Assembly (NCBI RefSeq): GCF_040371545.1
Contig: NZ_AP029048.1
Coordinates: forward strand, 1,240,001-1,304,000
DNA length: 64,000 bases
Reading direction: 5' to 3'
Origin: Synechococcus sp. M16CYN
GTDB taxonomy: Bacteria; Cyanobacteriota; Cyanobacteriia; PCC-6307; Cyanobiaceae
The notes beneath the pieces were generated by a model. That model was not told the DNA's origin and did not search any database. It saw only the letters and a program-made list of their open reading frames with translations. A program made the position numbers and the translations under genes. This document shows positions 1-64,000 of the stretch, piece by piece (the stretch's first letter is position 1; every line of letters begins with the position of its first letter).

Positions 1-1495
1 CATACCCTATTGCCGGTGTGCGCAATTAGTAGAGTACTCATAAGTTATGCAAATTTACACTCTCTCAAGGCTAACCAATCTGTAATCACTAATGCAGTTT
101 AACAACTTTACTCTATCTGTCTAAATACAGATGTATTAATTGAGAGTCACTAACTATCTAATTGTATTTACACAAGTTAAATTTCGTTAGAATAAGCACT
201 ATTTTTAGTGCTAACGCTAAAATCTTTTTTCTCATAAAGAACTTTAAGTTCCTAGACCACATCTCTGGGTGACGACTATCAGCAAATACGGTCTGCTATA
301 AGCTCTAAAATCAAGAGTATACTGAGCTAGAGCTATCAGATTCTAATCAAGTTAGGTTAGCATCAATCAACGTGAATAGATTAAATTACTAAGTATTCAG
401 TTTATAAGTTAGATACTGGTAAAATTTTAAAGATAATTAGCGATTTCACACTAGCTAAGTTATTAACTAGATTCAACAAAATTTTTCTAAGTTAAAAACC
501 TTGCAGACATTGAGAGAAAATTGGGCAATCTACATTCAGTAACGCGACACATTAATCAAATTTGCTGATAGTCAAATTTACAATTAACTTAAGCGATTAG
601 GTAATCTGAATTAATAGTTGAGCAGATATCTCATCTCAAGATATTATCTTACCTACCGTTGTATTAGTGAAACCAAATCCTGCTCAGATTTTATCATTGA
701 TCAGCAGAATTTGTTCAAATATTAAACTTATAAAACCAAGATAACCTTAGTAGTTAACAATTGTTTAATCATCAAGAATATTTGTTGCTGTATTGAAATA
801 AACAAGCTTAGTATATTTGATTTTAAATCCATTTCCTACTCGATGAAATTAACCTTGCCTTCTGTTACTACATCTTTTAACAAATCTTCTTGCAGTTTTA
901 AATAAGTTAATATGTGCTTTTTAAATTTTATTTTATAAAAATCCAACACTATTTATATAAAATATTCTCTACTTTTCCTCGGTTTTAAAGTCAACTTTAT
1001 ATAACTTGGTGAGAATTTAGTTAGGTTTAAGCTATTAAAATTTTATATAAATAACAAAAAACAATATGACTAATTAAATATTTTTATATCTTCTGGTTTT
1101 AAGTAAAGTTTTACAACTATTGAGTATCAAAAACTTGACGGTCAAGTTCATAATGGTGCAATTGACCTTAACCAGATCTAATTCTTTCGTGTAATTGTGG
1201 TCAGCAAGTCTATGAATAAGAATAAACTATGCTGCAAGCTAACTGTTACACATAACAAGTTGTGGTTAAAACATTTAACAATTAGTTCCTTAATTATTAC
1301 CATAATAACTTTAATATCACCTAGTGTAGAGCTTCTTAATTACAGCTATCTCCAGCATATAGATTTGTTTTTGTACGTCATGCCAAACTTTGTGAACAGC
1401 TCTCCACTAAACATCTTTTATGGTGACTAAATTTAATCATTAATGTTTAGCGATTATGTATGAGTGCCAATCGTATACTACTATTAAAGCAATTT
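1..1495. other. AT-rich region without a supported gene
   Basis: The sequence is strongly AT-rich and broken by stop codons in all frames. The longest frame is a 77-codon GTG-start ORF at 1197-1430 with a hydrophobic middle; it has no convincing ribosome-binding site and no family I recognise, so I do not call it. I see no tRNA, tandem repeat or CRISPR-like spacing. Confidence 0.6.
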
Positions 1496-2095
1496 TTAAT
1501 ACGAAGTTGGTACGGGTATTCCTTTGCCTGGCGTGAATCGAAAGTCAAAGCTAACGCGAGTTGATCTTGTATTATTTGTGTGCGAGCCATGGCGAATGTT
1601 AACGCCATCAAAAATTAGCGCTTGTCCATATTCCATTTCTACAGGTGAATAATCACTGTTTCCTTCGTTGCTTTCTATCCAAAGGCTGTTATTACCCCAT
1701 ACAGATGTTAACGGCACCCAAACATTTATTCGTCTGCTTGCAACCCCAAAATCTTTGTCACGGTGAAACACGCTACATCCAAGGTCATTATAATGGAAGC
1801 GAAAAGACGGTGGTCTTTGGTATCTCCTTACTCCGTTACAGGCTTGTCCAATAATGTTCTTAACAAATAAATCATATAAATCAAGTATTCCAGCAAATGC
1901 GTTCGCAAGTTCATTAGTGGTTGGACTGCTATTTTTACTCTTAATTCTGGTTGATAGATGAATTTTCTCAAGATTGTTTACTTTTAATACATCGCATGCC
2001 CACTCTCGAAACCGAAAATCGCTAGTGTCATAGTCAATAATACGAAGCAAAATTTGCAGCTGCCCACGAATTTGCACACAATATATTATCAACAC
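1496..2095 (-). CDS. 2OG-Fe(II) oxygenase-like protein (possibly StrG-like)
   Basis: This 199-residue protein carries a facial-triad pattern of the non-heme Fe(II)/2-oxoglutarate dioxygenases: H111-x-D113 (in FHRDKDFG), a distal H169 (in NIRHGSH) and R180 (in RSTRVSFDFRF), placed as expected for a double-stranded beta-helix domain. I infer that it hydroxylates or otherwise oxidises a small molecule or a lipid/sugar group; the substrate is unknown. The length and C-terminal pattern recall StrG-type proteins of antibiotic and surface-sugar clusters, from memory only. The start is weak: the frame opens with GTG at 2095 and extends further upstream without an ATG, so the N-terminus may be eroded. 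It stands alone between gene-poor stretches, with no biosynthetic neighbours. Confidence 0.6.
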   Translation of the reverse strand: MLIIYCVQIRGQLQILLRIIDYDTSDFRFREWACDVLKVNNLEKIHLSTRIKSKNSSPTTNELANAFAGILDLYDLFVKNIIGQACNGVRRYQRPPSFRFHYNDLGCSVFHRDKDFGVASRRINVWVPLTSVWGNNSLWIESNEGNSDYSPVEMEYGQALIFDGVNIRHGSHTNNTRSTRVSFDFRFTPGKGIPVPTSY

Positions 2096-2487
2096 AATGT
2101 ATCTAAATGGTAGGATAACTATATTTACTGAACTTTTCTTAATGCAAAGCTCATAACGTTAACCTAGACATACCTCAGGGCAGTATAGCTAGCAAGGTAG
2201 AGCTTCGGCCAGGCAGCTCTTGGGTTGTTGGGGAGTGTAACAGCAGTTTTAAAGAGCATTGTGTTCAATCTAAGGCTGGATTGTATATAAAGCAATGCCT
2301 AGCCATAAGTGATGATTTGGGTTTTGATAGAGTTAAATAATGACAAAATAAGATACTAAGCCTCTAAAATATAAAATTTAACGTTAAAATCTTAACAAGA
2401 ATACTTAGAACTTGTCCTAAATAGGGTGTCTATCAGAGATCTGATAAAGCCCAAAAAGTTTAAAGCCTCTATTCATTACGCTAGCAG
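2096..2487. other. Intergenic region, possible decayed coding fragment
   Basis: No intact gene is visible. On the plus strand one frame is open from about 2143 to the stop at 2338-2340, roughly 65 codons with a protein-like composition and locally higher GC than its surroundings, but with no start codon. It could be a relic of a lost gene or chance; I cannot name it. Confidence 0.35.
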
Positions 2488-2811
2488 TTAGTATTTCTGA
2501 CCTGAGCGAAAATCATATTCTTCTTCATTAAGATTCACTGAACTACAAGTTGACTGAGCGTAATGAATCAAATTTTTGTATCCACTTGGTATTAACTTAG
2601 GACAAAGTTCGCCCACCTCAATCGCCTGAGGACAAAAATAAACGCCTTTCCATTGGTTAATAAATCTACCTTTGATTTCATCAGAAAACTGAAATCCTTG
2701 CTGCTTAGCAAATTCCAATATCTCTGTGGCATTAAGCTGAGCCAGATGTGCTCTAAATTTCTTGTCCGTACGACCTCTTTGAATAAAGGCAAGAAGCTGA
2801 GAGTGAGACAT
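2488..2811 (-). CDS. Nif11-domain small protein
   Basis: The first ~50 residues match the Nif11/nitrile-hydratase-like leader fold seen in many cyanobacterial small proteins: an MSxxQLxAF start, a charged helix, then an A-K-Q-Q-G-F turn before F-S-D-E. Nif11 domains act as leader peptides of ribosomal natural products or occur in small proteins of unknown role. I chose the ATG at 2811 (107 residues) because it aligns with the family start; a GTG at 2826 would add five residues. No double-glycine cleavage site follows the domain. The C-terminal ~55 residues contain three cysteines (near 60, 70 and 89 from this ATG) and an acidic tail. No lanthionine synthetase or transporter is nearby, so a RiPP precursor role is unproven. 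Confidence 0.6.
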   Translation of the reverse strand: MSHSQLLAFIQRGRTDKKFRAHLAQLNATEILEFAKQQGFQFSDEIKGRFINQWKGVYFCPQAIEVGELCPKLIPSGYKNLIHYAQSTCSSVNLNEEEYDFRSGQKY

Positions 2812-2989
2812 TTGCTTAAAGGACACTTTCTGCTCTTACATTAGAAGTTTGATTAAGACAAGTACAGCATCTGCTTTTTAAATAGTTACGTTATTCACTT
2901 AACTATACAGTTGTAGAAGCAAACACTACGACTATATTAGCTCTCAACGCTGTTATTTCAGAAAACTTAGTTTATCGAAAAGGCCTGAG

Positions 2990-3640
2990 AGGATACCTCA
3001 GGACAGCATCATCGATGCCTGGCAATAACGAGACCTCTCAGCAATTGCTGGGGCGCCACCTTTACTAGCCTTCTGGTGCTATTGACTAGGCCTAATCCAA
3101 ATCGCCTGTTGGGAAGTACCAAGATCGACTAGCTTCTTAGCAAGCTGGGGATAGAGTAATGGTCTCCTTGATAACCCTTTTAGGTTAAGTTGATTAGTAG
3201 CAGTTGGTAACCCAGCCCAGCCGCAGCGAGTTATGTATTCGCTTTGGTATTTTTTCGTTATCGTTAACTAGCGATCACAAAATTGGTCGGAACTGGCCTG
3301 ATCTTTCTGGTACAAAAAAGATACTCTTATCCCGATAGCAGGGGAGCTAGAGCGCCGTATCCATGTGAACGACAAACCATCGCTTGGGTAAAGCACTGAG
3401 CCTTTGTGATGAGGCATCAGCGACGGTTCGATGCTACTCGACCGTTGCCGCTTTGCTTTCACCCAACTTGGTTCAGCTCTAGCACAGAGAGTTGCTGTTG
3501 AGTAACACAATGGTAATGCTCAATCGTCCCGCTGCCGTCGCTTATCAATAGATGGCACTATCATTGTCTCAAAAGTCACTGATATTCAGTGATCCCCTGC
3601 TTCAAGGTGTAGACTCTTTATCTCTCTAGCCCTGCAATTT
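2990..3640 (-). pseudogene. Probable decayed coding region, family unknown
   Basis: This stretch is visibly richer in G+C than the flanking desert but holds no intact gene. On the minus strand one frame runs through about 3510-3090 with in-frame TAG stops at 3268-3270 and near 3090. The codons between them translate to protein-like sequence, including YPQLAKKLVDLGTSQQAIW. Neighbouring frames contain further short plausible pieces, as expected of frameshift damage. I do not recognise the family. TAG is an ordinary stop elsewhere in this window (tldD, mfd and nrdJ end with it at natural C-termini), so recoding is not needed to explain the interruptions. Chance open frames remain possible. Confidence 0.3.
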
Positions 3641-3884
3641 ATATCAACGGCTGAAAACTGCTCTTTTCTCGGCCACACCTACAGTTCTCAGCTGATCTTG
3701 CGTATTCACCGATCGCTACAGCTTTTGCCTGACCTTGCTGAGCAATTTTCTTGACATCCATAGCAGCGGTGATGAGTTGTTTGTCTGCTTTTGAGTTTAA
3801 TAGTGATTTTTTGTGATAACCGACTACTTTTTTCTGATGCGTGAATAATATCAAAATCTGATAAATTTGAGCATGTGTGGTCAT
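3639..3884 (-). CDS. Small hypothetical protein (uncertain)
   Basis: An 81-codon ATG-start frame. The middle (MDVKKIAQQGQAKAVAIGEY, about residues 43-62) has the look of a real amphipathic helix, and GC content in that part resembles genes rather than the desert. The N-terminal 40 residues are K/I/L-rich and low in GC, like random AT-rich DNA. No ribosome-binding site is evident and no family is recognised. It lies next to the decayed region at 2990-3640 and could be another fragment of it rather than a functional gene. Confidence 0.22.
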   Translation of the reverse strand: MTTHAQIYQILILFTHQKKVVGYHKKSLLNSKADKQLITAAMDVKKIAQQGQAKAVAIGEYARSAENCRCGREKSSFQPLI

Positions 3885-4194
3885 TAGTGATTAATATGGC
3901 CGTTAGCTTGACTCTCAGCTATGCAGACAAGCTTATAATCACTTAATTGATATAATACACTAATAAACATTATTCACTCAATCTTACCGATTGAAGTAAC
4001 TCATCTCGACTGAAAATAAAAATAAAAGTATACCTATAATTTTACCTAAAGTTAATAACTTATAAATCAAATATTAAGAGATATTTGTGAATAACAATAA
4101 AATATACAAAAAGACTAGTGAAAAATTTATGCGCTGAATTGAGAAGACTAAGTTACTAATTTTTGCGATCTCTATGTTTCAAAACTTGGAAAAA

Positions 4195-4689
4195 TTAAGT
4201 TGAAGTCTGCATACCTTGAATTAGAAAATCGAAGTAAGGCGATGCAAGCTTCACCTGTTGATCAGAAAGGAGAACAAGTGAAGCATCTTTCATTGTTTTC
4301 ATAGCTTCCACCATACCAAGCATTGGAACGCCAAGACTGTTGTACATCTCCCGCGCACCAATTAAGCCAATGTCCTGGATCATCTCGGTACTGCCTGCCA
4401 AAATCCCATAGGTGACTAGCCGCAAATACCAACTGTAGTCGCGTAAGCACTGGGCACGTTGACGCTGACCGTAGGAATTACCCCCTGGTGCAACGTATTC
4501 TGGTCTTCGACTGAATAACTGCTTGGCTGATTCACCAACAATTTTTCTCTCGTTATCTGTCAAAACTTCGACTATTGCAACGCGCATTGGACCTTGACTG
4601 AGAAACTCCACCATTGAACGCAGTTCGCCACTGGTGGGATACCGCAGATCGCCATCGGCCTGAAGGATGAGATCCCGGACAACGCTCAT
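4195..4689 (-). CDS. apcD: Allophycocyanin alpha-B subunit (ApcD)
   Basis: A 164-residue phycobiliprotein of the allophycocyanin alpha family. It has the family start MSVV, ADGDLRYPTSGEL near residues 11-23, PEYVAPGGNSYGQRQRAQC leading to C81 (the bilin attachment cysteine, in AQCLRDYSWYLRLVTYG), and GLIGAREMYNSLGVP near 108-122. ApcD is a terminal emitter in the phycobilisome core that helps pass energy to the photosystems. ApcD is favoured over ApcA by the overall pattern, but paralogues are close. The gene is solitary, with more than 300 bp of non-coding DNA upstream and over 1 kb on the far side, and no other apc gene in view; apcD is commonly unlinked from the apcABC operon. Confidence 0.85.
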   Translation of the reverse strand: MSVVRDLILQADGDLRYPTSGELRSMVEFLSQGPMRVAIVEVLTDNERKIVGESAKQLFSRRPEYVAPGGNSYGQRQRAQCLRDYSWYLRLVTYGILAGSTEMIQDIGLIGAREMYNSLGVPMLGMVEAMKTMKDASLVLLSDQQVKLASPYFDFLIQGMQTST

Positions 4690-5920
4690 GAAACTTGATA
4701 GACTGCATGTAATAAGTTTAGTGATCTCAAGCTGACCTTCAAGCCATTACTAACCTTGGTGTTACACCTTTGCAATAGCTAAAGATCGAAGAATAAACCA
4801 ATAACTTGCTTCTTGCTTTAAACGATGCCAAGCTAAGGCATGGCTTATGTATTTTTCCTTAAACACTAGGATTTTAACTATTGTGATAAAGATAAGATAT
4901 TATAGGGGTTAGGCTGCTCTCGTACTAGATCCATTTCTAGAATAAGGAGTTGAGGTTTAACTCTAGTAACACCAGCAACCAAGGCGGTTAAACTTGGCGA
5001 TCAAACCACTTAAAATTTTCAATCATTATTACTGGTTCTCATGGATTCTCTCCTCTAACTCTAAAGATTTTATTTTTCAAGAGATTAGTAATCAATGCAT
5101 TAAGGTAGTGAGATTTATTAGAGTAAAATTAGTTTACGATGTCAGTATTATTACCCTGTGCTTTTCATCTTGCTTTGAAATTGATCTAGACGCAACCCGC
5201 TACCTCATTAATCAAGTCCTAATTTTAGAAGTTAGTTAAAACTTAAGTTGCGATTATCTATTAGTACTAACACCTTGGAAATCTGGTTTGTTAACCGATA
5301 AGGAGAAGAGACGAGAGGAGTTTATAGGATCGTACTAAATCAATAGATTCGGTTTCGCGAAAAAGGTAAGCGTCTATTTAATATCAATTAAAGGACCTGC
5401 TAACTGAATTTAGTAAACCCTTATAGAGAAAAGTTAACCAGGTTCCTATTAATATGTTTAAAGGTTTGATGCTCATCAATCTAAAAGCATTTTTACGAAA
5501 TTAAACTAATCAAACGGCTTCGTGAGTTTTCGATAAATTCTTTACCACATATGAGATTTAATCAACTAATAGTAAATAGTAAAACCTAAACTAATCAAGA
5601 GCTTAGCAACAGTATAACCAAGTGAAATAAGATAAAACCTGATAATATTTAATCGACAAGTACAGACACCATAGATAAAGTTAGATACAATCGTCGTAGT
5701 TTCAGAGCGTGTACATAAAGACAAAACTTTTGGTCGGGTGTTTTTGGCCAGGAGTCTAGCAATTCACCCCAAGAAGAGCAACCCACACCCGATAAAACAA
5801 CAGATCATAAGGACTATGTTACCGTGGCGTGAAACCCGTCTAACGTCAAGCTATACATATCATTTCATAGTTTGTTTGTCCAAATAGTCAGCCTAAAATT
5901 TTTAGGGCTACTAGAATCTA
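4690..5920. other. Gene desert between apcD and pheT
   Basis: About 1.2 kb of AT-rich DNA without a supported gene. An 81-codon TTG-start frame at 4994-5239 has random composition. An inverted repeat of 8 bp (TCGGGTGT at 5734-5741 and ACACCCGA at 5785-5792) lies in a small GC-richer patch around 5730-5830 and might mark an RNA or a gene relic; nothing more specific can be said. Confidence 0.5.
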
Positions 5921-8344
5921 TTAACTTCGCAGCTCCGCTTTAAACTGTTTGATGAGAGTTGCTTTTACTTTTTCGTGAACGAGCTGAATCTTGTCATCAG
6001 TAAGGGTTTTACTCTGATCTCGATAGCGTAGACGAAACGCTTGGGAAACCTTGTGTTCCCCAAGCTTCGCTCCTTTAAAATAGTCAATCAACTCTACATG
6101 TTCCAATAGAGGCTTACCTGCCTTTCTAATGGCTTGAATCAAGTCACCAACGGCGTTTGTGTAATCCACCACAACAGCAAGGTCTCGTTCACTTGCAGGA
6201 ACTGTGGGGAAAGACTTGTATCTTGGTGTCCAGCGATAACTGTGCGTTGCAGCATCAAGCAAGTGATCTAGATCTAGCTCAAAGAGATATGTGGGTTCTG
6301 GCAGATCCATTTCATCCGCTAGGGCCGGATGTAGTTGACCAAAACATCCCAGAGGTTTGTCTTCCAGTACGAGAGTTGCTGCTCTACCAGGATGCAAGCG
6401 CTTATCTTTCTTAAGCGGGCGATCACTTAACTTTAGACACATAGATTCCATTACACGAGTCAGAACGCCTCGTGCCTCGTAATAATTCGGGGCTTTAAAT
6501 TTGCCGCTAGTGCTCCAACGTTCGAGTCGACGGTCTCCACAAATCACTCCCGATAGAACCCCCGACTGTTGAACTGATTTAGAGGAACCGCTATAGGTGT
6601 AACCAAGTTCAAAGATTGAACATCCGCTTATGGAAGCTTTTAGGTTGCGGACGCAAATTTGAAGGTGCTCCTCCCACAGATTGGTACGGAGATAACTAGT
6701 TTCCGCTAACAGAGGATTGCTGATCGCAATTTTTGAATTATCTCCTGAGGGACTTACGAGAGACAAGGTGGTGATTTCTTGAAGTCCAGTCGAACAAAGC
6801 TTTTGACGCAACCGTCTTTCAGCTTGTTGGCGTGGCGTTAACACCCCAGGAGCGATAGGGTCGGGTAAGTGAGATCCAAATTGATTAAGACCAACCAGTC
6901 GAGCAACCTCTTCAATCAAATCAACCTCTCGGTGCAAATCTTGGCGACGTGAGGGGGGCGTGGTGACTTTCCACCCCTCTTCGCTGGGAGTTAACTCACA
7001 CCCAAGTGCAGACAGGCAACGCTCAATGGTCTCATCATCGAGATCAACAGGCCCAGCATCGGAGTTCAACGGGCCTAAAAGTTGATGCAGGGCCTTGCGC
7101 CGCAACATCAGTGGGACAGCGGCTTTAGGGACGTCACCACTGACCCAGCGCCCTTTCAGCCGACAAGAAAACTGATCTTTGAGCAGTTGAAATGCCCGTT
7201 CTGAGCAGGGTAGAGTTGTTTCGCAAGGTAAACCCTTCTCAAAGCGGCTGCTAGCATCTGTCCGTAATCCAACAGCCCGACTCGATTGACGAACTCGGAT
7301 CGGTGAGAATACAGCCGATTCAAGCCAGATATTGGTAGTGGATGTGCGCACAGCACTACCTCGACTACCTATCACACCTGCGATCGCAATGGGGTGATCG
7401 TGGCAAGTGACTACTTGAACACGTGGATCCAACAGCAATCGTTGATCATCAAGACTGATAAACTCTTCATTATCACGGGCTGCCCGCACTGCAAAACTGT
7501 TGGCTTCTACAAGCTGACCCGTTAGAGACTCTAGGGCTTCTGCATCAAAAGCATGTAAGGGCTGTCCCTGTTCTAGCATCACCAGATTAGTAATATCAAC
7601 AACGGCATTTACCGCTTTAATTCCTGCACAAGCTAATCGCTGTCGGAGCCACTGCGGTGAAGCACGTCGACCGTCAACCCCATTAATCTGAGCTACAGTG
7701 TAGTAACAGCCATTCAATTCCACACTGAGCTTTTGGTGGTCTGGCCTGCGGTTCAACTGAGGCAATGACAGGGTCCCGTGGGTTAAGGCAGCCACTTCCC
7801 GGGCGACACCCACCATGGAAAGTCCATCAGGCCGGTTAGCCGTGATCGCAAGCTTTAGCACCGTATCATCCCAGCCGAACACCGCCGCTACTGGGGTTCC
7901 CACCGCCGGAATCGACTTTGTGATCTCTTCAAGGATAGCGATCCCTGTCGAATTGGTAGTAAGTCCTAGTTCCGTAAGGGAACAGATCATCCCATTGCTG
8001 GCGACTCCTCTCAATTCACCAGCCTTAATGGTGGTGCCCACTGCTGTGAGTACAGCACCGATGGTGGCAACCGGAACATGGATTCCGGCACGAACATTCT
8101 CGGCTCCACAGACGATTTGTAGAGGTTCATCAGCTCCGACATCTACTCGACAGACGCTGAGCCTGCTGGCATTTGGGTGTTTATTCCGTTCTAAAACTTG
8201 ACCGACCACGACGCCGCTTGATCGAGTACCTAGATCGTCGATCTCTTCCACTTCGAATCCCGCCATGGAAAGGCGTTCAGCAAGCTCTTCAACGGAGTCA
8301 TCAGCTTGGACCAGTTCCTTCAACCAAGACAAAGACACCCGCAT
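5921..8344 (-). CDS. pheT: Phenylalanyl-tRNA synthetase beta subunit
   Basis: An 807-residue PheT, the usual bacterial length. PheT pairs with PheS (not in this window) in the alpha2-beta2 enzyme that charges tRNA-Phe, and contributes editing and tRNA binding. Visible domains in order: start MRVSLSWLKELV; EMAP/tRNA-binding domain about 40-150; B3/B4 editing region including LRTDASSRFEKGLP around 365-378; B5 region with the VDLIEEVARLVG motif near 480; and a C-terminal FDX-ACB anticodon-binding domain about 710-807 (KSFPTVPASERDLAVVVDY). It is transcribed divergently from rpmG-rpsR across a 116 bp gap that must hold both promoters. No damage is visible. Confidence 0.97.
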   Translation of the reverse strand: MRVSLSWLKELVQADDSVEELAERLSMAGFEVEEIDDLGTRSSGVVVGQVLERNKHPNASRLSVCRVDVGADEPLQIVCGAENVRAGIHVPVATIGAVLTAVGTTIKAGELRGVASNGMICSLTELGLTTNSTGIAILEEITKSIPAVGTPVAAVFGWDDTVLKLAITANRPDGLSMVGVAREVAALTHGTLSLPQLNRRPDHQKLSVELNGCYYTVAQINGVDGRRASPQWLRQRLACAGIKAVNAVVDITNLVMLEQGQPLHAFDAEALESLTGQLVEANSFAVRAARDNEEFISLDDQRLLLDPRVQVVTCHDHPIAIAGVIGSRGSAVRTSTTNIWLESAVFSPIRVRQSSRAVGLRTDASSRFEKGLPCETTLPCSERAFQLLKDQFSCRLKGRWVSGDVPKAAVPLMLRRKALHQLLGPLNSDAGPVDLDDETIERCLSALGCELTPSEEGWKVTTPPSRRQDLHREVDLIEEVARLVGLNQFGSHLPDPIAPGVLTPRQQAERRLRQKLCSTGLQEITTLSLVSPSGDNSKIAISNPLLAETSYLRTNLWEEHLQICVRNLKASISGCSIFELGYTYSGSSKSVQQSGVLSGVICGDRRLERWSTSGKFKAPNYYEARGVLTRVMESMCLKLSDRPLKKDKRLHPGRAATLVLEDKPLGCFGQLHPALADEMDLPEPTYLFELDLDHLLDAATHSYRWTPRYKSFPTVPASERDLAVVVDYTNAVGDLIQAIRKAGKPLLEHVELIDYFKGAKLGEHKVSQAFRLRYRDQSKTLTDDKIQLVHEKVKATLIKQFKAELRS

Positions 8345-8460
8345 CGAAAAAAATGGAGGGCTTGCGATCTTAGGAGGGACGTCATTTTGTCAACGAGTAT
8401 GGTCAAGAGGTAAGCTCGTTAGTCGTCAATTCGCTTTGCGCCTGCGTCGCAGCGTTCTTT

Positions 8461-8655
8461 ATGGCCAAGAACAAGGGCGTTCGGATAGTGATCACCCTTG
8501 AGTGCACCGAATGCCGGTCCAATCCCGCCAAGCGCTCTCCTGGGGTGTCTCGCTACACAACAGAGAAAAACCGCCGGAACACCACCGAACGGCTGGAAAT
8601 CAAGAAATTCTGTTCCCACTGCAATAGGTCAACTCCCCACAAGGAAATCAAATGA
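8461..8655 (+). CDS. rpmG: 50S ribosomal protein L33
   Basis: A 64-residue L33 of the zinc-ribbon (C+) type. Two cysteine pairs are present, CTEC at residues 15-18 and CSHC near 51-54, with the family pattern [13 protein letters not shown] and [13 protein letters not shown] between them. It is a component of the large ribosomal subunit near the E site. The gene starts with ATG at 8461 and is followed 39 bp later by rpsR, the conserved rpmG-rpsR pair of cyanobacteria and plastids, presumably one transcript. The four-cysteine form implies zinc dependence. Confidence 0.97.
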
Positions 8656-8694
8656 CTCTGTAAATCTTCATTCACCCCAACTACTGTTAAATCT

Positions 8695-8916
8695 ATGTCA
8701 AGCTCCTTTTTCAAAAAACGCCTTTCTCCGATCAAGCCTGGCGATCCCATCGACTATAAGGATGTGGATTTACTCAAAAAGTTCATTACGGAGAGAGGCA
8801 AGATTCTTCCTCGTCGTTTGACTGGTTTAACCGCCAAGCAACAAAGTGATCTCACTAACGCTGTCAAACGCGCTCGAATTGTTGCGTTACTGCCTTTTGT
8901 TAATCCTGAAGGCTGA
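8695..8916 (+). CDS. rpsR: 30S ribosomal protein S18
   Basis: A 73-residue S18, normal for cyanobacteria. The diagnostic core is [20 protein letters not shown] (about residues 19-38) followed by [20 protein letters not shown], which binds 16S rRNA on the platform of the small subunit. It begins [16 protein letters not shown]. It is the second gene of the rpmG-rpsR pair and is followed by a 327 bp gap before the RNase II gene. Confidence 0.97.
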
Positions 8917-9243
8917 TCTCAGCTTACAATGACCAACGGCTTCGTGAAGGTGCAATAATTTTTATTGCTTGAAGAACTACAACACAAATAAAGGTTTCAG
9001 AAAATGAAGATTATTCAGCCTTTAAGTATAAAAACAGCGCCTTTATATACTGTGTCAAAGGCATCCTTCGCTTATTAAACCTTCAAGGGCTAAGTCCAGC
9101 ATAGAAAGAACAACCTGATTAGTTGGGCCAACATCTCAGTAGCGAAACGACAACACGATGTTGAAATCATTACCTAGGCGAAGTCCCTGTTTCCGAGCGC
9201 CGACTTAGACACTCTGTAACGATGATCAATTCGAAGCAGGATC
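8917..9243. other. Spacer between rpsR and the RNase II gene
   Basis: I see no gene or strong terminator hairpin. An AT-rich tract around 8955-9060 follows rpsR, and the last 180 bp are of mixed composition. The upstream end of the RNase II gene may extend slightly into this spacer if its GTG start is wrong. Confidence 0.5.
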
Positions 9244-10563
9244 GTGGATCCTTATAAGCCCTGTACTTTATCCGGCAGTGTTTGGTCGACATCATTCGGT
9301 GATGTACTCGAAACCGAGGCAAAGCGATTGATCTCCACGGCGGAGGACAGCCTTCCTGGAGATGACAATCGCCTTGATCTTTGCGCACTCCCGACTTATA
9401 CCCTGGACGATGCCGGCACGTGTGAAATAGACGACGCCCTATCGCTCGAGATCCAAGGTTGCGAAGCTTGGATCTGGATTCATATCGCCGATCCAGCACG
9501 CCTGATTTTAAGAGATAGCCCCTTGGATCAAGAGGCGCGACGTCGGGCTACCAGCCTGTATCTTGCCGATGGTGTTTTACCAATGTTTCCACTAGCCCTT
9601 GCGGCTGGTCCGTTGAGTCTTCGTGTGGGTCAGCAATCGGCCGCCTTAAGCGTTGCCATTCATTTAGATGACGACGGAGCCATTGCTAAAAGCTATATTA
9701 CAAGAAGCTGGGTTCGCCCTCGTTATGGACTCACTTATGCAGATGGCGATGATCTGATCGAATTCGCACCTCCCGGTGACGAAAGCTTGGCTGCATTATC
9801 AGAGCTCCTTCAAAAGCGAAGCCAATGGCGTCGTCAACAAGGAGCCCTGATGTTCGATCGCACAGAAGGTCGATTTCGTCGCAGTGATGGGGAGCTGTTA
9901 CTTCAGTTAGTTGAACCAACACCAGCACGACTAATGGTGAGCGAAGCTATGCTGTTAATGGGAACTGTTGTAGCCGAATTTGGACGTCGCGAGAATTTGG
10001 TTCTCCCTTTTCGTAGTCAACCACCAGCTGAGCTTCCTTCTCAAACTGAGCTTGATCAATTACCAAAAGGTCCCGCTCGCGATACTGCAATTAAACTTTG
10101 CCTCAGCCGTAGCGTGCAGAGAACCCAACCAATGGCTCACTTCAGCCTTGGACTTTCGGCCTATGTGCAAGCTACGTCACCCATTCGCCGCTACTTAGAC
10201 TTAACTGCTCATTACCAGATCATTGCCTGTCTTGAAGGCCACCCACCGACTTCAGAAAATGATCTGAGTGAATTGATTGATGATCTTGACTATCTGCTTC
10301 GCCAATCGATTCAGATCAGCCGTGAAGATCAGCACCACTGGCAACAGGTCTGGTTTGCACAACGTCAGGGAGAACATTGGAAAGCCGAATTTTTACGCTG
10401 GCTTCGTCCACATAAACGACTGGCTCTCGTTTATGTGGACGATTTGGCAATGGATCTTGTGGGCCAAGTGCCTCACGCTAAACCGAAACCTGGTGATCAT
10501 TTGGTACTTAGCGTCAACCTAGCGGAGCCTGAACGCAATGAGCTGCAGCTTCAACTCAATTGA
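9244..10563 (+). CDS. rnb: RNase II-family exoribonuclease (short form)
   Basis: A 439-residue RNB-domain protein. The catalytic signature is intact: TLDDAGTCEIDDALSLE with D55, E61, D63 and D64 in the positions of the metal-binding acids of RNase II, and TSPIRRYLDLTAH around 311-323, the RNA-binding arginine motif. It should degrade RNA 3' to 5' hydrolytically. It is shorter than E. coli RNase II (about 640 residues) because the N-terminal cold-shock domains are missing and no clear S1 domain is seen. The start is GTG at 9244. It ends 13 bp inside the 3' end of the convergent FAD oxidoreductase gene. A second, longer RNB-family protein at 30356 lacks these catalytic motifs, so this may be the working enzyme. 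Confidence 0.88.
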   Translation: MDPYKPCTLSGSVWSTSFGDVLETEAKRLISTAEDSLPGDDNRLDLCALPTYTLDDAGTCEIDDALSLEIQGCEAWIWIHIADPARLILRDSPLDQEARRRATSLYLADGVLPMFPLALAAGPLSLRVGQQSAALSVAIHLDDDGAIAKSYITRSWVRPRYGLTYADGDDLIEFAPPGDESLAALSELLQKRSQWRRQQGALMFDRTEGRFRRSDGELLLQLVEPTPARLMVSEAMLLMGTVVAEFGRRENLVLPFRSQPPAELPSQTELDQLPKGPARDTAIKLCLSRSVQRTQPMAHFSLGLSAYVQATSPIRRYLDLTAHYQIIACLEGHPPTSENDLSELIDDLDYLLRQSIQISREDQHHWQQVWFAQRQGEHWKAEFLRWLRPHKRLALVYVDDLAMDLVGQVPHAKPKPGDHLVLSVNLAEPERNELQLQLN

Positions 10564-12353
10564 TCAAGCACTCCGATCAACCTAAGCCAAGGTCCCCAAG
10601 GATTACGTACCACTCGTACGCGAACGATTTGGTTAGTCCAATCGCGGTTGGTGAGCCAGTAGTGCACCGCTGGTTCGAGCGTAATCACAGTCCAGCAGGC
10701 TTGCTTTGTGGTGAGTTCATAGTGCCCATCCTGAGTTGTTCTTAACGTCCCGTTCATTACTTCCTCCTTGGAATCACTTGGTGCTGAATTCAGGGTTGGC
10801 AATGTCAGTTCATCCGAACACGATCGGTTTAGCAGCCCCATCTCATCAATACGATCGGGATCATTCAGGGCATGTTCTTGAGCCTCACGCCAATGAGGAT
10901 GCCACGAGGGCCACTGCCAAAGCGGAAGTACGGCTGCAGGTGCTACCCTGTCTCTCAGTAGGTGAAACTGGAGTAGATCCACAGGAAGATCAAGAGGCTG
11001 ATAAGCAAAGCGAACAGACAACGCTGCTGCCATACCCGCTGCTTGGCCAATATTAATGATCAACGGTTGAAGTCTGGTCGCTCCGTTGGCTACATGGCTA
11101 ACGCTAACACCCTTATCTGCCATTAGGAGGTTGGTGACAGCTTCGGACACCAAAGCGTCGTAAGGAATGCAGAATGGCGTACCAGTCCAACGTCCACCCC
11201 ATAGGCAACTTTTAGTTGCAGGAAACCAATCCTCACCAGGGTAGTGATGATCATTGGCATACGTGCCGAAAGCGATACTGGTACAACGACCGTAGTCGTT
11301 GAGCGGCAACGGTCCCCGACGAGCGTTGCGCGTGATCGGCAAGATATCCCCTTCGGTTACGGTTGTGCGTCCAATCAGCCGACGACTTTCACGCCAATAA
11401 GGCATAAAAGCGAGACTAGATGTCCGACTCGGAAATGCAGTTCCAGGAGATAACCATCCATCGCTACACGTTTGAAGTGCCCTCAGGAAAGCTCTGCTGT
11501 GGTCCCGCATTTCAGAAGCCAAAGCTTCTCTATCCGTCAGATTGGAGCTAATAGCACGTTGTAGTCCGTGATGCCAGTCATTGCCATCCAAAGGCCAATT
11601 GAGCATCACTAGCCCTCCCGGCAACCGTCCATAAGTAATTGTACGTTTCAAACCAAAGCGTGTTAGACTATTGTTGAATAGCCCTAGCGGAGGGACAGCA
11701 TCTTGGGGTGGCCCCAAAGCTGTATTTAGTTGACCCATCACCACCCAAGTCGGTGACTGAATAGGTTGTTGCTCAAAAAATAAATCATTCTTCAATCGGT
11801 GTTGGGGAGGTGCACTTGGTTCATTCCAGCGCTCTTGAGGTTCCCAACCCCAACGGTAGGGAATCTGTGTATGTGCAAGCAGGTCTCCCAGATCGCTACC
11901 GTCGATGAATACATTTGCTTCATAGGAGTTGACCTCGAACTGTTGTGTAGAACTTCGGCGGCGAATGTTTAGCCTTTGAATCTGCCCGTCCAGGCAAACA
12001 AGGTTGACCAGCTCACAGTTGTCATACCATTGCAATAGGGGCTCTGCTTTTACCCAACGCTGAAAGATCTGCTCAGCAAGCTGCGGTCGGTAACCAAAAC
12101 AACTAGCCCAGTTGTGATCTAAACCAGATGGCTCGCACCGTTGAAGTTCACGCAGGAATGCTCCCCAAAGACCGGTCTGCCAACAGCTGAGCTCATGACC
12201 GTCTGGTGCGCACACCCCCGCAGCACTAACCATGCCTCCTAACCAAAGACCTGGCGTGAAAAGAATGGTATGGGAACCGCTCCTTGCCGCTTGCAAAGCG
12301 GCAGCAACACCTCCGGTGCCGCCACCCCAAACTAAAACCTCACTGCGGATCAT
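10551..12353 (-). CDS. FAD-dependent oxidoreductase
   Basis: A 600-residue flavoprotein. The N-terminus forms a Rossmann dinucleotide fold (EVLVWGGGTGGVAAALQAA, GxGxxG-type at about 10-15), followed by GLWLGGMVSAAGVCAPDG, typical of the FAD-dependent oxidoreductase family that includes xanthan-lyase-associated and glucose-inhibited-like members. VFIDGSDLGDLLA near 130 and GQAAGMAAALSVR near 455 are the further FAD-contacting segments of this family. No signal peptide is evident. The substrate is unknown. It is convergent with rnb, overlapping it by 13 bp, and divergent from metG with 124 bp between the start codons. Confidence 0.8.
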   Translation of the reverse strand: MIRSEVLVWGGGTGGVAAALQAARSGSHTILFTPGLWLGGMVSAAGVCAPDGHELSCWQTGLWGAFLRELQRCEPSGLDHNWASCFGYRPQLAEQIFQRWVKAEPLLQWYDNCELVNLVCLDGQIQRLNIRRRSSTQQFEVNSYEANVFIDGSDLGDLLAHTQIPYRWGWEPQERWNEPSAPPQHRLKNDLFFEQQPIQSPTWVVMGQLNTALGPPQDAVPPLGLFNNSLTRFGLKRTITYGRLPGGLVMLNWPLDGNDWHHGLQRAISSNLTDREALASEMRDHSRAFLRALQTCSDGWLSPGTAFPSRTSSLAFMPYWRESRRLIGRTTVTEGDILPITRNARRGPLPLNDYGRCTSIAFGTYANDHHYPGEDWFPATKSCLWGGRWTGTPFCIPYDALVSEAVTNLLMADKGVSVSHVANGATRLQPLIINIGQAAGMAAALSVRFAYQPLDLPVDLLQFHLLRDRVAPAAVLPLWQWPSWHPHWREAQEHALNDPDRIDEMGLLNRSCSDELTLPTLNSAPSDSKEEVMNGTLRTTQDGHYELTTKQACWTVITLEPAVHYWLTNRDWTNQIVRVRVVRNPWGPWLRLIGVLDQLS

Positions 12354-12477
12354 GTGCTCGAACTTGGCGAAAGAGAAGCTGCCTGCAAGAGAAAGGAGCT
12401 CAGGACGGGATGTAAGAGAAAATTGTGGTAGTTAAAATTTGGCGTTGCTGCAACGCAGCGGGGTTATTCTCCTCACA

Positions 12478-14022
12478 ATGCCTTACACACTTACAACTCC
12501 GCTTTATTACGTCAATGATCAACCTCACCTCGGCAGCGTTTACACGACCCTAGCCTGCGATGCCTTAGCTCGATTTCAGCGACTAGATCAGTTGGAGGTA
12601 GTGTTCATCACTGGTGTCGATGAGCACGGTCAAAAAATTCAACGCATGGCTGACCAAAAAGGCATGAGCCCCCAGTCTTATTGCGACACAATCAGTCAGC
12701 GATACCGAGACCTTTGGTCTCGATGGAGCATCAGCCAAGATCGTTTTGTACGCACAACAAATCCGCATCATTCTGAGTTAGTCGAGCAGTTTTTCGATCG
12801 GGTCCAAGCGTCAGGCGACATCATTAGCGGACGGCAAATCGGTTGGTATTGCGTGGGCTGCGAAGAGTACAAAGACAATACAGACCATGCAGTTGCCCCC
12901 AGTTGCCCTATTCATCAAAAAGCTCTGGAGTGGCGTGATGAGGAAAATCTCTTTTTCCGCCTCTCCCGATATCAAAATGAAATTGAACAACTAGTCGCTC
13001 AGGATGACTTCATTACACCGGCAAATCGTCGTCAGGAAGTTCGCAATTTTGTAGCCCGTGGATTGCGTGATTTTTCAATTTCTCGCGTAAATCTGTCATG
13101 GGGTTTGCCAGTTCCAGGACATCCAGGACACGTATTTTACGTTTGGTTTGATGCCCTTCTTGGTTATCTCACAGCACTTCTTGATGATGGTGGCTCAATC
13201 AATCTTAACCGTCTTAAAGAATGTGGATGGCCAGCATCAATTCATATTATTGGTAAGGATATTATTCGATTTCATGCAATATTTTGGCCTGCCATGTTGC
13301 TGTCCGCTGGCCTTCCCATTCCACAACGCATTTTCGGTCATGGATTTTTAACTCGTGAAGGTCAAAAAATGGGTAAATCGCTAGGCAACATTCTTGATCC
13401 CGGGCTTTTACTCAACCAATATGGAGCTGATGCTGTGCGTTGGTATCTATTACGCGATATTCAGTTTGGCGACGATGGTGATTTTCAACAGCAACGCTTT
13501 ACTTGTTTAGTTAATAACGATCTTGCTAACACAATCGGCAATCTCTTGAATCGCACTTCTTCCATGGCGCGGAAATGGTTTAATGATTCTGTACCACCAA
13601 ACGGTATCGGGATTCAGGTGGATCATGATCTTGCTGTAAAAGCTCAAACCGCTATTGATACAGTTTTTCGTTCTTTACCTGAATTGGAGTTTAAATCTGC
13701 TGCTGAAGCTATTTTACGACTCGCGATCGCAGCAAATAGTCATCTCAATAACACTGCTCCGTGGAACCGTATTAAACAGCCTAATCAAATAGATGGCGTT
13801 GCTGAGGATTTGTATGTTGTTCTCGAATCCACACGAATTGTTGGTTTGCTTCTCGCTCCTTTAGTACCCGATTTAAGTGAAAGGATTTTAAATCAACTTG
13901 CCTGTAAACTTGATTCAAAGAATTGGAAGGATCAATTGCGATGGGGCGGATTGATTACTGGTACCAAACTACCAAAACCAGTACCGGTTATGCAACGTCT
14001 GGAGATAATGAAAGATCATTAA
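12478..14022 (+). CDS. metG: Methionyl-tRNA synthetase
   Basis: MetRS of 514 residues from the ATG at 12478, which matches the family start MPYTLTTPLYYVNDQPHLG; an upstream TTG in the same frame (12439) would only add 13 unrelated residues. The class I HIGH-type motif is PHLG near residue 15, the zinc/linker insert shows CVGC and SCPIH (about 124-145), and the KMSKS motif is KMGKS near 297-301. It lacks the C-terminal EMAP-like dimerisation domain found in longer MetRS, as in many cyanobacteria. lptC follows 3 bp downstream, so the two are probably co-transcribed. Confidence 0.96.
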   Translation: MPYTLTTPLYYVNDQPHLGSVYTTLACDALARFQRLDQLEVVFITGVDEHGQKIQRMADQKGMSPQSYCDTISQRYRDLWSRWSISQDRFVRTTNPHHSELVEQFFDRVQASGDIISGRQIGWYCVGCEEYKDNTDHAVAPSCPIHQKALEWRDEENLFFRLSRYQNEIEQLVAQDDFITPANRRQEVRNFVARGLRDFSISRVNLSWGLPVPGHPGHVFYVWFDALLGYLTALLDDGGSINLNRLKECGWPASIHIIGKDIIRFHAIFWPAMLLSAGLPIPQRIFGHGFLTREGQKMGKSLGNILDPGLLLNQYGADAVRWYLLRDIQFGDDGDFQQQRFTCLVNNDLANTIGNLLNRTSSMARKWFNDSVPPNGIGIQVDHDLAVKAQTAIDTVFRSLPELEFKSAAEAILRLAIAANSHLNNTAPWNRIKQPNQIDGVAEDLYVVLESTRIVGLLLAPLVPDLSERILNQLACKLDSKNWKDQLRWGGLITGTKLPKPVPVMQRLEIMKDH

Positions 14023-14025
14023 TTC

Positions 14026-15201
14026 ATGGTCTATTGTCAGTCGAATTTAAAATCTATTTTAGCTTTAATCGCTGCTAGCTTTTTGATTTCTGCTTGTGGT
14101 CAGCACCAATCTAAGCAACTAACAAGTCGAAATGCCACGCATTTCACATTACGTAAGTTTGATTTAAATCAGCGCCAGTCTAATGGTTTAAAGGATTGGG
14201 ATCTATCGAGTCCTGAAGCTCGCTACAATAGCGTCGCCGGGACAGTTAGAGCACGTTTGCCGGAAGGAGTGCTTTACCAAAGTGGTAGCCCCGCATTCAG
14301 CCTTGGGGCTGACTTTACCACGGTGGTGGACAATGGCAAGTTGATAGTACTTGAGGGATCGGTCAGGCTCAAGCGCTTAGGTAGTAGCTCTTTACTCATT
14401 AAAGGCGACAGGCTGATCTGGCGTCCAGCAGATTCAACAATGGTGATCAACCAACGACCAGAGGCTGTCGACCGCGATTTGAAGCTTGTTGCTGACTCCC
14501 TGACATTTTATTTAGACCGTAACCAGCTCATTTTCAATGGCCACACACAGTTATCCCGATGGGAGAATAGCCGCGAGCCCACTGCTCAACCAGATGTGAT
14601 AATCACTGCTAGGGATGGAAGATGGAACCTTAAAAGTGGCACGCTCTCTGCGGCTGGTCCGATTCGCGCCGACTACCTAAGCGGCCGACGACTAATCGCA
14701 TCGTCGATCCAAGGCAACATAAAGTTGGGCATTCTCGATCTGAGATCTCCTGTTCGGTTCAAACTGGAGAGTGGAAAGGGGGCCGTCAATGGTGGGAGAA
14801 CCCGTTGGGATTTAACTAAAAGCAAACTCATATCTAAGGCGCCGGTAGCAGCCTATATAAGCGACGGAGAGTTACGCGGCGATGGGTTTGTAATAGACAT
14901 CCTTAGGGATACTCTGATTATTCCCAGAGGTTGCCGAACCACACAGCCCAACAAATCATTGCGTGCTCAACGTTGTACCTGGAATTGGAAAAATAGTATT
15001 CTGGTAGCGGAGGGTGATATTAATCCAAAACATAGCGATAGCGGTCAATCCTTAAAAGCAAAGCAAATAGAAAGCGGTGTAGCACTAGACAGGTATATTC
15101 GCTCTGCTCCATTGGAGCAAAGAGTGCAAACTCACATCAGATTACGAAGTGGGGACAGTCAGGATTCGACAATAGGGAATCGCTCTCCAATGAAGTTCTA
15201 A
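14026..15201 (+). CDS. lptC: LPS export component LptC-like lipoprotein
   Basis: A 391-residue protein with a lipoprotein signal: a hydrophobic stretch (8-23) ending in a lipobox I-S-A-C with lipidation at C24. The rest is beta-rich repeated sequence with the LptC/OstA pattern, for example ARLPEGVLYQSGSPAFSLGA and GDRLIWRPADSTMVINQRPE. LptC bridges the inner-membrane LptBFG ATPase to periplasmic LptA in lipopolysaccharide transport. The long double-domain form is usual in cyanobacteria. It begins 3 bp after metG, and its last 65 bp overlap the 3' end of the convergent gene at 15137. Confidence 0.8.
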   Translation: MVYCQSNLKSILALIAASFLISACGQHQSKQLTSRNATHFTLRKFDLNQRQSNGLKDWDLSSPEARYNSVAGTVRARLPEGVLYQSGSPAFSLGADFTTVVDNGKLIVLEGSVRLKRLGSSSLLIKGDRLIWRPADSTMVINQRPEAVDRDLKLVADSLTFYLDRNQLIFNGHTQLSRWENSREPTAQPDVIITARDGRWNLKSGTLSAAGPIRADYLSGRRLIASSIQGNIKLGILDLRSPVRFKLESGKGAVNGGRTRWDLTKSKLISKAPVAAYISDGELRGDGFVIDILRDTLIIPRGCRTTQPNKSLRAQRCTWNWKNSILVAEGDINPKHSDSGQSLKAKQIESGVALDRYIRSAPLEQRVQTHIRLRSGDSQDSTIGNRSPMKF

Positions 15202-15796
15202 GCCGTTGAACCCAACCTTGTAACCAGCGTTCATCAGATTGACTAAAGCATCGCTTCGACCATCCTCCAAGAACAACTATTCCTTCGTGGCTAAGAGGAC
15301 AAACTAGGACAGCAGGAAGGTTATTTAGTACCGGATCGAATTCTGTGCGCCCGGGGAATAACGCTGTATTAACAAGCGAGATGATTTTTTGGCTTTCCAT
15401 TACACGGTTGCTAATCGCTGCTGGGATGAATGCATCGTGGCGAATTAAACCGCGACGTAGCAACACATCGCCTCGCCAGTAGACCATAACCGTTGCCGCA
15501 GGGGTTGCGGTAAGTAGCATGTGGCTTCCCCAGCCAAGCTCTTCACGGAGAACTGGCGACAATCGCCTGTCCAAAATGAAGCCATGTTCTCCCGTAAGAT
15601 CTTCTCGTTCAGTTGATCGGGGATTTGCCCTAGTCCAAAGAGTTGCAACGAGCATTAGACCAACTGATGCAAGCCCTGCAAGAACTTCTGCCCTTTGAAA
15701 TTCAGGAGTGACGACGTCAGTCAGAGAAGCATTGATCACGGTAAGAGTGAGGATAAGCAGTCCACAGAACAAAACAACACGGGCCGGTGTGAGCAT
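15137..15796 (-). CDS. Cofactor assembly of complex C subunit B (CCB2/CCB4-like)
   Basis: A 219-residue membrane protein. Two hydrophobic segments sit at the N-terminus (about 7-24 and 38-55), followed by a soluble domain ending in LGGWSKRCFSQSDERWLQGW near 175-194, a pattern I associate with the cyanobacterial/plastid CCB2-CCB4 family. In plants these proteins attach haem c(i) to cytochrome b6 of the b6f complex. The assignment rests on memory of the family architecture rather than on catalytic residues. The gene is convergent with lptC, with a 65 bp coding overlap, and divergent from the TerB-like gene, 41 bp between starts. Confidence 0.65.
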   Translation of the reverse strand: MLTPARVVLFCGLLILTLTVINASLTDVVTPEFQRAEVLAGLASVGLMLVATLWTRANPRSTEREDLTGEHGFILDRRLSPVLREELGWGSHMLLTATPAATVMVYWRGDVLLRRGLIRHDAFIPAAISNRVMESQKIISLVNTALFPGRTEFDPVLNNLPAVLVCPLSHEGIVVLGGWSKRCFSQSDERWLQGWVQRLRTSLESDSLLSNPDCPHFVI

Positions 15797-15837
15797 CGGT
15801 TCGTAACACTGTCAGAACGCCAATATCCTGCTCAAAT

Positions 15838-16266
15838 ATGGGCACTCGCGTTGAGCAAATGGACAATGCAGAGGCTTTTGCGGCGATTGCCTTGGCTGCT
15901 GTGGCCTGCGACGATGTTTTGGGCCGCGATGAAGCCCATGCACTTCGTTTGCAGTTGGAGTACCGATCTCTCTATCGCAACAACTCAGAAGCAGCGATGG
16001 GAGATCTATTTGATCGCCTTTTAGGATTGCTGCGAGACCAAGGAGTGATGGGCTTGATCGATTCGGCTCTGCCAGTTCTCAACCAACGTCAACAACAATC
16101 GGCACTAGCTGTCGCTGCCCAACTTGTGCATACCGACAGGAAGGTCACGGTAGAAGAAGAAGAATTTCTCAAGCAACTTGCTATTAAGGTTGACTTACCA
16201 GACAGCGAAGCAAACATGATTGTTCAAGCTATTGAGGCCCTGAATCGAGACATGCTCGACAGCTAA
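15838..16266 (+). CDS. TerB-like domain protein
   Basis: A 142-residue all-helical, acidic protein. The C-terminal half, ALAVAAQLVHTDRKVTVEEE followed by EFLKQLAIKVDLPDSE, is the EF-hand-like acidic loop and helix of TerB/TerB-like domains; the N-terminal half is a degenerate repeat (LAAVACDDVLGRDEAHAL). TerB proteins were named for tellurite resistance but in cyanobacteria have no fixed role; metal- or membrane-stress functions have been suggested. An alternative start at M8 is possible. psb32 follows 31 bp downstream, so the two may be one operon. Confidence 0.7.
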   Translation: MGTRVEQMDNAEAFAAIALAAVACDDVLGRDEAHALRLQLEYRSLYRNNSEAAMGDLFDRLLGLLRDQGVMGLIDSALPVLNQRQQQSALAVAAQLVHTDRKVTVEEEEFLKQLAIKVDLPDSEANMIVQAIEALNRDMLDS

Positions 16267-16297
16267 CGGCAGACTGAACAAAGATCTGCTTAAGGCG

Positions 16298-16969
16298 ATG
16301 CAACCGTTTCTCTACCGTTTTTTTGCCACGCTTCTGGCATTCAGCTTTTACGTTTTCGCTTTTGTTCCAGTCGGATTAGCAATTTCTCCATCTGAATTGG
16401 GCGCTTCTCCACCTGAGGCACTAGTCCTTGATGAAGCCAATGTCTTCAGTCGCGCTAGTCGAAACGAAGTAGAAGCCAAGCTGAGGAGCCTAGAAGATCA
16501 GCGCGTTAAGGCTCGTTTGCTCACACTTCGACGTCTTGATTACGGGTACAGCCTGAAGAGTTTTGGAGAGGAGCTGTTAGCGTCTTGGTCTGAGTCCTCA
16601 GAAACCCCCCTTCTACTAATTCTGATCGAAACACAAAATAAGCGAGCCGCCCTGATTGCTGACTCAGCCCTTCAAGCTCAACTCCCGGAGACGCTGCTCA
16701 CAAGTACCGCCCAAACGACGATGACACTTCCTCTGCGGGACGGTGATCGCTATCGCCAGTCTTCTATTGATGGTCTAACAAGATTGTCAATAGTTTTGGC
16801 GGGCGGTGAGGATCCTGGTCCTCCAACAGTTATTGAGAGAGTGGCCCTCCCCACTAATATCCCCACCAAGATAGAAACTGAAGACAGCAATGCCACTACA
16901 TGGATTATTATCTTACTAGTAGCGGGGTCGATTATCCCTATGGCTACATGGTGGGTCTTTTCCCGTTAA
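16298..16969 (+). CDS. psb32: Psb32 / TLP18.3-type TPM-domain protein
   Basis: A 223-residue protein. An N-terminal signal segment (about 1-28) is followed by a TPM (DUF477) domain about 37-165, beginning at the conserved VLDEANVFSR with LLLILIETQNKRAALIADSA in the middle, and a C-terminal membrane anchor (about 199-219, ATTWIIILLVAGSIIPMATW). Psb32, the cyanobacterial counterpart of plant TLP18.3, is a lumenal/thylakoid protein that protects photosystem II and speeds its repair after photoinhibition. Other TPM proteins exist, so the psb32 symbol is by similarity of architecture. A long non-coding stretch follows. Confidence 0.72.
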   Translation: MQPFLYRFFATLLAFSFYVFAFVPVGLAISPSELGASPPEALVLDEANVFSRASRNEVEAKLRSLEDQRVKARLLTLRRLDYGYSLKSFGEELLASWSESSETPLLLILIETQNKRAALIADSALQAQLPETLLTSTAQTTMTLPLRDGDRYRQSSIDGLTRLSIVLAGGEDPGPPTVIERVALPTNIPTKIETEDSNATTWIIILLVAGSIIPMATWWVFSR

Positions 16970-17232
16970 ATGTTCTACTGCTTATAGATAGTCAAAGTTG
17001 AATCAACCTATTTAGTAATAGTTAGAGGTTTGATCTCAGCCATCGCATAATGAGTGATTTTAAATTAGATACAGGCAAAACTTATTCTTTGATCATTCAC
17101 TGGTAGCTATGCTCTTACGTTCGAAGGTACATACAAGCAAATATCCTCGAACAATCCCATACCACCCTTTAAAACTAGTTCAACTATCTCATTATTGATT
17201 CAACTAGATCGAGTAAGGTTACATTTACGCAT

Positions 17233-17448
17233 ATGGCGAGGCAAGGTAGTTTTAGTGAATCAAATCTGTTGTTAGTTAGTTATAAAAGAAGCCAGCTTTC
17301 TAACAGATTTGCTTCAATGGTTGACTATACACCAGAAGTTGTATCTAAACCATTTTATTTTTTGTCCTTTCAAGTAGATTCATTACTAGAAGGAACATAT
17401 ATTGTTGGTTTACGTCGCCGTGTCAGAATAACACATCAATCTTGCTAA
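17233..17448 (+). CDS. Small hypothetical protein upstream of a strong hairpin
   Basis: A 71-codon ATG-start frame with an AAGG about 14-17 bases before the start, which is a weak ribosome-binding site. The predicted protein is basic at the C-terminus (GLRRRVRITHQSC) and has no membrane segment or recognised domain. Its GC content is slightly higher than the flanks. What makes it worth listing is position: it ends 37 bp before a perfect 20-bp inverted repeat that could terminate its transcript. Without homologues I cannot say it is expressed. Confidence 0.3.
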   Translation: MARQGSFSESNLLLVSYKRSQLSNRFASMVDYTPEVVSKPFYFLSFQVDSLLEGTYIVGLRRRVRITHQSC

Positions 17449-17485
17449 GGATTTTTTGATTATTATCTGAGTATATTTTTTCATG

Positions 17486-17529
17486 TAATAAGTAGTAAGA
17501 CAAGTCTAAACTTGTCTTACTACTTATTA
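17486..17529 (+). terminator. Perfect 20-bp hairpin, candidate terminator
   Basis: The left arm 17486-17505 is the exact reverse complement of the right arm 17510-17529, with a four-base loop CTAA. The stem is AT-biased but contains AAGACAAGT/ACTTGTCTT. It is followed by ATTTTCATT, a short T-run, so Rho-independent termination on the plus strand is plausible; the palindrome could act on the minus strand too. Other possibilities are the base of a small RNA or a protein-binding palindrome. No sibling copy of the arms was noticed elsewhere in the window. Confidence 0.6.
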
Positions 17530-18034
17530 ATTTTCATTGAGATTATTATTTTCTCAAAATATTCGAGATTAAAACTGAAAGAATAAATTATAAAGATATT
17601 GCAAATTATAAGCAAAAATTTAAATCTGATGTTTTTTAATTTAGGTTAATCCTTAAAAATTAATAAACTTAAACAAAACTAACTCAAAGAACAAACTAGC
17701 CAAAAGAAAAAAGCTAATAAATATAACATTCAAATTATTCAAATATTTTTGATCTATCTATACTATTTATTGGTTTTCTCTTATTCTAAAAGTCGTAATA
17801 TATGGTTTACAGAAAGAACTCGAGATTATCCTATTTACCAATATATTTATAAATTTTGATAATTTTAAAAATTAAACAATTTTCTGAGTCGACATCAATA
17901 ATTATATAGATTATCGTACAGAATAAGATTTAATGATATTGTTATTATCACTTCCTAATAATTGGGCAACTATTTACTGAATTTGCTGTTATTTTAATCA
18001 TGTTTTATTATTTTCTATCACTGCACTTAAAGAA

Positions 18035-18604
18035 ATGAATAATACAAAACAAGCTAGTTCCTCTTTTACAAGGAACGAATTAATTTTAGTGAGTGGTCCG
18101 TCCCGTGGTGGCAAAAGTCGTTGGGCAGAGTCTTTATTGGCCGAAGCCCCTTATGTAACTTATATCGCAACAGCTTCTGATCATCCTGAGGATTCCAATT
18201 GGCAGGACAGGGTACGCTTGCATAGGGAACGTCGTCCTAAACATTGGCACTTGGTTGAACCTGGGTTGGATTTGATTCTTGCGCTTACAGTTTTAACTGC
18301 TAATCAAGCTGTGCTAATTGATTCCATGGGTGGATTTGTAGCATCACACCTTGAATTGGATGAAATAGCCTGGTCGAGTATCTCCAATAAGCTGATCAAA
18401 ACACTGAATACTCGTTCGTATAGCTGTGTGCTAGTGATCGAAGAGACTGGTTGGGGAGTTGTTCCTACAACAAAAATCGGCGGGTTGTTCCGCGACCGTC
18501 TTGGCGAGTTAACACAAAAACTCGATCGTATTGCAGATATAAGTTGGCTTGTCCTTCAAGGGCGAGCTATTAATCTGCACTCTGTTAGTTATCCAGTCCC
18601 ATGA
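18035..18604 (+). CDS. cobU: Adenosylcobinamide kinase / adenosylcobinamide-phosphate guanylyltransferase
   Basis: A 189-residue CobU/CobP enzyme, which phosphorylates adenosylcobinamide and then transfers GMP to it in nucleotide-loop assembly of vitamin B12. The P-loop is GPSRGGKSRW at residues 21-30; YIATASDHPEDSNWQDRV follows, then the conserved RLHRERRPKHW; IDSMGGFV and VIEETGWGVVPTT near 92 and 140 complete the family pattern. It is solitary here, with over 1 kb of non-coding DNA before it. The same window encodes a B12-dependent ribonucleotide reductase (61372), a likely consumer of the cofactor. Confidence 0.93.
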   Translation: MNNTKQASSSFTRNELILVSGPSRGGKSRWAESLLAEAPYVTYIATASDHPEDSNWQDRVRLHRERRPKHWHLVEPGLDLILALTVLTANQAVLIDSMGGFVASHLELDEIAWSSISNKLIKTLNTRSYSCVLVIEETGWGVVPTTKIGGLFRDRLGELTQKLDRIADISWLVLQGRAINLHSVSYPVP

Positions 18605-19167
18605 ATGTTCACTCCAACTTGATGTCCTCCTATTTATCGCTCTATTTAAATCAGTGCATCCTTATAAAACCGGGAAATACCACTTAGACTCATGCAGTGT
18701 CTCAACTTTTCTCAATTTTAATTAAACCTTTAGTTTTTAAATTAATGACCGCAGTTTTCAATGAGCTAACTTTGATTACTAATCCCATGTTTAGATCACA
18801 ACAGATAAAGACTTTAATGCTCTGAGACATCTGTTGTTAATACACAAACGTATATTGGTTCTGGCCAACATAGGAGAAGTCGTTTGGACGATTTTCAGTT
18901 CGAATTAATAGTACATTACCGCCTGATTGTAGAAAAATAAATCTTTCTGAAGAAGTGTGCTGACAGCGCCATGGTTGCGATGGTTAGACCAGACAATTTG
19001 GTCAGGTCCAGATAGTGTCTACAGTTGTCAGTATTTTGGTGACATGTATCCTCCTCTAGTGTATACCACCGGATATCAAGCGCACCTGTGGTGATCTCGG
19101 TACTGCGCCAAGCCCACTTGCGCTCTTAAGTTCCACCCGTTAACTTCTATCGGTCTTCTTTAATTGC
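18605..19167. other. Gap between cobU and the M23 peptidase gene
   Basis: No intact gene. The half nearest the peptidase (about 18960-19130) is richer in GC than the rest and has a minus-strand frame open for about 70 codons without an early start, which may be a gene relic or chance. I recognise nothing in it. Confidence 0.5.
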
Positions 19168-20226
19168 ATGCGCGCGTTGCTCCTGTTAGTAAGTGCAACC
19201 TCGCCCCTGATAACTTTCTTGATTTGGAGTAATCTTCCAGGGCAAGCAGATAACAACACTTTTAATCCTATAGAGCCTCCTCTTCTATCGTTGAAGACTT
19301 CCCAACCGTCAAAAACGCGAGCTTTATCACGTTTCGGCGCGACCTCTGGTTTATCTGTTTGGTTCCAGCTTACTCGCAAGAATTCTCTTACGCGTTTGGC
19401 TACCACATTAGGCTTGCACTCGGAATCTCTTGCAGAACTGAATAACCTTCCTATTAGTCATGTTTTTGGCACTAAGAGCTGGATAATCATTCCTGACTCG
19501 GTTGATAGCTTAGCTACCCGATTAGTCGATATTGATTACAAGTCTAAAAGAATATCGTCATCTCTTTTAACGCCTCTCCCCGTTTCCAGTTTTGTATCTG
19601 TTCCAAAGCAAGATTCTTTAACTGCTTTTTTATTTAGTCCCGATGTGACACAAGACCAGCTCAAAGACTCAAATCCAGGTTTCAAACTCAATGCGCCGGC
19701 GATGGGACATAAGCCCCATATCGTTAATGAATACAGGGGGAAATCCCCGCTAGCGATTCATTCATCAGTGAACGGACAAGCTCGTTGGTCAGACCACCCT
19801 TCGTTTAATTCAGAAACGACTTCTACGAAGAACATCCGCTTCGGTCGTAGCTACCTCTGGCCTACAAAAGGTGTGTTTACATCGGGTTTCGGTTGGCGTT
19901 GGGGCCGCATGCATAAAGGTATTGATATAGCTAATAATACGGGAACCCCAATCTTTGCTGCTCGTGATGGTGTAGTGGTCTTTGCTGGTTGGAGTGGTGC
20001 ATATGGATATCTTGTGGAAATTGCTCATGGCGATGGGGCGTCAACTCGATACGCGCATAACAGTCGAATTCTTGTCGACAAAGGGCAGATAGTCCCTCAG
20101 GGCTCGAGAATTGCTCTCATGGGCAGTACTGGACGGAGTACCGGTCCTCATCTCCATTTTGAAATCCGTCATCCTGGTGGTGCTGCTTTGAATCCTTTGA
20201 GCAAGCTTCCCGCCCGGAGGGCTTAA
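19168..20226 (+). CDS. LysM-like / M23 family metallopeptidase
   Basis: A 352-residue exported protein. A hydrophobic N-terminal segment (about 3-22) serves as signal or anchor. A LysM-like region lies near 62-112 (SLTRLATTLGLHSESLAELN). The C-terminal LytM/M23 domain (about 228-345) has GVFTSGFGWRWGRMHKGIDI with the zinc ligands H about 249 and D about 253, and GPHLHFEIRHPGG with the HxH motif at 328-330. Such enzymes, or their inactive relatives, cut peptidoglycan cross-links or activate amidases during growth and division. The key zinc residues are all present, so activity is plausible. It is followed by tRNA-Met on the opposite strand. Confidence 0.88.
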   Translation: MRALLLLVSATSPLITFLIWSNLPGQADNNTFNPIEPPLLSLKTSQPSKTRALSRFGATSGLSVWFQLTRKNSLTRLATTLGLHSESLAELNNLPISHVFGTKSWIIIPDSVDSLATRLVDIDYKSKRISSSLLTPLPVSSFVSVPKQDSLTAFLFSPDVTQDQLKDSNPGFKLNAPAMGHKPHIVNEYRGKSPLAIHSSVNGQARWSDHPSFNSETTSTKNIRFGRSYLWPTKGVFTSGFGWRWGRMHKGIDIANNTGTPIFAARDGVVVFAGWSGAYGYLVEIAHGDGASTRYAHNSRILVDKGQIVPQGSRIALMGSTGRSTGPHLHFEIRHPGGAALNPLSKLPARRA

Positions 20227-20315
20227 TCGCCCTGAAGTTTTTTCTGCATCATTACAAACCTTAAAGGCTGCTTAGGGTGAAGTAATTTGTCAACCTGTTT
20301 AGATAACGGAACAAT

Positions 20316-20388
20316 GTCAGAGGGGAGATTTGAACTCCCGACCTCAGGGTTATGAATCCTGTGCTCTAACCGACTGAGCTACTCTGAC
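20316..20388 (-). tRNA. trnM: tRNA-Met (CAU)
   Basis: A full cloverleaf can be folded on the minus strand: acceptor GTCAGAG/CTCTGAC, D-stem GCTC/GAGC with loop AGTCGGTTA, anticodon loop TTCATAA (anticodon CAT), variable AGGTC, and T-stem GGGAG/CTCCC with loop TTCAAAT. The D-loop and the Y11-R24-type pairing are those of an elongator rather than the initiator. An Ile-decoding lysidine tRNA with the same anticodon cannot be excluded without identity elements. The 3' CCA is not encoded. It sits between the peptidase gene and the 97-residue ORF. Confidence 0.93.
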
Positions 20389-20437
20389 GAAATCGCCCTT
20401 AAGACGACCACCATCATATATCCCACATGATCAGCCC

Positions 20438-20731
20438 TCAGCGCATTTCAATCGCATTCAGGCGGTCACGGAACGACTGAGGAATCCTGGACTGGACTAA
20501 GCTGGTTGCCTCACCAACAACGGGCGTAGGGTTTACTCCCCGCTGCACTGAACCTCGTCTCGTAGTGCCTCGAGATCCACTCCCAGGATGACGAAGCTCT
20601 GCTGTGTGTTGATCACGCTCTAGTGGGTTTTTCCTCAAGTCTCCCCTCAACTGGTTGAGCAGTCTGAAGTGGCCAGTGGAGCTAAATTTGCGCAAAAGGG
20701 AAGGATCCCAACGCGATGTTCGTTCAGTCAT
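20438..20731 (-). CDS. Conserved-looking 97-residue hypothetical protein
   Basis: A 97-codon ATG frame of normal coding composition. It begins MTERTSRWDPSLLRKFSSTG and ends in SFRDRLNAIEMR, with an arginine-, glycine- and serine-rich middle (about 50-68) that looks disordered. It has the look of the small basic proteins conserved among marine Synechococcus, but I cannot name a family. It is divergent from the peroxiredoxin gene, 126 bp between starts, and lies just before tRNA-Met on the same strand. An RNA- or nucleic-acid-binding role is only a guess from the charge. Confidence 0.55.
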   Translation of the reverse strand: MTERTSRWDPSLLRKFSSTGHFRLLNQLRGDLRKNPLERDQHTAELRHPGSGSRGTTRRGSVQRGVNPTPVVGEATSLVQSRIPQSFRDRLNAIEMR

Positions 20732-20857
20732 CGGTAGAGCGTGTGGTGCACCGTTCTGTCCACAAAGGCGTGATAATTTGATATGTGAGACTGAAAGTCG
20801 TTTCGATTACGGGTTAGTCCCTTTCGATTTTCAGTCGAACTTCACTGCACCCTGATC

Positions 20858-21460
20858 ATGACCGACAACGGTTGCCTCCGCGTGGGCCAACAAGCTCCTG
20901 ATTTTACTGCTACCGCTGTGGCGGACCAGGAATTCAAAGAGATCTCCTTATCTCAATATCGTGGCAAGTATGTGGTGCTGTTTTTCTATCCACTAGACTT
21001 CACTTTTGTTTGTCCCACAGAGATAACTGCGTTCAGCGATCGCTACACGGACTTTTCAAGCAAGAACACTGAGGTTCTTGGCGTTTCCGTAGACAGCCAA
21101 TTCAGCCACCTTGCTTGGATCCAGACGCCTCGTGATCAAGGCGGCATCGGCGATATCAGCTATCCTCTAGTTGCTGATTTGAACAAAGAGATCGCTGCGG
21201 CATACAACGTACTTGACAAAGTCGGGGGTGTCGCCCTACGTGGTCTGTTCATAATTGATCCTGACGGTGTAATTATGCACTCCACTATCAATAATCTACC
21301 TGTTGGTCGGAACGTTGATGAGACTTTACGGATTCTACAGGCTTTTCAATATGTTCAAGCAAATCCTGACGAGGTTTGCCCTGCTAATTGGACTCCTGGC
21401 GAGAAGACAATGAAGCCTGATCCCAAAGGCAGTAAAGAATATTTTGCTGCTATTGGCTGA
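20858..21460 (+). CDS. 2-Cys peroxiredoxin
   Basis: A 200-residue typical 2-Cys peroxiredoxin (AhpC/TSA family), reducing hydrogen and alkyl peroxides with electrons from thioredoxin. The peroxidatic C52 is in DFTFVCPTE, and the resolving C174 in [10 protein letters not shown]; the [18 protein letters not shown] block and the C-terminal YFAAIG (the YF motif linked to overoxidation sensitivity) are present. It corresponds to the plastid 2-Cys Prx. A good terminator follows 36 bp after the stop. Divergent from the 97-residue ORF. Confidence 0.95.
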
Positions 21461-21496
21461 TTAGACAGCTTAATCTACCGAAATTAATTTAGTTTC

Positions 21497-21530
21497 AGAC
21501 CCCATTAACCATGGCCAGTGGGGTCTTTTA
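21497..21530 (+). terminator. Rho-independent terminator after peroxiredoxin
   Basis: AGACCCCA at 21497-21504 pairs with TGGGGTCT at 21519-21526, an 8-bp GC-rich stem extended by a T-G pair, and runs directly into TTTTAT. It lies 36 bp after the stop codon of the peroxiredoxin gene, in the correct orientation. Confidence 0.85.
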
Positions 21531-23203
21531 TCTTATTTAAGATATTGGAAATTAATTCACGGAGTGAAACCTATTGTGATTATTTTTACCACCTATCATC
21601 ATGCAGGTTGACGATGGTGATTTTCCTTCTAAGCTTTATTAAGTGAATAGGATCAGTAGATATAAAACTTAATCTCCACAATAAAAATCAAGAGACTACT
21701 TCAACTCGATTCTAATTTGCCTATATTTACTAAATCAAGAACTTTATCTACTTCATAAATTAATTAAATCTTTTGTAAAATTAATTAGCAATAACTCTTC
21801 ATGAATATCATACTGTAAGCTTTGTACAATTGAGTTTAATCAAATCTAGTAGTGCAAGCAATTAAATTTAAATAAAATTATTCGCCATCTTTTTAACGGT
21901 AGACTAAAATGTGCCAAATATACTTCAGTAAAAAGTTATTCTTTGATATAGCTCCGGTAAAAAATCTGCTAGATGCTATTATTAGGATAAAAACCGTTAT
22001 ATTTTCTGAATAATACTATTTAAGTTATCAAATTTTATTCGAACAAATTCTTCAGAATCTGGGTAAAAATATGCTTTATATTAATTAATAATTTATTCAC
22101 AGACATAGAAACCTTAAAAGACAATAACGTTTATTAAACTTAAATTCAAAAGTATTTAGACTCATCTAATAGAAAGTAAAAATTTTGACTAAATAGGTGT
22201 TAATTATAATTTTAATTGGGCTTCGAAAGTAACTATTGATAGTTTCTACTACTAGTTACCATATTTTAAAGATATAAGTAACATCATAAATATATACCTC
22301 AACTCTAGAAATAGACTTATAGTTGTGGTCTACTAATAGACTTATTGGCACATGAAGCATTTATGGTTAGTCCTAAAATACCTGTAAGATTAACCATCTT
22401 GACTTAAATTAAATAAACTATTATGAAAATTCTTATATTAGCAACATGAGAGAATTTTCAATTGATCTACTGCCAATAGCTGCAAAAAAATTGAAACCAT
22501 TTTTCGGATAACCTAGTTTACTTATGGTTGCAGGAAAATAGCATATATTAAGATGGAGAAGTATGACTAAGCATAGCATTCAGGATCCATAATCTTAGGT
22601 TAACAACAATAAACTATTAGGGATATACTAATCTTAGTTTAAAATCGAAATATGTTCTATGAACAACTGACTATAAATGTTTCTCGTTTCCTTGAGTTTG
22701 TGAGAGTACAATCATTAGCTTTGGTCGAATTAGCCTGCTAGTCATCGCTCCTACTGTTGTCGAATCGTGCACATAAATCATAAAGGAGAATTTACGCTGG
22801 GAGCAGCGCTCTTCGTTTAAAATATATCCCTGGAAGCAGGGCTTATTAATGACCGATGCTAAAAGTCAATTTCAGACCGACGTTACAAGATCGATTGAAG
22901 GCTAAATCGTGCTACTAGTCAATGTTAAACTGCTTACTAACACAATAACAGGTTAAACTGCTAATTTGATTAATAGTCTTTTCTATTCTAAGACTTTTTG
23001 AAAAATAACTAAAGGCTAACTAAGGTTCAATAATGCCATAATCAAGATCGGAATTGATCTTGAATCTTGCAAAGATAAGTTAAAGTGTTCAGTGATTGAA
23101 TAAGATCAAATGTCACTGAACTGGACAAACCAAAACTATTTAGTTCAATCTACAATACAAGCGACCATGATTAAGACACGGAAGCAGAATAAAAACAACC
23201 GGC
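21531..23203. other. Gene desert before ftsH
   Basis: About 1.7 kb of AT-rich DNA with no ORF of note on either strand. A GC-richer patch around 22700-22870 includes an 18-codon frame starting MTDAKSQFQTDV and ending at a stop, which could be the broken start of a lost gene. I see no tRNA, repeat array or recognisable RNA. Confidence 0.55.
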
Positions 23204-25003
23204 TTAGGTTAGTCCGGCTAGGCTCCTAAATCGTTCGCCACTCAACGTCTCCTCTTCTATTAAGGCTTCTACAAGGTCATCCATTAGCTGACGTCGGGAG
23301 TTTAAAAGAGACATCGCTTGGTCTAGTGCGCTCTTCGCTAACGTGCGAATCTGATCATCGATGGCTTGACCCGTCGATTCGGCGTATCCGGGGCGCCGAC
23401 TGAACCAGTCTCGACCTAGAAAGACTTCAGAGCCTGGACCTTCAAGAGCAAGGGGGCCGAGTGCTGAGAAGCCAAAACGAGTGACCATTTCTCTGGCTAG
23501 TTGGGCCACCATCTGAAAATCCCCGCTTGCGCCTTGCGTCACCTCTAATGGCCCAAAAACTATCTGTTCAGCTGCGCGACCCCCCAAAGCAACCACTAAA
23601 TTGGCAAAACAGGAGGAACGTGTCAGCAGACCGTAGTCTGACTGGTCCTGGTCAGGTATAAACCGGGTATAGGCTCCGGCCTTATTCCTGGGAAGAAGAG
23701 TAACCTTGTCGACCTTATTAGCTGCTGGCAATAAGGATGCCACAAGAGCGTGACCGACTTCGTGATATGCGATCAATCGCTTCTTTGCGCTGTCCTGCAA
23801 AGGCCGATTGCTTAGGCCCATTGTGATGCGTTCAAGAGCACCTTCTAGCTGAGCGTCCCCGATTTCAGCTTTGTCTTGTCGAGCAGCCAGGATTGCCGCT
23901 TCATTGAGCAGATTAGCTAAATCAGCACCTGAAAATCCAGGAGTGCGCGTGGCCCAGTACTCAAGATTTACCTCAAGAGCCAGAGGCCGACTGCGGGCAT
24001 GTACTGCAAGAATGGCTACGCGGCCGCGCCGATCAGGTAAACCAACATCGATGCGTCGATCAAAGCGGCCGGGGCGTGTGAGAGCCGTATCTAGCACATC
24101 AGCTCGATTCGTTGCTGCTAAGAGAATGACGCCAGAGTTTTCCTCAAAGCCGTCCATTTCCGTCAGCAACTGGTTCAGGGTTTGCTCACGTTCGTCATTT
24201 CCTCCGCCAATGCCAGCCCCCCGCTGACGACCAACAGCGTCAATTTCGTCGATGAACACGATGCAGGGTGCCTTGTCCTTTGCTTGTCGAAACAAATCCC
24301 TAACGCGACTGGCTCCAACACCGACGAAGAGCTCTACGAATTCGGATGCCGCCATGGAGAAAAAAGGTACCCCTGCCTCTCCAGCAATGGCCTTGGCTAG
24401 AAGCGTTTTGCCAGTTCCCGGAGGGCCAACAAGCAACACACCACGAGGAATCTTGGCACCAAGGCGAATAAAGGTTTCCGGTTGTCTGAGAAAGGTGACT
24501 ACTTCCTCTAGTTCCTGTCTGGCATCGTTGATTCCCTCAACATCTTCAAAGCGAACCTGCAAATCTTCTTGGGGCTTCAATCGCGGTTGGCTACGGCCAA
24601 ATCCAAGGGCTTGGTTAGCTATCTGCGCAGAACGACGCAGTAGAAAAGATAAACCGATTACAACAAGCAGCACTATTAAAAGAGTGCCTGCCAAATCGCG
24701 GATGGCCTGTTCACGCCGGCCATCTACGACCGTTAACGGGGTGCCAGAGCTCTCTGCAGCACGAAGGATCTGGTTGTCGTTCGAAAAAATCGGGACATTA
24801 ATTCGTCGCCCGTCGTCGTACTCCACCCGTACCTCACGACGAGCTGGAACAAGATCCAATTGCTTGACTTTTTTGTTGTCGATATCCCGCAAAAGCCTTG
24901 AATAACTGACGCCCTTCTCCTTCTTCCACAACTTCTGGAAGAAAAATCCTGACACCTGCGGATCGACTGGTGAATCTGATGACTGCTTCGAACCTGGAGC
25001 CAC
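23204..25003 (-). CDS. ftsH: ATP-dependent zinc metalloprotease FtsH
   Basis: A 599-residue AAA+ membrane protease. The Walker A is [19 protein letters not shown] near residues 193-211, Walker B is [15 protein letters not shown], the second region of homology ends in [13 protein letters not shown], and the zinc site HEVGH is at 414-418, with the third ligand region downstream. One transmembrane segment is clear (about 108-126, [17 protein letters not shown]). The first N-terminal segment usual in FtsH is not obvious: residues 1-40 are polar apart from SGFFFQKLW. FtsH proteins degrade damaged D1 and misassembled membrane proteins; which paralogue this is cannot be told. Divergent from rpmF, 87 bp apart. 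Confidence 0.95.
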
Positions 25004-25090
25004 GACAACACAGCGCTGGGATGAGCCTAGCGATTTGACGCGAGACCTCCTAAGACGAGAGAATCGAAGTCTGGAAATAACTCAGCCACA

Positions 25091-25267
25091 ATGGCCGTCC
25101 CGAAGAAGAAAAAATCGAAAGCGAAACGCAATCAGCGAAGTGCTACCTGGAAAAGCAAGGCTGCTGTCGCAGCCCAACGCGCCATGTCCATTGGCAAGTC
25201 TGTTTTGAGTGGCCGAGCCCAGGGATTCGTTTATCCCGTCGACGAACCCGAAGGTAACGAGTCTTGA
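25091..25267 (+). CDS. rpmF: 50S ribosomal protein L32
   Basis: A 58-residue L32 beginning [18 protein letters not shown], the family hallmark, then [20 protein letters not shown] and a cyanobacterial tail [14 protein letters not shown]. The zinc-binding cysteines of some L32 proteins are absent, as is normal in this group. ATG at 25091, stop TGA at 25265-25267. Its last 37 bp overlap the 3' end of the convergent glycerate kinase gene. It is divergent from ftsH. Confidence 0.96.
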
Positions 25268-26238
25268 CGAGAGTTATTTACGTGAATCCGAGTCAGTTGA
25301 CGGTTCGCATTCACTTCGAGCACAACGTCGGCGGGGATATTCTCGAAGCACCGCGATGGAATCGCGGTGAGAATCATTCGAACGAAACTATCTACTTCAG
25401 CTGAGTTTAATGAAATCCCGTATTGCGATTGCATCAAGGACTCCTGTTGACGTTTCCAGAGTTGTGGTGAAAGAAAGTCCACCGCGCGGAGCTGCCAGAG
25501 TTGATCGAATTGGCTCCAAATCGGTTGATACCCCAGAAGAAGGTGCTGTATTCGCTCGCGATACCTTAGTTCTTCTTCCGTTGGTTGAGGATTGAGGTGG
25601 AGTTCCTGGACCAAAGGATCGAATCCGTTTTTACACCCCACAAACCATCCTTCCAGTAAGAGCAAATCAGCTTTACAACGTTGCCATCCACAACGATCTC
25701 CACGGGCATTTCTTAATGCTTTATCAAAACGCGGCAGCAGGACCAATTCCCCATTCCGCCAAGCCTCAAGAGTTGTCATAAGTAGATCAAGTTCATGACT
25801 CCCAGGCAGGGCTCGGGGGACGCGCCAAGGATTTCCCTGCATGGCTTCTTCGAGTTGTTCTGCTGCAAAATAAAAGTCGTCGATCGAGACCACCTGAACG
25901 GACAAACCCAAGTTGCGCGCAGCCGTTTCGAGCCAGCGACCGAAGGTAGATTTTCCACAGCCTGGAAGAGCACTCAGGCCGATTAGTTGCTTTGTTGCAG
26001 AATGAGTGCGCGCATAGCTCAGTATTGGAAGTCCTAGAGACCAAAGCCAATCAACACTACACTTGGGGTGCCAGGCATCAAGGGCAAGATGGACTTGTTC
26101 CACCATCCAAGATTGACGCCATTGATAAGCATCACCGAACCCAAGATAATTCAAAAGCATGCGCTGATCAGATGATGAGACCAGCTGTAAATCATTAGGA
26201 TCCAACCTTAAAGGCCTCCAAGATAATTGCGTACACAA
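25231..26238 (-). CDS. Glycerate 3-kinase-like P-loop kinase
   Basis: A 335-residue P-loop kinase. Walker A is [11 protein letters not shown] at about 90-100; [17 protein letters not shown] follows near 117-133 with the DDFY motif of the phosphoribulokinase/uridine kinase-like fold; [13 protein letters not shown] and LLLEGWFVG come later. These match D-glycerate 3-kinase of plants and cyanobacteria, the last step of the photorespiratory cycle that returns 3-phosphoglycerate to the Calvin cycle. The N-terminal ~80 residues are a helical extension. It overlaps rpmF by 37 bp at its 3' end, and its start overlaps the end of the ycf20-like gene by 44 bp, so the minus-strand genes form a run. Confidence 0.82.
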
Positions 26239-26506
26239 AGCCCAATCTAAAGTAATTTAACCAAGGAGAATGGTGTCTTATCAATGCCAAAAACTCACAG
26301 CCAAGAAGGGCAAATAGTGCACTAAAAGTGCGTGCCCCAGTGATATTTTCTAAATGGACAGTGAAGTTGCTGCCAACAAAAAAACCGGCAAGTACAATGA
26401 TCAACCCCGAACTTCGACGCCACCAAGAACCTGCAAAACCATCATGTAGTTGGCGACCCACTTTGAGCTGAAAGTCTGCTAAACGAGTGCGTTGCAGTGT
26501 GCTCAT
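26195..26506 (-). CDS. ycf20: Ycf20-like membrane protein (DUF565)
   Basis: A 103-residue membrane protein starting at the ATG at 26506, MSTLQRTRLADFQLKVGRQL. I prefer this over a start 60 bp upstream because the ATG overlaps the stop of the preceding phosphatase gene in an ATGA arrangement, suggesting translational coupling. The DUF565/Ycf20 pattern is visible: WWRRSSGLIIVLAGFFVG, ITGARTFSALFALLGCEF, and the final [20 protein letters not shown]. Three hydrophobic segments (about 32-48, 60-78, 86-99). Ycf20 is conserved in plastids and has been linked to non-photochemical quenching in algae and plants; the cyanobacterial role is unsettled. Confidence 0.85.
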   Translation of the reverse strand: MSTLQRTRLADFQLKVGRQLHDGFAGSWWRRSSGLIIVLAGFFVGSNFTVHLENITGARTFSALFALLGCEFLALIRHHSPWLNYFRLGFVYAIILEAFKVGS

Positions 26507-27294
26507 GAACGTGAATTCATCAATAAATATTCCAAGTACTTCAATGTCACAATACGGTTTGGACAAGGGGGACCCTGATTAACAGTTAAGGGAAGATGTG
26601 CTTCTCCAAGGTGGTCGAGCACAGCTATAGCCATATGGACCGTCTTCACGAGCTCTCGATCCCACGGGGAAGGAGTGAGAAGACAACGCAGACCAGCTGA
26701 TACAGCAGCCTTGAGACCTGCGGCTGAATCTTCTATGGCGAATGCTCTTGCTCGATCAATGCCGCTTTGCTCTAGAGCGAGAAGATAGCCATCTGGTGAG
26801 GGTTTTCCGCTAGACACATCATCAGATGTAATTACACCATCAAAAATCGGTAAGATATCGGCACCATGATCCAAAATTGCTTGCACCGATGCGGCACCAC
26901 TGGAAGTCACGATCCATTGCGTAATTTTGTTCTGGTGCAACTCATGCAAAAGGCGTATCACGCCAGGCCTCCAGTAAACATGTCCTTCGCGTACACGTGC
27001 GCAATAGTGCTCACTCTTTCGATCGCATAAGAAACGCAGCTGCTCTCGCGTTAGAGTCACACCCTGATCAAACGCATAGCTCGCAACTCGGCGCAATCCA
27101 CCAGAAATACAAAGGAGCCTGGAGTATAATTCTCTGTCCCAATAGAATGGGATCGATAATTCCTGAAAGGCTTGATTGAAGGCAGGGCGATGTCCGTCCA
27201 TCTCTGTGTCGGCAAGGGTGCCGTCTACGTCCCAAAAAACAGCATTAAGCGTGGCTGTCAACTGGCAAAATCGAAAGCACAACGCATCAATCAT
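26503..27294 (-). CDS. cbbY: HAD-family phosphatase, CbbY type
   Basis: A 263-residue HAD hydrolase. Motif I is FWDVDGTLADTE with nucleophile D22 and acid D24; motif II is VTSSGA near 140; motif III K in SSGKPSPDGYLLALE near 172; motif IV is AIEDSAAGLKAA near 193. The order and the cap between motifs I and II match CbbY/CbbZ and beta-phosphoglucomutase relatives; plant and bacterial CbbY remove xylulose-1,5-bisphosphate, an inhibitor of Rubisco, which would fit next to photorespiratory glycerate kinase. The first ~15 residues may be non-coding, since family members start close to the DVDGT motif. It is coupled to the downstream ycf20-like gene by a 4-bp overlap. Confidence 0.85.
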   Translation of the reverse strand: MIDALCFRFCQLTATLNAVFWDVDGTLADTEMDGHRPAFNQAFQELSIPFYWDRELYSRLLCISGGLRRVASYAFDQGVTLTREQLRFLCDRKSEHYCARVREGHVYWRPGVIRLLHELHQNKITQWIVTSSGAASVQAILDHGADILPIFDGVITSDDVSSGKPSPDGYLLALEQSGIDRARAFAIEDSAAGLKAAVSAGLRCLLTPSPWDRELVKTVHMAIAVLDHLGEAHLPLTVNQGPPCPNRIVTLKYLEYLLMNSRS

Positions 27295-27307
27295 CCTGCT
27301 ATAAAGA

Positions 27308-27894
27308 TTAGCCTGTCGTTGTTGGTTGGTTCCCAGCTTCGACCTCGGTCATTACTGACTGTAACCGAGGCCAACTTCCTTCACGGTCTTGAGCCGCTTT
27401 TCCAGTGCCACGTTTTTCATATGCCAAATCGGCTTCAGCTTCGTGAAAGAGGGTTAACCGACCACTCAGCATTTTCCCCATTTCCTGAGGTGCAATAGGC
27501 AGTTTCGGACTTTGAGCAAGCGATGCACCGCTTGATTGAAACTAATCAACGCAACGGTGGTAGCCATTCGCGCCACAATCCGTCGCAAATGGCATAACTG
27601 AATTACTGTTGCACGCATTGTCTTCACCTGATGCCCAGCCAGGGGCCGTTATCCTTTCAACATATGGAGCGCTAAGAATAGACCCGACCCTGCCATCGCT
27701 GAACGTCAACATCCCAATGGTATTCGGGTTCTTGTTACTGTAAATATGAGTTAGCAACCACTGCGACACCGCGCCGAGCTTAAAACTGGGCCATGGGAGG
27801 ACAAAGCACGGATCGCCGCTTCATCTTGGCTAATCCATCTGGCAATCATCCTTAACTTTAAAAGGTCGTCCCATCGAGATCCTAGTGGTGCAAA
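27308..27894 (-). pseudogene. Decayed gene with nonsense codon and frameshift
   Basis: On the minus strand three protein-like pieces are joined by damage. The first, 27894 down to about 27770, reads RWDDLLKLRMIARWISQDEA and continues SHGPVLSSA. A change of frame near 27770-27800 leads into a 75-codon piece ending in HRCVD and a TAG at 27542-27544. The same frame then stays open for 77 codons (to TAA at 27308-27310), including GRLTLFHEAEADLAYEKRGT. Amino-acid composition is coding-like throughout, unlike the flanking desert. I cannot name the family. Alternatively the last piece is a separate small gene starting at an internal ATG (57 residues). TAG is a normal stop in this genome, so readthrough is not needed. 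Confidence 0.45.
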
Positions 27895-29013
27895 TTACTT
27901 TTGGTTGCTGGAAGACCTAGATCAGCTTAATCGCCCTGACTGCTGCGGCTACCAGCACCCCAATAACTTATATGGTTTGCGAGAGTGTACGTTAATAGTT
28001 CAAGAAAACATTTGTATACCAACTTTTCAATCGATCCGCGGAATGTGCCGCAAAACATCTAGGTGAAACGTAGCTCACAACCGATCTGTTTACTGACTAA
28101 AGATGCAACAGCATTTGCAGTTATGACTCTGGGTTTGCTATTACGAACGATTTTAACCGTCAACCACACGATTTTTGGGTTATCACTGGAGTCGGAAGGT
28201 TAGTCCTCAGCGAATTAAATAAGCCGAGGTCAATTATTACCATCTCTACTTCTGGCGCGGATCCGTCGGTGCCGCAGCATTGCTGGGAGCATCATTGCTG
28301 CTAAGAGTTTATTTATAGATTAAGCTCTAATTATAATGTAGGTACGTCTTGAAATGTTCGGCGAGATATTCAACTACGAACGAACAATTTTACTGTTTTT
28401 TCCAGAAAATGTGTGTAATCTATGGACATCTCTGACAAACATACCGATCATTGAATGAAACAAAAGGTAAGTAAGAGCTATGAACTCATTGCATTACTTG
28501 GTTTTAGATGAGGTGAATTGGGATTTTACAGAAGAAGATGCGGTCTCTTGCTCCCTTCGGGTGCTTCGATATTGGGCACTACTATTACATTTGGTCGAGA
28601 AATACAACGTCGGGGAACAGCGTTGATGTTGAAGGAAGAGCGTCTGGTTTTGAGGCTGCACCAAGGAAAAGCCAAGCGACGCGCAATTACTTAGCGTTGA
28701 AATTATGCTAATCCAGTGTCCAGTAACTAATATGGCCTATCGAATTAGCGCGAATCCTTGGCAAGGACGAACAAACTTGTAACTCACAGTTAAAACTATT
28801 GAAGCCTGTGGTGACGCCATTGTAACGAAGACGTAACCCCGCTTTCAAATGGGGTCTAGTCACCGTTTAACTCCTTGCCGATAAAAACAGAAAACCGTTC
28901 TTAGATCGACAACCTTGGACGATTTTCGCCAGTGAAGGTAGATCGGTAAGGAAGTCGGGAGCGGATTCCGTGACCAGGGAAAGTAGTTACAGATCTTAGG
29001 GCGTGGTCTTTGT
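27895..29013. other. Gap between the decayed gene and psb30
   Basis: No gene that I can support. Several short open frames occur, for example a 48-codon ATG frame at 28480-28626 (starting MNSLHYLVLDEV) and a plus-strand frame around 27755-28063 without an early start; composition is mixed and partly GC-richer than other deserts, consistent with further decayed coding DNA. No tRNA or strong hairpin was noticed. Confidence 0.45.
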
Positions 29014-29121
29014 TCAAAGCGCACCCCGACGATAGAAAAGAATAAAGACCACTGCAGGACCGGCAAGAGCGATGAGTGCGAGAGCGGTGAAATTAGCGAT
29101 CAGATGGAAATCGAAACCCAT
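29014..29121 (-). CDS. psb30: Photosystem II protein Psb30 (Ycf12)
   Basis: A 35-residue single-span membrane peptide: start [20 protein letters not shown], then [15 protein letters not shown]. The pattern, in particular [15 protein letters not shown] at the C-terminus, is that of cyanobacterial Psb30/Ycf12, a low-mass subunit at the periphery of photosystem II near PsbJ, PsbK and PsbZ that stabilises the complex under strong light. ATG at 29119-29121, TGA at 29014-29016. It is divergent from the YkgJ-like gene, 108 bp apart. A longer overlapping frame in another phase is a shadow. Confidence 0.93.
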
Positions 29122-29229
29122 AGCGTTTGTGTGTTGTTTGGCGACTGACTCGGCACTAGGCTAAGGGGTCTTCTCTTCTAGAGGACCACTCCGTAGTTTT
29201 GTCTGTGATGGCTTGTCACAGCAGCACGC

Positions 29230-29601
29230 ATGAGCAACTTGAATTTAAGCTGGTGTTGCGTTCAACAATGCGGGGCGTGTTGCAGGCTTTGTCCGGAGGA
29301 ACGCAGTGAAGCCTTGGCAGCTCTAAGCGAGGAACAACGGGTCACCTATCTCAGCATGGTGGGTGATGACGGCTGGTGTATCCACTACGACAGCGGCGGA
29401 CGCCACTGCAGGATCTACTCAGAACGTCCAGATTTTTGTCGTGTTAGTCAATTGGGGGATTTATTCGGTATCCTATCCGATAGCCTGGAGCAGTTCGCGG
29501 TCACCTGCTGCGATCAACAGATCCGCAGCACCTATGGCGGACGTAGTAAGGTAATGCGCAGGGTCAACCGCGTGCGACGAAACCGGAGGCGGGCGAGATG
29601 A
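29230..29601 (+). CDS. YkgJ-type cysteine-cluster protein
   Basis: A 123-residue protein with the YkgJ zinc/iron-chelating cysteine cluster at the N-terminus: WCCVQQCGACCRLCP, cysteines at 9, 10, 14, 17, 18 and 21, with further cysteines later (WCIHY, HCRIY, FCRVS and VTCCDQQ). The C-terminus is strongly basic (about 108-123). The family is thought to bind metal; its function is unknown. The stop overlaps the start of the first UPF0016 gene by 4 bp, placing it in an operon with the putative manganese transporter genes. Confidence 0.8.
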   Translation: MSNLNLSWCCVQQCGACCRLCPEERSEALAALSEEQRVTYLSMVGDDGWCIHYDSGGRHCRIYSERPDFCRVSQLGDLFGILSDSLEQFAVTCCDQQIRSTYGGRSKVMRRVNRVRRNRRRAR

Positions 29602-29936
29602 CCGACCAAAATGGTACCGCAACCGAGCGCCCCGGATTTATCGCTGTTCTGTTTAGTACATTCATAACGGTGTTTGTTGCTGAGTTCGGCGATAAGACTC
29701 AGCTCGCTACACTTCTTTTATCAGCACAGTCGGGTTCACCCGGACTTGTATTTCTCGGGGCGGCTTTTGCCCTGATTTCTTCCAGTCTTGTGGGGGTTTT
29801 GATAGGGCGATGGCTGGAGAAAGCGTTTCCGCCAGAACGATTAGAGCTGATGGCTGGACTACTTATGGTTTGCCTCGGTCTGTGGTTGGGATTGCAAGCA
29901 AGCCGTTCGCTTCTTGCGATCAGAACGCACACTTAA
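29598..29936 (+). CDS. Half-size UPF0016/GDT1 cation transporter, subunit 1
   Basis: A 112-residue membrane protein holding one copy of the UPF0016 signature: FVAEFGDKTQLATLLLS, with E29, G31, D32 and K33 in the ExGDK(T/S) motif that forms half of the ion pathway. Hydrophobic segments lie at about 14-30, 46-66 and 82-104. Full-length family members (GDT1, PAM71, Mnx) carry two such motifs in one chain and move Mn2+ or Ca2+; here the second half is the next gene. It overlaps the YkgJ gene by 4 bp and ends directly before the second gene, so co-expression is expected. Confidence 0.85.
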   Translation: MTDQNGTATERPGFIAVLFSTFITVFVAEFGDKTQLATLLLSAQSGSPGLVFLGAAFALISSSLVGVLIGRWLEKAFPPERLELMAGLLMVCLGLWLGLQASRSLLAIRTHT

Positions 29937-30257
29937 ATGATGGATTTTGCTCTTCTGATTTCCACCTTCACCACTGTGTTCCTTGCAGAGTTGGGCGATA
30001 AGACACAATTGGCCACGGTGGCGATTAGCGGCACGTCCAACCATCCTCTTGCTGTATTTCTCGGTTCTGCTTCGGCCCTTGTGCTGGCAAGCTTTCTTGG
30101 TGCTCTCGCCGGCGGTTCAGTGGCTGCCATGATCCCTACTAACATGCTCCAACTGATTGCATCTGTTGGGTTTTTAGTGATTGGCTCTCGACTTCTATGG
30201 CCGTTGCTTGGTAAAAAACCATCTGAGCCCAACGAAAGCGGTTCTTCTAACTCCTAA
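29937..30257 (+). CDS. Half-size UPF0016/GDT1 cation transporter, subunit 2
   Basis: A 106-residue membrane protein with its own UPF0016 motif, VFLAELGDKTQLATVAI (E18, G20, D21, K22). Its ATG follows the stop of the preceding half-gene with no spacer. The two motifs together would complete a transporter, so I infer a heteromer. Split UPF0016 pairs in cyanobacteria have, to my recollection, been described as a heteromeric manganese exporter. Manganese efflux protects cells while supplying the oxygen-evolving complex. A C-terminal hydrophilic tail (about 94-106) distinguishes it from the first. Confidence 0.85.
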   Translation: MMDFALLISTFTTVFLAELGDKTQLATVAISGTSNHPLAVFLGSASALVLASFLGALAGGSVAAMIPTNMLQLIASVGFLVIGSRLLWPLLGKKPSEPNESGSSNS

Positions 30258-30355
30258 GGTGAATAACTAATTGGACTTCTCTTCAGGCTTGACACATTTG
30301 TCGGCTGCTCCATCTTTGCTCCCGGTCCTGTTGACCGGTTTCCGCTCGCGTCTCA

Positions 30356-32704
30356 ATGAAATTTACGGTCGCCGATCTGCTCGACCAGTTGTCCACTGAT
30401 GTCCCAGTTGAGATAGCTGTTCTAACCAAGGTCCTCAAACTGACAAACAAGATCGAAAAACAGTCTTTGGATCTAGCTCTCAATGCTCTATCTAAGTTGG
30501 GGATTGTTTCACAAGATGAAAGCGGCGGTGTTTTGCAATGTCTTGATCATGGATTAATTGATGCGCGACTTCGTTGCAGTAGTAAAGGGTTTTGTTTTGC
30601 TATTCGCAATGATGGTGGTGAAGACATTTACATCCGCGATCACCAACTCAATCACGCCTGGAATGGAGATCGTGCTTTCGTTCGCATTACTCGCGAAGGA
30701 GGACGTCGACGGTCTCCAGAGGGAAGCGTGCAATGCATCCTCGAACGTTCTACAACGTCCTTACTTGCTCAGGTCGAACGTCAAAACGATCAACTAATCG
30801 CTGCTCCCCTGGATGACCGAATGCTGACTACCATTCGATTGCCCGATGAAGCAGCTGAATATCTTTCAGCAGAGCAACCCACAACTGTGGTGGAAGTCCG
30901 AGTTAGTAGTTACCCAATTGCTCAAAATGCGGCCAAAGGATTTGTGGTTCGCCCTCTCCCCCTAAATGGTGGCCCAACAGCAGATCGTGATCTCTTGCTC
31001 ACAAAGGTCGGCTTACATAATCGTCCGGCACCACCAAGAGGATTGGGGAAAGCGCCTATAACAAAGGGTCGGATCGATCTCACTGACCAGCCAGCCTTAC
31101 TGCTTGAAAGCTGGATGGATTCCAATGCTCCAGGCCTTCCGGCAGTTCACGTGGAAGCCCGTGATGGGGGTTGTCGCCTATGGGTCCACTCCCCTGCAGT
31201 GGCTGAGCGCATCGGTGGAATCAACAGCCTTGATCTTTGGCTGAAAGAGCGCATGGAAGCGCTTTGCCTAGGTGAAACCTGGCAACCTCTTTTACAGCCA
31301 TCACTCAATAAGGTCACGCGTTTCACAACAACAAAGGTTTCCGAAGCAGTCTCTGTTCGAATGGATGTCTCGTCAGAGGGTGAGCTCACTGACTGGGAAT
31401 TCATGCTTACAAGTGTGAAACCTGTAGCGACAATTGGTTCTGAACAGTTGAAAGCATTAGACGAACGTAAACCAAAGACGAGGACCATCCCGACGGCCCT
31501 TAAGGCAATCAAGGGTCAGATTAGTCAACTGGAAACCCTTCGCTTTTGTGCAGGCTGTCTACGTGCTCATGAACATATTCAGGGTCTGGTTGAACTTGAT
31601 TTACGGCCTCCTTGTTTAGAAGCTCTAGGTGATCTCCGATGGGCCGATCCCAGCGGACTGCGACACCGGTGGATTGATGCGCCTAATGCTATGGATCCGC
31701 ATTCCCTGCTTCAAACGTTTATTCGTGCGGCGGATCGAGCATGGGAATTCCATCGGGCATCGTTGCAACTTCCTGGTATTACCACGCAAGCAGGAGATCT
31801 GGACCCTTCAGTGCTTGCCGATGTAGCTAAGAGTGCTTTCGCTCTTGATTTACCGCTAGAACTAGATGAGGAAGGCGGTAGCCCATCAGCTCAAGAGTTG
31901 ATCAGTGTGTTTTCTGCATCAACCCATCGTCGGGTGCTTGAACAACAATTGAGTCATGCATTACCGACTATGGATTTTGTGGCTGTTATGGGGGTCAACG
32001 ATCAGGTGAAATACCGAAAAGATGCCGCCGACGATACTTTATTCAGCTCCGGCAGCAAGTCGGTTGAGAAAGTTAAACCTTCAGCACTGGCTCCCTGGTG
32101 CTGCGCCACTATGACCTATGCCCATGTGGTGAATCAACAAGTACTGGTGTTCTTGCTACAAGAGGGGAAAGATCGACCCACAGTCCGCCAAAAAAAGCGT
32201 TTGATCCTTGGCCGAAAAAACTGTGTAGCCGACCTCAGTTGGGGATTGTTTACTGGGAGCCAAAATGACAAGCTTCGATCTCTAGTGAGCGATCGCCTAG
32301 TTCAAAGGATGAATAACAGGCGCCGGCAGGTTTTAGAACTAGAAAAGGATCTATTGGCTATGGTTCAAGCCCGTGCTGCCCAGCCGTTGGTTGGGCAGCA
32401 AGCTGAAGGTCGTATTAGCGGAGTTCAGAGCTACGGGTTTTTCGTTGAAATTGGCGAAAGCCGTTTTGAGGGTTTGGTTCACGTCAGTTCTCTTAATGAC
32501 GACTGGTACGAATATCGGTCTCGCCAGAATCGCCTGGTTGGCCGTAAAAACAAGCGCGTCTATCAACTTGGCGACAGTGTTCAAGTCCGAGTGCTCAAGG
32601 TTGATGTTTTACGCAATCAGATCGATCTTGAAGTGAATTCTTTTCTACAAATAGAACACGACACCGAGCAAGTTGACGCAGCGCCGCTTCTACCGGTCCT
32701 TTGA
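30356..32704 (+). CDS. RNase R/RNase II-like protein with degenerate RNB domain
   Basis: A 782-residue protein with RNase R architecture: an N-terminal winged-helix-like region (1-65), cold-shock domains (about 70-210; FCFAIRNDGGEDIYIRDHQL), an RNB-like domain (about 235-660) and a C-terminal S1 domain (about 680-762; GRISGVQSYGFFVEIG). The two hallmarks of the active site are absent: where the D-x5-D-x-D-D cluster should precede the GVHIADV-like strand, the sequence reads LPAVHVEARDGGCRLWVHSP, and no SPIRRY-type motif is found (instead WCCATMTYAHVVNQQ). It therefore probably binds RNA without cutting it. ubiX starts 12 bp downstream, and the next gene overlaps that one. Confidence 0.78.
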   Translation: MKFTVADLLDQLSTDVPVEIAVLTKVLKLTNKIEKQSLDLALNALSKLGIVSQDESGGVLQCLDHGLIDARLRCSSKGFCFAIRNDGGEDIYIRDHQLNHAWNGDRAFVRITREGGRRRSPEGSVQCILERSTTSLLAQVERQNDQLIAAPLDDRMLTTIRLPDEAAEYLSAEQPTTVVEVRVSSYPIAQNAAKGFVVRPLPLNGGPTADRDLLLTKVGLHNRPAPPRGLGKAPITKGRIDLTDQPALLLESWMDSNAPGLPAVHVEARDGGCRLWVHSPAVAERIGGINSLDLWLKERMEALCLGETWQPLLQPSLNKVTRFTTTKVSEAVSVRMDVSSEGELTDWEFMLTSVKPVATIGSEQLKALDERKPKTRTIPTALKAIKGQISQLETLRFCAGCLRAHEHIQGLVELDLRPPCLEALGDLRWADPSGLRHRWIDAPNAMDPHSLLQTFIRAADRAWEFHRASLQLPGITTQAGDLDPSVLADVAKSAFALDLPLELDEEGGSPSAQELISVFSASTHRRVLEQQLSHALPTMDFVAVMGVNDQVKYRKDAADDTLFSSGSKSVEKVKPSALAPWCCATMTYAHVVNQQVLVFLLQEGKDRPTVRQKKRLILGRKNCVADLSWGLFTGSQNDKLRSLVSDRLVQRMNNRRRQVLELEKDLLAMVQARAAQPLVGQQAEGRISGVQSYGFFVEIGESRFEGLVHVSSLNDDWYEYRSRQNRLVGRKNKRVYQLGDSVQVRVLKVDVLRNQIDLEVNSFLQIEHDTEQVDAAPLLPVL

Positions 32705-32716
32705 ACGACCGCTGAT

Positions 32717-33325
32717 ATGCACCCGTATGTTTTGGCCGTTACTGGCGCCTCTGCGCAACCTCTGGCGGAACGTTCGCTAGAACTCCTTTTAGCCAATGGA
32801 CGAACCGTCCATCTTGTGCTTAGTCGTGGAGCACATGCAGTATTTCGAGCCGAGCAAGGATTGACTATTCCCGTCGATTCAAAAAAACAAATCTCATTTT
32901 GGCGTCAGCGACTCAACGTCAATAAAGGAGAGTTGATTTGTCATAGATGGAACGATCAGAGTGCCTCCATAGCTAGCGGGAGTTATCGCACAAAGGCAAT
33001 GGTGATTGTTCCCTGCAGCATGGGAACGGTAGGCCGAGTCAATGCTGGCGTTGCTATGGATTTGATTGAGCGGTGCGCAGATGTGCATCTCAAAGAAAAA
33101 CGTCCACTCGTGATTGCTCCACGGGAAACCCCGTTCAGCTTAATTCATCTCAGGAATCTCACCGCGCTTGCTGAAGCCGGCGCCACTATTGCACCGCCGA
33201 CCCCCGCTTGGTATACCCAGCCCAGAACCTTAGAAGATATGGTTAATTTTCTAGTAGTTAGACTATTTGACGGATTAGATGAAGATCTAGCTCCACTCCA
33301 GCGCTGGAGTGGCCCTTTGCGATGA
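32717..33325 (+). CDS. ubiX: Flavin prenyltransferase UbiX
   Basis: A 202-residue UbiX, which attaches a prenyl group to FMN to make the prenyl-FMN cofactor of UbiD decarboxylases in quinone biosynthesis. The pattern is visible: an N-terminal AVTGASAQPLAERSLELL, the VIVPCSMGTVGRVNAG segment near 96-111, and the C-terminal PRETPFSLIHLRNLTALAEAG plus PPTPAWYTQPRTLEDMV. It follows the RNase R-like gene by 12 bp and overlaps the next gene by 4 bp. The N-terminal GxxGA motif is slightly modified by the cyanobacterial A-Q insertion. Confidence 0.93.
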   Translation: MHPYVLAVTGASAQPLAERSLELLLANGRTVHLVLSRGAHAVFRAEQGLTIPVDSKKQISFWRQRLNVNKGELICHRWNDQSASIASGSYRTKAMVIVPCSMGTVGRVNAGVAMDLIERCADVHLKEKRPLVIAPRETPFSLIHLRNLTALAEAGATIAPPTPAWYTQPRTLEDMVNFLVVRLFDGLDEDLAPLQRWSGPLR

Positions 33326-33828
33326 TGCTAATTCAACGCATCTTGCTGATTTCCAGTCTGCTGCCTTTGTTGGTGGTTCTTGGAATATCGACGGTTCAAC
33401 GAGGCCAAGTGACACGTATTCATTTACTGACTTGGTCATCGCCTTCGTTACCCCTTGGAGTATGGACAGCGATCGGGGCAGTCAGCGGCGCTGGCTTGGC
33501 CGCTTCAACAACTCTTTTTGTATTGCCCCTAACCAGTACAACCTTACGGCGGATGCTTTACCAGCCCTACACAGCTACTCCTGCTGTTCAAGATCAAGAG
33601 GTACTGATCCAGGATTCATTTTCGTCTGGACTTCAAAGAGACCCACGCGATCCTGCGCCAACTATTGCAACTCCTTATCGCGTAATTCAACGCGGAAAGA
33701 CTCGGAGTGAAAACACTGCATCTGCTAATAAAACTGTGTCTTTGGGCGACGACCGGAAGCCGACATCTGTTTCAGCAAGGTGGCCATCGAATTCAGGTTG
33801 GGGCAATGATCCGAATCGGGACTGGTGA
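33322..33828 (+). CDS. Membrane protein of unknown function
   Basis: A 168-residue protein with two hydrophobic segments (about 5-23 and 45-70) and a long hydrophilic, probably disordered, tail rich in R, S, T and P that ends SGWGNDPNRDW. The N-terminal hydrophobic hairpin resembles small LapA/DUF1049-like proteins, but I cannot confirm this. Its ATG overlaps the ubiX stop (ATGA), so translation is likely coupled. It lies between ubiX and the DUF2996 gene upstream of acsF, suggesting a thylakoid or envelope context. Confidence 0.6.
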   Translation: MMLIQRILLISSLLPLLVVLGISTVQRGQVTRIHLLTWSSPSLPLGVWTAIGAVSGAGLAASTTLFVLPLTSTTLRRMLYQPYTATPAVQDQEVLIQDSFSSGLQRDPRDPAPTIATPYRVIQRGKTRSENTASANKTVSLGDDRKPTSVSARWPSNSGWGNDPNRDW

Positions 33829-33873
33829 GGATCCGATTCGACTACCTACAGTTGTTCCAGCAACCTCGACCTT

Positions 33874-34290
33874 GTGAGTACAACGCCTACTGATAAATCA
33901 AAATCAACCACTAAGCCCAAAAGCCCCCCCAAGCCTGAGGACAGGCCCTTCTCGGAGTTCATCGATACGTTGTTCTTGCCAGCGGTGGAGAAGCAGTTGG
34001 CTAAAAATGGAATAACTGCCGATCGTCTTGAGCGTATTCACGGGGAGCGTCCTGTTGTTGGGGGGGATTGTCCCATGGTCGTAGGAGATTTGCCCGGCGA
34101 TCGACGCTTCTGGCTTTGCTTTGCTACGGATGACATCAACAGCGCCAAGGTAATTACCCTTGCCGATCCTGGTAGTAATCCAACTCTGTTGGAGAGCTTT
34201 TTGATTGATGAAAAGCGTATATCCTTGCCATTGCTAGTGTCTCGTCTCTTGCAACGTCTAAATGGCCAGAAATGGTTGGGGGTTAATTAA
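33874..34290 (+). CDS. DUF2996 family protein
   Basis: A 138-residue protein with the GTG start at 33874. The first ~25 residues are K/P/S-rich and disordered; the rest matches the cyanobacterial/plastid DUF2996 pattern, FSEFIDTLFLPAVEKQLAKN near 27-46, then WLCFATDDINSAKVITLAD near 90-108. In plants a relative (LPA3-type) has been connected with photosystem II assembly, but I infer nothing firm for this protein. It lies 69 bp before acsF on the same strand. Confidence 0.78.
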   Translation: MSTTPTDKSKSTTKPKSPPKPEDRPFSEFIDTLFLPAVEKQLAKNGITADRLERIHGERPVVGGDCPMVVGDLPGDRRFWLCFATDDINSAKVITLADPGSNPTLLESFLIDEKRISLPLLVSRLLQRLNGQKWLGVN

Positions 34291-34359
34291 GACGAGAGTA
34301 TAACTTCTCGACGCATACGCCGACACGCCTACATTGGTACCAGAGCAAAACCAAAACTG

Positions 34360-35439
34360 ATGGTCCCTCCCACCGCAGTGGCTAATCAGGCGGCAGACAA
34401 AGTTGTTGCCGTTAAGGAGCCAGTCCAAGACACAATCCTGACACCACGCTTCTATACAACCGACTTCGAGGCCATGGCAGCCATGGATCTTCGTCCAAAT
34501 GAAGCGGAACTTAAAGCAATCTGTGAAGAATTCCGTAAGGATTACAACCGTCATCACTTTGTCCGTAGTTCAGATTTCAACGGTGCAGCTGACAAGCTCG
34601 ATCCCGAAACCCGTCGAGTTTTTGTTGAGTTCCTTGAGCAAAGCTGTACTTCTGAATTCTCTGGTTTTTTGCTTTACAAGGAGTTAAGCCGTCGCATTAA
34701 ACAAAAGAACCCACTATTAGCTGAGTGTTTTAGTTATATGGCTCGTGACGAAGCACGTCATGCAGGTTTCCTGAACAAGTCTATGGGTGATTTCGGAATG
34801 CAGCTTGATCTTGGCTTTCTTACTAAAAATAAGAACTACACATTTTTTAAGCCAAAGTTTATATTTTATGCCACATACCTTTCTGAAAAGATTGGCTATT
34901 GGCGTTACATCACGATTTATCGCCATTTAGATAAAAATCCTCAAAACAAAATTTTTCCAATTTTTAATTTTTTCGAGAATTGGTGTCAAGACGAAAATCG
35001 TCATGGTGATTTTTTTGATGCTCTAATGAAGTCTCAACCAAATACTGTACGTGGGCCGATAGCAAAATTGTGGTGTCGCTTTTTCCTCTTGGCTGTTTTC
35101 GCTACGATGTATGTCCGTGACTTAGATCGCAAAGAATTTTACGAATCACTTGGACTTGATGCTCGCACTTATGATAAAATAGTGATTGAAAAGACCAATG
35201 AAACCTCAGCTCGGATTTTCCCCGTTGTTCTTAACGTAAAAAACCAGAGATTTTGGATACGCCTTGAACGCTTGGTAAGCAACAATGCTGCCCTTAAAGC
35301 AACTGATGCGAGCAGTACCGTGGCACCTTTAAAACTGTTACGCAAAATTCCTTTATGGATTAGTAATGGCGCTGAGATGGCAAAGCTTTTTCTGATGCCT
35401 GCTATTGATAGCTCAAAATTTCAGCCCGCTGTGCGCTAA
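34360..35439 (+). CDS. acsF: Mg-protoporphyrin IX monomethyl ester (oxidative) cyclase AcsF
   Basis: A 359-residue di-iron protein that forms the isocyclic ring of chlorophyll using oxygen. The iron-ligand motifs are visible: [14 protein letters not shown] near 107, DEARH at 130-134 (the ExxH pair), and [10 protein letters not shown] near 210-219. The characteristic CHL27 segments [19 protein letters not shown] and [11 protein letters not shown] are intact. The strictly aerobic form needs Ycf54 and a reductant, not seen here. It is followed by tldD after 40 bp and lies in the same direction as DUF2996 and the ubiX group. Confidence 0.96.
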
Positions 35440-35479
35440 AAATCCCCTATTCCCACCATACTTAAGATCGAGATCATCA

Positions 35480-36892
35480 TTGACTGACACCTTCTCTGAC
35501 CACTGGAAAGATCTTCTGGAAGACCTGTTGAATCGCGGCGCCGAAGCGGGAGCTGATCTCGTGGAAATTTTCCTTGAGCGTACTGACCACATTGGGATCC
35601 TTGCTGAACAAGACCAAGTAACTAGCGTAAGTCCCTCCTTCGCTCGAGGATCTGGTCTTCGAGTCTTCCGAGAAGGTCGCGATGGTTTCGTGAGTACCAA
35701 CGACCTCACAAGTTCCGGTCTTACGCGTGCGCTAGATCAGGCTCTTGCAATGCTAGGACTTGATGTAAACCCACTGTCCGGTGGTCGAGGTCAATTCAAT
35801 GGATTAAATAACCTTATTGACCATGGTCAATCAAAAGGAGATTGGCTAACACGTTGTCCTTCCCTGATCACCGCAAGCCAACAACTCTTGCGAGGAACAA
35901 GTCAACTTAACCGGATTGGTCAACATCTTCAAGTGCGTCGTGGTAGCTACTCACGGGATTGGCAAGAGGTTTTGGTCGCTGCATCGGACGGAACTTTTGC
36001 CCGTGACATCCGCTTGCATCAATCCACCAGTCTCTCCGTTCTCGCTGCTGATGGTTGTCACCGATCTAGTGTTGGCCGTCGCTATGGCAGCACCGACCGA
36101 CCCGATGACCTGACTCAGTGGAATATTGAAGCTAGTGCGTCAGAGGTGTGCGAAAGCGCGGGCACTATGCTGCGCGCTGACTACGTCGATGCCGGCCAAA
36201 TGCCAGCGGTGCTGGCTAATCGCTTCGGCGGGGTGATCTTTCATGAAGCCTGCGGTCATCTGTTGGAAACCACTCAAATTGAACGTGGTACTACACCCTT
36301 TGCTGATCAAGTAGGTTCCTTAATTGCTCACCCTTCGGTAACAGCTATTGATGAAGGTCTTAGTAGCGGAGCCTTCGGATCTCTATCAATGGATGATGAG
36401 GGAATGGAAACCCAGCGCACCACTTTGATTCAGGACGGTATATTGCAGCGTTTTATCAGCGATCGCGCCGGAGAGTTAAGAACAGGCCATAAGAGAACAG
36501 GCAGCGGTCGACGTCAAAGTCATGCTTTTGCTGCTGCCAGCCGTATGAGAAACACTTTTATTGCGGCAGGTCCCCATACTCCGAAGGATCTCCTTGCCTC
36601 GGTCGACCATGGCCTTTACTGCAAGACTATGGGGGGAGGGAGTGTTGGACCGACAGGTCAATTTAACTTTTCTGTAGAAGAAGGATATTTAATTGAAAAT
36701 GGACAGCTAACGAAGCCAGTCAAAGGGGCAACTCTAATTGGTGATGCTAAGGAGATCATGCCAAGAATTTCCATGTGCGCAAACGACCTTGAGTTAGCTG
36801 CTGGTTTCTGTGGGTCCGTCAGTGGGAGCGTTTATGTAACGGTAGGTCAGCCTCACATTAAGGTTGATTCCATCACCGTGGGGGGCCGTTAG
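35480..36892 (+). CDS. tldD: TldD/PmbA-family metalloprotease, TldD subunit
   Basis: A TldD-type protein of 470 residues. I place the start at TTG 35480, with a GAGA site before it; the frame extends further upstream to overlap acsF, but that part (rich in P, S and R) does not look like the family. The zinc site HExxxH is HEACGH at about 255-260, as in active TldD. The C-terminal GxGxVGxT-like GGGSVGPTGQFNFSVEEGYL and the natural end TVGGR precede the TAG stop. TldD and TldE form a heterodimer that degrades unfolded peptides (as in microcin maturation). pmbA follows 3 bp downstream. Confidence 0.93.
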   Translation: MTDTFSDHWKDLLEDLLNRGAEAGADLVEIFLERTDHIGILAEQDQVTSVSPSFARGSGLRVFREGRDGFVSTNDLTSSGLTRALDQALAMLGLDVNPLSGGRGQFNGLNNLIDHGQSKGDWLTRCPSLITASQQLLRGTSQLNRIGQHLQVRRGSYSRDWQEVLVAASDGTFARDIRLHQSTSLSVLAADGCHRSSVGRRYGSTDRPDDLTQWNIEASASEVCESAGTMLRADYVDAGQMPAVLANRFGGVIFHEACGHLLETTQIERGTTPFADQVGSLIAHPSVTAIDEGLSSGAFGSLSMDDEGMETQRTTLIQDGILQRFISDRAGELRTGHKRTGSGRRQSHAFAAASRMRNTFIAAGPHTPKDLLASVDHGLYCKTMGGGSVGPTGQFNFSVEEGYLIENGQLTKPVKGATLIGDAKEIMPRISMCANDLELAAGFCGSVSGSVYVTVGQPHIKVDSITVGGR

Positions 36893-36895
36893 TAT

Positions 36896-38263
36896 ATGGA
36901 GACTAATAACAAACTTAACGCCGTCTTACTACGTGATAAGTTGCAAGAGCTAGCAACTCAGGCGGGGATTTATCAGTGGGATCTTGGAGCTGCTTGTAGT
37001 GATGACTGTTCCGTACAGGTAGATTGTGGTGAAGCTAAACAACTCAAAGCAGCCCAACGAAGTTCTATTACGGTACGGGTTTGGAATAACAATGGTCTTG
37101 TGGGAATCACAAGTACAACAGATTTGTCTGATCAGGGGCTAGAACAAGCTCTGGCGGGTGCTCGCCAAGCCAGCGCTTTTGGCAATCCAGATGATATTCC
37201 TAGCTTTTCGCCGCTGGCGGATGCACCGTTACCAGAGTTAGTTCGGCCATTGAAAACCCGCCAAGGGATTCGTCTACTACTAAAGACACTGTGCGATGCA
37301 GAAGCTGACTTGCTTGGACGTCATAAAGCGATTCGAACTGTTCCCTACAACGGATTAGCTGAATCACTGTCTCAGAGTCTTTATCTTAATAGCGAAGGTG
37401 CTTTACGTTATACGCAACGCACACAAGCCAGTCTTTATCTGTACGCACGAGCTGAAGAAACGGGTAGAAAACCTCGCAGCGGTGGCGCACTTCGACTTGG
37501 TTTTAGCAGCGCAGAATTAGACGTGGCTGGTTGCATTGACGAAGCTGTTAGGCGCACTATAAGTCATCTTAATTACCGTCCGATCGAGACTGGTACTTAT
37601 AGGGTCTGCTTTACTCCAGAAGCATTCTTATCGCTGCTAGGAGCCTTTAGCAGTATATTCAATGCGCGCTCCGTTCTTGATGGTGTCAGCCTGAGTCAGC
37701 GTAATTCTCTCAACCAAGCTCTAACAGTACCCTTTCTGTCTCTTCACGATGATGGATTACATCCAGGACACGTCGGTGCAGTAGCCTTTGATGGAGAAGG
37801 GACACCAACCCAAAGGCTTTGCTTAATTGATGGGGGGGTACTCAATAGTTTTCTCCATTCAGAAGCCACGGCTCGTGCCTTTAACGTTCAGCCCACAGGT
37901 CATGCCGGTCTTGGAGCTAAAGTATCAGTCAGTCCGGATTGGTTTGTAATTAGCACTAAGAAAGGTTCCTCTAGCGGGAGTAGTCTTGATCAAAGTACTG
38001 AGCAATCTTCTTTTGTATTGATCGAGAGCCTCTCGGCTTTGCATGCAGGAGTGAAAGCAACACAAGGCTCGTTTTCGCTCCCTTTTGATGGTTGGTTAGT
38101 GAGGAGCGGTGAACGTATTTCTGTGGAGGCAGCTACTGTTGCTGGCGATATACAGACGGTTCTAAATTCTATCCTTCATCTCGAAGCAACTGCCGAAGTC
38201 ACGCATCGAGGTGTTTCACCTCATGTTTGGGTTGATGGTCTATCAATAACCGGTGAAGCTTAA
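36896..38263 (+). CDS. pmbA: TldE/PmbA-family protease subunit
   Basis: A 455-residue partner of TldD. It shares the fold but lacks the HExxxH motif at the equivalent site; family features include the N-terminal VDCGEAKQLKAAQRSSITVR near 43-62, the RAEETGRKPRSGG segment near 185, and C-terminal VAGDIQTVLNSILHL. It forms the inactive half of the heterodimer and completes the substrate groove. Start ATG at 36896, 3 bp after the tldD stop, so the pair is one operon; fmt follows 20 bp downstream on the same strand. Confidence 0.92.
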   Translation: METNNKLNAVLLRDKLQELATQAGIYQWDLGAACSDDCSVQVDCGEAKQLKAAQRSSITVRVWNNNGLVGITSTTDLSDQGLEQALAGARQASAFGNPDDIPSFSPLADAPLPELVRPLKTRQGIRLLLKTLCDAEADLLGRHKAIRTVPYNGLAESLSQSLYLNSEGALRYTQRTQASLYLYARAEETGRKPRSGGALRLGFSSAELDVAGCIDEAVRRTISHLNYRPIETGTYRVCFTPEAFLSLLGAFSSIFNARSVLDGVSLSQRNSLNQALTVPFLSLHDDGLHPGHVGAVAFDGEGTPTQRLCLIDGGVLNSFLHSEATARAFNVQPTGHAGLGAKVSVSPDWFVISTKKGSSSGSSLDQSTEQSSFVLIESLSALHAGVKATQGSFSLPFDGWLVRSGERISVEAATVAGDIQTVLNSILHLEATAEVTHRGVSPHVWVDGLSITGEA

Positions 38264-38283
38264 CAGTTTCATCCTTTAGATCC

Positions 38284-39294
38284 ATGAGAATTTTATATTG
38301 GGGCACACCAATATATGCAGTGCCAACCCTCAAGGCATTGCACCAAGCCGGTCATCAAATTGTTGGTGTCGTCACTCAGCCCGATCGACGGCGAAGACGA
38401 GGTAACAAACTTCAAGCTTCGCCGGTCAAGGCTTGTGCGGAAAGTTTAGGCTTAAAAGTATTTACACCAGAACGCATTAAGACAGATCTAGAGTGTCAAG
38501 GTGAGTTAGCAAAGCTCAATTGTGATATATCAATTGTTGTTGCTTTTGGACAGATACTACCGAAAGTTATGCTTAATCAATTTCCACTTGGTTGTTGGAA
38601 TGGACATGGTTCACTTTTACCTCGTTGGCGAGGAGCCGGTCCTATTCAATGGGCGCTCATGGAAGGAGATACTGAAACTGGTGTGGGAATTATGGACATG
38701 GAGGAGGAATTAGATACCGGCCCAATCTTGATTGAACAACGTATTCCCATTGGGATACGCCAAAACGCGTTTCAACTGGCGGAGCAATTAAGCCAACTCA
38801 CAGCACAGCTGATGGTGAAAGCAATTCCATTAATTGAAGCAGCGGGACCTGGGCCAAAAGAGGAACGTTTAGCAAGACTGGCAGTAAAACCTCAGACACA
38901 AACCATGAGTTACGCCAGGATGCTAAGGAAGAAGGATTTTGAGATTAACTGGGGTAACCCAGCCTTGACTATCCATCGGCAAGTTATGGGGCTTTACCCA
39001 GGAGTATTGACTTACTGGCGTGGAAAACGGCTAAAAATTCTCGACACAGAACCACTAACTAATCAATTAAAAAATCAACTTTCAGATGAGGCACGGTCTT
39101 TACTCGGACGTTGGCGGGTTGATGAGCATGCACCAAGCACAGTATTAGAATGCATCAGCAACCTTGGTATTGTAGTGAGTGGTAACGGTTGCCCGTTGTT
39201 AATTCGGGAAGCTCAGTTAGAAGGAAAGGCTCGAAGTTATGGACAATCACTCATCCAAAGTTTAACTGCAACTCCAGGAGATTTGCTTAGTTAA
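38284..39294 (+). CDS. fmt: Methionyl-tRNA formyltransferase
   Basis: A 336-residue Fmt, which formylates initiator Met-tRNA using 10-formyl-tetrahydrofolate. The core sequence MRILYWGTPIYAVPTLKAL is at the N-terminus; the catalytic block NGHGSLLPRWRGAGPIQWAL (about 110-129) carries the N and H, and the D is in EEELDTGPILIEQ. The C-terminal OB-fold-like domain extends to the end. The length is slightly above the E. coli enzyme (315) because of loops near 250-290. A long AT-rich gap follows, with no obvious terminator. Confidence 0.95.
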   Translation: MRILYWGTPIYAVPTLKALHQAGHQIVGVVTQPDRRRRRGNKLQASPVKACAESLGLKVFTPERIKTDLECQGELAKLNCDISIVVAFGQILPKVMLNQFPLGCWNGHGSLLPRWRGAGPIQWALMEGDTETGVGIMDMEEELDTGPILIEQRIPIGIRQNAFQLAEQLSQLTAQLMVKAIPLIEAAGPGPKEERLARLAVKPQTQTMSYARMLRKKDFEINWGNPALTIHRQVMGLYPGVLTYWRGKRLKILDTEPLTNQLKNQLSDEARSLLGRWRVDEHAPSTVLECISNLGIVVSGNGCPLLIREAQLEGKARSYGQSLIQSLTATPGDLLS

Positions 39295-40057
39295 GTTTTA
39301 TTTAAGATTGACTAAATATTATTTATTCTCTGTTTCTTTACAGAATGCAATTACAAATTGTACAAAATGTTAGGAGAATATCCTGTTAAATGATTACGGA
39401 ACCATAGGTCGATTTTGTTGTTGAATAAATAGTGTTGACATGCTGAAATATAGGATTTTATAAATTCCAGTAATTTTAGATTAGAGCATTTAATATCAAA
39501 TAATTTAGTATACTTACTTAAATCAAAGTTTTTTGAGTTAAACAATTAACTATTAGATTAAAAAACAATAATTAATTAAAAAGTTGAAGATAATTGATGC
39601 TATTATTTTAGCAACTAATTTAATGTAATTAATCTATCTTTTGATAAATTAATATATCTCAAAAATAATATTAATTACACGATCAAATCTTGACTATCAT
39701 AGTCATTTTGTTTAGCTAACCATAATCTATGGCAAGAAAATTCACTACGGCTATGATTGTATTAATGGCTAAAGACTATTAAAAACTACGTATTATAAAA
39801 ATGTATATATTAAAATAATTAATAATTACAGTTGCCAATAACTTACTTTTAGCACTAAGTACTTATTAAGCATTCTCAAGACAAGATCATCCTAGAAATT
39901 TATCAATGTAATCTCGCATACTTTATTTAGAGAGACAATGATAGAACAGTAAATAGCTAAAAAATTTTTATTCAGTCTAAACTATTAATCTGATTAAGGA
40001 AAATAGTTTAATTTAACATGATTTAAACAAGAGAGTTGCTAACAAATATACTTAGAT
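39295..40057. other. Gap between fmt and the TerC-family gene
   Basis: About 760 bp of AT-rich DNA. A 64-codon minus-strand frame (39351-39545) has a random I/K/N/F-rich composition and no ribosome-binding site. I see no gene, tRNA or clear hairpin. Confidence 0.55.
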
Positions 40058-40798
40058 TCAACTAACACGATGAGATTCCATAATAGTTACTGTATTCTTT
40101 GCTGAAAAGCCCCAACCTAATAAGATTAGAACAACAACTAGGGTTAACCAATCTGGTTGATTAATAAAGGGCAGAAATGCGTGAATGATTAGACGAAGTG
40201 CTACAAATGCTATTGATAAAAATCCAGCTGTTTCTAAACGTGGATACTTATCAAGCCAACGAATAAATAATCCCGATGTAAATCTAAGCGCTATGATACC
40301 GACTACAGCACCAGTAATAATTAAAATTATCTCGTCGCTGATGGCGACTGCAGCAGCAACGCTGTCGATTGAAAAAGCAAGATCCGTAAAAGCAACTAAT
40401 ATAATTGTGCTGGCAAGACTGCGTGAGGTCTTCTCTTTTTTATTAGTATCAGCTAATCGATCAGAGGTTACTGATAATTCTCTTCGAAAATGATTAATAA
40501 CAAGCCAAACTAAATAACCAGCAGCTGTAAGTTGAACCCAAACAAAATGTAAGATCCATTGAGCGGATATGATTAAACTGATACGAAATACTAATGCAAT
40601 CGCAATTCCAATATCCAAAGATAAACGTTCTCTATCAGGGTTTCGACCATTACGTGCAATAGCAGCCAACGCAACAGCGTTATCTGCCGAAAGCAGAATC
40701 TCCAATAAGATAAGAACAGGCAAGAGCACTAAAACCTCCTGCCACTGATTGACTCCATCCAAAAAGTCTGACAAGAAAGGAAGCCCAGTAATATCCAT
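40058..40798 (-). CDS. TerC-family integral membrane protein
   Basis: A 246-residue protein with about seven hydrophobic segments. Diagnostic acidic residues sit inside membrane spans: LLSADNAVALAAIA near 36-49 and DLAFSIDSVAAAVAIS near 137-152, the paired motifs of the TerC/Alx group. TerC proteins move or bind metal ions (manganese in the Alx/MeeF type) and the plant TerC is needed for thylakoid membrane protein insertion. The region 111-130 is hydrophilic. Its start at 40798 faces a 2.3 kb desert; it has no operon partner here. Confidence 0.88.
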   Translation of the reverse strand: MDITGLPFLSDFLDGVNQWQEVLVLLPVLILLEILLSADNAVALAAIARNGRNPDRERLSLDIGIAIALVFRISLIISAQWILHFVWVQLTAAGYLVWLVINHFRRELSVTSDRLADTNKKEKTSRSLASTIILVAFTDLAFSIDSVAAAVAISDEIILIITGAVVGIIALRFTSGLFIRWLDKYPRLETAGFLSIAFVALRLIIHAFLPFINQPDWLTLVVVLILLGWGFSAKNTVTIMESHRVS

Positions 40799-43080
40799 GA
40801 CAACAGCTTAGAAAATGAAAGCGTTGATCTACGGGCATACAGATCCGGGTTGACTTGTGTCATATCAATACTCTTCGGTACGTTGTGCAAGTTAAAGCCT
40901 GAGAGGATAACTGCTTACTAAGCAGCCGTCTTGGGCAGAAGATCGAATGCTGAGGAGATTGAAGACTGTATTCAATAACGTCTAAATGAGTTTTCAGACA
41001 GTTATATGAGTTTCTCACCTACTACATACTGCATATAAGGCTGCATCAGTTAGATTTGTTGATTTATTTAGCATAATCAGGTGCACCATTAGGAGTATTA
41101 TGTCAAGAACTTTCTACAATTAGCGATGCGATTTAGCTTTTAAATAGCGAAAGTATAAGATACTAAACTGTAGGAAACTTCTGACGATTTGATTGTTTAG
41201 TGTAACTTATGATCAAAAGAAGTGGAGTGAAGATCTTACAACAGTCGAGCTGGAAAACTTAAACGACTTGACTAAAAGAGAAATCAAGAACGTCAGTACT
41301 TAGGATAGGCTTTAGCTATGGCAGTCGTTATCGTTTGACGCATCAAGTGGATGTTATAACCTATCATTACAAGCTCTAACAAATCTTATCCGGTGAGGAA
41401 TATGATTAAGCATTCGTCTCACTTGCAGGAAAAATTTGATTGCACAAAGAGATAAGATACTTATATTTCTAAAATGATTTGACAAACAAGCCTGATTTTC
41501 CTCTAACAACATTCGTGCGCTAAAAGTCGGCAACAACTGAACGATGAATAATTGCTCTGGCTCAATATATATTGCTAGAAGAACAAACCTAAAAACTTTA
41601 TACTGTAAAATCTCTGACTATAATTAGCTCTAAAGTCATTACTAATTATCAATAAAAATAATATATTGTAACTGCAAATAAGTAATCTAGAGTTTAGAAG
41701 ATCAGCAATATAAAGTTGTTATGTCTAAAATAAAATATTAAATTTGATAATTTCTATGTGATAAATCTAATGCATTATACTGATTTTCTTTAATCAAAGT
41801 TTAATTGTTTTATTAATCAGAGGTTTATATTAATTAAGTAGAAAAGTTAACTAAATTAGATTACTCAATAGAGTTAATTTAGCATAAAAATCTTGAGGTC
41901 ACTTATTTATATATACTATTTTGGATACTTTTTATAGCACATTACTATTATTTACTTAAGATGTAGAAGAATAATTTGGATTATTTATAATGCTTTTAAG
42001 AGCTAGATTAATTTAATTGTTAATATTAGATAGATATTTAGCAATAATCATGAATTATAAACTATTGACGAAAGAAAAACTACGTATTGTAATAGACAAC
42101 TGCAAAAAATTTTTAAATATATTCTTAACAAAAGATTATATATCTCAGCTGGTAAGAAGTAAACAACATTTAACAGCTATATAAAACATCAGGATTTACT
42201 TTTAAAGCGAAAATATTAAGATATTGCAATAATAAATTAAATCTTTATCAGATTTTACCTTTTTTAGGATCCAATAACTGATTATTAGTTAACAATTCTC
42301 GCGATAATTGCCTCAAGAATAATCTTATTAAGGAAATATCAGAATTCATACCTACTAGTTTCACACTAGTAATCAGTGATCTTACTATTACCTAAAGGTA
42401 ATAAAGTAGATAAGGTTAAAGATTATTATTTAGATAAAATCTTATATAAGAATATCAGCTTATCTTTATCTTAATTAGTAACAATCATCAGTTTTCTGGC
42501 CATTGGCTAAAAATATTTTGATATTAGTCTCTACTAAAACTTTTAGAATAACTAAGTATTAAAAGTTGCAATTTTTCCATAGATTCACTGTTTTTATTTA
42601 ACATTATCGACACAATATTAACTGATATATAAAACTTAAAACTAATTAATAGCTTTGAATCAAGATTCTGCGTTTAATGTGGAGCTACTTATTTTTTCAA
42701 AAGCAAAATAATACATTCAGGCTATTTAAATATATTATAAAGGATAATATTAAATTTTTAAGTTAAAGGCATATATCTATGCTCTGAATATCAAAGATTT
42801 AATCTTTTAATGGTAATACTTTATAAAAGATTCAGATATAAAGGTAGCTAAGCTGAAGTAATGTAATTAAGTACATCTTAAGCTTAATAGATATTTGTTG
42901 GCACTATATTTGAGCTTTGGATTAATTTATATGTGCTTGTTTGGATTATTATCTGATAGCTAATTATAATAGGATGTTTAAAATCACTACCAAACGAAGA
43001 AGATATAAACGCTTGGTGCGGGAAACCGCACTTTATTCGATAAACTGTATCTTAATATTTGTACACGTAATAAATTCGCG
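40799..43080. other. Largest gene desert (2.3 kb)
   Basis: Very AT-rich, with the longest frames only 60-80 codons of random K/N/I/Y composition (for example 41354-41536 on the minus strand and 42941-43192 on the plus strand, the latter overlapping the hli gene in another frame). No tRNA, CRISPR-like array or tandem repeat was noticed. The final ~150 bp before 43081 should contain the hli promoter. Confidence 0.55.
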
Positions 43081-43278
43081 ATGTCTTCTTCATCCTCTAA
43101 CGACTCTTGGTACCAGGACGTTACAGCAACGCAAAACGGATCTGAACATTTTGAGAAGGCTGAGCTTCTTAACGGTCGGCTCGCCATGCTAGGACTGGTC
43201 ATTGGGCTTTTCACGGAAGCGATCACTAGTCGCGGAATTGTGGACCAAATTGTTTTCGGTATCTTCGGTTGTAATTGA
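43081..43278 (+). CDS. hli: High-light-inducible protein (Hli/Scp)
   Basis: A 65-residue single-helix chlorophyll-binding protein. The chlorophyll-a/b-binding signature ExxNGRxAM is present as EKAELLNGRLAMLGLVIGLF (about 26-45), inside the one membrane span (about 33-52), followed by TEAITSRGIVDQI. The N-terminus is polar and serine-rich. Hli proteins bind chlorophyll and carotenoid and protect newly made photosystem II and chlorophyll-synthesis intermediates under high light. A 33-codon ORF starts 3 bp after its stop. The gene stands at the end of a 2.3 kb desert. Confidence 0.94.
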   Translation: MSSSSSNDSWYQDVTATQNGSEHFEKAELLNGRLAMLGLVIGLFTEAITSRGIVDQIVFGIFGCN

Positions 43279-43281
43279 CCG

Positions 43282-43383
43282 ATGACATTTACTACTCAAG
43301 ATTTAATCGTTTTGTTTGCCAGCTTTGGTACAGCGTTATTTGCTTTAAACATTTATAAAATTCTTATTACATCGAAGACTTAA
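43282..43383 (+). CDS. 33-residue single-span membrane ORF downstream of hli
   Basis: ATG at 43282, stop TAA at 43381-43383, 3 bp after the hli stop. The predicted peptide starts MTFTTQDLIVLFASFGTALF and ends IYKILITSKT: one hydrophobic span (about 8-23) with short polar ends, positive charge at the C-terminus. Size and shape resemble the low-mass photosystem or b6f subunits, but it does not match any I know (PsbM, PsbX, PsbY, PetN, PetM and PsaM checked by memory). Its position suggests translational coupling to hli. Confidence 0.5.
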   Translation: MTFTTQDLIVLFASFGTALFALNIYKILITSKT

Positions 43384-44082
43384 AATTTCCTGGTATTATC
43401 ATTGTGTATACATATTGCAGTCTTTTGCATGTTACAGTACTGAACTACGTCAATCTTAGCTCGGTGAGGAGTAGTCTTTAGTGCATATGAATGGTACCTA
43501 AGATTGATAAAAACTAAAGTGAGCTTTTAAAATATTTCTACAAGCAGAAGGTTTTGTTTGGTGGAATTAGCAACAAGTAATCATAAGCCTAATAGTAATA
43601 TGATGCTACTAAAGTTGAAATCTTACAAGCTAAATGTTCAGCTCTCTAATTCCAAACAATTTATATTTGTTATAATAGTAACACTTAACTAAACGTCTCA
43701 TCGGGTCTTGACCTAGTTAAGATTAACATTCAAATTATTCTTGCTTACAAACTCTTATTTGAGTGCTGGCATCTTTGATCTGCTTTTGGTTATGCAGATT
43801 GCAAATAGAGTAGTATCACGATATTTCGCATAATCAGTATCTAAGCGTAAGGTTGGTAGTATTAAACTTTTGTATAATCAAACTAATCTGATTATTTTGC
43901 TTTGAGTATCTTTAAAGATAACATTTATTGATGCAAAAGTTGTTAACATGGCTATATGATATGTATCTACAAGAAGAACTGTTTTTTATTCAATTAACTA
44001 GAATGAGCACTAACCTTGTTCAACGTGGTCAACGCTTCTCGTCTTTGAGTTGCGAAAATTAAGCATCTTCGTCTTATCTTCC
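43384..44082. other. Gap between hli micro-ORF and mfd
   Basis: About 700 bp of mostly AT-rich DNA with no gene. It contains a stem-loop (43450-43507) with a perfect 10-bp stem, listed separately. The segment 43990-44080 is more mixed in composition and may carry the mfd promoter. Confidence 0.55.
43450..43507. repeat. Inverted repeat / possible small-RNA stem-loop
   Basis: TCAATCTTAG at 43450-43459 is the exact reverse complement of CTAAGATTGA at 43498-43507, enclosing a 38-base loop. On the minus strand the loop contains ACTCCTCAC, matching 9 of the 11 bases of the conserved Yfr1 core of cyanobacterial small RNAs (ACUCCUCACAC). The overall arrangement differs from Yfr1, where the core lies between two hairpins, so this is only a candidate structured element. 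Confidence 0.3.
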
Positions 44083-47000
44083 ATGACTCTCCGATCTTTG
44101 GTGCGTCAACTTCGTGAGGCGGCATTGACCGGCAAGTTGTTAGAGCGCAGTAGACGAGCCGATAGGCTATTAATACGTGGGGCTGGTAGAAATGGCCGGG
44201 CGCTTGTAGCCAGCGCCATGGCTCAAAAAGGTGGAGCGCTACTCTTAGTGATAGTTCCAACCCTTGAGGAGGCCGGACGTTGGGCCGCCCTTCTTGAGTT
44301 GATGGGCTGGCCTAACACCAGTCTCTATCCTACAAGTGAGGGATCACCCTACGAACCTTTTGACCCTACAAGTGAAATTGTCTGGGGACAATTACAGGTG
44401 CTTAGTGACCTGTTGAGTAATTCTGAGAGCGAAGGGTGCGCCATCGTCGCTACAGAGCGGTGTCTACAGCCCCATCTTCCACCACCACAATCTCTAAAAC
44501 AAACCTGTCATGTCCTCAAACGTGGTGACGAAGTTGACTTGGAACAACTTTCCTCAACTCTTGCGAGACTTGGTTATGAACGAAGCTCCACCGTTGACCA
44601 AGAGGGCACCTGGAGCCGTCGCGGAGACATTATTGACATTTTTTCAGTTAGTAGTGAACTACCAGTGCGTCTTGAGTTCTTCGGAGAAGAGTTGGTTAAA
44701 TTACGGGAATTTGATCCGTCCACACAACGGTCATTAGACCCAATTGATGTAATTAGGCTGACTCCAACTGGGTTTAATCCCTTAATTGCTAATCGGCTGC
44801 GTGAGACGATGCCAGACGGTGTAGTTCGGTTGCTTGGGGAGCAGGATACAGAGAAACTTTTAGAAGGCGGAACTCCAGAAGGCATGAGACGCTTAATGGG
44901 ACTGGCTTGGCAGCAACCGTCGTCTCTGCTCGATTATTTACCGCAAAGCACCACGGTGGTGATTGATGAACACCGTCGTGGTCTTGCTCATGGTCAGCAG
45001 TGGTTGGATCACGCTACCGAGCACCATAAGGAAATGGCCTCAGAAGCGGGTTTAAGCGATAAAGAGCGTGAGTTGTTCTGGCCCGGTGTTCTCCACCGAG
45101 ATGTCAAAGATGCTTATGCCTTGGCGGAGACATTTGATGGATTTGAACTAGCCGAACTTATAGAAGAAGACAAACACCCCAATTCATTTGATCTAGCCAG
45201 CAGACCCGTTCCCGCCTATCCAAATCAATTTGGAAAACTTGGAGAACTGATCAAGGGTTTTCAAACGGATCGGATTGCCGTCTGGCTTGTATCAGCACAA
45301 CCAAGCCGTGCTGTTGCTCTATTGGAGGAACATGACTGCGCTAGTCGTTTTGTACCAAATGCCGGGGATATCCCAGCGATTAGTCGACTAATCGCTCAAA
45401 ATACCCCTGTTGCACTGAAGGCTAAGGGGCACGCAGAACTTGAAGGCATGTTCCTTCCCGCTTGGCGCATTGTTCTAGTTACAGATCGAGAGTTTTTTGG
45501 GCAACGGGCATTAGCCTCTACCGGTTACGTTCGACGTCGACGCAAAGCCGCCAGCCGAACGCTAGATCCCAACAAAATGCGTCCTGGCGATTTCGTGGTG
45601 CATCGGAACCATGGAATCGGGCTTTTCAAAGCGATGGACAAGATCGCCGTATCTGGTGATGTTCGTGACTACCTTGTTGTTCAATACGCTGATGGGATTC
45701 TTCGAGTAGCTGCTGATCAGCTCGGCAGCCTTGGCCGTTATCGGACCCTTAGAGAATCGCCACCTTTGCTCAGTCGAATGGGGGGGGAGACTTGGATCAA
45801 GGCTAAAGAGCGCGCCAGAAAAACCGTTCACAAGGTTGCTCTTGACTTGGTGAAACTTTACGCCGAACGAAAACAGTCGAAAGGCTTTGCTTTCCCAACC
45901 GACGGCCCTTGGCAAAGGGAACTCGAGGACTCATTTCCTTATGAACCAACACCAGATCAGCTCAAGTCCACAACAGATGTGAAACGCGATATGGAGAAGG
46001 CTGAACCCATGGATCGCCTGGTGTGCGGCGATGTTGGCTTCGGGAAAACCGAGGTTGCAATTCGGGCAATTTTCAAAGCGATCACTGCAGGAAAGCAGGC
46101 GGCAATGCTAGCTCCCACCACCGTATTGGCACAACAGCATTGGCGAACCCTCTCAGAACGTTTCGCCCCATACCCTATTAAAGTAGCCCTGCTTAATCGT
46201 TTTCGTACTACCTCCGAACGCAAGACAATCCTTGAAGGATTGAAACAGGGCACCATTGATGTAGTAGTTGGCACCCATCAGCTGCTCGGCAAAGGAACCA
46301 GTTTTCAGCAGCTTGGCCTGTTGGTGATTGATGAGGAACAAAGATTTGGCGTGAACCAAAAAGAAAAGATTAAGGTGCTACGTAAGGACATTGATGTCCT
46401 AACGCTGTCCGCAACTCCGATTCCGCGAACACTTCATATGAGTTTGTCCGGCGTGCGAGAGATGAGCTTGATCACAACACCACCACCACTTCGCCGACCC
46501 ATTAAGACGCACTTGGCTACTCTTGATCCTGAAACCATTCGTAGCGCGATTCGTCAAGAGTTAGACCGTGGTGGCCAAGTGTTCTATGTGGTCCCGAAGG
46601 TAGATGGCATCGAAGATGTAGCCAATAGCCTCCGGTCAATGCTCCCAGACCTCAAACTTTTAGTGGCTCATGGCCAAATGGCTGAGGGGGAACTGGAAAG
46701 TGCAATGGTGGCCTTCAATGCTGGCGAAGCCGACCTGATGCTTTGTACGACGATTGTTGAAAGTGGCTTAGATATCCCTCGGGTTAATACGATCTTAATT
46801 GAGGATGCGCATCGCTTTGGCTTGGCTCAATTGTATCAGCTTCGCGGTCGTGTCGGCCGTAGTGGAATCCAGGCTCATGCTTGGTTGTTCTATCCGAGCA
46901 GTACTTCGTTAAACAAAAGTGCGAGACAGCGACTCCGAGCTATCCAGGAGTTCGCAGAACTTGGAAGTGGATATCAATTAGCCATGCGCGATATGGAAAT

Positions 47001-47661
47001 TCGTGGGGTAGGCAATCTGCTTGGAGTAGAGCAAAGCGGTCAAATGGAAGCCATCGGTTTTGATCTCTATATGGAAATGCTTCAGGAGTCGCTAGCAGAA
47101 ATTCAATGTCAAGACATCCCAAAGGTGGATCAGACACAGGTAGATCTGCCGGTGACAGCCTTCGTTCCCGCTGAGTGGATCAAGGATCCAGACGAAAAAA
47201 TCTCGGTTTACAGAGCAGCCGCTGACTGTACATCATCAGAGGCTTTAGTGGAGTTGGCCGCAAGTTGGGCAGATCGTTATGGAGCAATACCTGCTCCCGT
47301 TCAGTCTCTATTGCAATTGATGAGACTCAAGCTTCTAGCGAAACGTTGTGGCTTCTCGAGAATCAAACTAGAAAAGCCAAACATTGTCTTAGAAACCCCC
47401 ATGGAAGAACCAGCATTTCGCCTGTTGCGGCAGGGGCTGCCGCAACACCTACACGGTCGCTTTGTGTACCAGGTGGGTTCTGGTACGCAACATAAGGCGT
47501 TAGTGCGTGGACTAGGCATGCTTCCAATAGAGAAGCAGCTGGAACAGCTTATGGAATGGCTCAAACTCATGGTATCTCAAATCCCAGATATTAATGGGCT
47601 CACATCTGCTCAAAAAGAGCTCCAGCAGTCAGAAAAAAATAACAAGGTTTTAAGAATTTAG
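44083..47661 (+). CDS. mfd: Transcription-repair coupling factor Mfd
   Basis: About 1192 residues from the ATG at 44083 ([19 protein letters not shown]); a TTG at 44050 would add 11 unlikely residues. Mfd removes RNA polymerase stalled at DNA damage and recruits UvrA. In order: UvrB-like domains 1-350 ([17 protein letters not shown]), the RNA polymerase-interacting domain around 500-570 ([16 protein letters not shown]), translocase motor with Walker [12 protein letters not shown] near 649 and DEEQ box [12 protein letters not shown], motif [12 protein letters not shown] near 926, and the C-terminal TRCF domain. No damage seen; it stands apart with a 53-residue ORF after it. Confidence 0.96.
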
Positions 47662-47746
47662 ACCAAACTGGTTAGATTTTTCTGAGAGAAAACCTCACAG
47701 GCACGCAATTCTTTGTTACGATTAATTTAGTTTAAGAGGTAGTTCC

Positions 47747-47908
47747 ATGGGCGAGTTCATCGAAGTTGGTGCCGGTGGATCCTCTTTTCAAGTGGTCAGC
47801 GGCGTGTTTTGCGTTGCAGCGATTGGTCTGTACGTCTGGTTAAAACCCGATGCCTCGGACGACGACGACTCCAATGGCGGCGGCGGTCTAATGCAACCAA
47901 TTGCCTAG
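47747..47908 (+). CDS. 53-residue membrane protein with acidic tail
   Basis: ATG at 47747 preceded by AGAGG at a good distance, stop TAG at 47906-47908. The peptide has one membrane span (about 14-32, FQVVSGVFCVAAIGLYVWL) flanked by a short N-terminus and a tail with a run of aspartates then glycines (DASDDDDSNGGGG). Coding composition is normal and the start site is strong, so I treat it as real. The family is unknown to me. It lies between mfd and the convergent protease gene, 85 bp after mfd. Confidence 0.7.
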   Translation: MGEFIEVGAGGSSFQVVSGVFCVAAIGLYVWLKPDASDDDDSNGGGGLMQPIA

Positions 47909-47988
47909 CTTATAGGGTCTTTCAACCTAATGCATTGACATTATCCTTTAATATTTATTAGTTGTGTTAAGTCCCAGTTCTTAATACG

Positions 47989-49362
47989 TCAAGGGAAGAG
48001 GCCAATAACAGCACTTGATCCTGATCTACTTGGTAGATTATTCTTATCGGTTTTTGTTTTGACGATATCTATATATTTTAAGAGAATAATTTCAGCATCA
48101 CGATACTGACTATCCTTTGAAGTCCCTAGATCTTTAATTGTTAGGTCCTTGAGTTCTTCTTTGCTCATTGAAACTTCAAAATCTGGTTTGATACCATTCT
48201 TATGAATGTCTGTTCCTTTGGGAGTAAGGTATTTGGCAACAGTTACAGTCACGCCTGATCCGTCTGAAAGTCTTCGGACAGCCTGTACCAACCCCTTACC
48301 GAAAGTTTTCTGTCCGACCAGTTTCGCCCGTGAGTTGTCCTGAAGAGCGCCCGATAAAATCTCGCTAGCACTAGCTGATCCTTGATCGATTAAAACCACC
48401 ATTGGTTTATTTGTAATAGCGCTACCTGTAGCGCGTCGTACATCACTAATACCCTCTCGCGTTCGTGTACTCACAATGACTCCTTTGTTTAGCCATTGGC
48501 GAGCGATATCAACACTGGCCTCCAGTAGTCCACCAGGGTTGCTACGCAAATCAAGGACGTACCCTTCTGCACCCTGTTGTTCAAGACTTCTTGCAGCCTC
48601 ACGCATTTCTCGTGAGGCATTTGCATTGAATTGTTTCAAGCGAATGTAACCAATTTTGCGTTGATTAGGGGTTGTATTAAGTGTTGATGTTACTGCATTA
48701 ATCTCAATCCGAGCCCGTGTTAGTAACAGGTTTAAGACTCGATCGCTGCGGCGAAAACCAAGCACAACATCCGTACCTTCTGGACCTCGAATTAGTTTAA
48801 CAGCATCCTCAATGCTCATCCCTTTGGTGGAAACGGCATCAATACTTACAATCACATCTTTGGATTGAACACCTGCCCTAAAGGCCGGTGTTCCTTCAAT
48901 TGGAGAAACAACTATTAACTCTTTCGTTATTTTATCGAGACTGAGTTGAATTCCTACACCCATCAATTCTCCAGAGGTATCGATCTGCATCTCCTTAAAT
49001 TGTTTAGGATCTAAAAAACGCGTATATGGATCATTGAGACTGGCTAGCATGCCACGGATAGCCTCATATGACTCGGTACTGTCTGCAAAAGACTGTTTCA
49101 AAAGACTGTGACGTAATTGACGCCAGGCAATTTCATCGTACTCACCACTTGAATCAAGGTAATCTCGATAGATAATCTGCCAAACCTGATCGATAACCTC
49201 CTTCGGACTATTAGTAATCGAGTCACCACCTGTGCTAGGGATTGTTAACCCTGGCATCCCAAGAACTACCGCTGTTGTGACACTGCCAAGCACGAACATT
49301 AAGAGCAGCGGAGTGGAACAAAGAATCGAACGCAAGCGCTGAGTCCCAGCCATTCCCCTCAT
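47989..49362 (-). CDS. Carboxyl-terminal processing protease (CtpA/CtpB type)
   Basis: A 457-residue S41 protease. A signal or anchor segment lies at 15-36 (LLLMFVLGSVTTAVVLGM); a PDZ domain around 130-205 (GVGIQLSLDKITKELIVVSP and GPEGTDVVLGFRRSD); the catalytic serine in QGSASASEIL near 328; and the catalytic lysine in GQKTFGKGLVQ near 354. In cyanobacteria CtpA trims the C-terminus of precursor D1, letting the manganese cluster assemble; other members have broader roles, and I cannot choose between CtpA, CtpB and CtpC. The start faces ispG, 27 bp away on the same strand. Confidence 0.9.
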   Translation of the reverse strand: MRGMAGTQRLRSILCSTPLLLMFVLGSVTTAVVLGMPGLTIPSTGGDSITNSPKEVIDQVWQIIYRDYLDSSGEYDEIAWRQLRHSLLKQSFADSTESYEAIRGMLASLNDPYTRFLDPKQFKEMQIDTSGELMGVGIQLSLDKITKELIVVSPIEGTPAFRAGVQSKDVIVSIDAVSTKGMSIEDAVKLIRGPEGTDVVLGFRRSDRVLNLLLTRARIEINAVTSTLNTTPNQRKIGYIRLKQFNANASREMREAARSLEQQGAEGYVLDLRSNPGGLLEASVDIARQWLNKGVIVSTRTREGISDVRRATGSAITNKPMVVLIDQGSASASEILSGALQDNSRAKLVGQKTFGKGLVQAVRRLSDGSGVTVTVAKYLTPKGTDIHKNGIKPDFEVSMSKEELKDLTIKDLGTSKDSQYRDAEIILLKYIDIVKTKTDKNNLPSRSGSSAVIGLFP

Positions 49363-49389
49363 TAGGACTGATTCCTTACTCTAGCTAGA

Positions 49390-50586
49390 TTAAAAAGGAT
49401 CAACCCAAAGCCCATCCTCTTTTATCAACTGAATTAGAGCTTGGACGCTCTTTGTCTCAGGAACTTTGCAAATTTCTTTACGACCTCGATAAAGTGCAAT
49501 AACTCCTGGGCCTTTACCAACATAACCGTAATCAGCATCAGCCATCTCACCAGGACCGTTAACGATGCAGCCCATGACTGCAATATCAAGGCCTTTTAAA
49601 TGAGACGTTGCGTCGCGAACTTTATGCAATACATCTTCGAGATTAAACAATGTTCGTCCACAGCTTGGGCAAGCAACATATTCAACCATCGTCTTGCGTA
49701 AGCCGAGCGACTGAAGGATTGAATAACAAACCAGAATCTCCTTCTCCGGAGCCTCAGTTAGTGAAACTCGAATGGTGTCGCCAAGTCCATCAGCTAACAG
49801 CGTTGCAATCCCAGCAGTGCTTTTGATCCTTCCATAGTCGCCGTCACCAGCTTCTGTAACACCGAGATGAAGGGGATAATTGAAACCCTCCTTATCCATG
49901 GTGGCCGCCATCAAGCGATATGCTGAAAGCATCACAGGTACCCGAGATGCTTTCATCGAAATTATGATGTTGTGGAAGTCAAGATTGTCGCAAATGCGCA
50001 CAAACTCCATTGCCGACGCCACCATCCCCTCTGGCGTATCTCCGTAAGTAAATAACATGCGCTCGGCCAAAGAACCGTGATTAACACCAATTCGTAAGGC
50101 TTTATTATGATCACGCAAGAGCTTAACCAAGGGCTTAAATGTTTCCCTTATACGCTCGCCAATTTCTGCAAATTCTGTCCCAGAAAACTCTTGGCGATCA
50201 GGGTCTGGTTTATCAAAGACGAATAGACCTGGGTTTATACGTACTTTATCGACATGTTGTGCAACTTCGAGGGCGATTTTGAGCCCATTGTGGTGAACGT
50301 CGGCAACCAAAGGTACTTTATATCCTTTAAGTGAAAGTTGTGTCTTTATCTCACCCATAGCCTTAGCGTGGCCAATAGACGGTGTAGTGACGCGAACGAT
50401 CTCACAACCCGCCTTAACGAGGCGGATAATTGCGGCGACCGAGCTATCTATATCAAGCGTGTCTTCGTTGATCATTGATTGCACTACTATCGGGTGCTTG
50501 CTTCCTACCGGGATATCACCGACCATCACGGTACGCGTGACGCGACGATGAATCTGGGTGTCGTAGCGCTGATCTAAGACGGTCAT
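49390..50586 (-). CDS. ispG: 4-hydroxy-3-methylbut-2-enyl diphosphate synthase
   Basis: IspG of 398 residues from the ATG at 50586 ([20 protein letters not shown]), chosen because it agrees with the cyanobacterial start and has a GGA site 10-13 bases upstream. The frame stays open for 35 further codons and would overlap the glycosylase gene. The N-terminal TIM barrel begins [12 protein letters not shown], and the 4Fe-4S C-terminal domain has CPSCGRT near 305 and the later [20 protein letters not shown] with the third cysteine. It uses ferredoxin electrons in the MEP pathway supplying carotenoids and phytol. Confidence 0.94.
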
Positions 50587-50608
50587 ATTCATCCGTTCCA
50601 AAAGCACA

Positions 50609-51172
50609 TTAAAGCTCGCACAGCTTCTGCCTAATGACCGTAAAGTCACGCCGTGTGAGTTCGATTGGCCCCTCCGCGTCTGTCGATGCATGACGCAGTA
50701 AATAAGCTGGGTGGAAGACTGGCATGACCGATCTTCCTTGCCAGAATTGCCATTGACCCCGTAACTGTCTCATAGCATCCCTCCTTCCTAGCAAGGCTTC
50801 TACAGCTGTAGAACCTGTGAGCACGATCACAGCGGGATCAACCAGAGCAATTTGCAAGTCGAGCCACGATCGACAGGCGGCAAGTTCGTTTTTTGTTGGA
50901 CGTCGGTTGTTAGGTGGCCGGCACTTTATCGCATTGCAAATGTAGACATCTCGGTCGAGGTTAAAACCCACTTCAGACAACATCCGATCTAGGACTTTGC
51001 CCGATCGACCCACAAATGGAATGCCAAGTTGATCTTCCTGGGCACCCGGTGCTTCTCCAATCAGCATCAATCGGGCATCTGGATTACCGCGACTCAGTAC
51101 TACGGTTTGCCGAGTTTTCGCCAAATCGCAAGCAGAGCAATCCAGACATTGATTCAAGTCAGATGCCGTCAT
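50609..51172 (-). CDS. Uracil-DNA glycosylase family 4
   Basis: A 187-residue Fe-S uracil-DNA glycosylase. The N-terminal cysteines are in [12 protein letters not shown] near 10-20, another in [14 protein letters not shown] near 78-90, giving the four ligands of the cluster. The catalytic/GxP motif is [20 protein letters not shown] near 38-57, and the C-terminal HPAYLLR motif near 154. It removes uracil from DNA, from cytosine deamination or misincorporation. It overlaps the VOC gene start-to-stop by 4 bp (upstream gene) and sits immediately before ispG, so this strand forms an operon. Confidence 0.92.
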
Positions 51173-51570
51173 GAAGGTTCTAGCGACTTGTGATTGGGAA
51201 CCAGCAACAAAATCGCGTTGCCCTCAGGGTCAGCGATCCAAGACTCAGCACCGAAGACTTCCACCTGAGGTAGTTCCAGCACCGAAGCTCCGATTTCCAA
51301 CGCATTCCTAACGTAATGACGCAGCTTGGAGAGAGGGGTTGCGTGAGCAGGAAATCGCAAGCAAGTAGACAGCACACGCCCTTGTCTTGGAAATGGGCGC
51401 TGACGAGAGGGCCGATAAATGTCGAGTCTCAAGCCACCATTAAGAATGAAGACTCGGTGATGATCAGTTTCTCCAGGACTGGGTTTTGCACCGAAAAGTT
51501 TCGCATAAAAATCGCTTAAAACACCCAGATTGCGGGCCGCGAGCACCAGGTTGATTGGAGTTGAGTTCAT
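51169..51570 (-). CDS. VOC (glyoxalase/bleomycin resistance) family protein
   Basis: A 133-residue single-domain VOC protein from the ATG at 51570 (MNSTPINLVLAARNLGVLSD); a start 30 bp upstream would add a short extension I consider non-coding. The beta-alpha-beta-beta-beta pattern is visible: LSDFYAKLFGA near 17-27, then a second half with SVLELPQVEVFGAESWIADP and GNAILLLVP near 118. The family binds metal and acts on small molecules (glyoxalase I, dioxygenases, resistance proteins); the substrate is unknown. It overlaps the glycosylase gene by 4 bp, upstream in the operon. Confidence 0.75.
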   Translation of the reverse strand: MNSTPINLVLAARNLGVLSDFYAKLFGAKPSPGETDHHRVFILNGGLRLDIYRPSRQRPFPRQGRVLSTCLRFPAHATPLSKLRHYVRNALEIGASVLELPQVEVFGAESWIADPEGNAILLLVPNHKSLEPS

Positions 51571-51613
51571 AGCCCGCGTAAAACAAGGTTGTCCGTGCAC
51601 TGTTTAAGGCAAG

Positions 51614-52831
51614 ATGAGACGTTTAAACGCGTCGCGGGAAGGTGCGTTGAGGATGTTGTCCCCCCCAGAGCTTTCCCATCGGGCTACAGCCCTAAAATCA
51701 TCGCTGACCCTCGAGATCAGTGCTAAGGCTAAAGCGCTCCAGGCCGAAGGCCGCGATATTTGTAGTCTCAGTACCGGAGAACCCGACTTTGATACACCCA
51801 GATTCATTGTGGAAGCAGCTCGAGAGGCTCTCGCCCAAGGTGTTACACGTTACGGACCTGCAGCGGGTGATCCGGAACTCAGGTCAGCTTTGGCCGATAA
51901 GCTAAGTCAAGAAAACGGTATAGCCACTCACCCTGAGCAGGTCCTAATTTGCAATGGGGGCAAGCAAGCAGTCTACAACCTTTTCCAAGTCTTGCTGAAT
52001 CCGGGAGACGAGGTTCTACTCCCTGCGCCGTATTGGTTGAGCTATCCAGAAATGGCTGCCCTCGCAGGTGCCAATACAGTTTTAATCCCTTCTACAGCTG
52101 CCGACGGTTTTAAGCTTGATCTCGATGCCTTAGAGGCAAGAATCACCTCCAGGAGCAGGCTTCTGGTGATTAATAGTCCCGGAAACCCCACCGGTCGCGT
52201 GATGCAGCGTCAGGAGCTAGAGGCGCTTGCAGAGCTTGTGGCACGCCATCCTAGGTTGCTTGTAATGAGTGACGAAATATATGAGTATCTACTTGGTGAA
52301 GGAGAGAGCCACATTAGTTTTGCAGCTGTTTCTGATGAGCTCAAAGAACGTTGTTTTACGGTGAACGGTTTCGCCAAGGGTTGGGCCATGACCGGTTGGC
52401 GTCTTGGATACCTTGCGGGTAACGCTTCGGTAATCAAAGCCGCTTCGGCTCTTCAAAGCCAGAGTACAAGCAACGTCTGCAGCTTTGCTCAAAAGGGCGC
52501 CCTTGCTGCGATTCAGGCTTCACGCAGCTGTGTTCAAGAGATGGCCCTCATCTACAACCACCGTCGCAGCCTTTTGATTGAAGGGCTTCGAGCGATACCG
52601 GGCATCACACTAATCCCACCAAAAGGTGCCTTTTATGCTTTTCCTCAATTACCCGATCACGTGAGCAATTCAATGGACTTTTGTCATCGTGCGTTGGAAG
52701 ATGAGGGATTAGCGGTTGTCCCGGGTGTTGCATTCGGCGATGACAGCTGCATTCGTCTTTCGTATGCGGTGTCACATGGGACTATTTTAGACGGAATCAA
52801 CCGTTTGAAGCGTATGCTCAGCAGCTACTAA
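51614..52831 (+). CDS. aspC: Class I aminotransferase, aspartate type
   Basis: A 405-residue PLP enzyme. The PLP lysine is in VNGFAKGWAMTGWRLGYLAG near 250, the phosphate/cofactor segment is LVINSPGNPTG near 180, and DEIYEYL near 220 holds the conserved D/Y. It matches aspartate/prephenate-type aminotransferases of cyanobacteria; substrate preference among aspartate, prephenate and related acids is not resolved. The ATG at 51614 has AAGGCAAG upstream; an internal M14 start (51653) would match family length better. Divergent from the VOC gene, 43 bp apart. Confidence 0.9.
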   Translation: MRRLNASREGALRMLSPPELSHRATALKSSLTLEISAKAKALQAEGRDICSLSTGEPDFDTPRFIVEAAREALAQGVTRYGPAAGDPELRSALADKLSQENGIATHPEQVLICNGGKQAVYNLFQVLLNPGDEVLLPAPYWLSYPEMAALAGANTVLIPSTAADGFKLDLDALEARITSRSRLLVINSPGNPTGRVMQRQELEALAELVARHPRLLVMSDEIYEYLLGEGESHISFAAVSDELKERCFTVNGFAKGWAMTGWRLGYLAGNASVIKAASALQSQSTSNVCSFAQKGALAAIQASRSCVQEMALIYNHRRSLLIEGLRAIPGITLIPPKGAFYAFPQLPDHVSNSMDFCHRALEDEGLAVVPGVAFGDDSCIRLSYAVSHGTILDGINRLKRMLSSY

Positions 52832-52980
52832 CCACTAACACTATTTCGCTGACAGCTTGTCTTCTGGTCAGTGGCAATTTACAATGCGTCGACCTTGGCT
52901 GGTGGGGCTACGGGTGCATGAGTAGGCGATAGCAGCAACGCTTGAACTGCAAGACTGTGTTGCTTTAGTGCTGGCGGCTC

Positions 52981-53667
52981 ATGGGACCAAGACAGTTAGT
53001 CGTCCTAGGGGATAGCGGTGTTCTTGGCTGGGGTGATAGAGACTGTGGTGGTTGGTGCCAACGCTTGCGTATGGAGTGGATGCAGCTTCCATTGGCACCC
53101 GTTATTTATCCGCTCGGGGTTCGTGGAGATGGGCTTGAGCGGGTCGCTACCCGCTGGCGTCAAGAATGGAACTGTCGTGGCGAACTACGACGTCAACAAC
53201 CAGATGGATTATTGCTAAGCGTTGGGCTCAACGATACGGCCCGTGTCGGCCGCATCGATGGTCGTCCTCAACTAGATGTAGAAGCCTTTGCTTTTGGGAT
53301 TGGTCAACTACTGGCAGAGATGACCTCGGTAACCAGTGTTTTCGTTTTGGGGATCACTGCTGTTGATGAGCACGTCATGCCTTTCGCCGACTGTCTATGG
53401 TACAGCAACGCGCAGATACACGCCACAGAAGCAGCTTTAGCGGAACGCTGCCAGGAAGCCGACGTGCCGTTTTTGGCCATACATGAGGCAATGCAAGCTG
53501 AGCAGGAATGGTTGCGGTGGATGGAAGCCGATGGCATTCACTTGAATGCTAATGGTCATACCTGGATTTATCACGCGGTACGACGCTGGAATCCGCTTCT
53601 GCAATGGGCAGGTTTTCATGCCTTAAACATGCAAATACCTAATCAGTACATAGAGCCTGGCTGCTAA
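52981..53667 (+). CDS. GDSL/SGNH-family hydrolase
   Basis: A 228-residue SGNH hydrolase. Block I is VVLGDSGVLGWG with nucleophile S12; block III is SVGLNDTARVG with N84; block V is DGIHLNANGHTWIY near 180-195 with the catalytic D and H. No signal peptide is evident, so it probably works in the cytosol or periplasm on an ester (lipid, acyl or O-acetyl). It starts 149 bp after the aminotransferase gene, with no obvious hairpin between them, so a loose operon is possible. Confidence 0.85.
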   Translation: MGPRQLVVLGDSGVLGWGDRDCGGWCQRLRMEWMQLPLAPVIYPLGVRGDGLERVATRWRQEWNCRGELRRQQPDGLLLSVGLNDTARVGRIDGRPQLDVEAFAFGIGQLLAEMTSVTSVFVLGITAVDEHVMPFADCLWYSNAQIHATEAALAERCQEADVPFLAIHEAMQAEQEWLRWMEADGIHLNANGHTWIYHAVRRWNPLLQWAGFHALNMQIPNQYIEPGC

Positions 53668-53866
53668 GGTAGCTAATCTACGGTCGTGAAAGTTTGGGCA
53701 AGTAAGAAACTAAATAGAGCTTGATCATTGGTCAAATGCACCCAAAAGTAGCCTTTGGTTGCCCTAAAAAACACCTTAGACTGGAGCTAAGACGGCAACT
53801 TCACCAACCGTTAACGTGGCGTGCTCGCTGATTAAAAATCTGCGCCTGCTAATTATGAGAGGTGCG

Positions 53867-54598
53867 TCAGCCAGCCAAAATAATAGCCGTTGTAGCCGCT
53901 AAGAGCGTTTGCAAGGCATTGACCAGCTCATTACTAAGCCAACCCACGCGATTTTGAACAATCGCTCCCAACAAACTTTCAGCGAGGGTAGCCAGCAAGC
54001 CCACCATCATCACTAAACCCGCAGCACCCAAACTCGGGATTAACTGGAGAGCCCACAGCACCATTGTCATCACAATACTGCCAACCACACTGGCAAGTGT
54101 TCCTTGAAGACTGATGGCACCCTCGGTCCCAGGGGTGACTGGCCGTAGCGAAGTGATTAACACTGTGGTACTACCCCATCGCTTACCGATTTCGCTGCCG
54201 AAGGTGTCGGCAAGCTTTGCGGCAAGACTGGCAGAAAAACCAATCATTAAAAGTATCTGTAGATCTGCCGCGTCCGGCGGCAAAGCAGCAATCCATAGGC
54301 CTAAAGCTGCTCCCACCGCCGCAGAACCCCATACATTTTCGGGCCCGCGGCGTCCGCCACGGGCTTCTGCTAGTCCACGTTGTTGCTTGTTCTTTAAGCC
54401 GATGTGTGTCGCCAAGCTGCCCAACGCTAGATAAATAACCACAGCCAACCAACCGCGCCAACCAAGACAACCCCACAACATCGTTCCAAGGACTGCGGCA
54501 TGAACCCAACCCTTCGGTGTTAACAGAGGTATGCGCCGCGCTAGACTGATCAGGACTACGTTTACCAAAAGAGCTTGTATCCAAATCCAGGGCATCAC
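53867..54598 (-). CDS. DUF92 / VTE6-like phytyl-phosphate kinase family protein
   Basis: A 243-residue integral membrane protein with seven or so hydrophobic segments. The DUF92 pattern is clear: RRGPENVWGSAAVGAALGL near 83-101, AKLADTFGSEIGKRWG near 125-140, and VTPGTEGAISLQGTLASVVG near 152-171. In plants VTE6 is a phytyl-phosphate kinase in tocopherol and phytol recycling from chlorophyll; cyanobacterial relatives are believed to do likewise. Activity on phytol is inferred, not shown. Divergent from the 145-residue gene, 85 bp apart. Confidence 0.85.
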   Translation of the reverse strand: MMPWIWIQALLVNVVLISLARRIPLLTPKGWVHAAVLGTMLWGCLGWRGWLAVVIYLALGSLATHIGLKNKQQRGLAEARGGRRGPENVWGSAAVGAALGLWIAALPPDAADLQILLMIGFSASLAAKLADTFGSEIGKRWGSTTVLITSLRPVTPGTEGAISLQGTLASVVGSIVMTMVLWALQLIPSLGAAGLVMMVGLLATLAESLLGAIVQNRVGWLSNELVNALQTLLAATTAIILAG

Positions 54599-54683
54599 GC
54601 TTGTTGAAGTGTTCTAGGTATCTTCTGAGAACAACTGCTACAGGGAGAGAATCAACGTAGATTTTCTACTATCGGTTGACCGG

Positions 54684-55121
54684 ATGGTATTCAACAGCGA
54701 CAAGAACTTTTTTCTAACTCTCGATGACAGTGCTGTACCGGCCAAGATTGACCTCCTGGAACGGCAGGTTGATGATGCTGATACAGAAACCATTCAGGAA
54801 ATTTCATCACCGGCACCCACGTTGAAGGTGGCTCGTTCTGATCAGGACCCGCCGACAGAACCTATCTTAGATACCAGAGCTACGGCACAAGTAGCCCCGA
54901 GCCCAGAAGCTCCAGCCAATGACGTTATGCGTACGCTTACTACCGCTGAGGTTGTAGCTGCCGAACTTGCAGCAGCAGAGGCGGCGCGTCCGGAGGTAGT
55001 TTATACCACCTATGCGCCAAATAATCTATTTCCGGGAAATGGACTACGTCAAGGTAAACGTCGTCCCGGCGCTGCAATCAAGAACTTTCGTACTATCGCG
55101 GCAGATTTATTTAAGAGTTGA
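54684..55121 (+). CDS. Conserved hypothetical cyanobacterial protein
   Basis: A 145-residue soluble protein with low-complexity first half (D/E/P/T-rich) and a more conserved second half: TTAEVVAAELAAAEAARPEV near 86-105, then YAPNNLFPGNGLRQGKRRPG and IKNFRTIAADLFKS at the end. The A/E-rich helix followed by a basic segment suggests a protein-interaction module; the function is unknown. Start ATG at 54684. Its last 11 bp overlap the end of the convergent rsmE gene. Confidence 0.65.
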   Translation: MVFNSDKNFFLTLDDSAVPAKIDLLERQVDDADTETIQEISSPAPTLKVARSDQDPPTEPILDTRATAQVAPSPEAPANDVMRTLTTAEVVAAELAAAEAARPEVVYTTYAPNNLFPGNGLRQGKRRPGAAIKNFRTIAADLFKS

Positions 55122-55842
55122 TTTGCAGCTCTCTCCAACGAACAAGCTCGACGGCGCCTGCTATGGCAGCCGTCGAGCTTCGCAAAATAAAGGGACCAAG
55201 ATGAACCAAGGATGCGGAATGAACAGTAAAACTTTCCTGTTCAGCCTCAGTCCATCCCCCTTCTGGACCCAAGATCAACCATATGGTTTGAAATGGATCG
55301 GCTTCACGGACTAACCAATCTCCTAAGGCCAAAACGTCGTGCGAGCGAGTCACGCCTACTGCTATTTGACCTGTAGTCTTCGCAAGCCAAGTTTCCAGTG
55401 AAGAGAGCTGTGCAATTTTTGGGCACCAAAGTCGCTCACACTGCTCCACTGCTTCCCGAAGAATGTTGTCCCAACGTTCCGGACGATACTCAGCATGAGG
55501 AACGGAACGCTCGCACTGAAGTGGCTGGATGACATCAATGCCCAACTCGCAGGTCATCCGCACGACATCATCAAAACCATGGCGAATCACGGACACCGCT
55601 ACGCCAAGGGTTGGTCTCAAATTGTGTTGGTGTTCACATGACTGTGTATGGATCATGACCCGCTGCTTGTTCACAAGGGATCCCTCCCACAAATGACCAC
55701 AACCATCGGTAATTGCTAAGGAATCTCCTGTACGAAGTCGCAAAACCCTCTTGAGATAGTGACTCTCATCTCGATTAAGCAACAAAAATCTTGTTTCAAT
55801 CAAACGAGTGGGGGAAATCAGAAGTCGTTTAAGTTCAGCCAC
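55111..55842 (-). CDS. rsmE: 16S rRNA m3U1498 methyltransferase RsmE
   Basis: A 243-residue SPOUT-class enzyme. The N-terminal PUA-like domain covers about 1-75, with FLLNRDESHYLKRVLRLRTG; the C-terminal knot contains LILGPEGGWTEAEQESF near 190-206 (the GPEGGW AdoMet site) and LGPFILRSSTAAIAGAVELV near 214-233. It methylates U1498 in the ribosomal decoding region. The start overlaps the end of the DUF3531 gene by 8 bp (same strand), and its end overlaps the convergent 145-residue gene by 11 bp. Confidence 0.93.
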   Translation of the reverse strand: MAELKRLLISPTRLIETRFLLLNRDESHYLKRVLRLRTGDSLAITDGCGHLWEGSLVNKQRVMIHTQSCEHQHNLRPTLGVAVSVIRHGFDDVVRMTCELGIDVIQPLQCERSVPHAEYRPERWDNILREAVEQCERLWCPKIAQLSSLETWLAKTTGQIAVGVTRSHDVLALGDWLVREADPFQTIWLILGPEGGWTEAEQESFTVHSASLVHLGPFILRSSTAAIAGAVELVRWRELQINS

Positions 55843-56284
55843 TAGTCGGGAAAATACTATCGGGATGGTTTTCTACAGGCCAATCCTCATTCACTCCACC
55901 CACGATTAACTCTTCTATCCGAACTACATCGGTATCAAGTTGGCGCAAGGTGTTAATCAAAACGTCGATGGACATACCATCACTTGTGCCAAGATCAATC
56001 CAACATCTCCCCCATTCCTGTCGGTATTCAAGTTGGCCCATGTTGTGCATGAGAGCCGGCATCACTGATTCCGCCTCCTCGTTGTTGTAATTGATCCAAC
56101 TCAAACCAGCTCCTTCCTCGTGAACCTGAAGGTTTTCAGAATTGAATCCTCCGAGACGACCGATGACGTACCAGCTATCGAAAACACCATCAACATAATT
56201 GCGCTCGCCTTGGCTAAGAATCTCGGTAAATCGAAGCCAAAGCCAGCAATTAAAGGGATCAATCTCGCGAAAACGAACGTTCAT
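55835..56284 (-). CDS. DUF3531 family protein
   Basis: A 149-residue cyanobacterial/plastid protein with the family's signature MNVRFREIDPFNCWLWLRF at the N-terminus and EEAESVMPALMHNMGQLEYR near 69-88. No domain of known activity. It precedes rsmE on the same strand with an 8-bp overlap, suggesting a two-gene operon, and is divergent from the ABC ATPase gene, 38 bp between starts. The function is unknown; the family's plastid conservation suggests a photosynthetic or gene-expression role, as inference only. Confidence 0.8.
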   Translation of the reverse strand: MNVRFREIDPFNCWLWLRFTEILSQGERNYVDGVFDSWYVIGRLGGFNSENLQVHEEGAGLSWINYNNEEAESVMPALMHNMGQLEYRQEWGRCWIDLGTSDGMSIDVLINTLRQLDTDVVRIEELIVGGVNEDWPVENHPDSIFPTSG

Positions 56285-56322
56285 GAACCCAACACAATTT
56301 CGTTATCATTCAAGCCGACATA

Positions 56323-56961
56323 ATGCTCGAACTATCTGAGGTCACCTACGCACCAGCGACGGTTGCATCCCCGATACTACGCGGTGCAAGTTTTTACGCA
56401 GAAAAAGGGTGTCCGCTGTTGATTGCAGGATCCAGTGGCTCAGGAAAAACATCGTTATTGGAGGTCATCAGCGGATTGTCATCAGTACAGTCCGGGTCGA
56501 TTTTCTGGCAGGGAAATGCAATGAGTCGACGCCAGCGTCGTGAACTTTGCGGCATGGTGTTTCAGTTTCCGGAACGCCACTTCCTTGGACTAAGCGTTAG
56601 CCAAGAACTTAGACTGGGTCACCGGCGCTTGGAGAGTGAGCGAGAGGATCGCGTGCTTCAAAACGTCGGTTTGCAAAACATCCCACGCAACACAGCACCA
56701 GAACTACTGAGTGGCGGACAACAACGCCGTCTGGCACTAGCTGTGCAACTTCTTCGCGGAGCCGAAGTCCTTTTACTAGACGAGCCGACAGCAGGACTAG
56801 ACTGGTCCATCCGAACAGATGTATTAAATCTGTTGTCGGATTTGGCCCAAAACCAGGTGCTGATTGTGGTTACACATGAACCCGAACTGTTCAACTGCTG
56901 GGAATCACGTCGTTTGCTATTGCAAGACGGCCGGCTGACTCAAATGACTACATTGCCTTGA
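56323..56961 (+). CDS. ABC transporter ATP-binding protein
   Basis: A 212-residue soluble ATPase. Walker A is [20 protein letters not shown] near 35-54, the Q-loop is [12 protein letters not shown] near 78-89 (ECF/cobalt-family style), the signature [19 protein letters not shown] near 126-144, and Walker [15 protein letters not shown] near 147-160. It resembles the EcfA-type or plant ABCI10/11 (NAP14) ATPases, which may serve metal or lipid transport. No membrane subunit lies beside it. hslO starts 14 bp after its stop at the preferred ATG. Confidence 0.87.
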
Positions 56962-56975
56962 GCATCAGACTCGAT

Positions 56976-57896
56976 ATGGCCGACCGGCTGGTGAGGGCAA
57001 CAGCCGCCGGGGGTGGCATCAGGCTTGTCGCGGTTTCAACAACAGAAGCCCTACGAGAAGCACAACAACGACATGGTTTGTCCCTTCTAACCACTGTGAT
57101 GCTTGGGCGAGCAATGAGTGCATGCTTAATGCTTGCCAGTTCGATGAAAGCACGCCATGGTCGAGTGAACTTGCGGCTGGGGTCAGATGGTCCCATCAAA
57201 GGCTTGGTGGTGGACGCCGGACGCGATGGAACTGTTCGGGGCTACGTGGGGGAACCAGCGCTTGAACTAGATCCCGTGCGGGACAAGACCGGCCAATATA
57301 GTTTCGACTTCAAAGCTGCTGTAGGCACGGGATATCTTCACGTTATGCGCGACGATGGTAAAGGTGAACCCTTCACCAGCACTGTAGAACTGGTGGGTGG
57401 CGGAATCGGTGAAGATGTAGCATCGTACCTTCTGCATTCCGAGCAAAGCCCTTCAGGTGTGTTCGTGGGAGAACAACTAAATAACGAGGGAATACATTGC
57501 AGTGGTGGGTTACTAGTGCAGATCCTTCCCAAAGCGGCAGAAGAGCCAACCTTGGTGGAGCTTATCGAACAACGATGTCTTGAAATAGATAAATTTAGCC
57601 AGAAGCTTGCTACTTATAACAACAATCTTGAAGACTTAATCACTAACATATTTCCAGATCTTGATCCTCAACCTTTGTCAAATGTTGCTGAAATCAGCCA
57701 AACGGTTAGATTTACATGCCGCTGTACCCGCCAAAGGAGCGTAGCAGCTCTCCTACTCTTAGGACGTGCAGAACTGATGGAGATGTTGAAAGTAGACGGA
57801 AAAGCTGAAATAACTTGTCACTTCTGCAGTAACCGCTATGAAATTAATAGTGAAGAGTTGATGAATCTCATAAGAGATTTTCCTATTGCTGTTTAA
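56976..57896 (+). CDS. hslO: Redox-regulated chaperone Hsp33
   Basis: Hsp33 of 306 residues from the ATG at 56976 ([20 protein letters not shown]); an overlapping TTG 18 bp upstream is an alternative. Hsp33 is switched on by oxidation of its zinc centre. The four ligands are in the C-terminal linker: [16 protein letters not shown] near 249-264 (CxC) and [14 protein letters not shown] near 281-294 (CxxC). The central domain contains [20 protein letters not shown] and GVFVGEQL. Its 3' end overlaps the convergent CPP1-like gene by 4 bp. Confidence 0.94.
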
Positions 57897-58588
57897 GTAA
57901 GCAGCAGCGCAGTAAGCCATAACAACAGAGCAGCAGGCAAAGCCTGAATTTGCGGAGGTCTCAAGGAGAGCTGCTGGAGGGCTGTAGGAGATAAGGCCAT
58001 CGTTAACAATGATCCAACTACCAACCCAATCAAAAGCGCTATGAGCGTCCAACCTAAAGAAGCTAGGGGCTGACGTCCTCTCCTGACTTGGCTAAGAAAA
58101 GCACCAATACTTGCTAAAGCTAGAACAAGTTGAACATTGGCTACTGAAATAGCAAGTAAGCCCAGGCCGACAAAACCTGCAATGATTCGAACGACACGAC
58201 CCGGACCCTCAACCAAAGACCATTGAGGTGTCAGAGAAGCTAAAGATTGACTTGGATCTGAAAGATTTGTTCGCAGATTTTGCAGGACGCTAGTGCCGGG
58301 GAATGATGAGCCAGATACGGAAGCCGAACCCAAGCCTCCTTCGCGTTGCGATGCTGTTGCTGCCGCTGCGCTGATTCGTCCCTGCTGTCGATCGCGTAAA
58401 CGAACCATCAAAACAGCGTCGTAAGCAGCTTCGATCCGAGCACAGGCTTTTTCATCGCCTTCGACTGCGGCCATACAGCGATCGCGAGCTGACTGAACTT
58501 GCTCAAAACTCGCCTCTCGACCTAATCCAAGATGGATATATGGATCATCTGAACCAAAATCAGCATTTGATTCGCTCACCGCTGCCAT
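57893..58588 (-). CDS. CPP1-like membrane J-domain-like protein (DUF3353)
   Basis: A 231-residue protein. The N-terminal ~80 residues form a degenerate J-like helix bundle ([21 protein letters not shown], then [15 protein letters not shown]), without the HPD motif, so co-chaperone activity is not expected by the usual route. The C-terminal half has about four hydrophobic segments (128-231). The architecture matches CPP1/CDF1 of plants, a chaperone-like protein for protochlorophyllide oxidoreductase. Role in chlorophyll synthesis is inferred. Convergent with hslO (4 bp overlap). Confidence 0.78.
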
Positions 58589-58632
58589 GACCTAAAATTG
58601 GTTCACTACTGACACAGAATATCGAGGCTTGC

Positions 58633-58854
58633 TTAGAATAGGGGAGTGCCGTGATGGTACCCCTCGCTGCGCTCTAATCGATGTCTACGGGTTTGAGCCT
58701 CGGCCCGGTTGAGCCACAGACGCCGCTTTATAAAAGGCATCTGAGGAGGTAGATGATATCCTTCCAGCACCTCAACAGGTTCATCAACACCGCGGAAGAT
58801 CACGTAGTCCGTTCCACCATCGTTGCTGCGTCGTAATAACCAGAGGGTATCCAA
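58633..58854 (-). CDS. Conserved small hypothetical protein
   Basis: A 73-residue ATG-start frame with coding composition: start MDTLWLLRRSNDGGTDYVIF, then PVEVLEGYHLPPQMPFIKRR, ending in a basic segment with HRLERSEGYHHGTPLF. No membrane span or known domain. It precedes the CPP1-like gene by 44 bp on the same strand, so the two may share a transcript. I recall no family with confidence; it has the look of marine cyanobacterial orphan proteins. Confidence 0.6.
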   Translation of the reverse strand: MDTLWLLRRSNDGGTDYVIFRGVDEPVEVLEGYHLPPQMPFIKRRLWLNRAEAQTRRHRLERSEGYHHGTPLF

Positions 58855-58977
58855 TTAGGATCACTTAAACAGTGTCCATTCTGGTGACGAAGAACCCTCG
58901 CCGTGGATGAATGCTTGCGAGGAACGTAGCAAAAACCCAACAAATTTAGTAACCAAGCTGATTATCGGCTCCCAAAG

Positions 58978-60624
58978 TCAAAGACCAATGGGTTCTGCCC
59001 CACTGACTACGGGAGCTACGTTACTTAATCGAAACTCAGGATGATCTTGACTGAGTTGATTGAGATTCCACTCATTTTTAAACAACAAAACCGGCCGATT
59101 CCAGGCATCTCGAACAGTTTTGCAATTGAAAATCCGACCTAGCTTTTTTAGCTCGGGCCAACCGTCTGTAACCCAACGAGCAACCTGAAAACCAAGTGGT
59201 TCTAAACAAGTTTTAACGCCGTACTCGTTTTCCAAACGATGTTGAACCACCTCAAGTTGAAGTTGTCCCACCGCAGCAAGGATCGGGTCACGTTTGCTCT
59301 CGTTAGTGTCGTAAAGAACCTGAACCGCACCTTCTTCTCTTAATTCATTGACCCCTTTGCGAAAATTTTTGAATGCTGAGGGATTTGGATTGCGCAACCA
59401 GCTGAAGATTTCAGGACTAAAACACGGAATCCCTTCAAACTCCACTTTTGACCCCACGTACAACGTGTCACCAATGGCGAACATTCCCGGATTGTTCAAA
59501 CCAATCACATCTCCAGGATAAGCATCTTCAACAACCGCACGATCTTGACCAAATAATTTCTGGGGGCGAGACAGGCGAATTGTTCTACCACTGCGTGCGT
59601 GTTTCACTGTCATATCTCTTTCGAAACGGCCACTACAAATACGTACGAATGCCACACGATCTCGATGACGAGGATCCATGTTTGCCTGCAATTTGAATAC
59701 AAACCCGCTGAAATCTTCACGAAGCGGATCGATGATCCCGTCACTACTTAACCGGGCAGTCGGACGTTGGGCTAATTCAAGAAAAGTATCCAGAAAGGTG
59801 CGGACTCCAAAATTTGTCATTGCTGATCCAAAGAACACAGGTGTCAACTCACCTGAATGCACCGCCTCTAAATCAAGATCAGCCCCAGCTGTTTCCAGTA
59901 GCTCAGTCTCCTCAACCGCCAGGTCAAGCAAATCTTCCTCCACCAAATCCCGAAGAATCGGGCTGTTCAACGACAACTTTCGTTCCTTGGCTTGTTGGCC
60001 TCTTACTGCTCTATTAAAGAGAATCACTTCACGGCTACGGCGATCAATCACACCGCGAAATTGATCGCCGCTACCGATGGGCCAGTTCACAGCCCAAGGT
60101 ATAAGTCCAAGCTCAGATTCGATTTCGTCCAACAGGTCGAGCGGTTCGCGTCCTGGGCGATCCATCTTGTTAATGAACGTGAAAATCGGGATTTTTCTCA
60201 TGCGGCAGACTTCGAATAATTTGCGGGTCTGCGGCTCAAGTCCTTTAACAGCGTCCTCCAACATCACAGCGTTGTCGGTAGCTGCCAAGGTGCGATAGGT
60301 ATCTTCTGAGAAATCCTGGTGTCCAGGCGTATCAAGAAGATTGATCGTGATCTCGCCGTAGTCGAACTGGAGTACAGTCGAAGTAATGGAAATGCCGCGT
60401 TGCTTTTCGAGTTCCATCCAATCGGATGTCACTTTTCGTTGTTCACCCCTTACCTTCACAGCTCCAGCCTGTTGTATCGCGCCCCCGTAAAGCAACAATT
60501 TTTCGGTGAGGGTGGTTTTACCAGCATCCGGGTGGGAAATAATGGCGAAATTGCGACGCCGATCAACCGCCTTGGCCAAGTGCTGAACTAGATCAATATC
60601 CAGAGGGTCTGGGCTGCTACTCAT
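58978..60624 (-). CDS. prfC: Peptide chain release factor 3
   Basis: A 548-residue translational GTPase. G1 is [16 protein letters not shown] near 29-44, the switch region has [17 protein letters not shown]3 [18 protein letters not shown] near 96-113, G4 [18 protein letters not shown] near 149-166, and [21 protein letters not shown] and HPEFRLSNV are in the correct order. RF3 recycles class I release factors. It follows the methyltransferase gene by 9 bp on the same strand. Confidence 0.95.
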
Positions 60625-60633
60625 CTGCTCTCG

Positions 60634-61347
60634 TCAATTTACTAAGCCTGACACCACTAGATAACGATCTTCCTCTGGCGTGGCCACTAAGTATTTCATT
60701 TCAGCCTTGCGAAGCTGATGGGTCACTTCTTCAGGAGTGTAAGCAGCGATAAGAGAGGCTGTGAAGTCTTGAACTAGCACTGATGGAGCATTTGGAAGTT
60801 GCCGTTGTTGCAAGCAATGCACTTCGGCCAAGGATGAAGGTCGACACAAATCACGGTGTAGCACACGGCAGCCAGATTTTCCAATAGCTCGGGTTGCCTT
60901 CCAGAGCAAACTTGGATCCTGCAAATGATGTAGAAGACTATTACTGACAATTAAATCTGCCGAGTTCTCAAATACAGAGATCGCTTCTTGTAACAAGAGA
61001 CAGTGGAACTGTATATTACATGGGTGGTGAGAGCCCGCACGTCGTCGCGCTATGGCCAGCATTGGATCTGAACCATCGATTCCGATTAGCTTTGCACTCG
61101 GCAACAATTCAGCTAGACGGAATGTGATATTGCCAGGTCCACATCCCAGATCTACCACAGAAGGGTGTTTTGGTAGTGGACCCGTTTTAGCTAACAATTG
61201 TTCGATCCAGACCAGCACCTTGACATCTCCGCTGCTGAAATCGGCGGCCGCATAAGCTTCCACCTGTTCTGTAGTTGTCATTAACTCTGGCTCAGGAATG
61301 CGCTGTATCTGTTGCTGCCAAATTGGAGGATAGTTTGAGCTAGACAC
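60634..61347 (-). CDS. SAM-dependent class I methyltransferase
   Basis: A 237-residue methyltransferase. Motif I is VVDLGCGPGNITFRLAELLP near 64-83; motif post-I with the acid is LIGIDGSDPMLAIARRR near 86-102; ADLIVSNSLLHHLQDPSLLW near 131-150 is motif IV with the following histidine-rich segment. The substrate is unknown; the N-terminal QVEAYAAADFSSGDVKVLVW resembles small-molecule methyltransferases. It is divergent from nrdJ (24 bp between starts) and precedes prfC by 9 bp. Confidence 0.83.
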   Translation of the reverse strand: MSSSNYPPIWQQQIQRIPEPELMTTTEQVEAYAAADFSSGDVKVLVWIEQLLAKTGPLPKHPSVVDLGCGPGNITFRLAELLPSAKLIGIDGSDPMLAIARRRAGSHHPCNIQFHCLLLQEAISVFENSADLIVSNSLLHHLQDPSLLWKATRAIGKSGCRVLHRDLCRPSSLAEVHCLQQRQLPNAPSVLVQDFTASLIAAYTPEEVTHQLRKAEMKYLVATPEEDRYLVVSGLVN

Positions 61348-61371
61348 TACTGATGGTGGTAGAAGGAACTT

Positions 61372-63759
61372 ATGCCCACCACGCGTGGGGTTAGTGTTTT
61401 TGCAATACTTGTACTCTTATTGCACGTGACACTGACGCCGAACCGCGTGGAGCCCGATGTAGAACACTGCCTTGGCCTTGACGAGTTTCCCACTACAGCT
61501 CCAGCTGCAAATCCGGTTTTTTATCGAACTTACAGTCGATGCACTCCTGAAGGACGGGAAAGCTGGGGCCAAGTCAGCTTAAGAAACCTTCATGGTCTTC
61601 ACAAGCTGGGGAATCTTACAGAGGCCGAGATCGTCCTGATGGCACGAATGCAGGCCGAAAAGAAAGCCCTTCCATCTGGCCGGTGGCTGTGGATTGGAGG
61701 CACGCCTTGGATCGAACGGCCTGAGAACTTTTCCGGATCTTACAATTGCACCTCAACCAAGCTTGTGGATTGGAAAGCATTCGGTCTCATGATGGACCTT
61801 GCTATGATGGGCTGCGGTACGGGTGCCGTTATTGAACCGCGGTTCATTAATCAATTACCCATTATTCGGAACACTCTTACAATTCTCTCCGTCAGCGATA
61901 TCGGAATCACCCCCCCCGGCTCACGGCAGGAGGCCTGTAGCCACAACATCAAAGGTAACAACGTCAAAATCAAGGTTGGTGATACTCGACGCGGTTGGGT
62001 CGATAGTTATCAGCTTTTACTTGAACTGAGCAGTGACCCTCGTTTCGAGAAAGGAATCATTGAAATTGAAATTGATCTGAATGATGTTCGCCCTGCTGGT
62101 GAAGCGCTGAAGGGCTTTGGTGGTATGGCTAACCCTGTCAAATTGAAGGATCTTTATGGCCGCGTTACCAGACTCCTTAACGGGGCAATTGGACGTCGAC
62201 TCACTTCAGTAGAATGTTGTCTGCTGATTGATGAGGCTGCCGTTACAATCGTGGCTGGTAATATCCGTCGCAGCGCGGGCATGCGGCAGTTCGCTGATGA
62301 CGATCACACAGCTGCATCAGCGAAGGATAACCTCTGGCAGCAGGATTCTAACGGCGATTGGCGAATCGATCCTGAGCGGGATGCACTTCGGATGGCTAAT
62401 CACACTCGCGTGTATCACAGCCGTCCCAGCAAAGAGATGGTTCATGCTGCAGTCACAAAGCAGTTCATGTCTGGTGAAGGAGCCATTCAATTCGCGCCCG
62501 AGGCGATCGCGCGTTCCAACGCCGATTTACTTCGGACCCCTGAGTTGCATCGCGAATTTGTCGAGGTGTATTGCGATCAGGGACGTGAAGAAGCTGGTCT
62601 TTGGCTTAGGTCTAACTATGGTAGCATCAGCGACGCCGAGCTGGAACATCGCCTCAGTCGTTATGGTTTGAATCCTTGCGGCGAGATTATCGGAGCTGAT
62701 TTTCACTGCAACCTAGCGGAAGTCCACCTCAACCGGATTGATCCTGATGATAACCAAGGACAAGCTGATGCTTTCCGGGCCGGAGCTCTTTCTGTTGCTT
62801 GCCTGTTGAATCATCGCTTTGAAGTAAAGCGGTATCGCCAAAGCCGTGAATGGGATCCCATTGTTGGTGTGAGCTTCACCGGTTTATTCGATTTCTTTGT
62901 TCATGCGTTTGGTACCGAATGGCTCACTTGGTGGGAAGCTGGTCGTCCTGACAATAAACAGGGATTTACTTTTAAAACTAAAGAGGCCAGATACCTAAGC
63001 TATTGGAAGCAAATCGTTAATGAAACTGTTTGGGAATATTGCGATCGTGAGGGTTTGCGCCGCCCAAATCGCTGCACCACAGTTCAACCAGCTGGCACTA
63101 AAAGCCTCCTCACAGGAGCAGCTCCCGGTTGGCACCCCCCTCAATCACAGCGTTTTATACGTCGTATCACATTCAAAAAGAACGATCCTGTCGCTATGGC
63201 TTGCGTTGATTACGGTTACACCGTGGTTCCATCCCAATCCGACAAAGATGAAGCAGGGCGCCTATTGAACGATCCATTTGATTCACGTTGTACCGAATGG
63301 CTAGTTGAAATCCCTACTGAAGTGAGCTGGGCAAATCTTCCCGGCGCCGACGCCATTAATATCAATAGTTTTTCAGCATTAGCGCAATTTAGCTTCTACA
63401 TGCAAGTTCAGAAACATTACACTGCCCATAACACTTCAGCTACGATCGAACTTCGCTCGGACGAAATCGAGCCAGTTACCGAAGCATTATACAGATCGAT
63501 AAATGAAGGTGAGGGGTATGTCTCTGTTGCACTCCTTGCGCGCTTTGATACTAGCAACGCTACTTTCCCCCGCCTTCCTTTCGAACCAATTGATGCAACA
63601 ACTTACAAGCGGCTGCAATCCGACGTGATCCAACGACGGGTTAGCAACGACTTCTTTGAAGCGTTACAGCGTTACGATCAGGGCGACCTCATGGGGGCCG
63701 GTCCAGCTAGTTGCGATTCGGATAAGTGTCTATTTCCAATCTCGAAACCCGGTCGTTAG
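61372..63759 (+). CDS. nrdJ: Adenosylcobalamin-dependent ribonucleotide reductase (class II)
   Basis: A 795-residue class II RNR. The active-site loop NPCGE (C436) reads GLNPCGEIIGADFHCNLAEV; the early FSGSYNCTSTK cysteine (about 128) and the C-terminal cysteines in ASCDSDKCLFP complete the redox set; RRGWVDSYQLLLELS and TTVQPAGTKSLLTGAAPGWH are family blocks. It makes deoxynucleotides using B12 radicals and no second subunit, typical of marine Synechococcus. The ATG at 61372 has AAGGA upstream but adds a hydrophobic leader of ~25 residues; a GTG at 61447 would give 770 residues. CobU at 18035 supplies a step of its cofactor. Confidence 0.95.
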   Translation: MPTTRGVSVFAILVLLLHVTLTPNRVEPDVEHCLGLDEFPTTAPAANPVFYRTYSRCTPEGRESWGQVSLRNLHGLHKLGNLTEAEIVLMARMQAEKKALPSGRWLWIGGTPWIERPENFSGSYNCTSTKLVDWKAFGLMMDLAMMGCGTGAVIEPRFINQLPIIRNTLTILSVSDIGITPPGSRQEACSHNIKGNNVKIKVGDTRRGWVDSYQLLLELSSDPRFEKGIIEIEIDLNDVRPAGEALKGFGGMANPVKLKDLYGRVTRLLNGAIGRRLTSVECCLLIDEAAVTIVAGNIRRSAGMRQFADDDHTAASAKDNLWQQDSNGDWRIDPERDALRMANHTRVYHSRPSKEMVHAAVTKQFMSGEGAIQFAPEAIARSNADLLRTPELHREFVEVYCDQGREEAGLWLRSNYGSISDAELEHRLSRYGLNPCGEIIGADFHCNLAEVHLNRIDPDDNQGQADAFRAGALSVACLLNHRFEVKRYRQSREWDPIVGVSFTGLFDFFVHAFGTEWLTWWEAGRPDNKQGFTFKTKEARYLSYWKQIVNETVWEYCDREGLRRPNRCTTVQPAGTKSLLTGAAPGWHPPQSQRFIRRITFKKNDPVAMACVDYGYTVVPSQSDKDEAGRLLNDPFDSRCTEWLVEIPTEVSWANLPGADAININSFSALAQFSFYMQVQKHYTAHNTSATIELRSDEIEPVTEALYRSINEGEGYVSVALLARFDTSNATFPRLPFEPIDATTYKRLQSDVIQRRVSNDFFEALQRYDQGDLMGAGPASCDSDKCLFPISKPGR

Positions 63760-63806
63760 GTGAGCCTAAGTTTTATGATTAAAGCCATCAAAAATTCAAG
63801 AAAGCA

Positions 63807-63834
63807 TTAATCCTAATTATATAATTAGGATTAA
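63807..63834. repeat. Perfect 28-bp palindrome
   Basis: TTAATCCTAATTAT at 63807-63820 is followed at once by its reverse complement ATAATTAGGATTAA (63821-63834). It lies 48 bp after the nrdJ stop. The T-run typical of a terminator is missing (CAAGGAG follows), so it may be a weak bidirectional terminator or a binding palindrome. The remaining bases to 64000 are AT-rich without a gene. Confidence 0.5.
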
Positions 63835-64000
63835 CAAGGAGATAAACCTGTTTTTAAGAACTTAAGATAAGTCAAAAATAGTTTGTTCTGGAATACTATT
63901 TTATTTCAAAGCAATACATATCTAGACTATATATCATTCTTGTTTCTAAAAAGGTAGATTAATGACCGAACTAACAAAATATTTTTATGTATAAGTCTTA

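Follow-up and report, generated by a model that had tools for sequence, protein, structure and literature searches.

A degenerate RNase R homologue of the Zam family and an N-terminally trimmed RNase II in Synechococcus sp. M16CYN, two proteins with probably separate histories

The stretch analysed here, called the window, comprises 64,000 nucleotides of Synechococcus sp. M16CYN (contig NZ_AP029048.1, positions 1,240,001 to 1,304,000 of the forward strand). It carries a gene for a 782-residue protein, zam, and a gene for a 439-residue protein, rnb, and these are the only two RNB genes of the genome, which also has RNase E and PNPase. Their features are collected in Table 1. A distance of roughly 15-25 kb between rnb and zam on the same strand is seen in many marine genomes including the window, and the two genes are far apart in WH7803 and SynAce01. 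Directly upstream of zam, at 29598-30257, lie two adjacent half-size genes of the GDT1 family (112 and 106 aa) with one GDT1 repeat each. As for the organism, the assembly consists of a contig of 1,940,073 bases plus another 17,326 bases. For CregCyn, a symbiont of the dinoflagellate Citharistes regius, a 1.94 Mb chromosome, a plasmid of about 17 kb, a reduced proteome and a position as sister to Synechococcus clade IV are described (PMC11150560). Judged by these sizes and its position, the window genome is very probably that of CregCyn, a genome-reduced symbiotic relative of marine Synechococcus; the guess of marine Synechococcus made with the original prediction fits.

Table 1. Features of the two RNB-family genes in the window
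Feature	Position	Strand	Basis
rpsR, 73 aa, upstream neighbour of rnb, used as anchor	8695..8916	+	ORF, translation, matches to relatives
rpsR-rnb gap with decayed remnant of the Rnb N-terminus	8917..9243	+	tblastn; seven in-frame stops
Rnb, trimmed RNase II of 439 aa with both catalytic signatures	9244..10563	+	ORF; PF00773 214.8 bits; open frame 445 aa
Acid cluster of Rnb, D55-x5-E61-x-D63-D64	9406..9435	+	sequence, alignment
SPIRRY motif of Rnb	10177..10194	+	sequence, alignment
Zam, RNase R-like pseudonuclease, 782 aa	30356..32704	+	ORF, Pfam, alignment with other Zam, fold model
OB_RNB / CSD1 of Zam, residues 71-126	30566..30733	+	PF08206, E 1e-15
C74 and C80 codons of Zam (CSSKGFC)	30575..30595	+	position; role from PMC9145284
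Degenerate RNB region of Zam, residues 239-538	31070..31969	+	PF00773 match
Replaced acid cluster of Zam, E251...N257-A-P259-G-L-P262	31106..31141	+	alignment with Rnb, RNase R
Replaced SPIRRY motif of Zam, residues 583-588, CATMTY	32102..32119	+	alignment
S1 domain of Zam, residues 679-760	32390..32635	+	PF00575, E 9.5e-14

The long protein has been predicted to keep cold-shock and S1 domains around a nuclease core that lost both of its signatures, and both parts of this prediction hold. Pfam finds OB_RNB, CSD2, RNB and S1 in that order, each above its cut-off, and the RNB match is weak (85.2 bits against a cut-off of 29.3, profile positions 1-283 of 326). Alignment of the protein to E. coli RNase R and to active Rnb puts E251, N257, P259 and P262 where the catalytic acids should be and C583-A-T-M-T-Y588 in place of SPIRRY, so the four acids and the SP-x-RRY motif by which an active RNase R is recognized are both missing. 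Position 251 is variable: both of the nearest relatives have R there, and the others E, K, C, S, N, Q, T, V or A. Against the NCBIfam model of RNase R (TIGR02063) the protein scores 168 bits, below the cut-off of 597.85. In an alignment of 23 Zam proteins (A1) the mean fraction of the commonest residue is 0.60 for the CSD, 0.73 for S1 and 0.44 for the RNB-like part, thus conservation in Zam resides in the CSD and S1 and not in the RNB-like part. Structural modelling, suggested with the original prediction, was applied to the long protein. The AlphaFold2 model, built on a 37-row alignment, has a pLDDT of 87.9 and a pTM of 0.87 and displays the RNase R fold; its best structural matches are RNase R structures (VIA-align Z 33.6-35.1, 407-607 residues aligned), and the yeast pseudonuclease Ssd1 (7am1) also matches with Z 29.1 over 602 residues.

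The 782-residue protein is Zam, the degenerate RNase R homologue published in 2022, and is therefore a new member of an already described family. According to Thomas et al. (2022, PMC9145284), Zam proteins form a cyanobacterial clade within the RNB family and combine two cold-shock domains and an S1 domain with a degenerate active site. The authors relate Zam to the redox response and report growth, pigment and drug phenotypes for the zam deletion. Two cysteines in CSD1, C73 and C79 in PCC 7002, are reported there as redox-active and required for function in that strain; their counterparts in the window protein are C74 and C80. Of 86 Zam sequences, 79 carry C-SSKG-[FY]-C. The pair is described as invariant, and another residue stands at one of the two positions in the Zam L098 and L099 (a sponge-symbiont genus, g4), L082 and L083 (genus g6) and L250, where the motif takes the forms SSSKGFC, CSSKGYS or CSSKGFG. 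Sorting by BLASTP separated 41 Zam from 59 Rnb reading frames without overlap, and profile A1 matches a Zam in 28 of 30 other genomes of the class. A published statement has it that Zam occurs in every cyanobacterial genome searched. An apparent exception is G276 (4.2 Mb, one contig, 99% complete), in which there is a single RNB match, the Rnb, and no Zam with profile A1. The published activities of Zam do not all point one way. According to the authors' statement, the purified Zam of PCC 7002 has neither nuclease nor RNA-binding activity, with aggregation as a caveat (PMC9145284). Anabaena Alr1240, which Thomas et al. call Zam, binds and boosts RNase E (PMC9145284, PMC10989914), and exonuclease activity is reported for it in a review (PMC10989914); our literature search found no primary paper on Alr1240. 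In PCC 7002, Rnb and PNPase are essential and zam is not (PMC9145284). Rnb is likewise essential in PCC 6803 and not in PCC 7942 (PMC9145284, PMC10989914), where both RNB genes could be inactivated (PMC10989914).

Is the loss of the active site recent, or specific to this symbiont? Aligning homologues had been proposed as the check for an ancient loss, and the loss does reach across the family: among 41 Zam of the Cyanobiaceae, the window's own included, none keeps SPIRRY or the acid cluster, while all 59 Rnb (56 distinct) keep both signatures, D-x5-[DE]-x-DD and SP-x-RR-[YF]. As the site is absent from all family Zam and shows graded erosion outside the family, a recent or symbiont-specific loss is ruled out. 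Around the former site the family Zam have a common replacement, approximately W-x4-[AS]P-x-LPA, followed further along by PW-x6-Y, so the degenerate region looks constrained and not merely drifting. For two close relatives dN/dS over the RNB-like part is 0.137. Of 45 Zam from outside the family, 14 retain SPxRRY and several retain DD. One of these outside proteins, L104 of genome G222, combines SPLRRY and the CSD1 cysteines with an acid cluster D-x5-D-x-D-D that is displaced by three residues, and by these motifs may still be an active nuclease. Another such Zam, L101, reaches 603 bits with the RNase R model, above its cut-off. Such graded erosion would agree with descent from an RNase R and repeated decay of its site, as has been argued for relatives of Ssd1 in fungi (PMC8097288). 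It fits poorly with Thomas et al. (PMC9145284), who state that the canonical site is absent from every Zam; with 14 of 45 outside proteins keeping SPxRRY and one a near-canonical cluster, it is not certain that every Zam is inactive. Some Zam are also short: L266-L269 (G255, G243, G225, G267) and those of G228 and G257 have 693-735 aa, with about 80-90 central RNB-like positions unmatched by the profile, as if a part had been deleted. These Zam counts leave out L265, L270 and L271, which gave no single extractable ORF, and G216 and G276, which gave no Zam match.

The second gene tells a different kind of loss. The 439-residue protein, predicted as an RNB protein with both motifs, indeed has them in an RNB domain that scores 214.8 bits (Table 1); one of the four acids is glutamate (E61), as in other Rnb. 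By its motifs it is the only RNB-family protein of the window genome with a catalytic site. It had also been predicted to lack the flanking RNA-binding domains. This is borne out on the N-terminal side, where the region with a CSD-like barrel, winged helix and HTH is missing from the 439-residue frame. At the other end the last 65 or so residues align, by sequence, with the S1-like end of full-length relatives; Pfam reports no domain in these residues, and even in the relatives the match to RNase_II_C_S1 is sub-threshold. A single-sequence fold of the protein reached a pLDDT of 33. In L233, a full-length cyanobacterial Rnb from outside the family, the N-terminal part is built from a double HTH, a winged helix and a CSD-like barrel, not from two classical cold-shock domains. 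In full-length Rnb of the family it is too diverged for Pfam, with one sub-threshold winged-helix match, in L204.

The trimming has left a trace at the locus. The gene starts with GTG, 327 bases after rpsR, and the interval contains seven in-frame stops; its last 48 or so codons, from about 9100, align by tblastn in the gene's frame with the residues that precede the RNB core of relatives. A search for the missing ~240 residues found nothing elsewhere in the window genome with E up to 10, and both control relatives were positive. A frameshift or a split gene is thus ruled out, since the remnant is in frame with stops and no other copy turned up at E up to 10. The same query found nothing in two other trimmed genomes. 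Because the 439-residue protein occupies the same position as the full-length gene and has 73% identity in the core, it is, as judged from the sequence, a descendant of it. The trimming is not a trait of the genus. The comparison covered 33 other genomes of the genus, two with only Zam and one with neither; in the 30 with an Rnb match the open frame has 678-773 aa, against 445 aa in the window.

How often, then, has Rnb been trimmed? Among 200 genomes of the family, a trimmed frame of 398-502 aa occurs in 60, including the window's own, and a full-length frame (at least 595 aa) in 134. The latter number is obtained by subtraction, with G041, G082 and G184 having fragments only and G042, G144 and G192 no clear Rnb. 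For 92 distinct Rnb, selected with a pattern in which the catalytic motifs are obligatory, the acid cluster lies either within residues 22-121 (40 proteins) or within 283-394 (52 proteins), and nowhere in between. The 38 named genomes comprise 18 trimmed, 12 full and 8 with no complete Rnb. The trimmed ones are 16 Prochlorococcus, Ca. Synechococcus spongiarum SP3 and one Prochlorococcaceae MAG; the full ones include Synechococcus WH7803 and RCC307, Cyanobium and Aphanocapsa feldmannii 277cV. On a tree of Zam and the Rnb core for 48 genomes, the distribution of the trait requires three changes, each of them forced by starred branches. The tree search was short, and flags were raised for long branches and for uneven composition; two genomes dropped out of its input, G111 because the pattern used matched no Zam ORF in it and AG-363-M21 because its Rnb was missed. 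Constraining CregCyn to group with Prochlorococcus is rejected (p-AU 8.8e-8), and so is grouping the sponge symbionts with Prochlorococcus (p-AU 1.0e-4). Hence the N-terminal part was lost three times independently, in Prochlorococcus, in Ca. Synechococcus spongiarum and in CregCyn. From rpsR to the rnb open frame there are 309 bases in the window and at most 121 in the trimmed genomes where the distance is measurable, which suggests that the event in CregCyn is the youngest. Genome size alone does not explain the trimming, because G143 and G045 (1.8-1.9 Mb) keep a full Rnb while some trimmed sponge-symbiont genomes are as large as 2.5 Mb (G089).

We consider it probable that the two proteins have separate histories: Zam as a catalytically dead, redox-tuned regulator whose site was lost first, and Rnb as an enzyme pared down separately by genome reduction. 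The order is given by the family comparison, since none of the 41 family Zam keeps the site while 134 of 200 genomes have a full-length Rnb; Rnb would have been stripped later. Having the RNase R fold without metal ligands, Zam should not cut RNA. Through CSD1, with C74 and C80, and S1 it would probably bind RNA, RNase E or both and tune RNA turnover to the redox state, a step that rests on published Zam work; against RNA binding by Zam stands the purified PCC 7002 protein, which was negative with the caveat stated above (PMC9145284). As for Rnb, the usual cyanobacterial RNase II of about 680 residues would have lost its N-terminal ~240 residues by decay in the window lineage, leaving what should be a sufficient exonuclease. 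There is a precedent for a bare core, in that the RNB domain of RNase R alone rescues an rnr mutant of P. syringae (PMC10579198). For Prochlorococcus and the sponge symbiont Ca. Synechococcus spongiarum, where Rnb was trimmed independently, a by-product of genome reduction would likewise be the simplest explanation.

Could the two proteins instead work as a pair? The original prediction proposed a division of labour between an RNA-binding pseudoenzyme and a stripped catalytic partner. The pseudoenzyme, already published (PMC9145284), and the stripped enzyme are both real, but their joint origin as a pair is not supported: a dead Zam stands beside a full-length Rnb in most genomes of the family, and Rnb was stripped three times. 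Still, Zam may have come to supply RNA capture for the naked Rnb core in trimmed genomes, directly or via RNase E, with the function split between two chains. The effect of Alr1240 on RNase E in Anabaena fits this idea, and 59 of the 60 trimmed genomes have two RNB-family matches, that is, Zam is kept beside the trimmed Rnb. However, Zam is kept nearly everywhere, also beside a full-length Rnb, so this co-retention is uninformative; and the degenerate site of the family Zam is alike whether Rnb is trimmed or full. We therefore regard such complementation as unlikely. Its boldest form is that the RNB system was split in all three separately reduced picocyanobacterial lineages, the naked RNase II core cutting while a dead Zam, gated by a disulfide in CSD1, captures or targets RNA in trans, perhaps via RNase E. 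This looks a little more doubtful still; if true, it would be a two-chain exoribonuclease linked to photosynthesis.

Two other explanations concern the proteins one at a time. Zam might still degrade RNA with the metal held by other acids of the fold. The RNase R fold is retained in the model, and twelve positions in its RNB-like region are D or E to 85% or more when the 37 aligned rows are compared. Acidic residues at other places of the fold had been named as the observation that would overturn the prediction; at the level of the alignment such columns exist, but none lies in the catalytic loop, residues 251-262, only E284 is invariant, and SPIRRY is lost as well. A hidden activity of this kind is very improbable. 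The short Rnb, in turn, might be a decaying pseudogene, or its truncation an assembly error. Within the genus it is found only in the window genome, a single genome, and the upstream remnant does show real decay. Yet 439 codons remain open with both motifs, the same trimmed end state occurs in 59 other genomes, and seven separate in-frame stops upstream disfavour a sequencing slip. The trimmed core differs from G001 by a dN of 0.19, and for the full-length genes of G001 and G023 the value is 0.23; dS between the window and its relatives is saturated or undefined, so only dN is informative. Lying within the range of full-length relatives, this dN gives no sign of relaxed selection on the trimmed core. 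Decay or misassembly is hardly to be expected here, and two separate histories remain the explanation we prefer.

What does this mean for the RNB family in cyanobacteria? A supposed new pseudoenzyme is reassigned to the known Zam family, and the part worth following is the repeated loss of the N-terminal part from an exoribonuclease that is essential in some cyanobacteria. Our literature searches found no report of repeated N-terminal trimming of Rnb, and it looks unreported. The trimmed genomes amount to natural deletion mutants, one of them with a visible remnant, and in these lineages one can directly test what the N-terminal domains of RNase II do and whether there is a dependence on Zam.

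The nearest known system is that of Synechocystis PCC 6803 and Synechococcus PCC 7002 (PMC9145284). The window Zam has in common with the Zam of these strains two cold-shock/OB domains, a degenerate RNB, S1 and the CSD1 cysteine pair, and it is likewise encoded by a second RNB gene beside an active Rnb. It differs in that the site of the family Zam is fully replaced and SPIRRY is gone, while many Zam outside the family keep SPxRRY, and in that its partner Rnb is trimmed. RNase R itself (5xgu of E. coli, 8cdu of the B. subtilis type, 7dcy of M. genitalium) has the same fold and domain order, but Zam is without the catalytic acids and SPIRRY and falls short of the RNase R model. Yeast Ssd1 (7am1) is, like Zam, a dead protein of the RNase II family, with conserved cold-shock domains and the same fold without an active site, and its family shares the repeated erosion of the site (PMC8097288). 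Unlike Zam, it is eukaryotic, belongs to the Dis3L2 branch and descended from Dis3L2 (PMC8934651, PMC8097288); in Ssd1, RNA binding has shifted to an outer surface, with the channel blocked (PMC8934651). For the short protein, full-length cyanobacterial RNase II (Synechocystis Sll1290; PMC3293843) has the same RNB signatures, and in many family genomes seen its gene stands behind rpsR as in the window, whereas the window Rnb is without the N-terminal ~240 residues. The best solved sequence match of the 439-residue Rnb is the RNase II-family protein 2r7d of Deinococcus radiodurans (E 3e-41), which is also short, with 469 residues, and whose RNB core starts about 40 residues later than that of the window Rnb.
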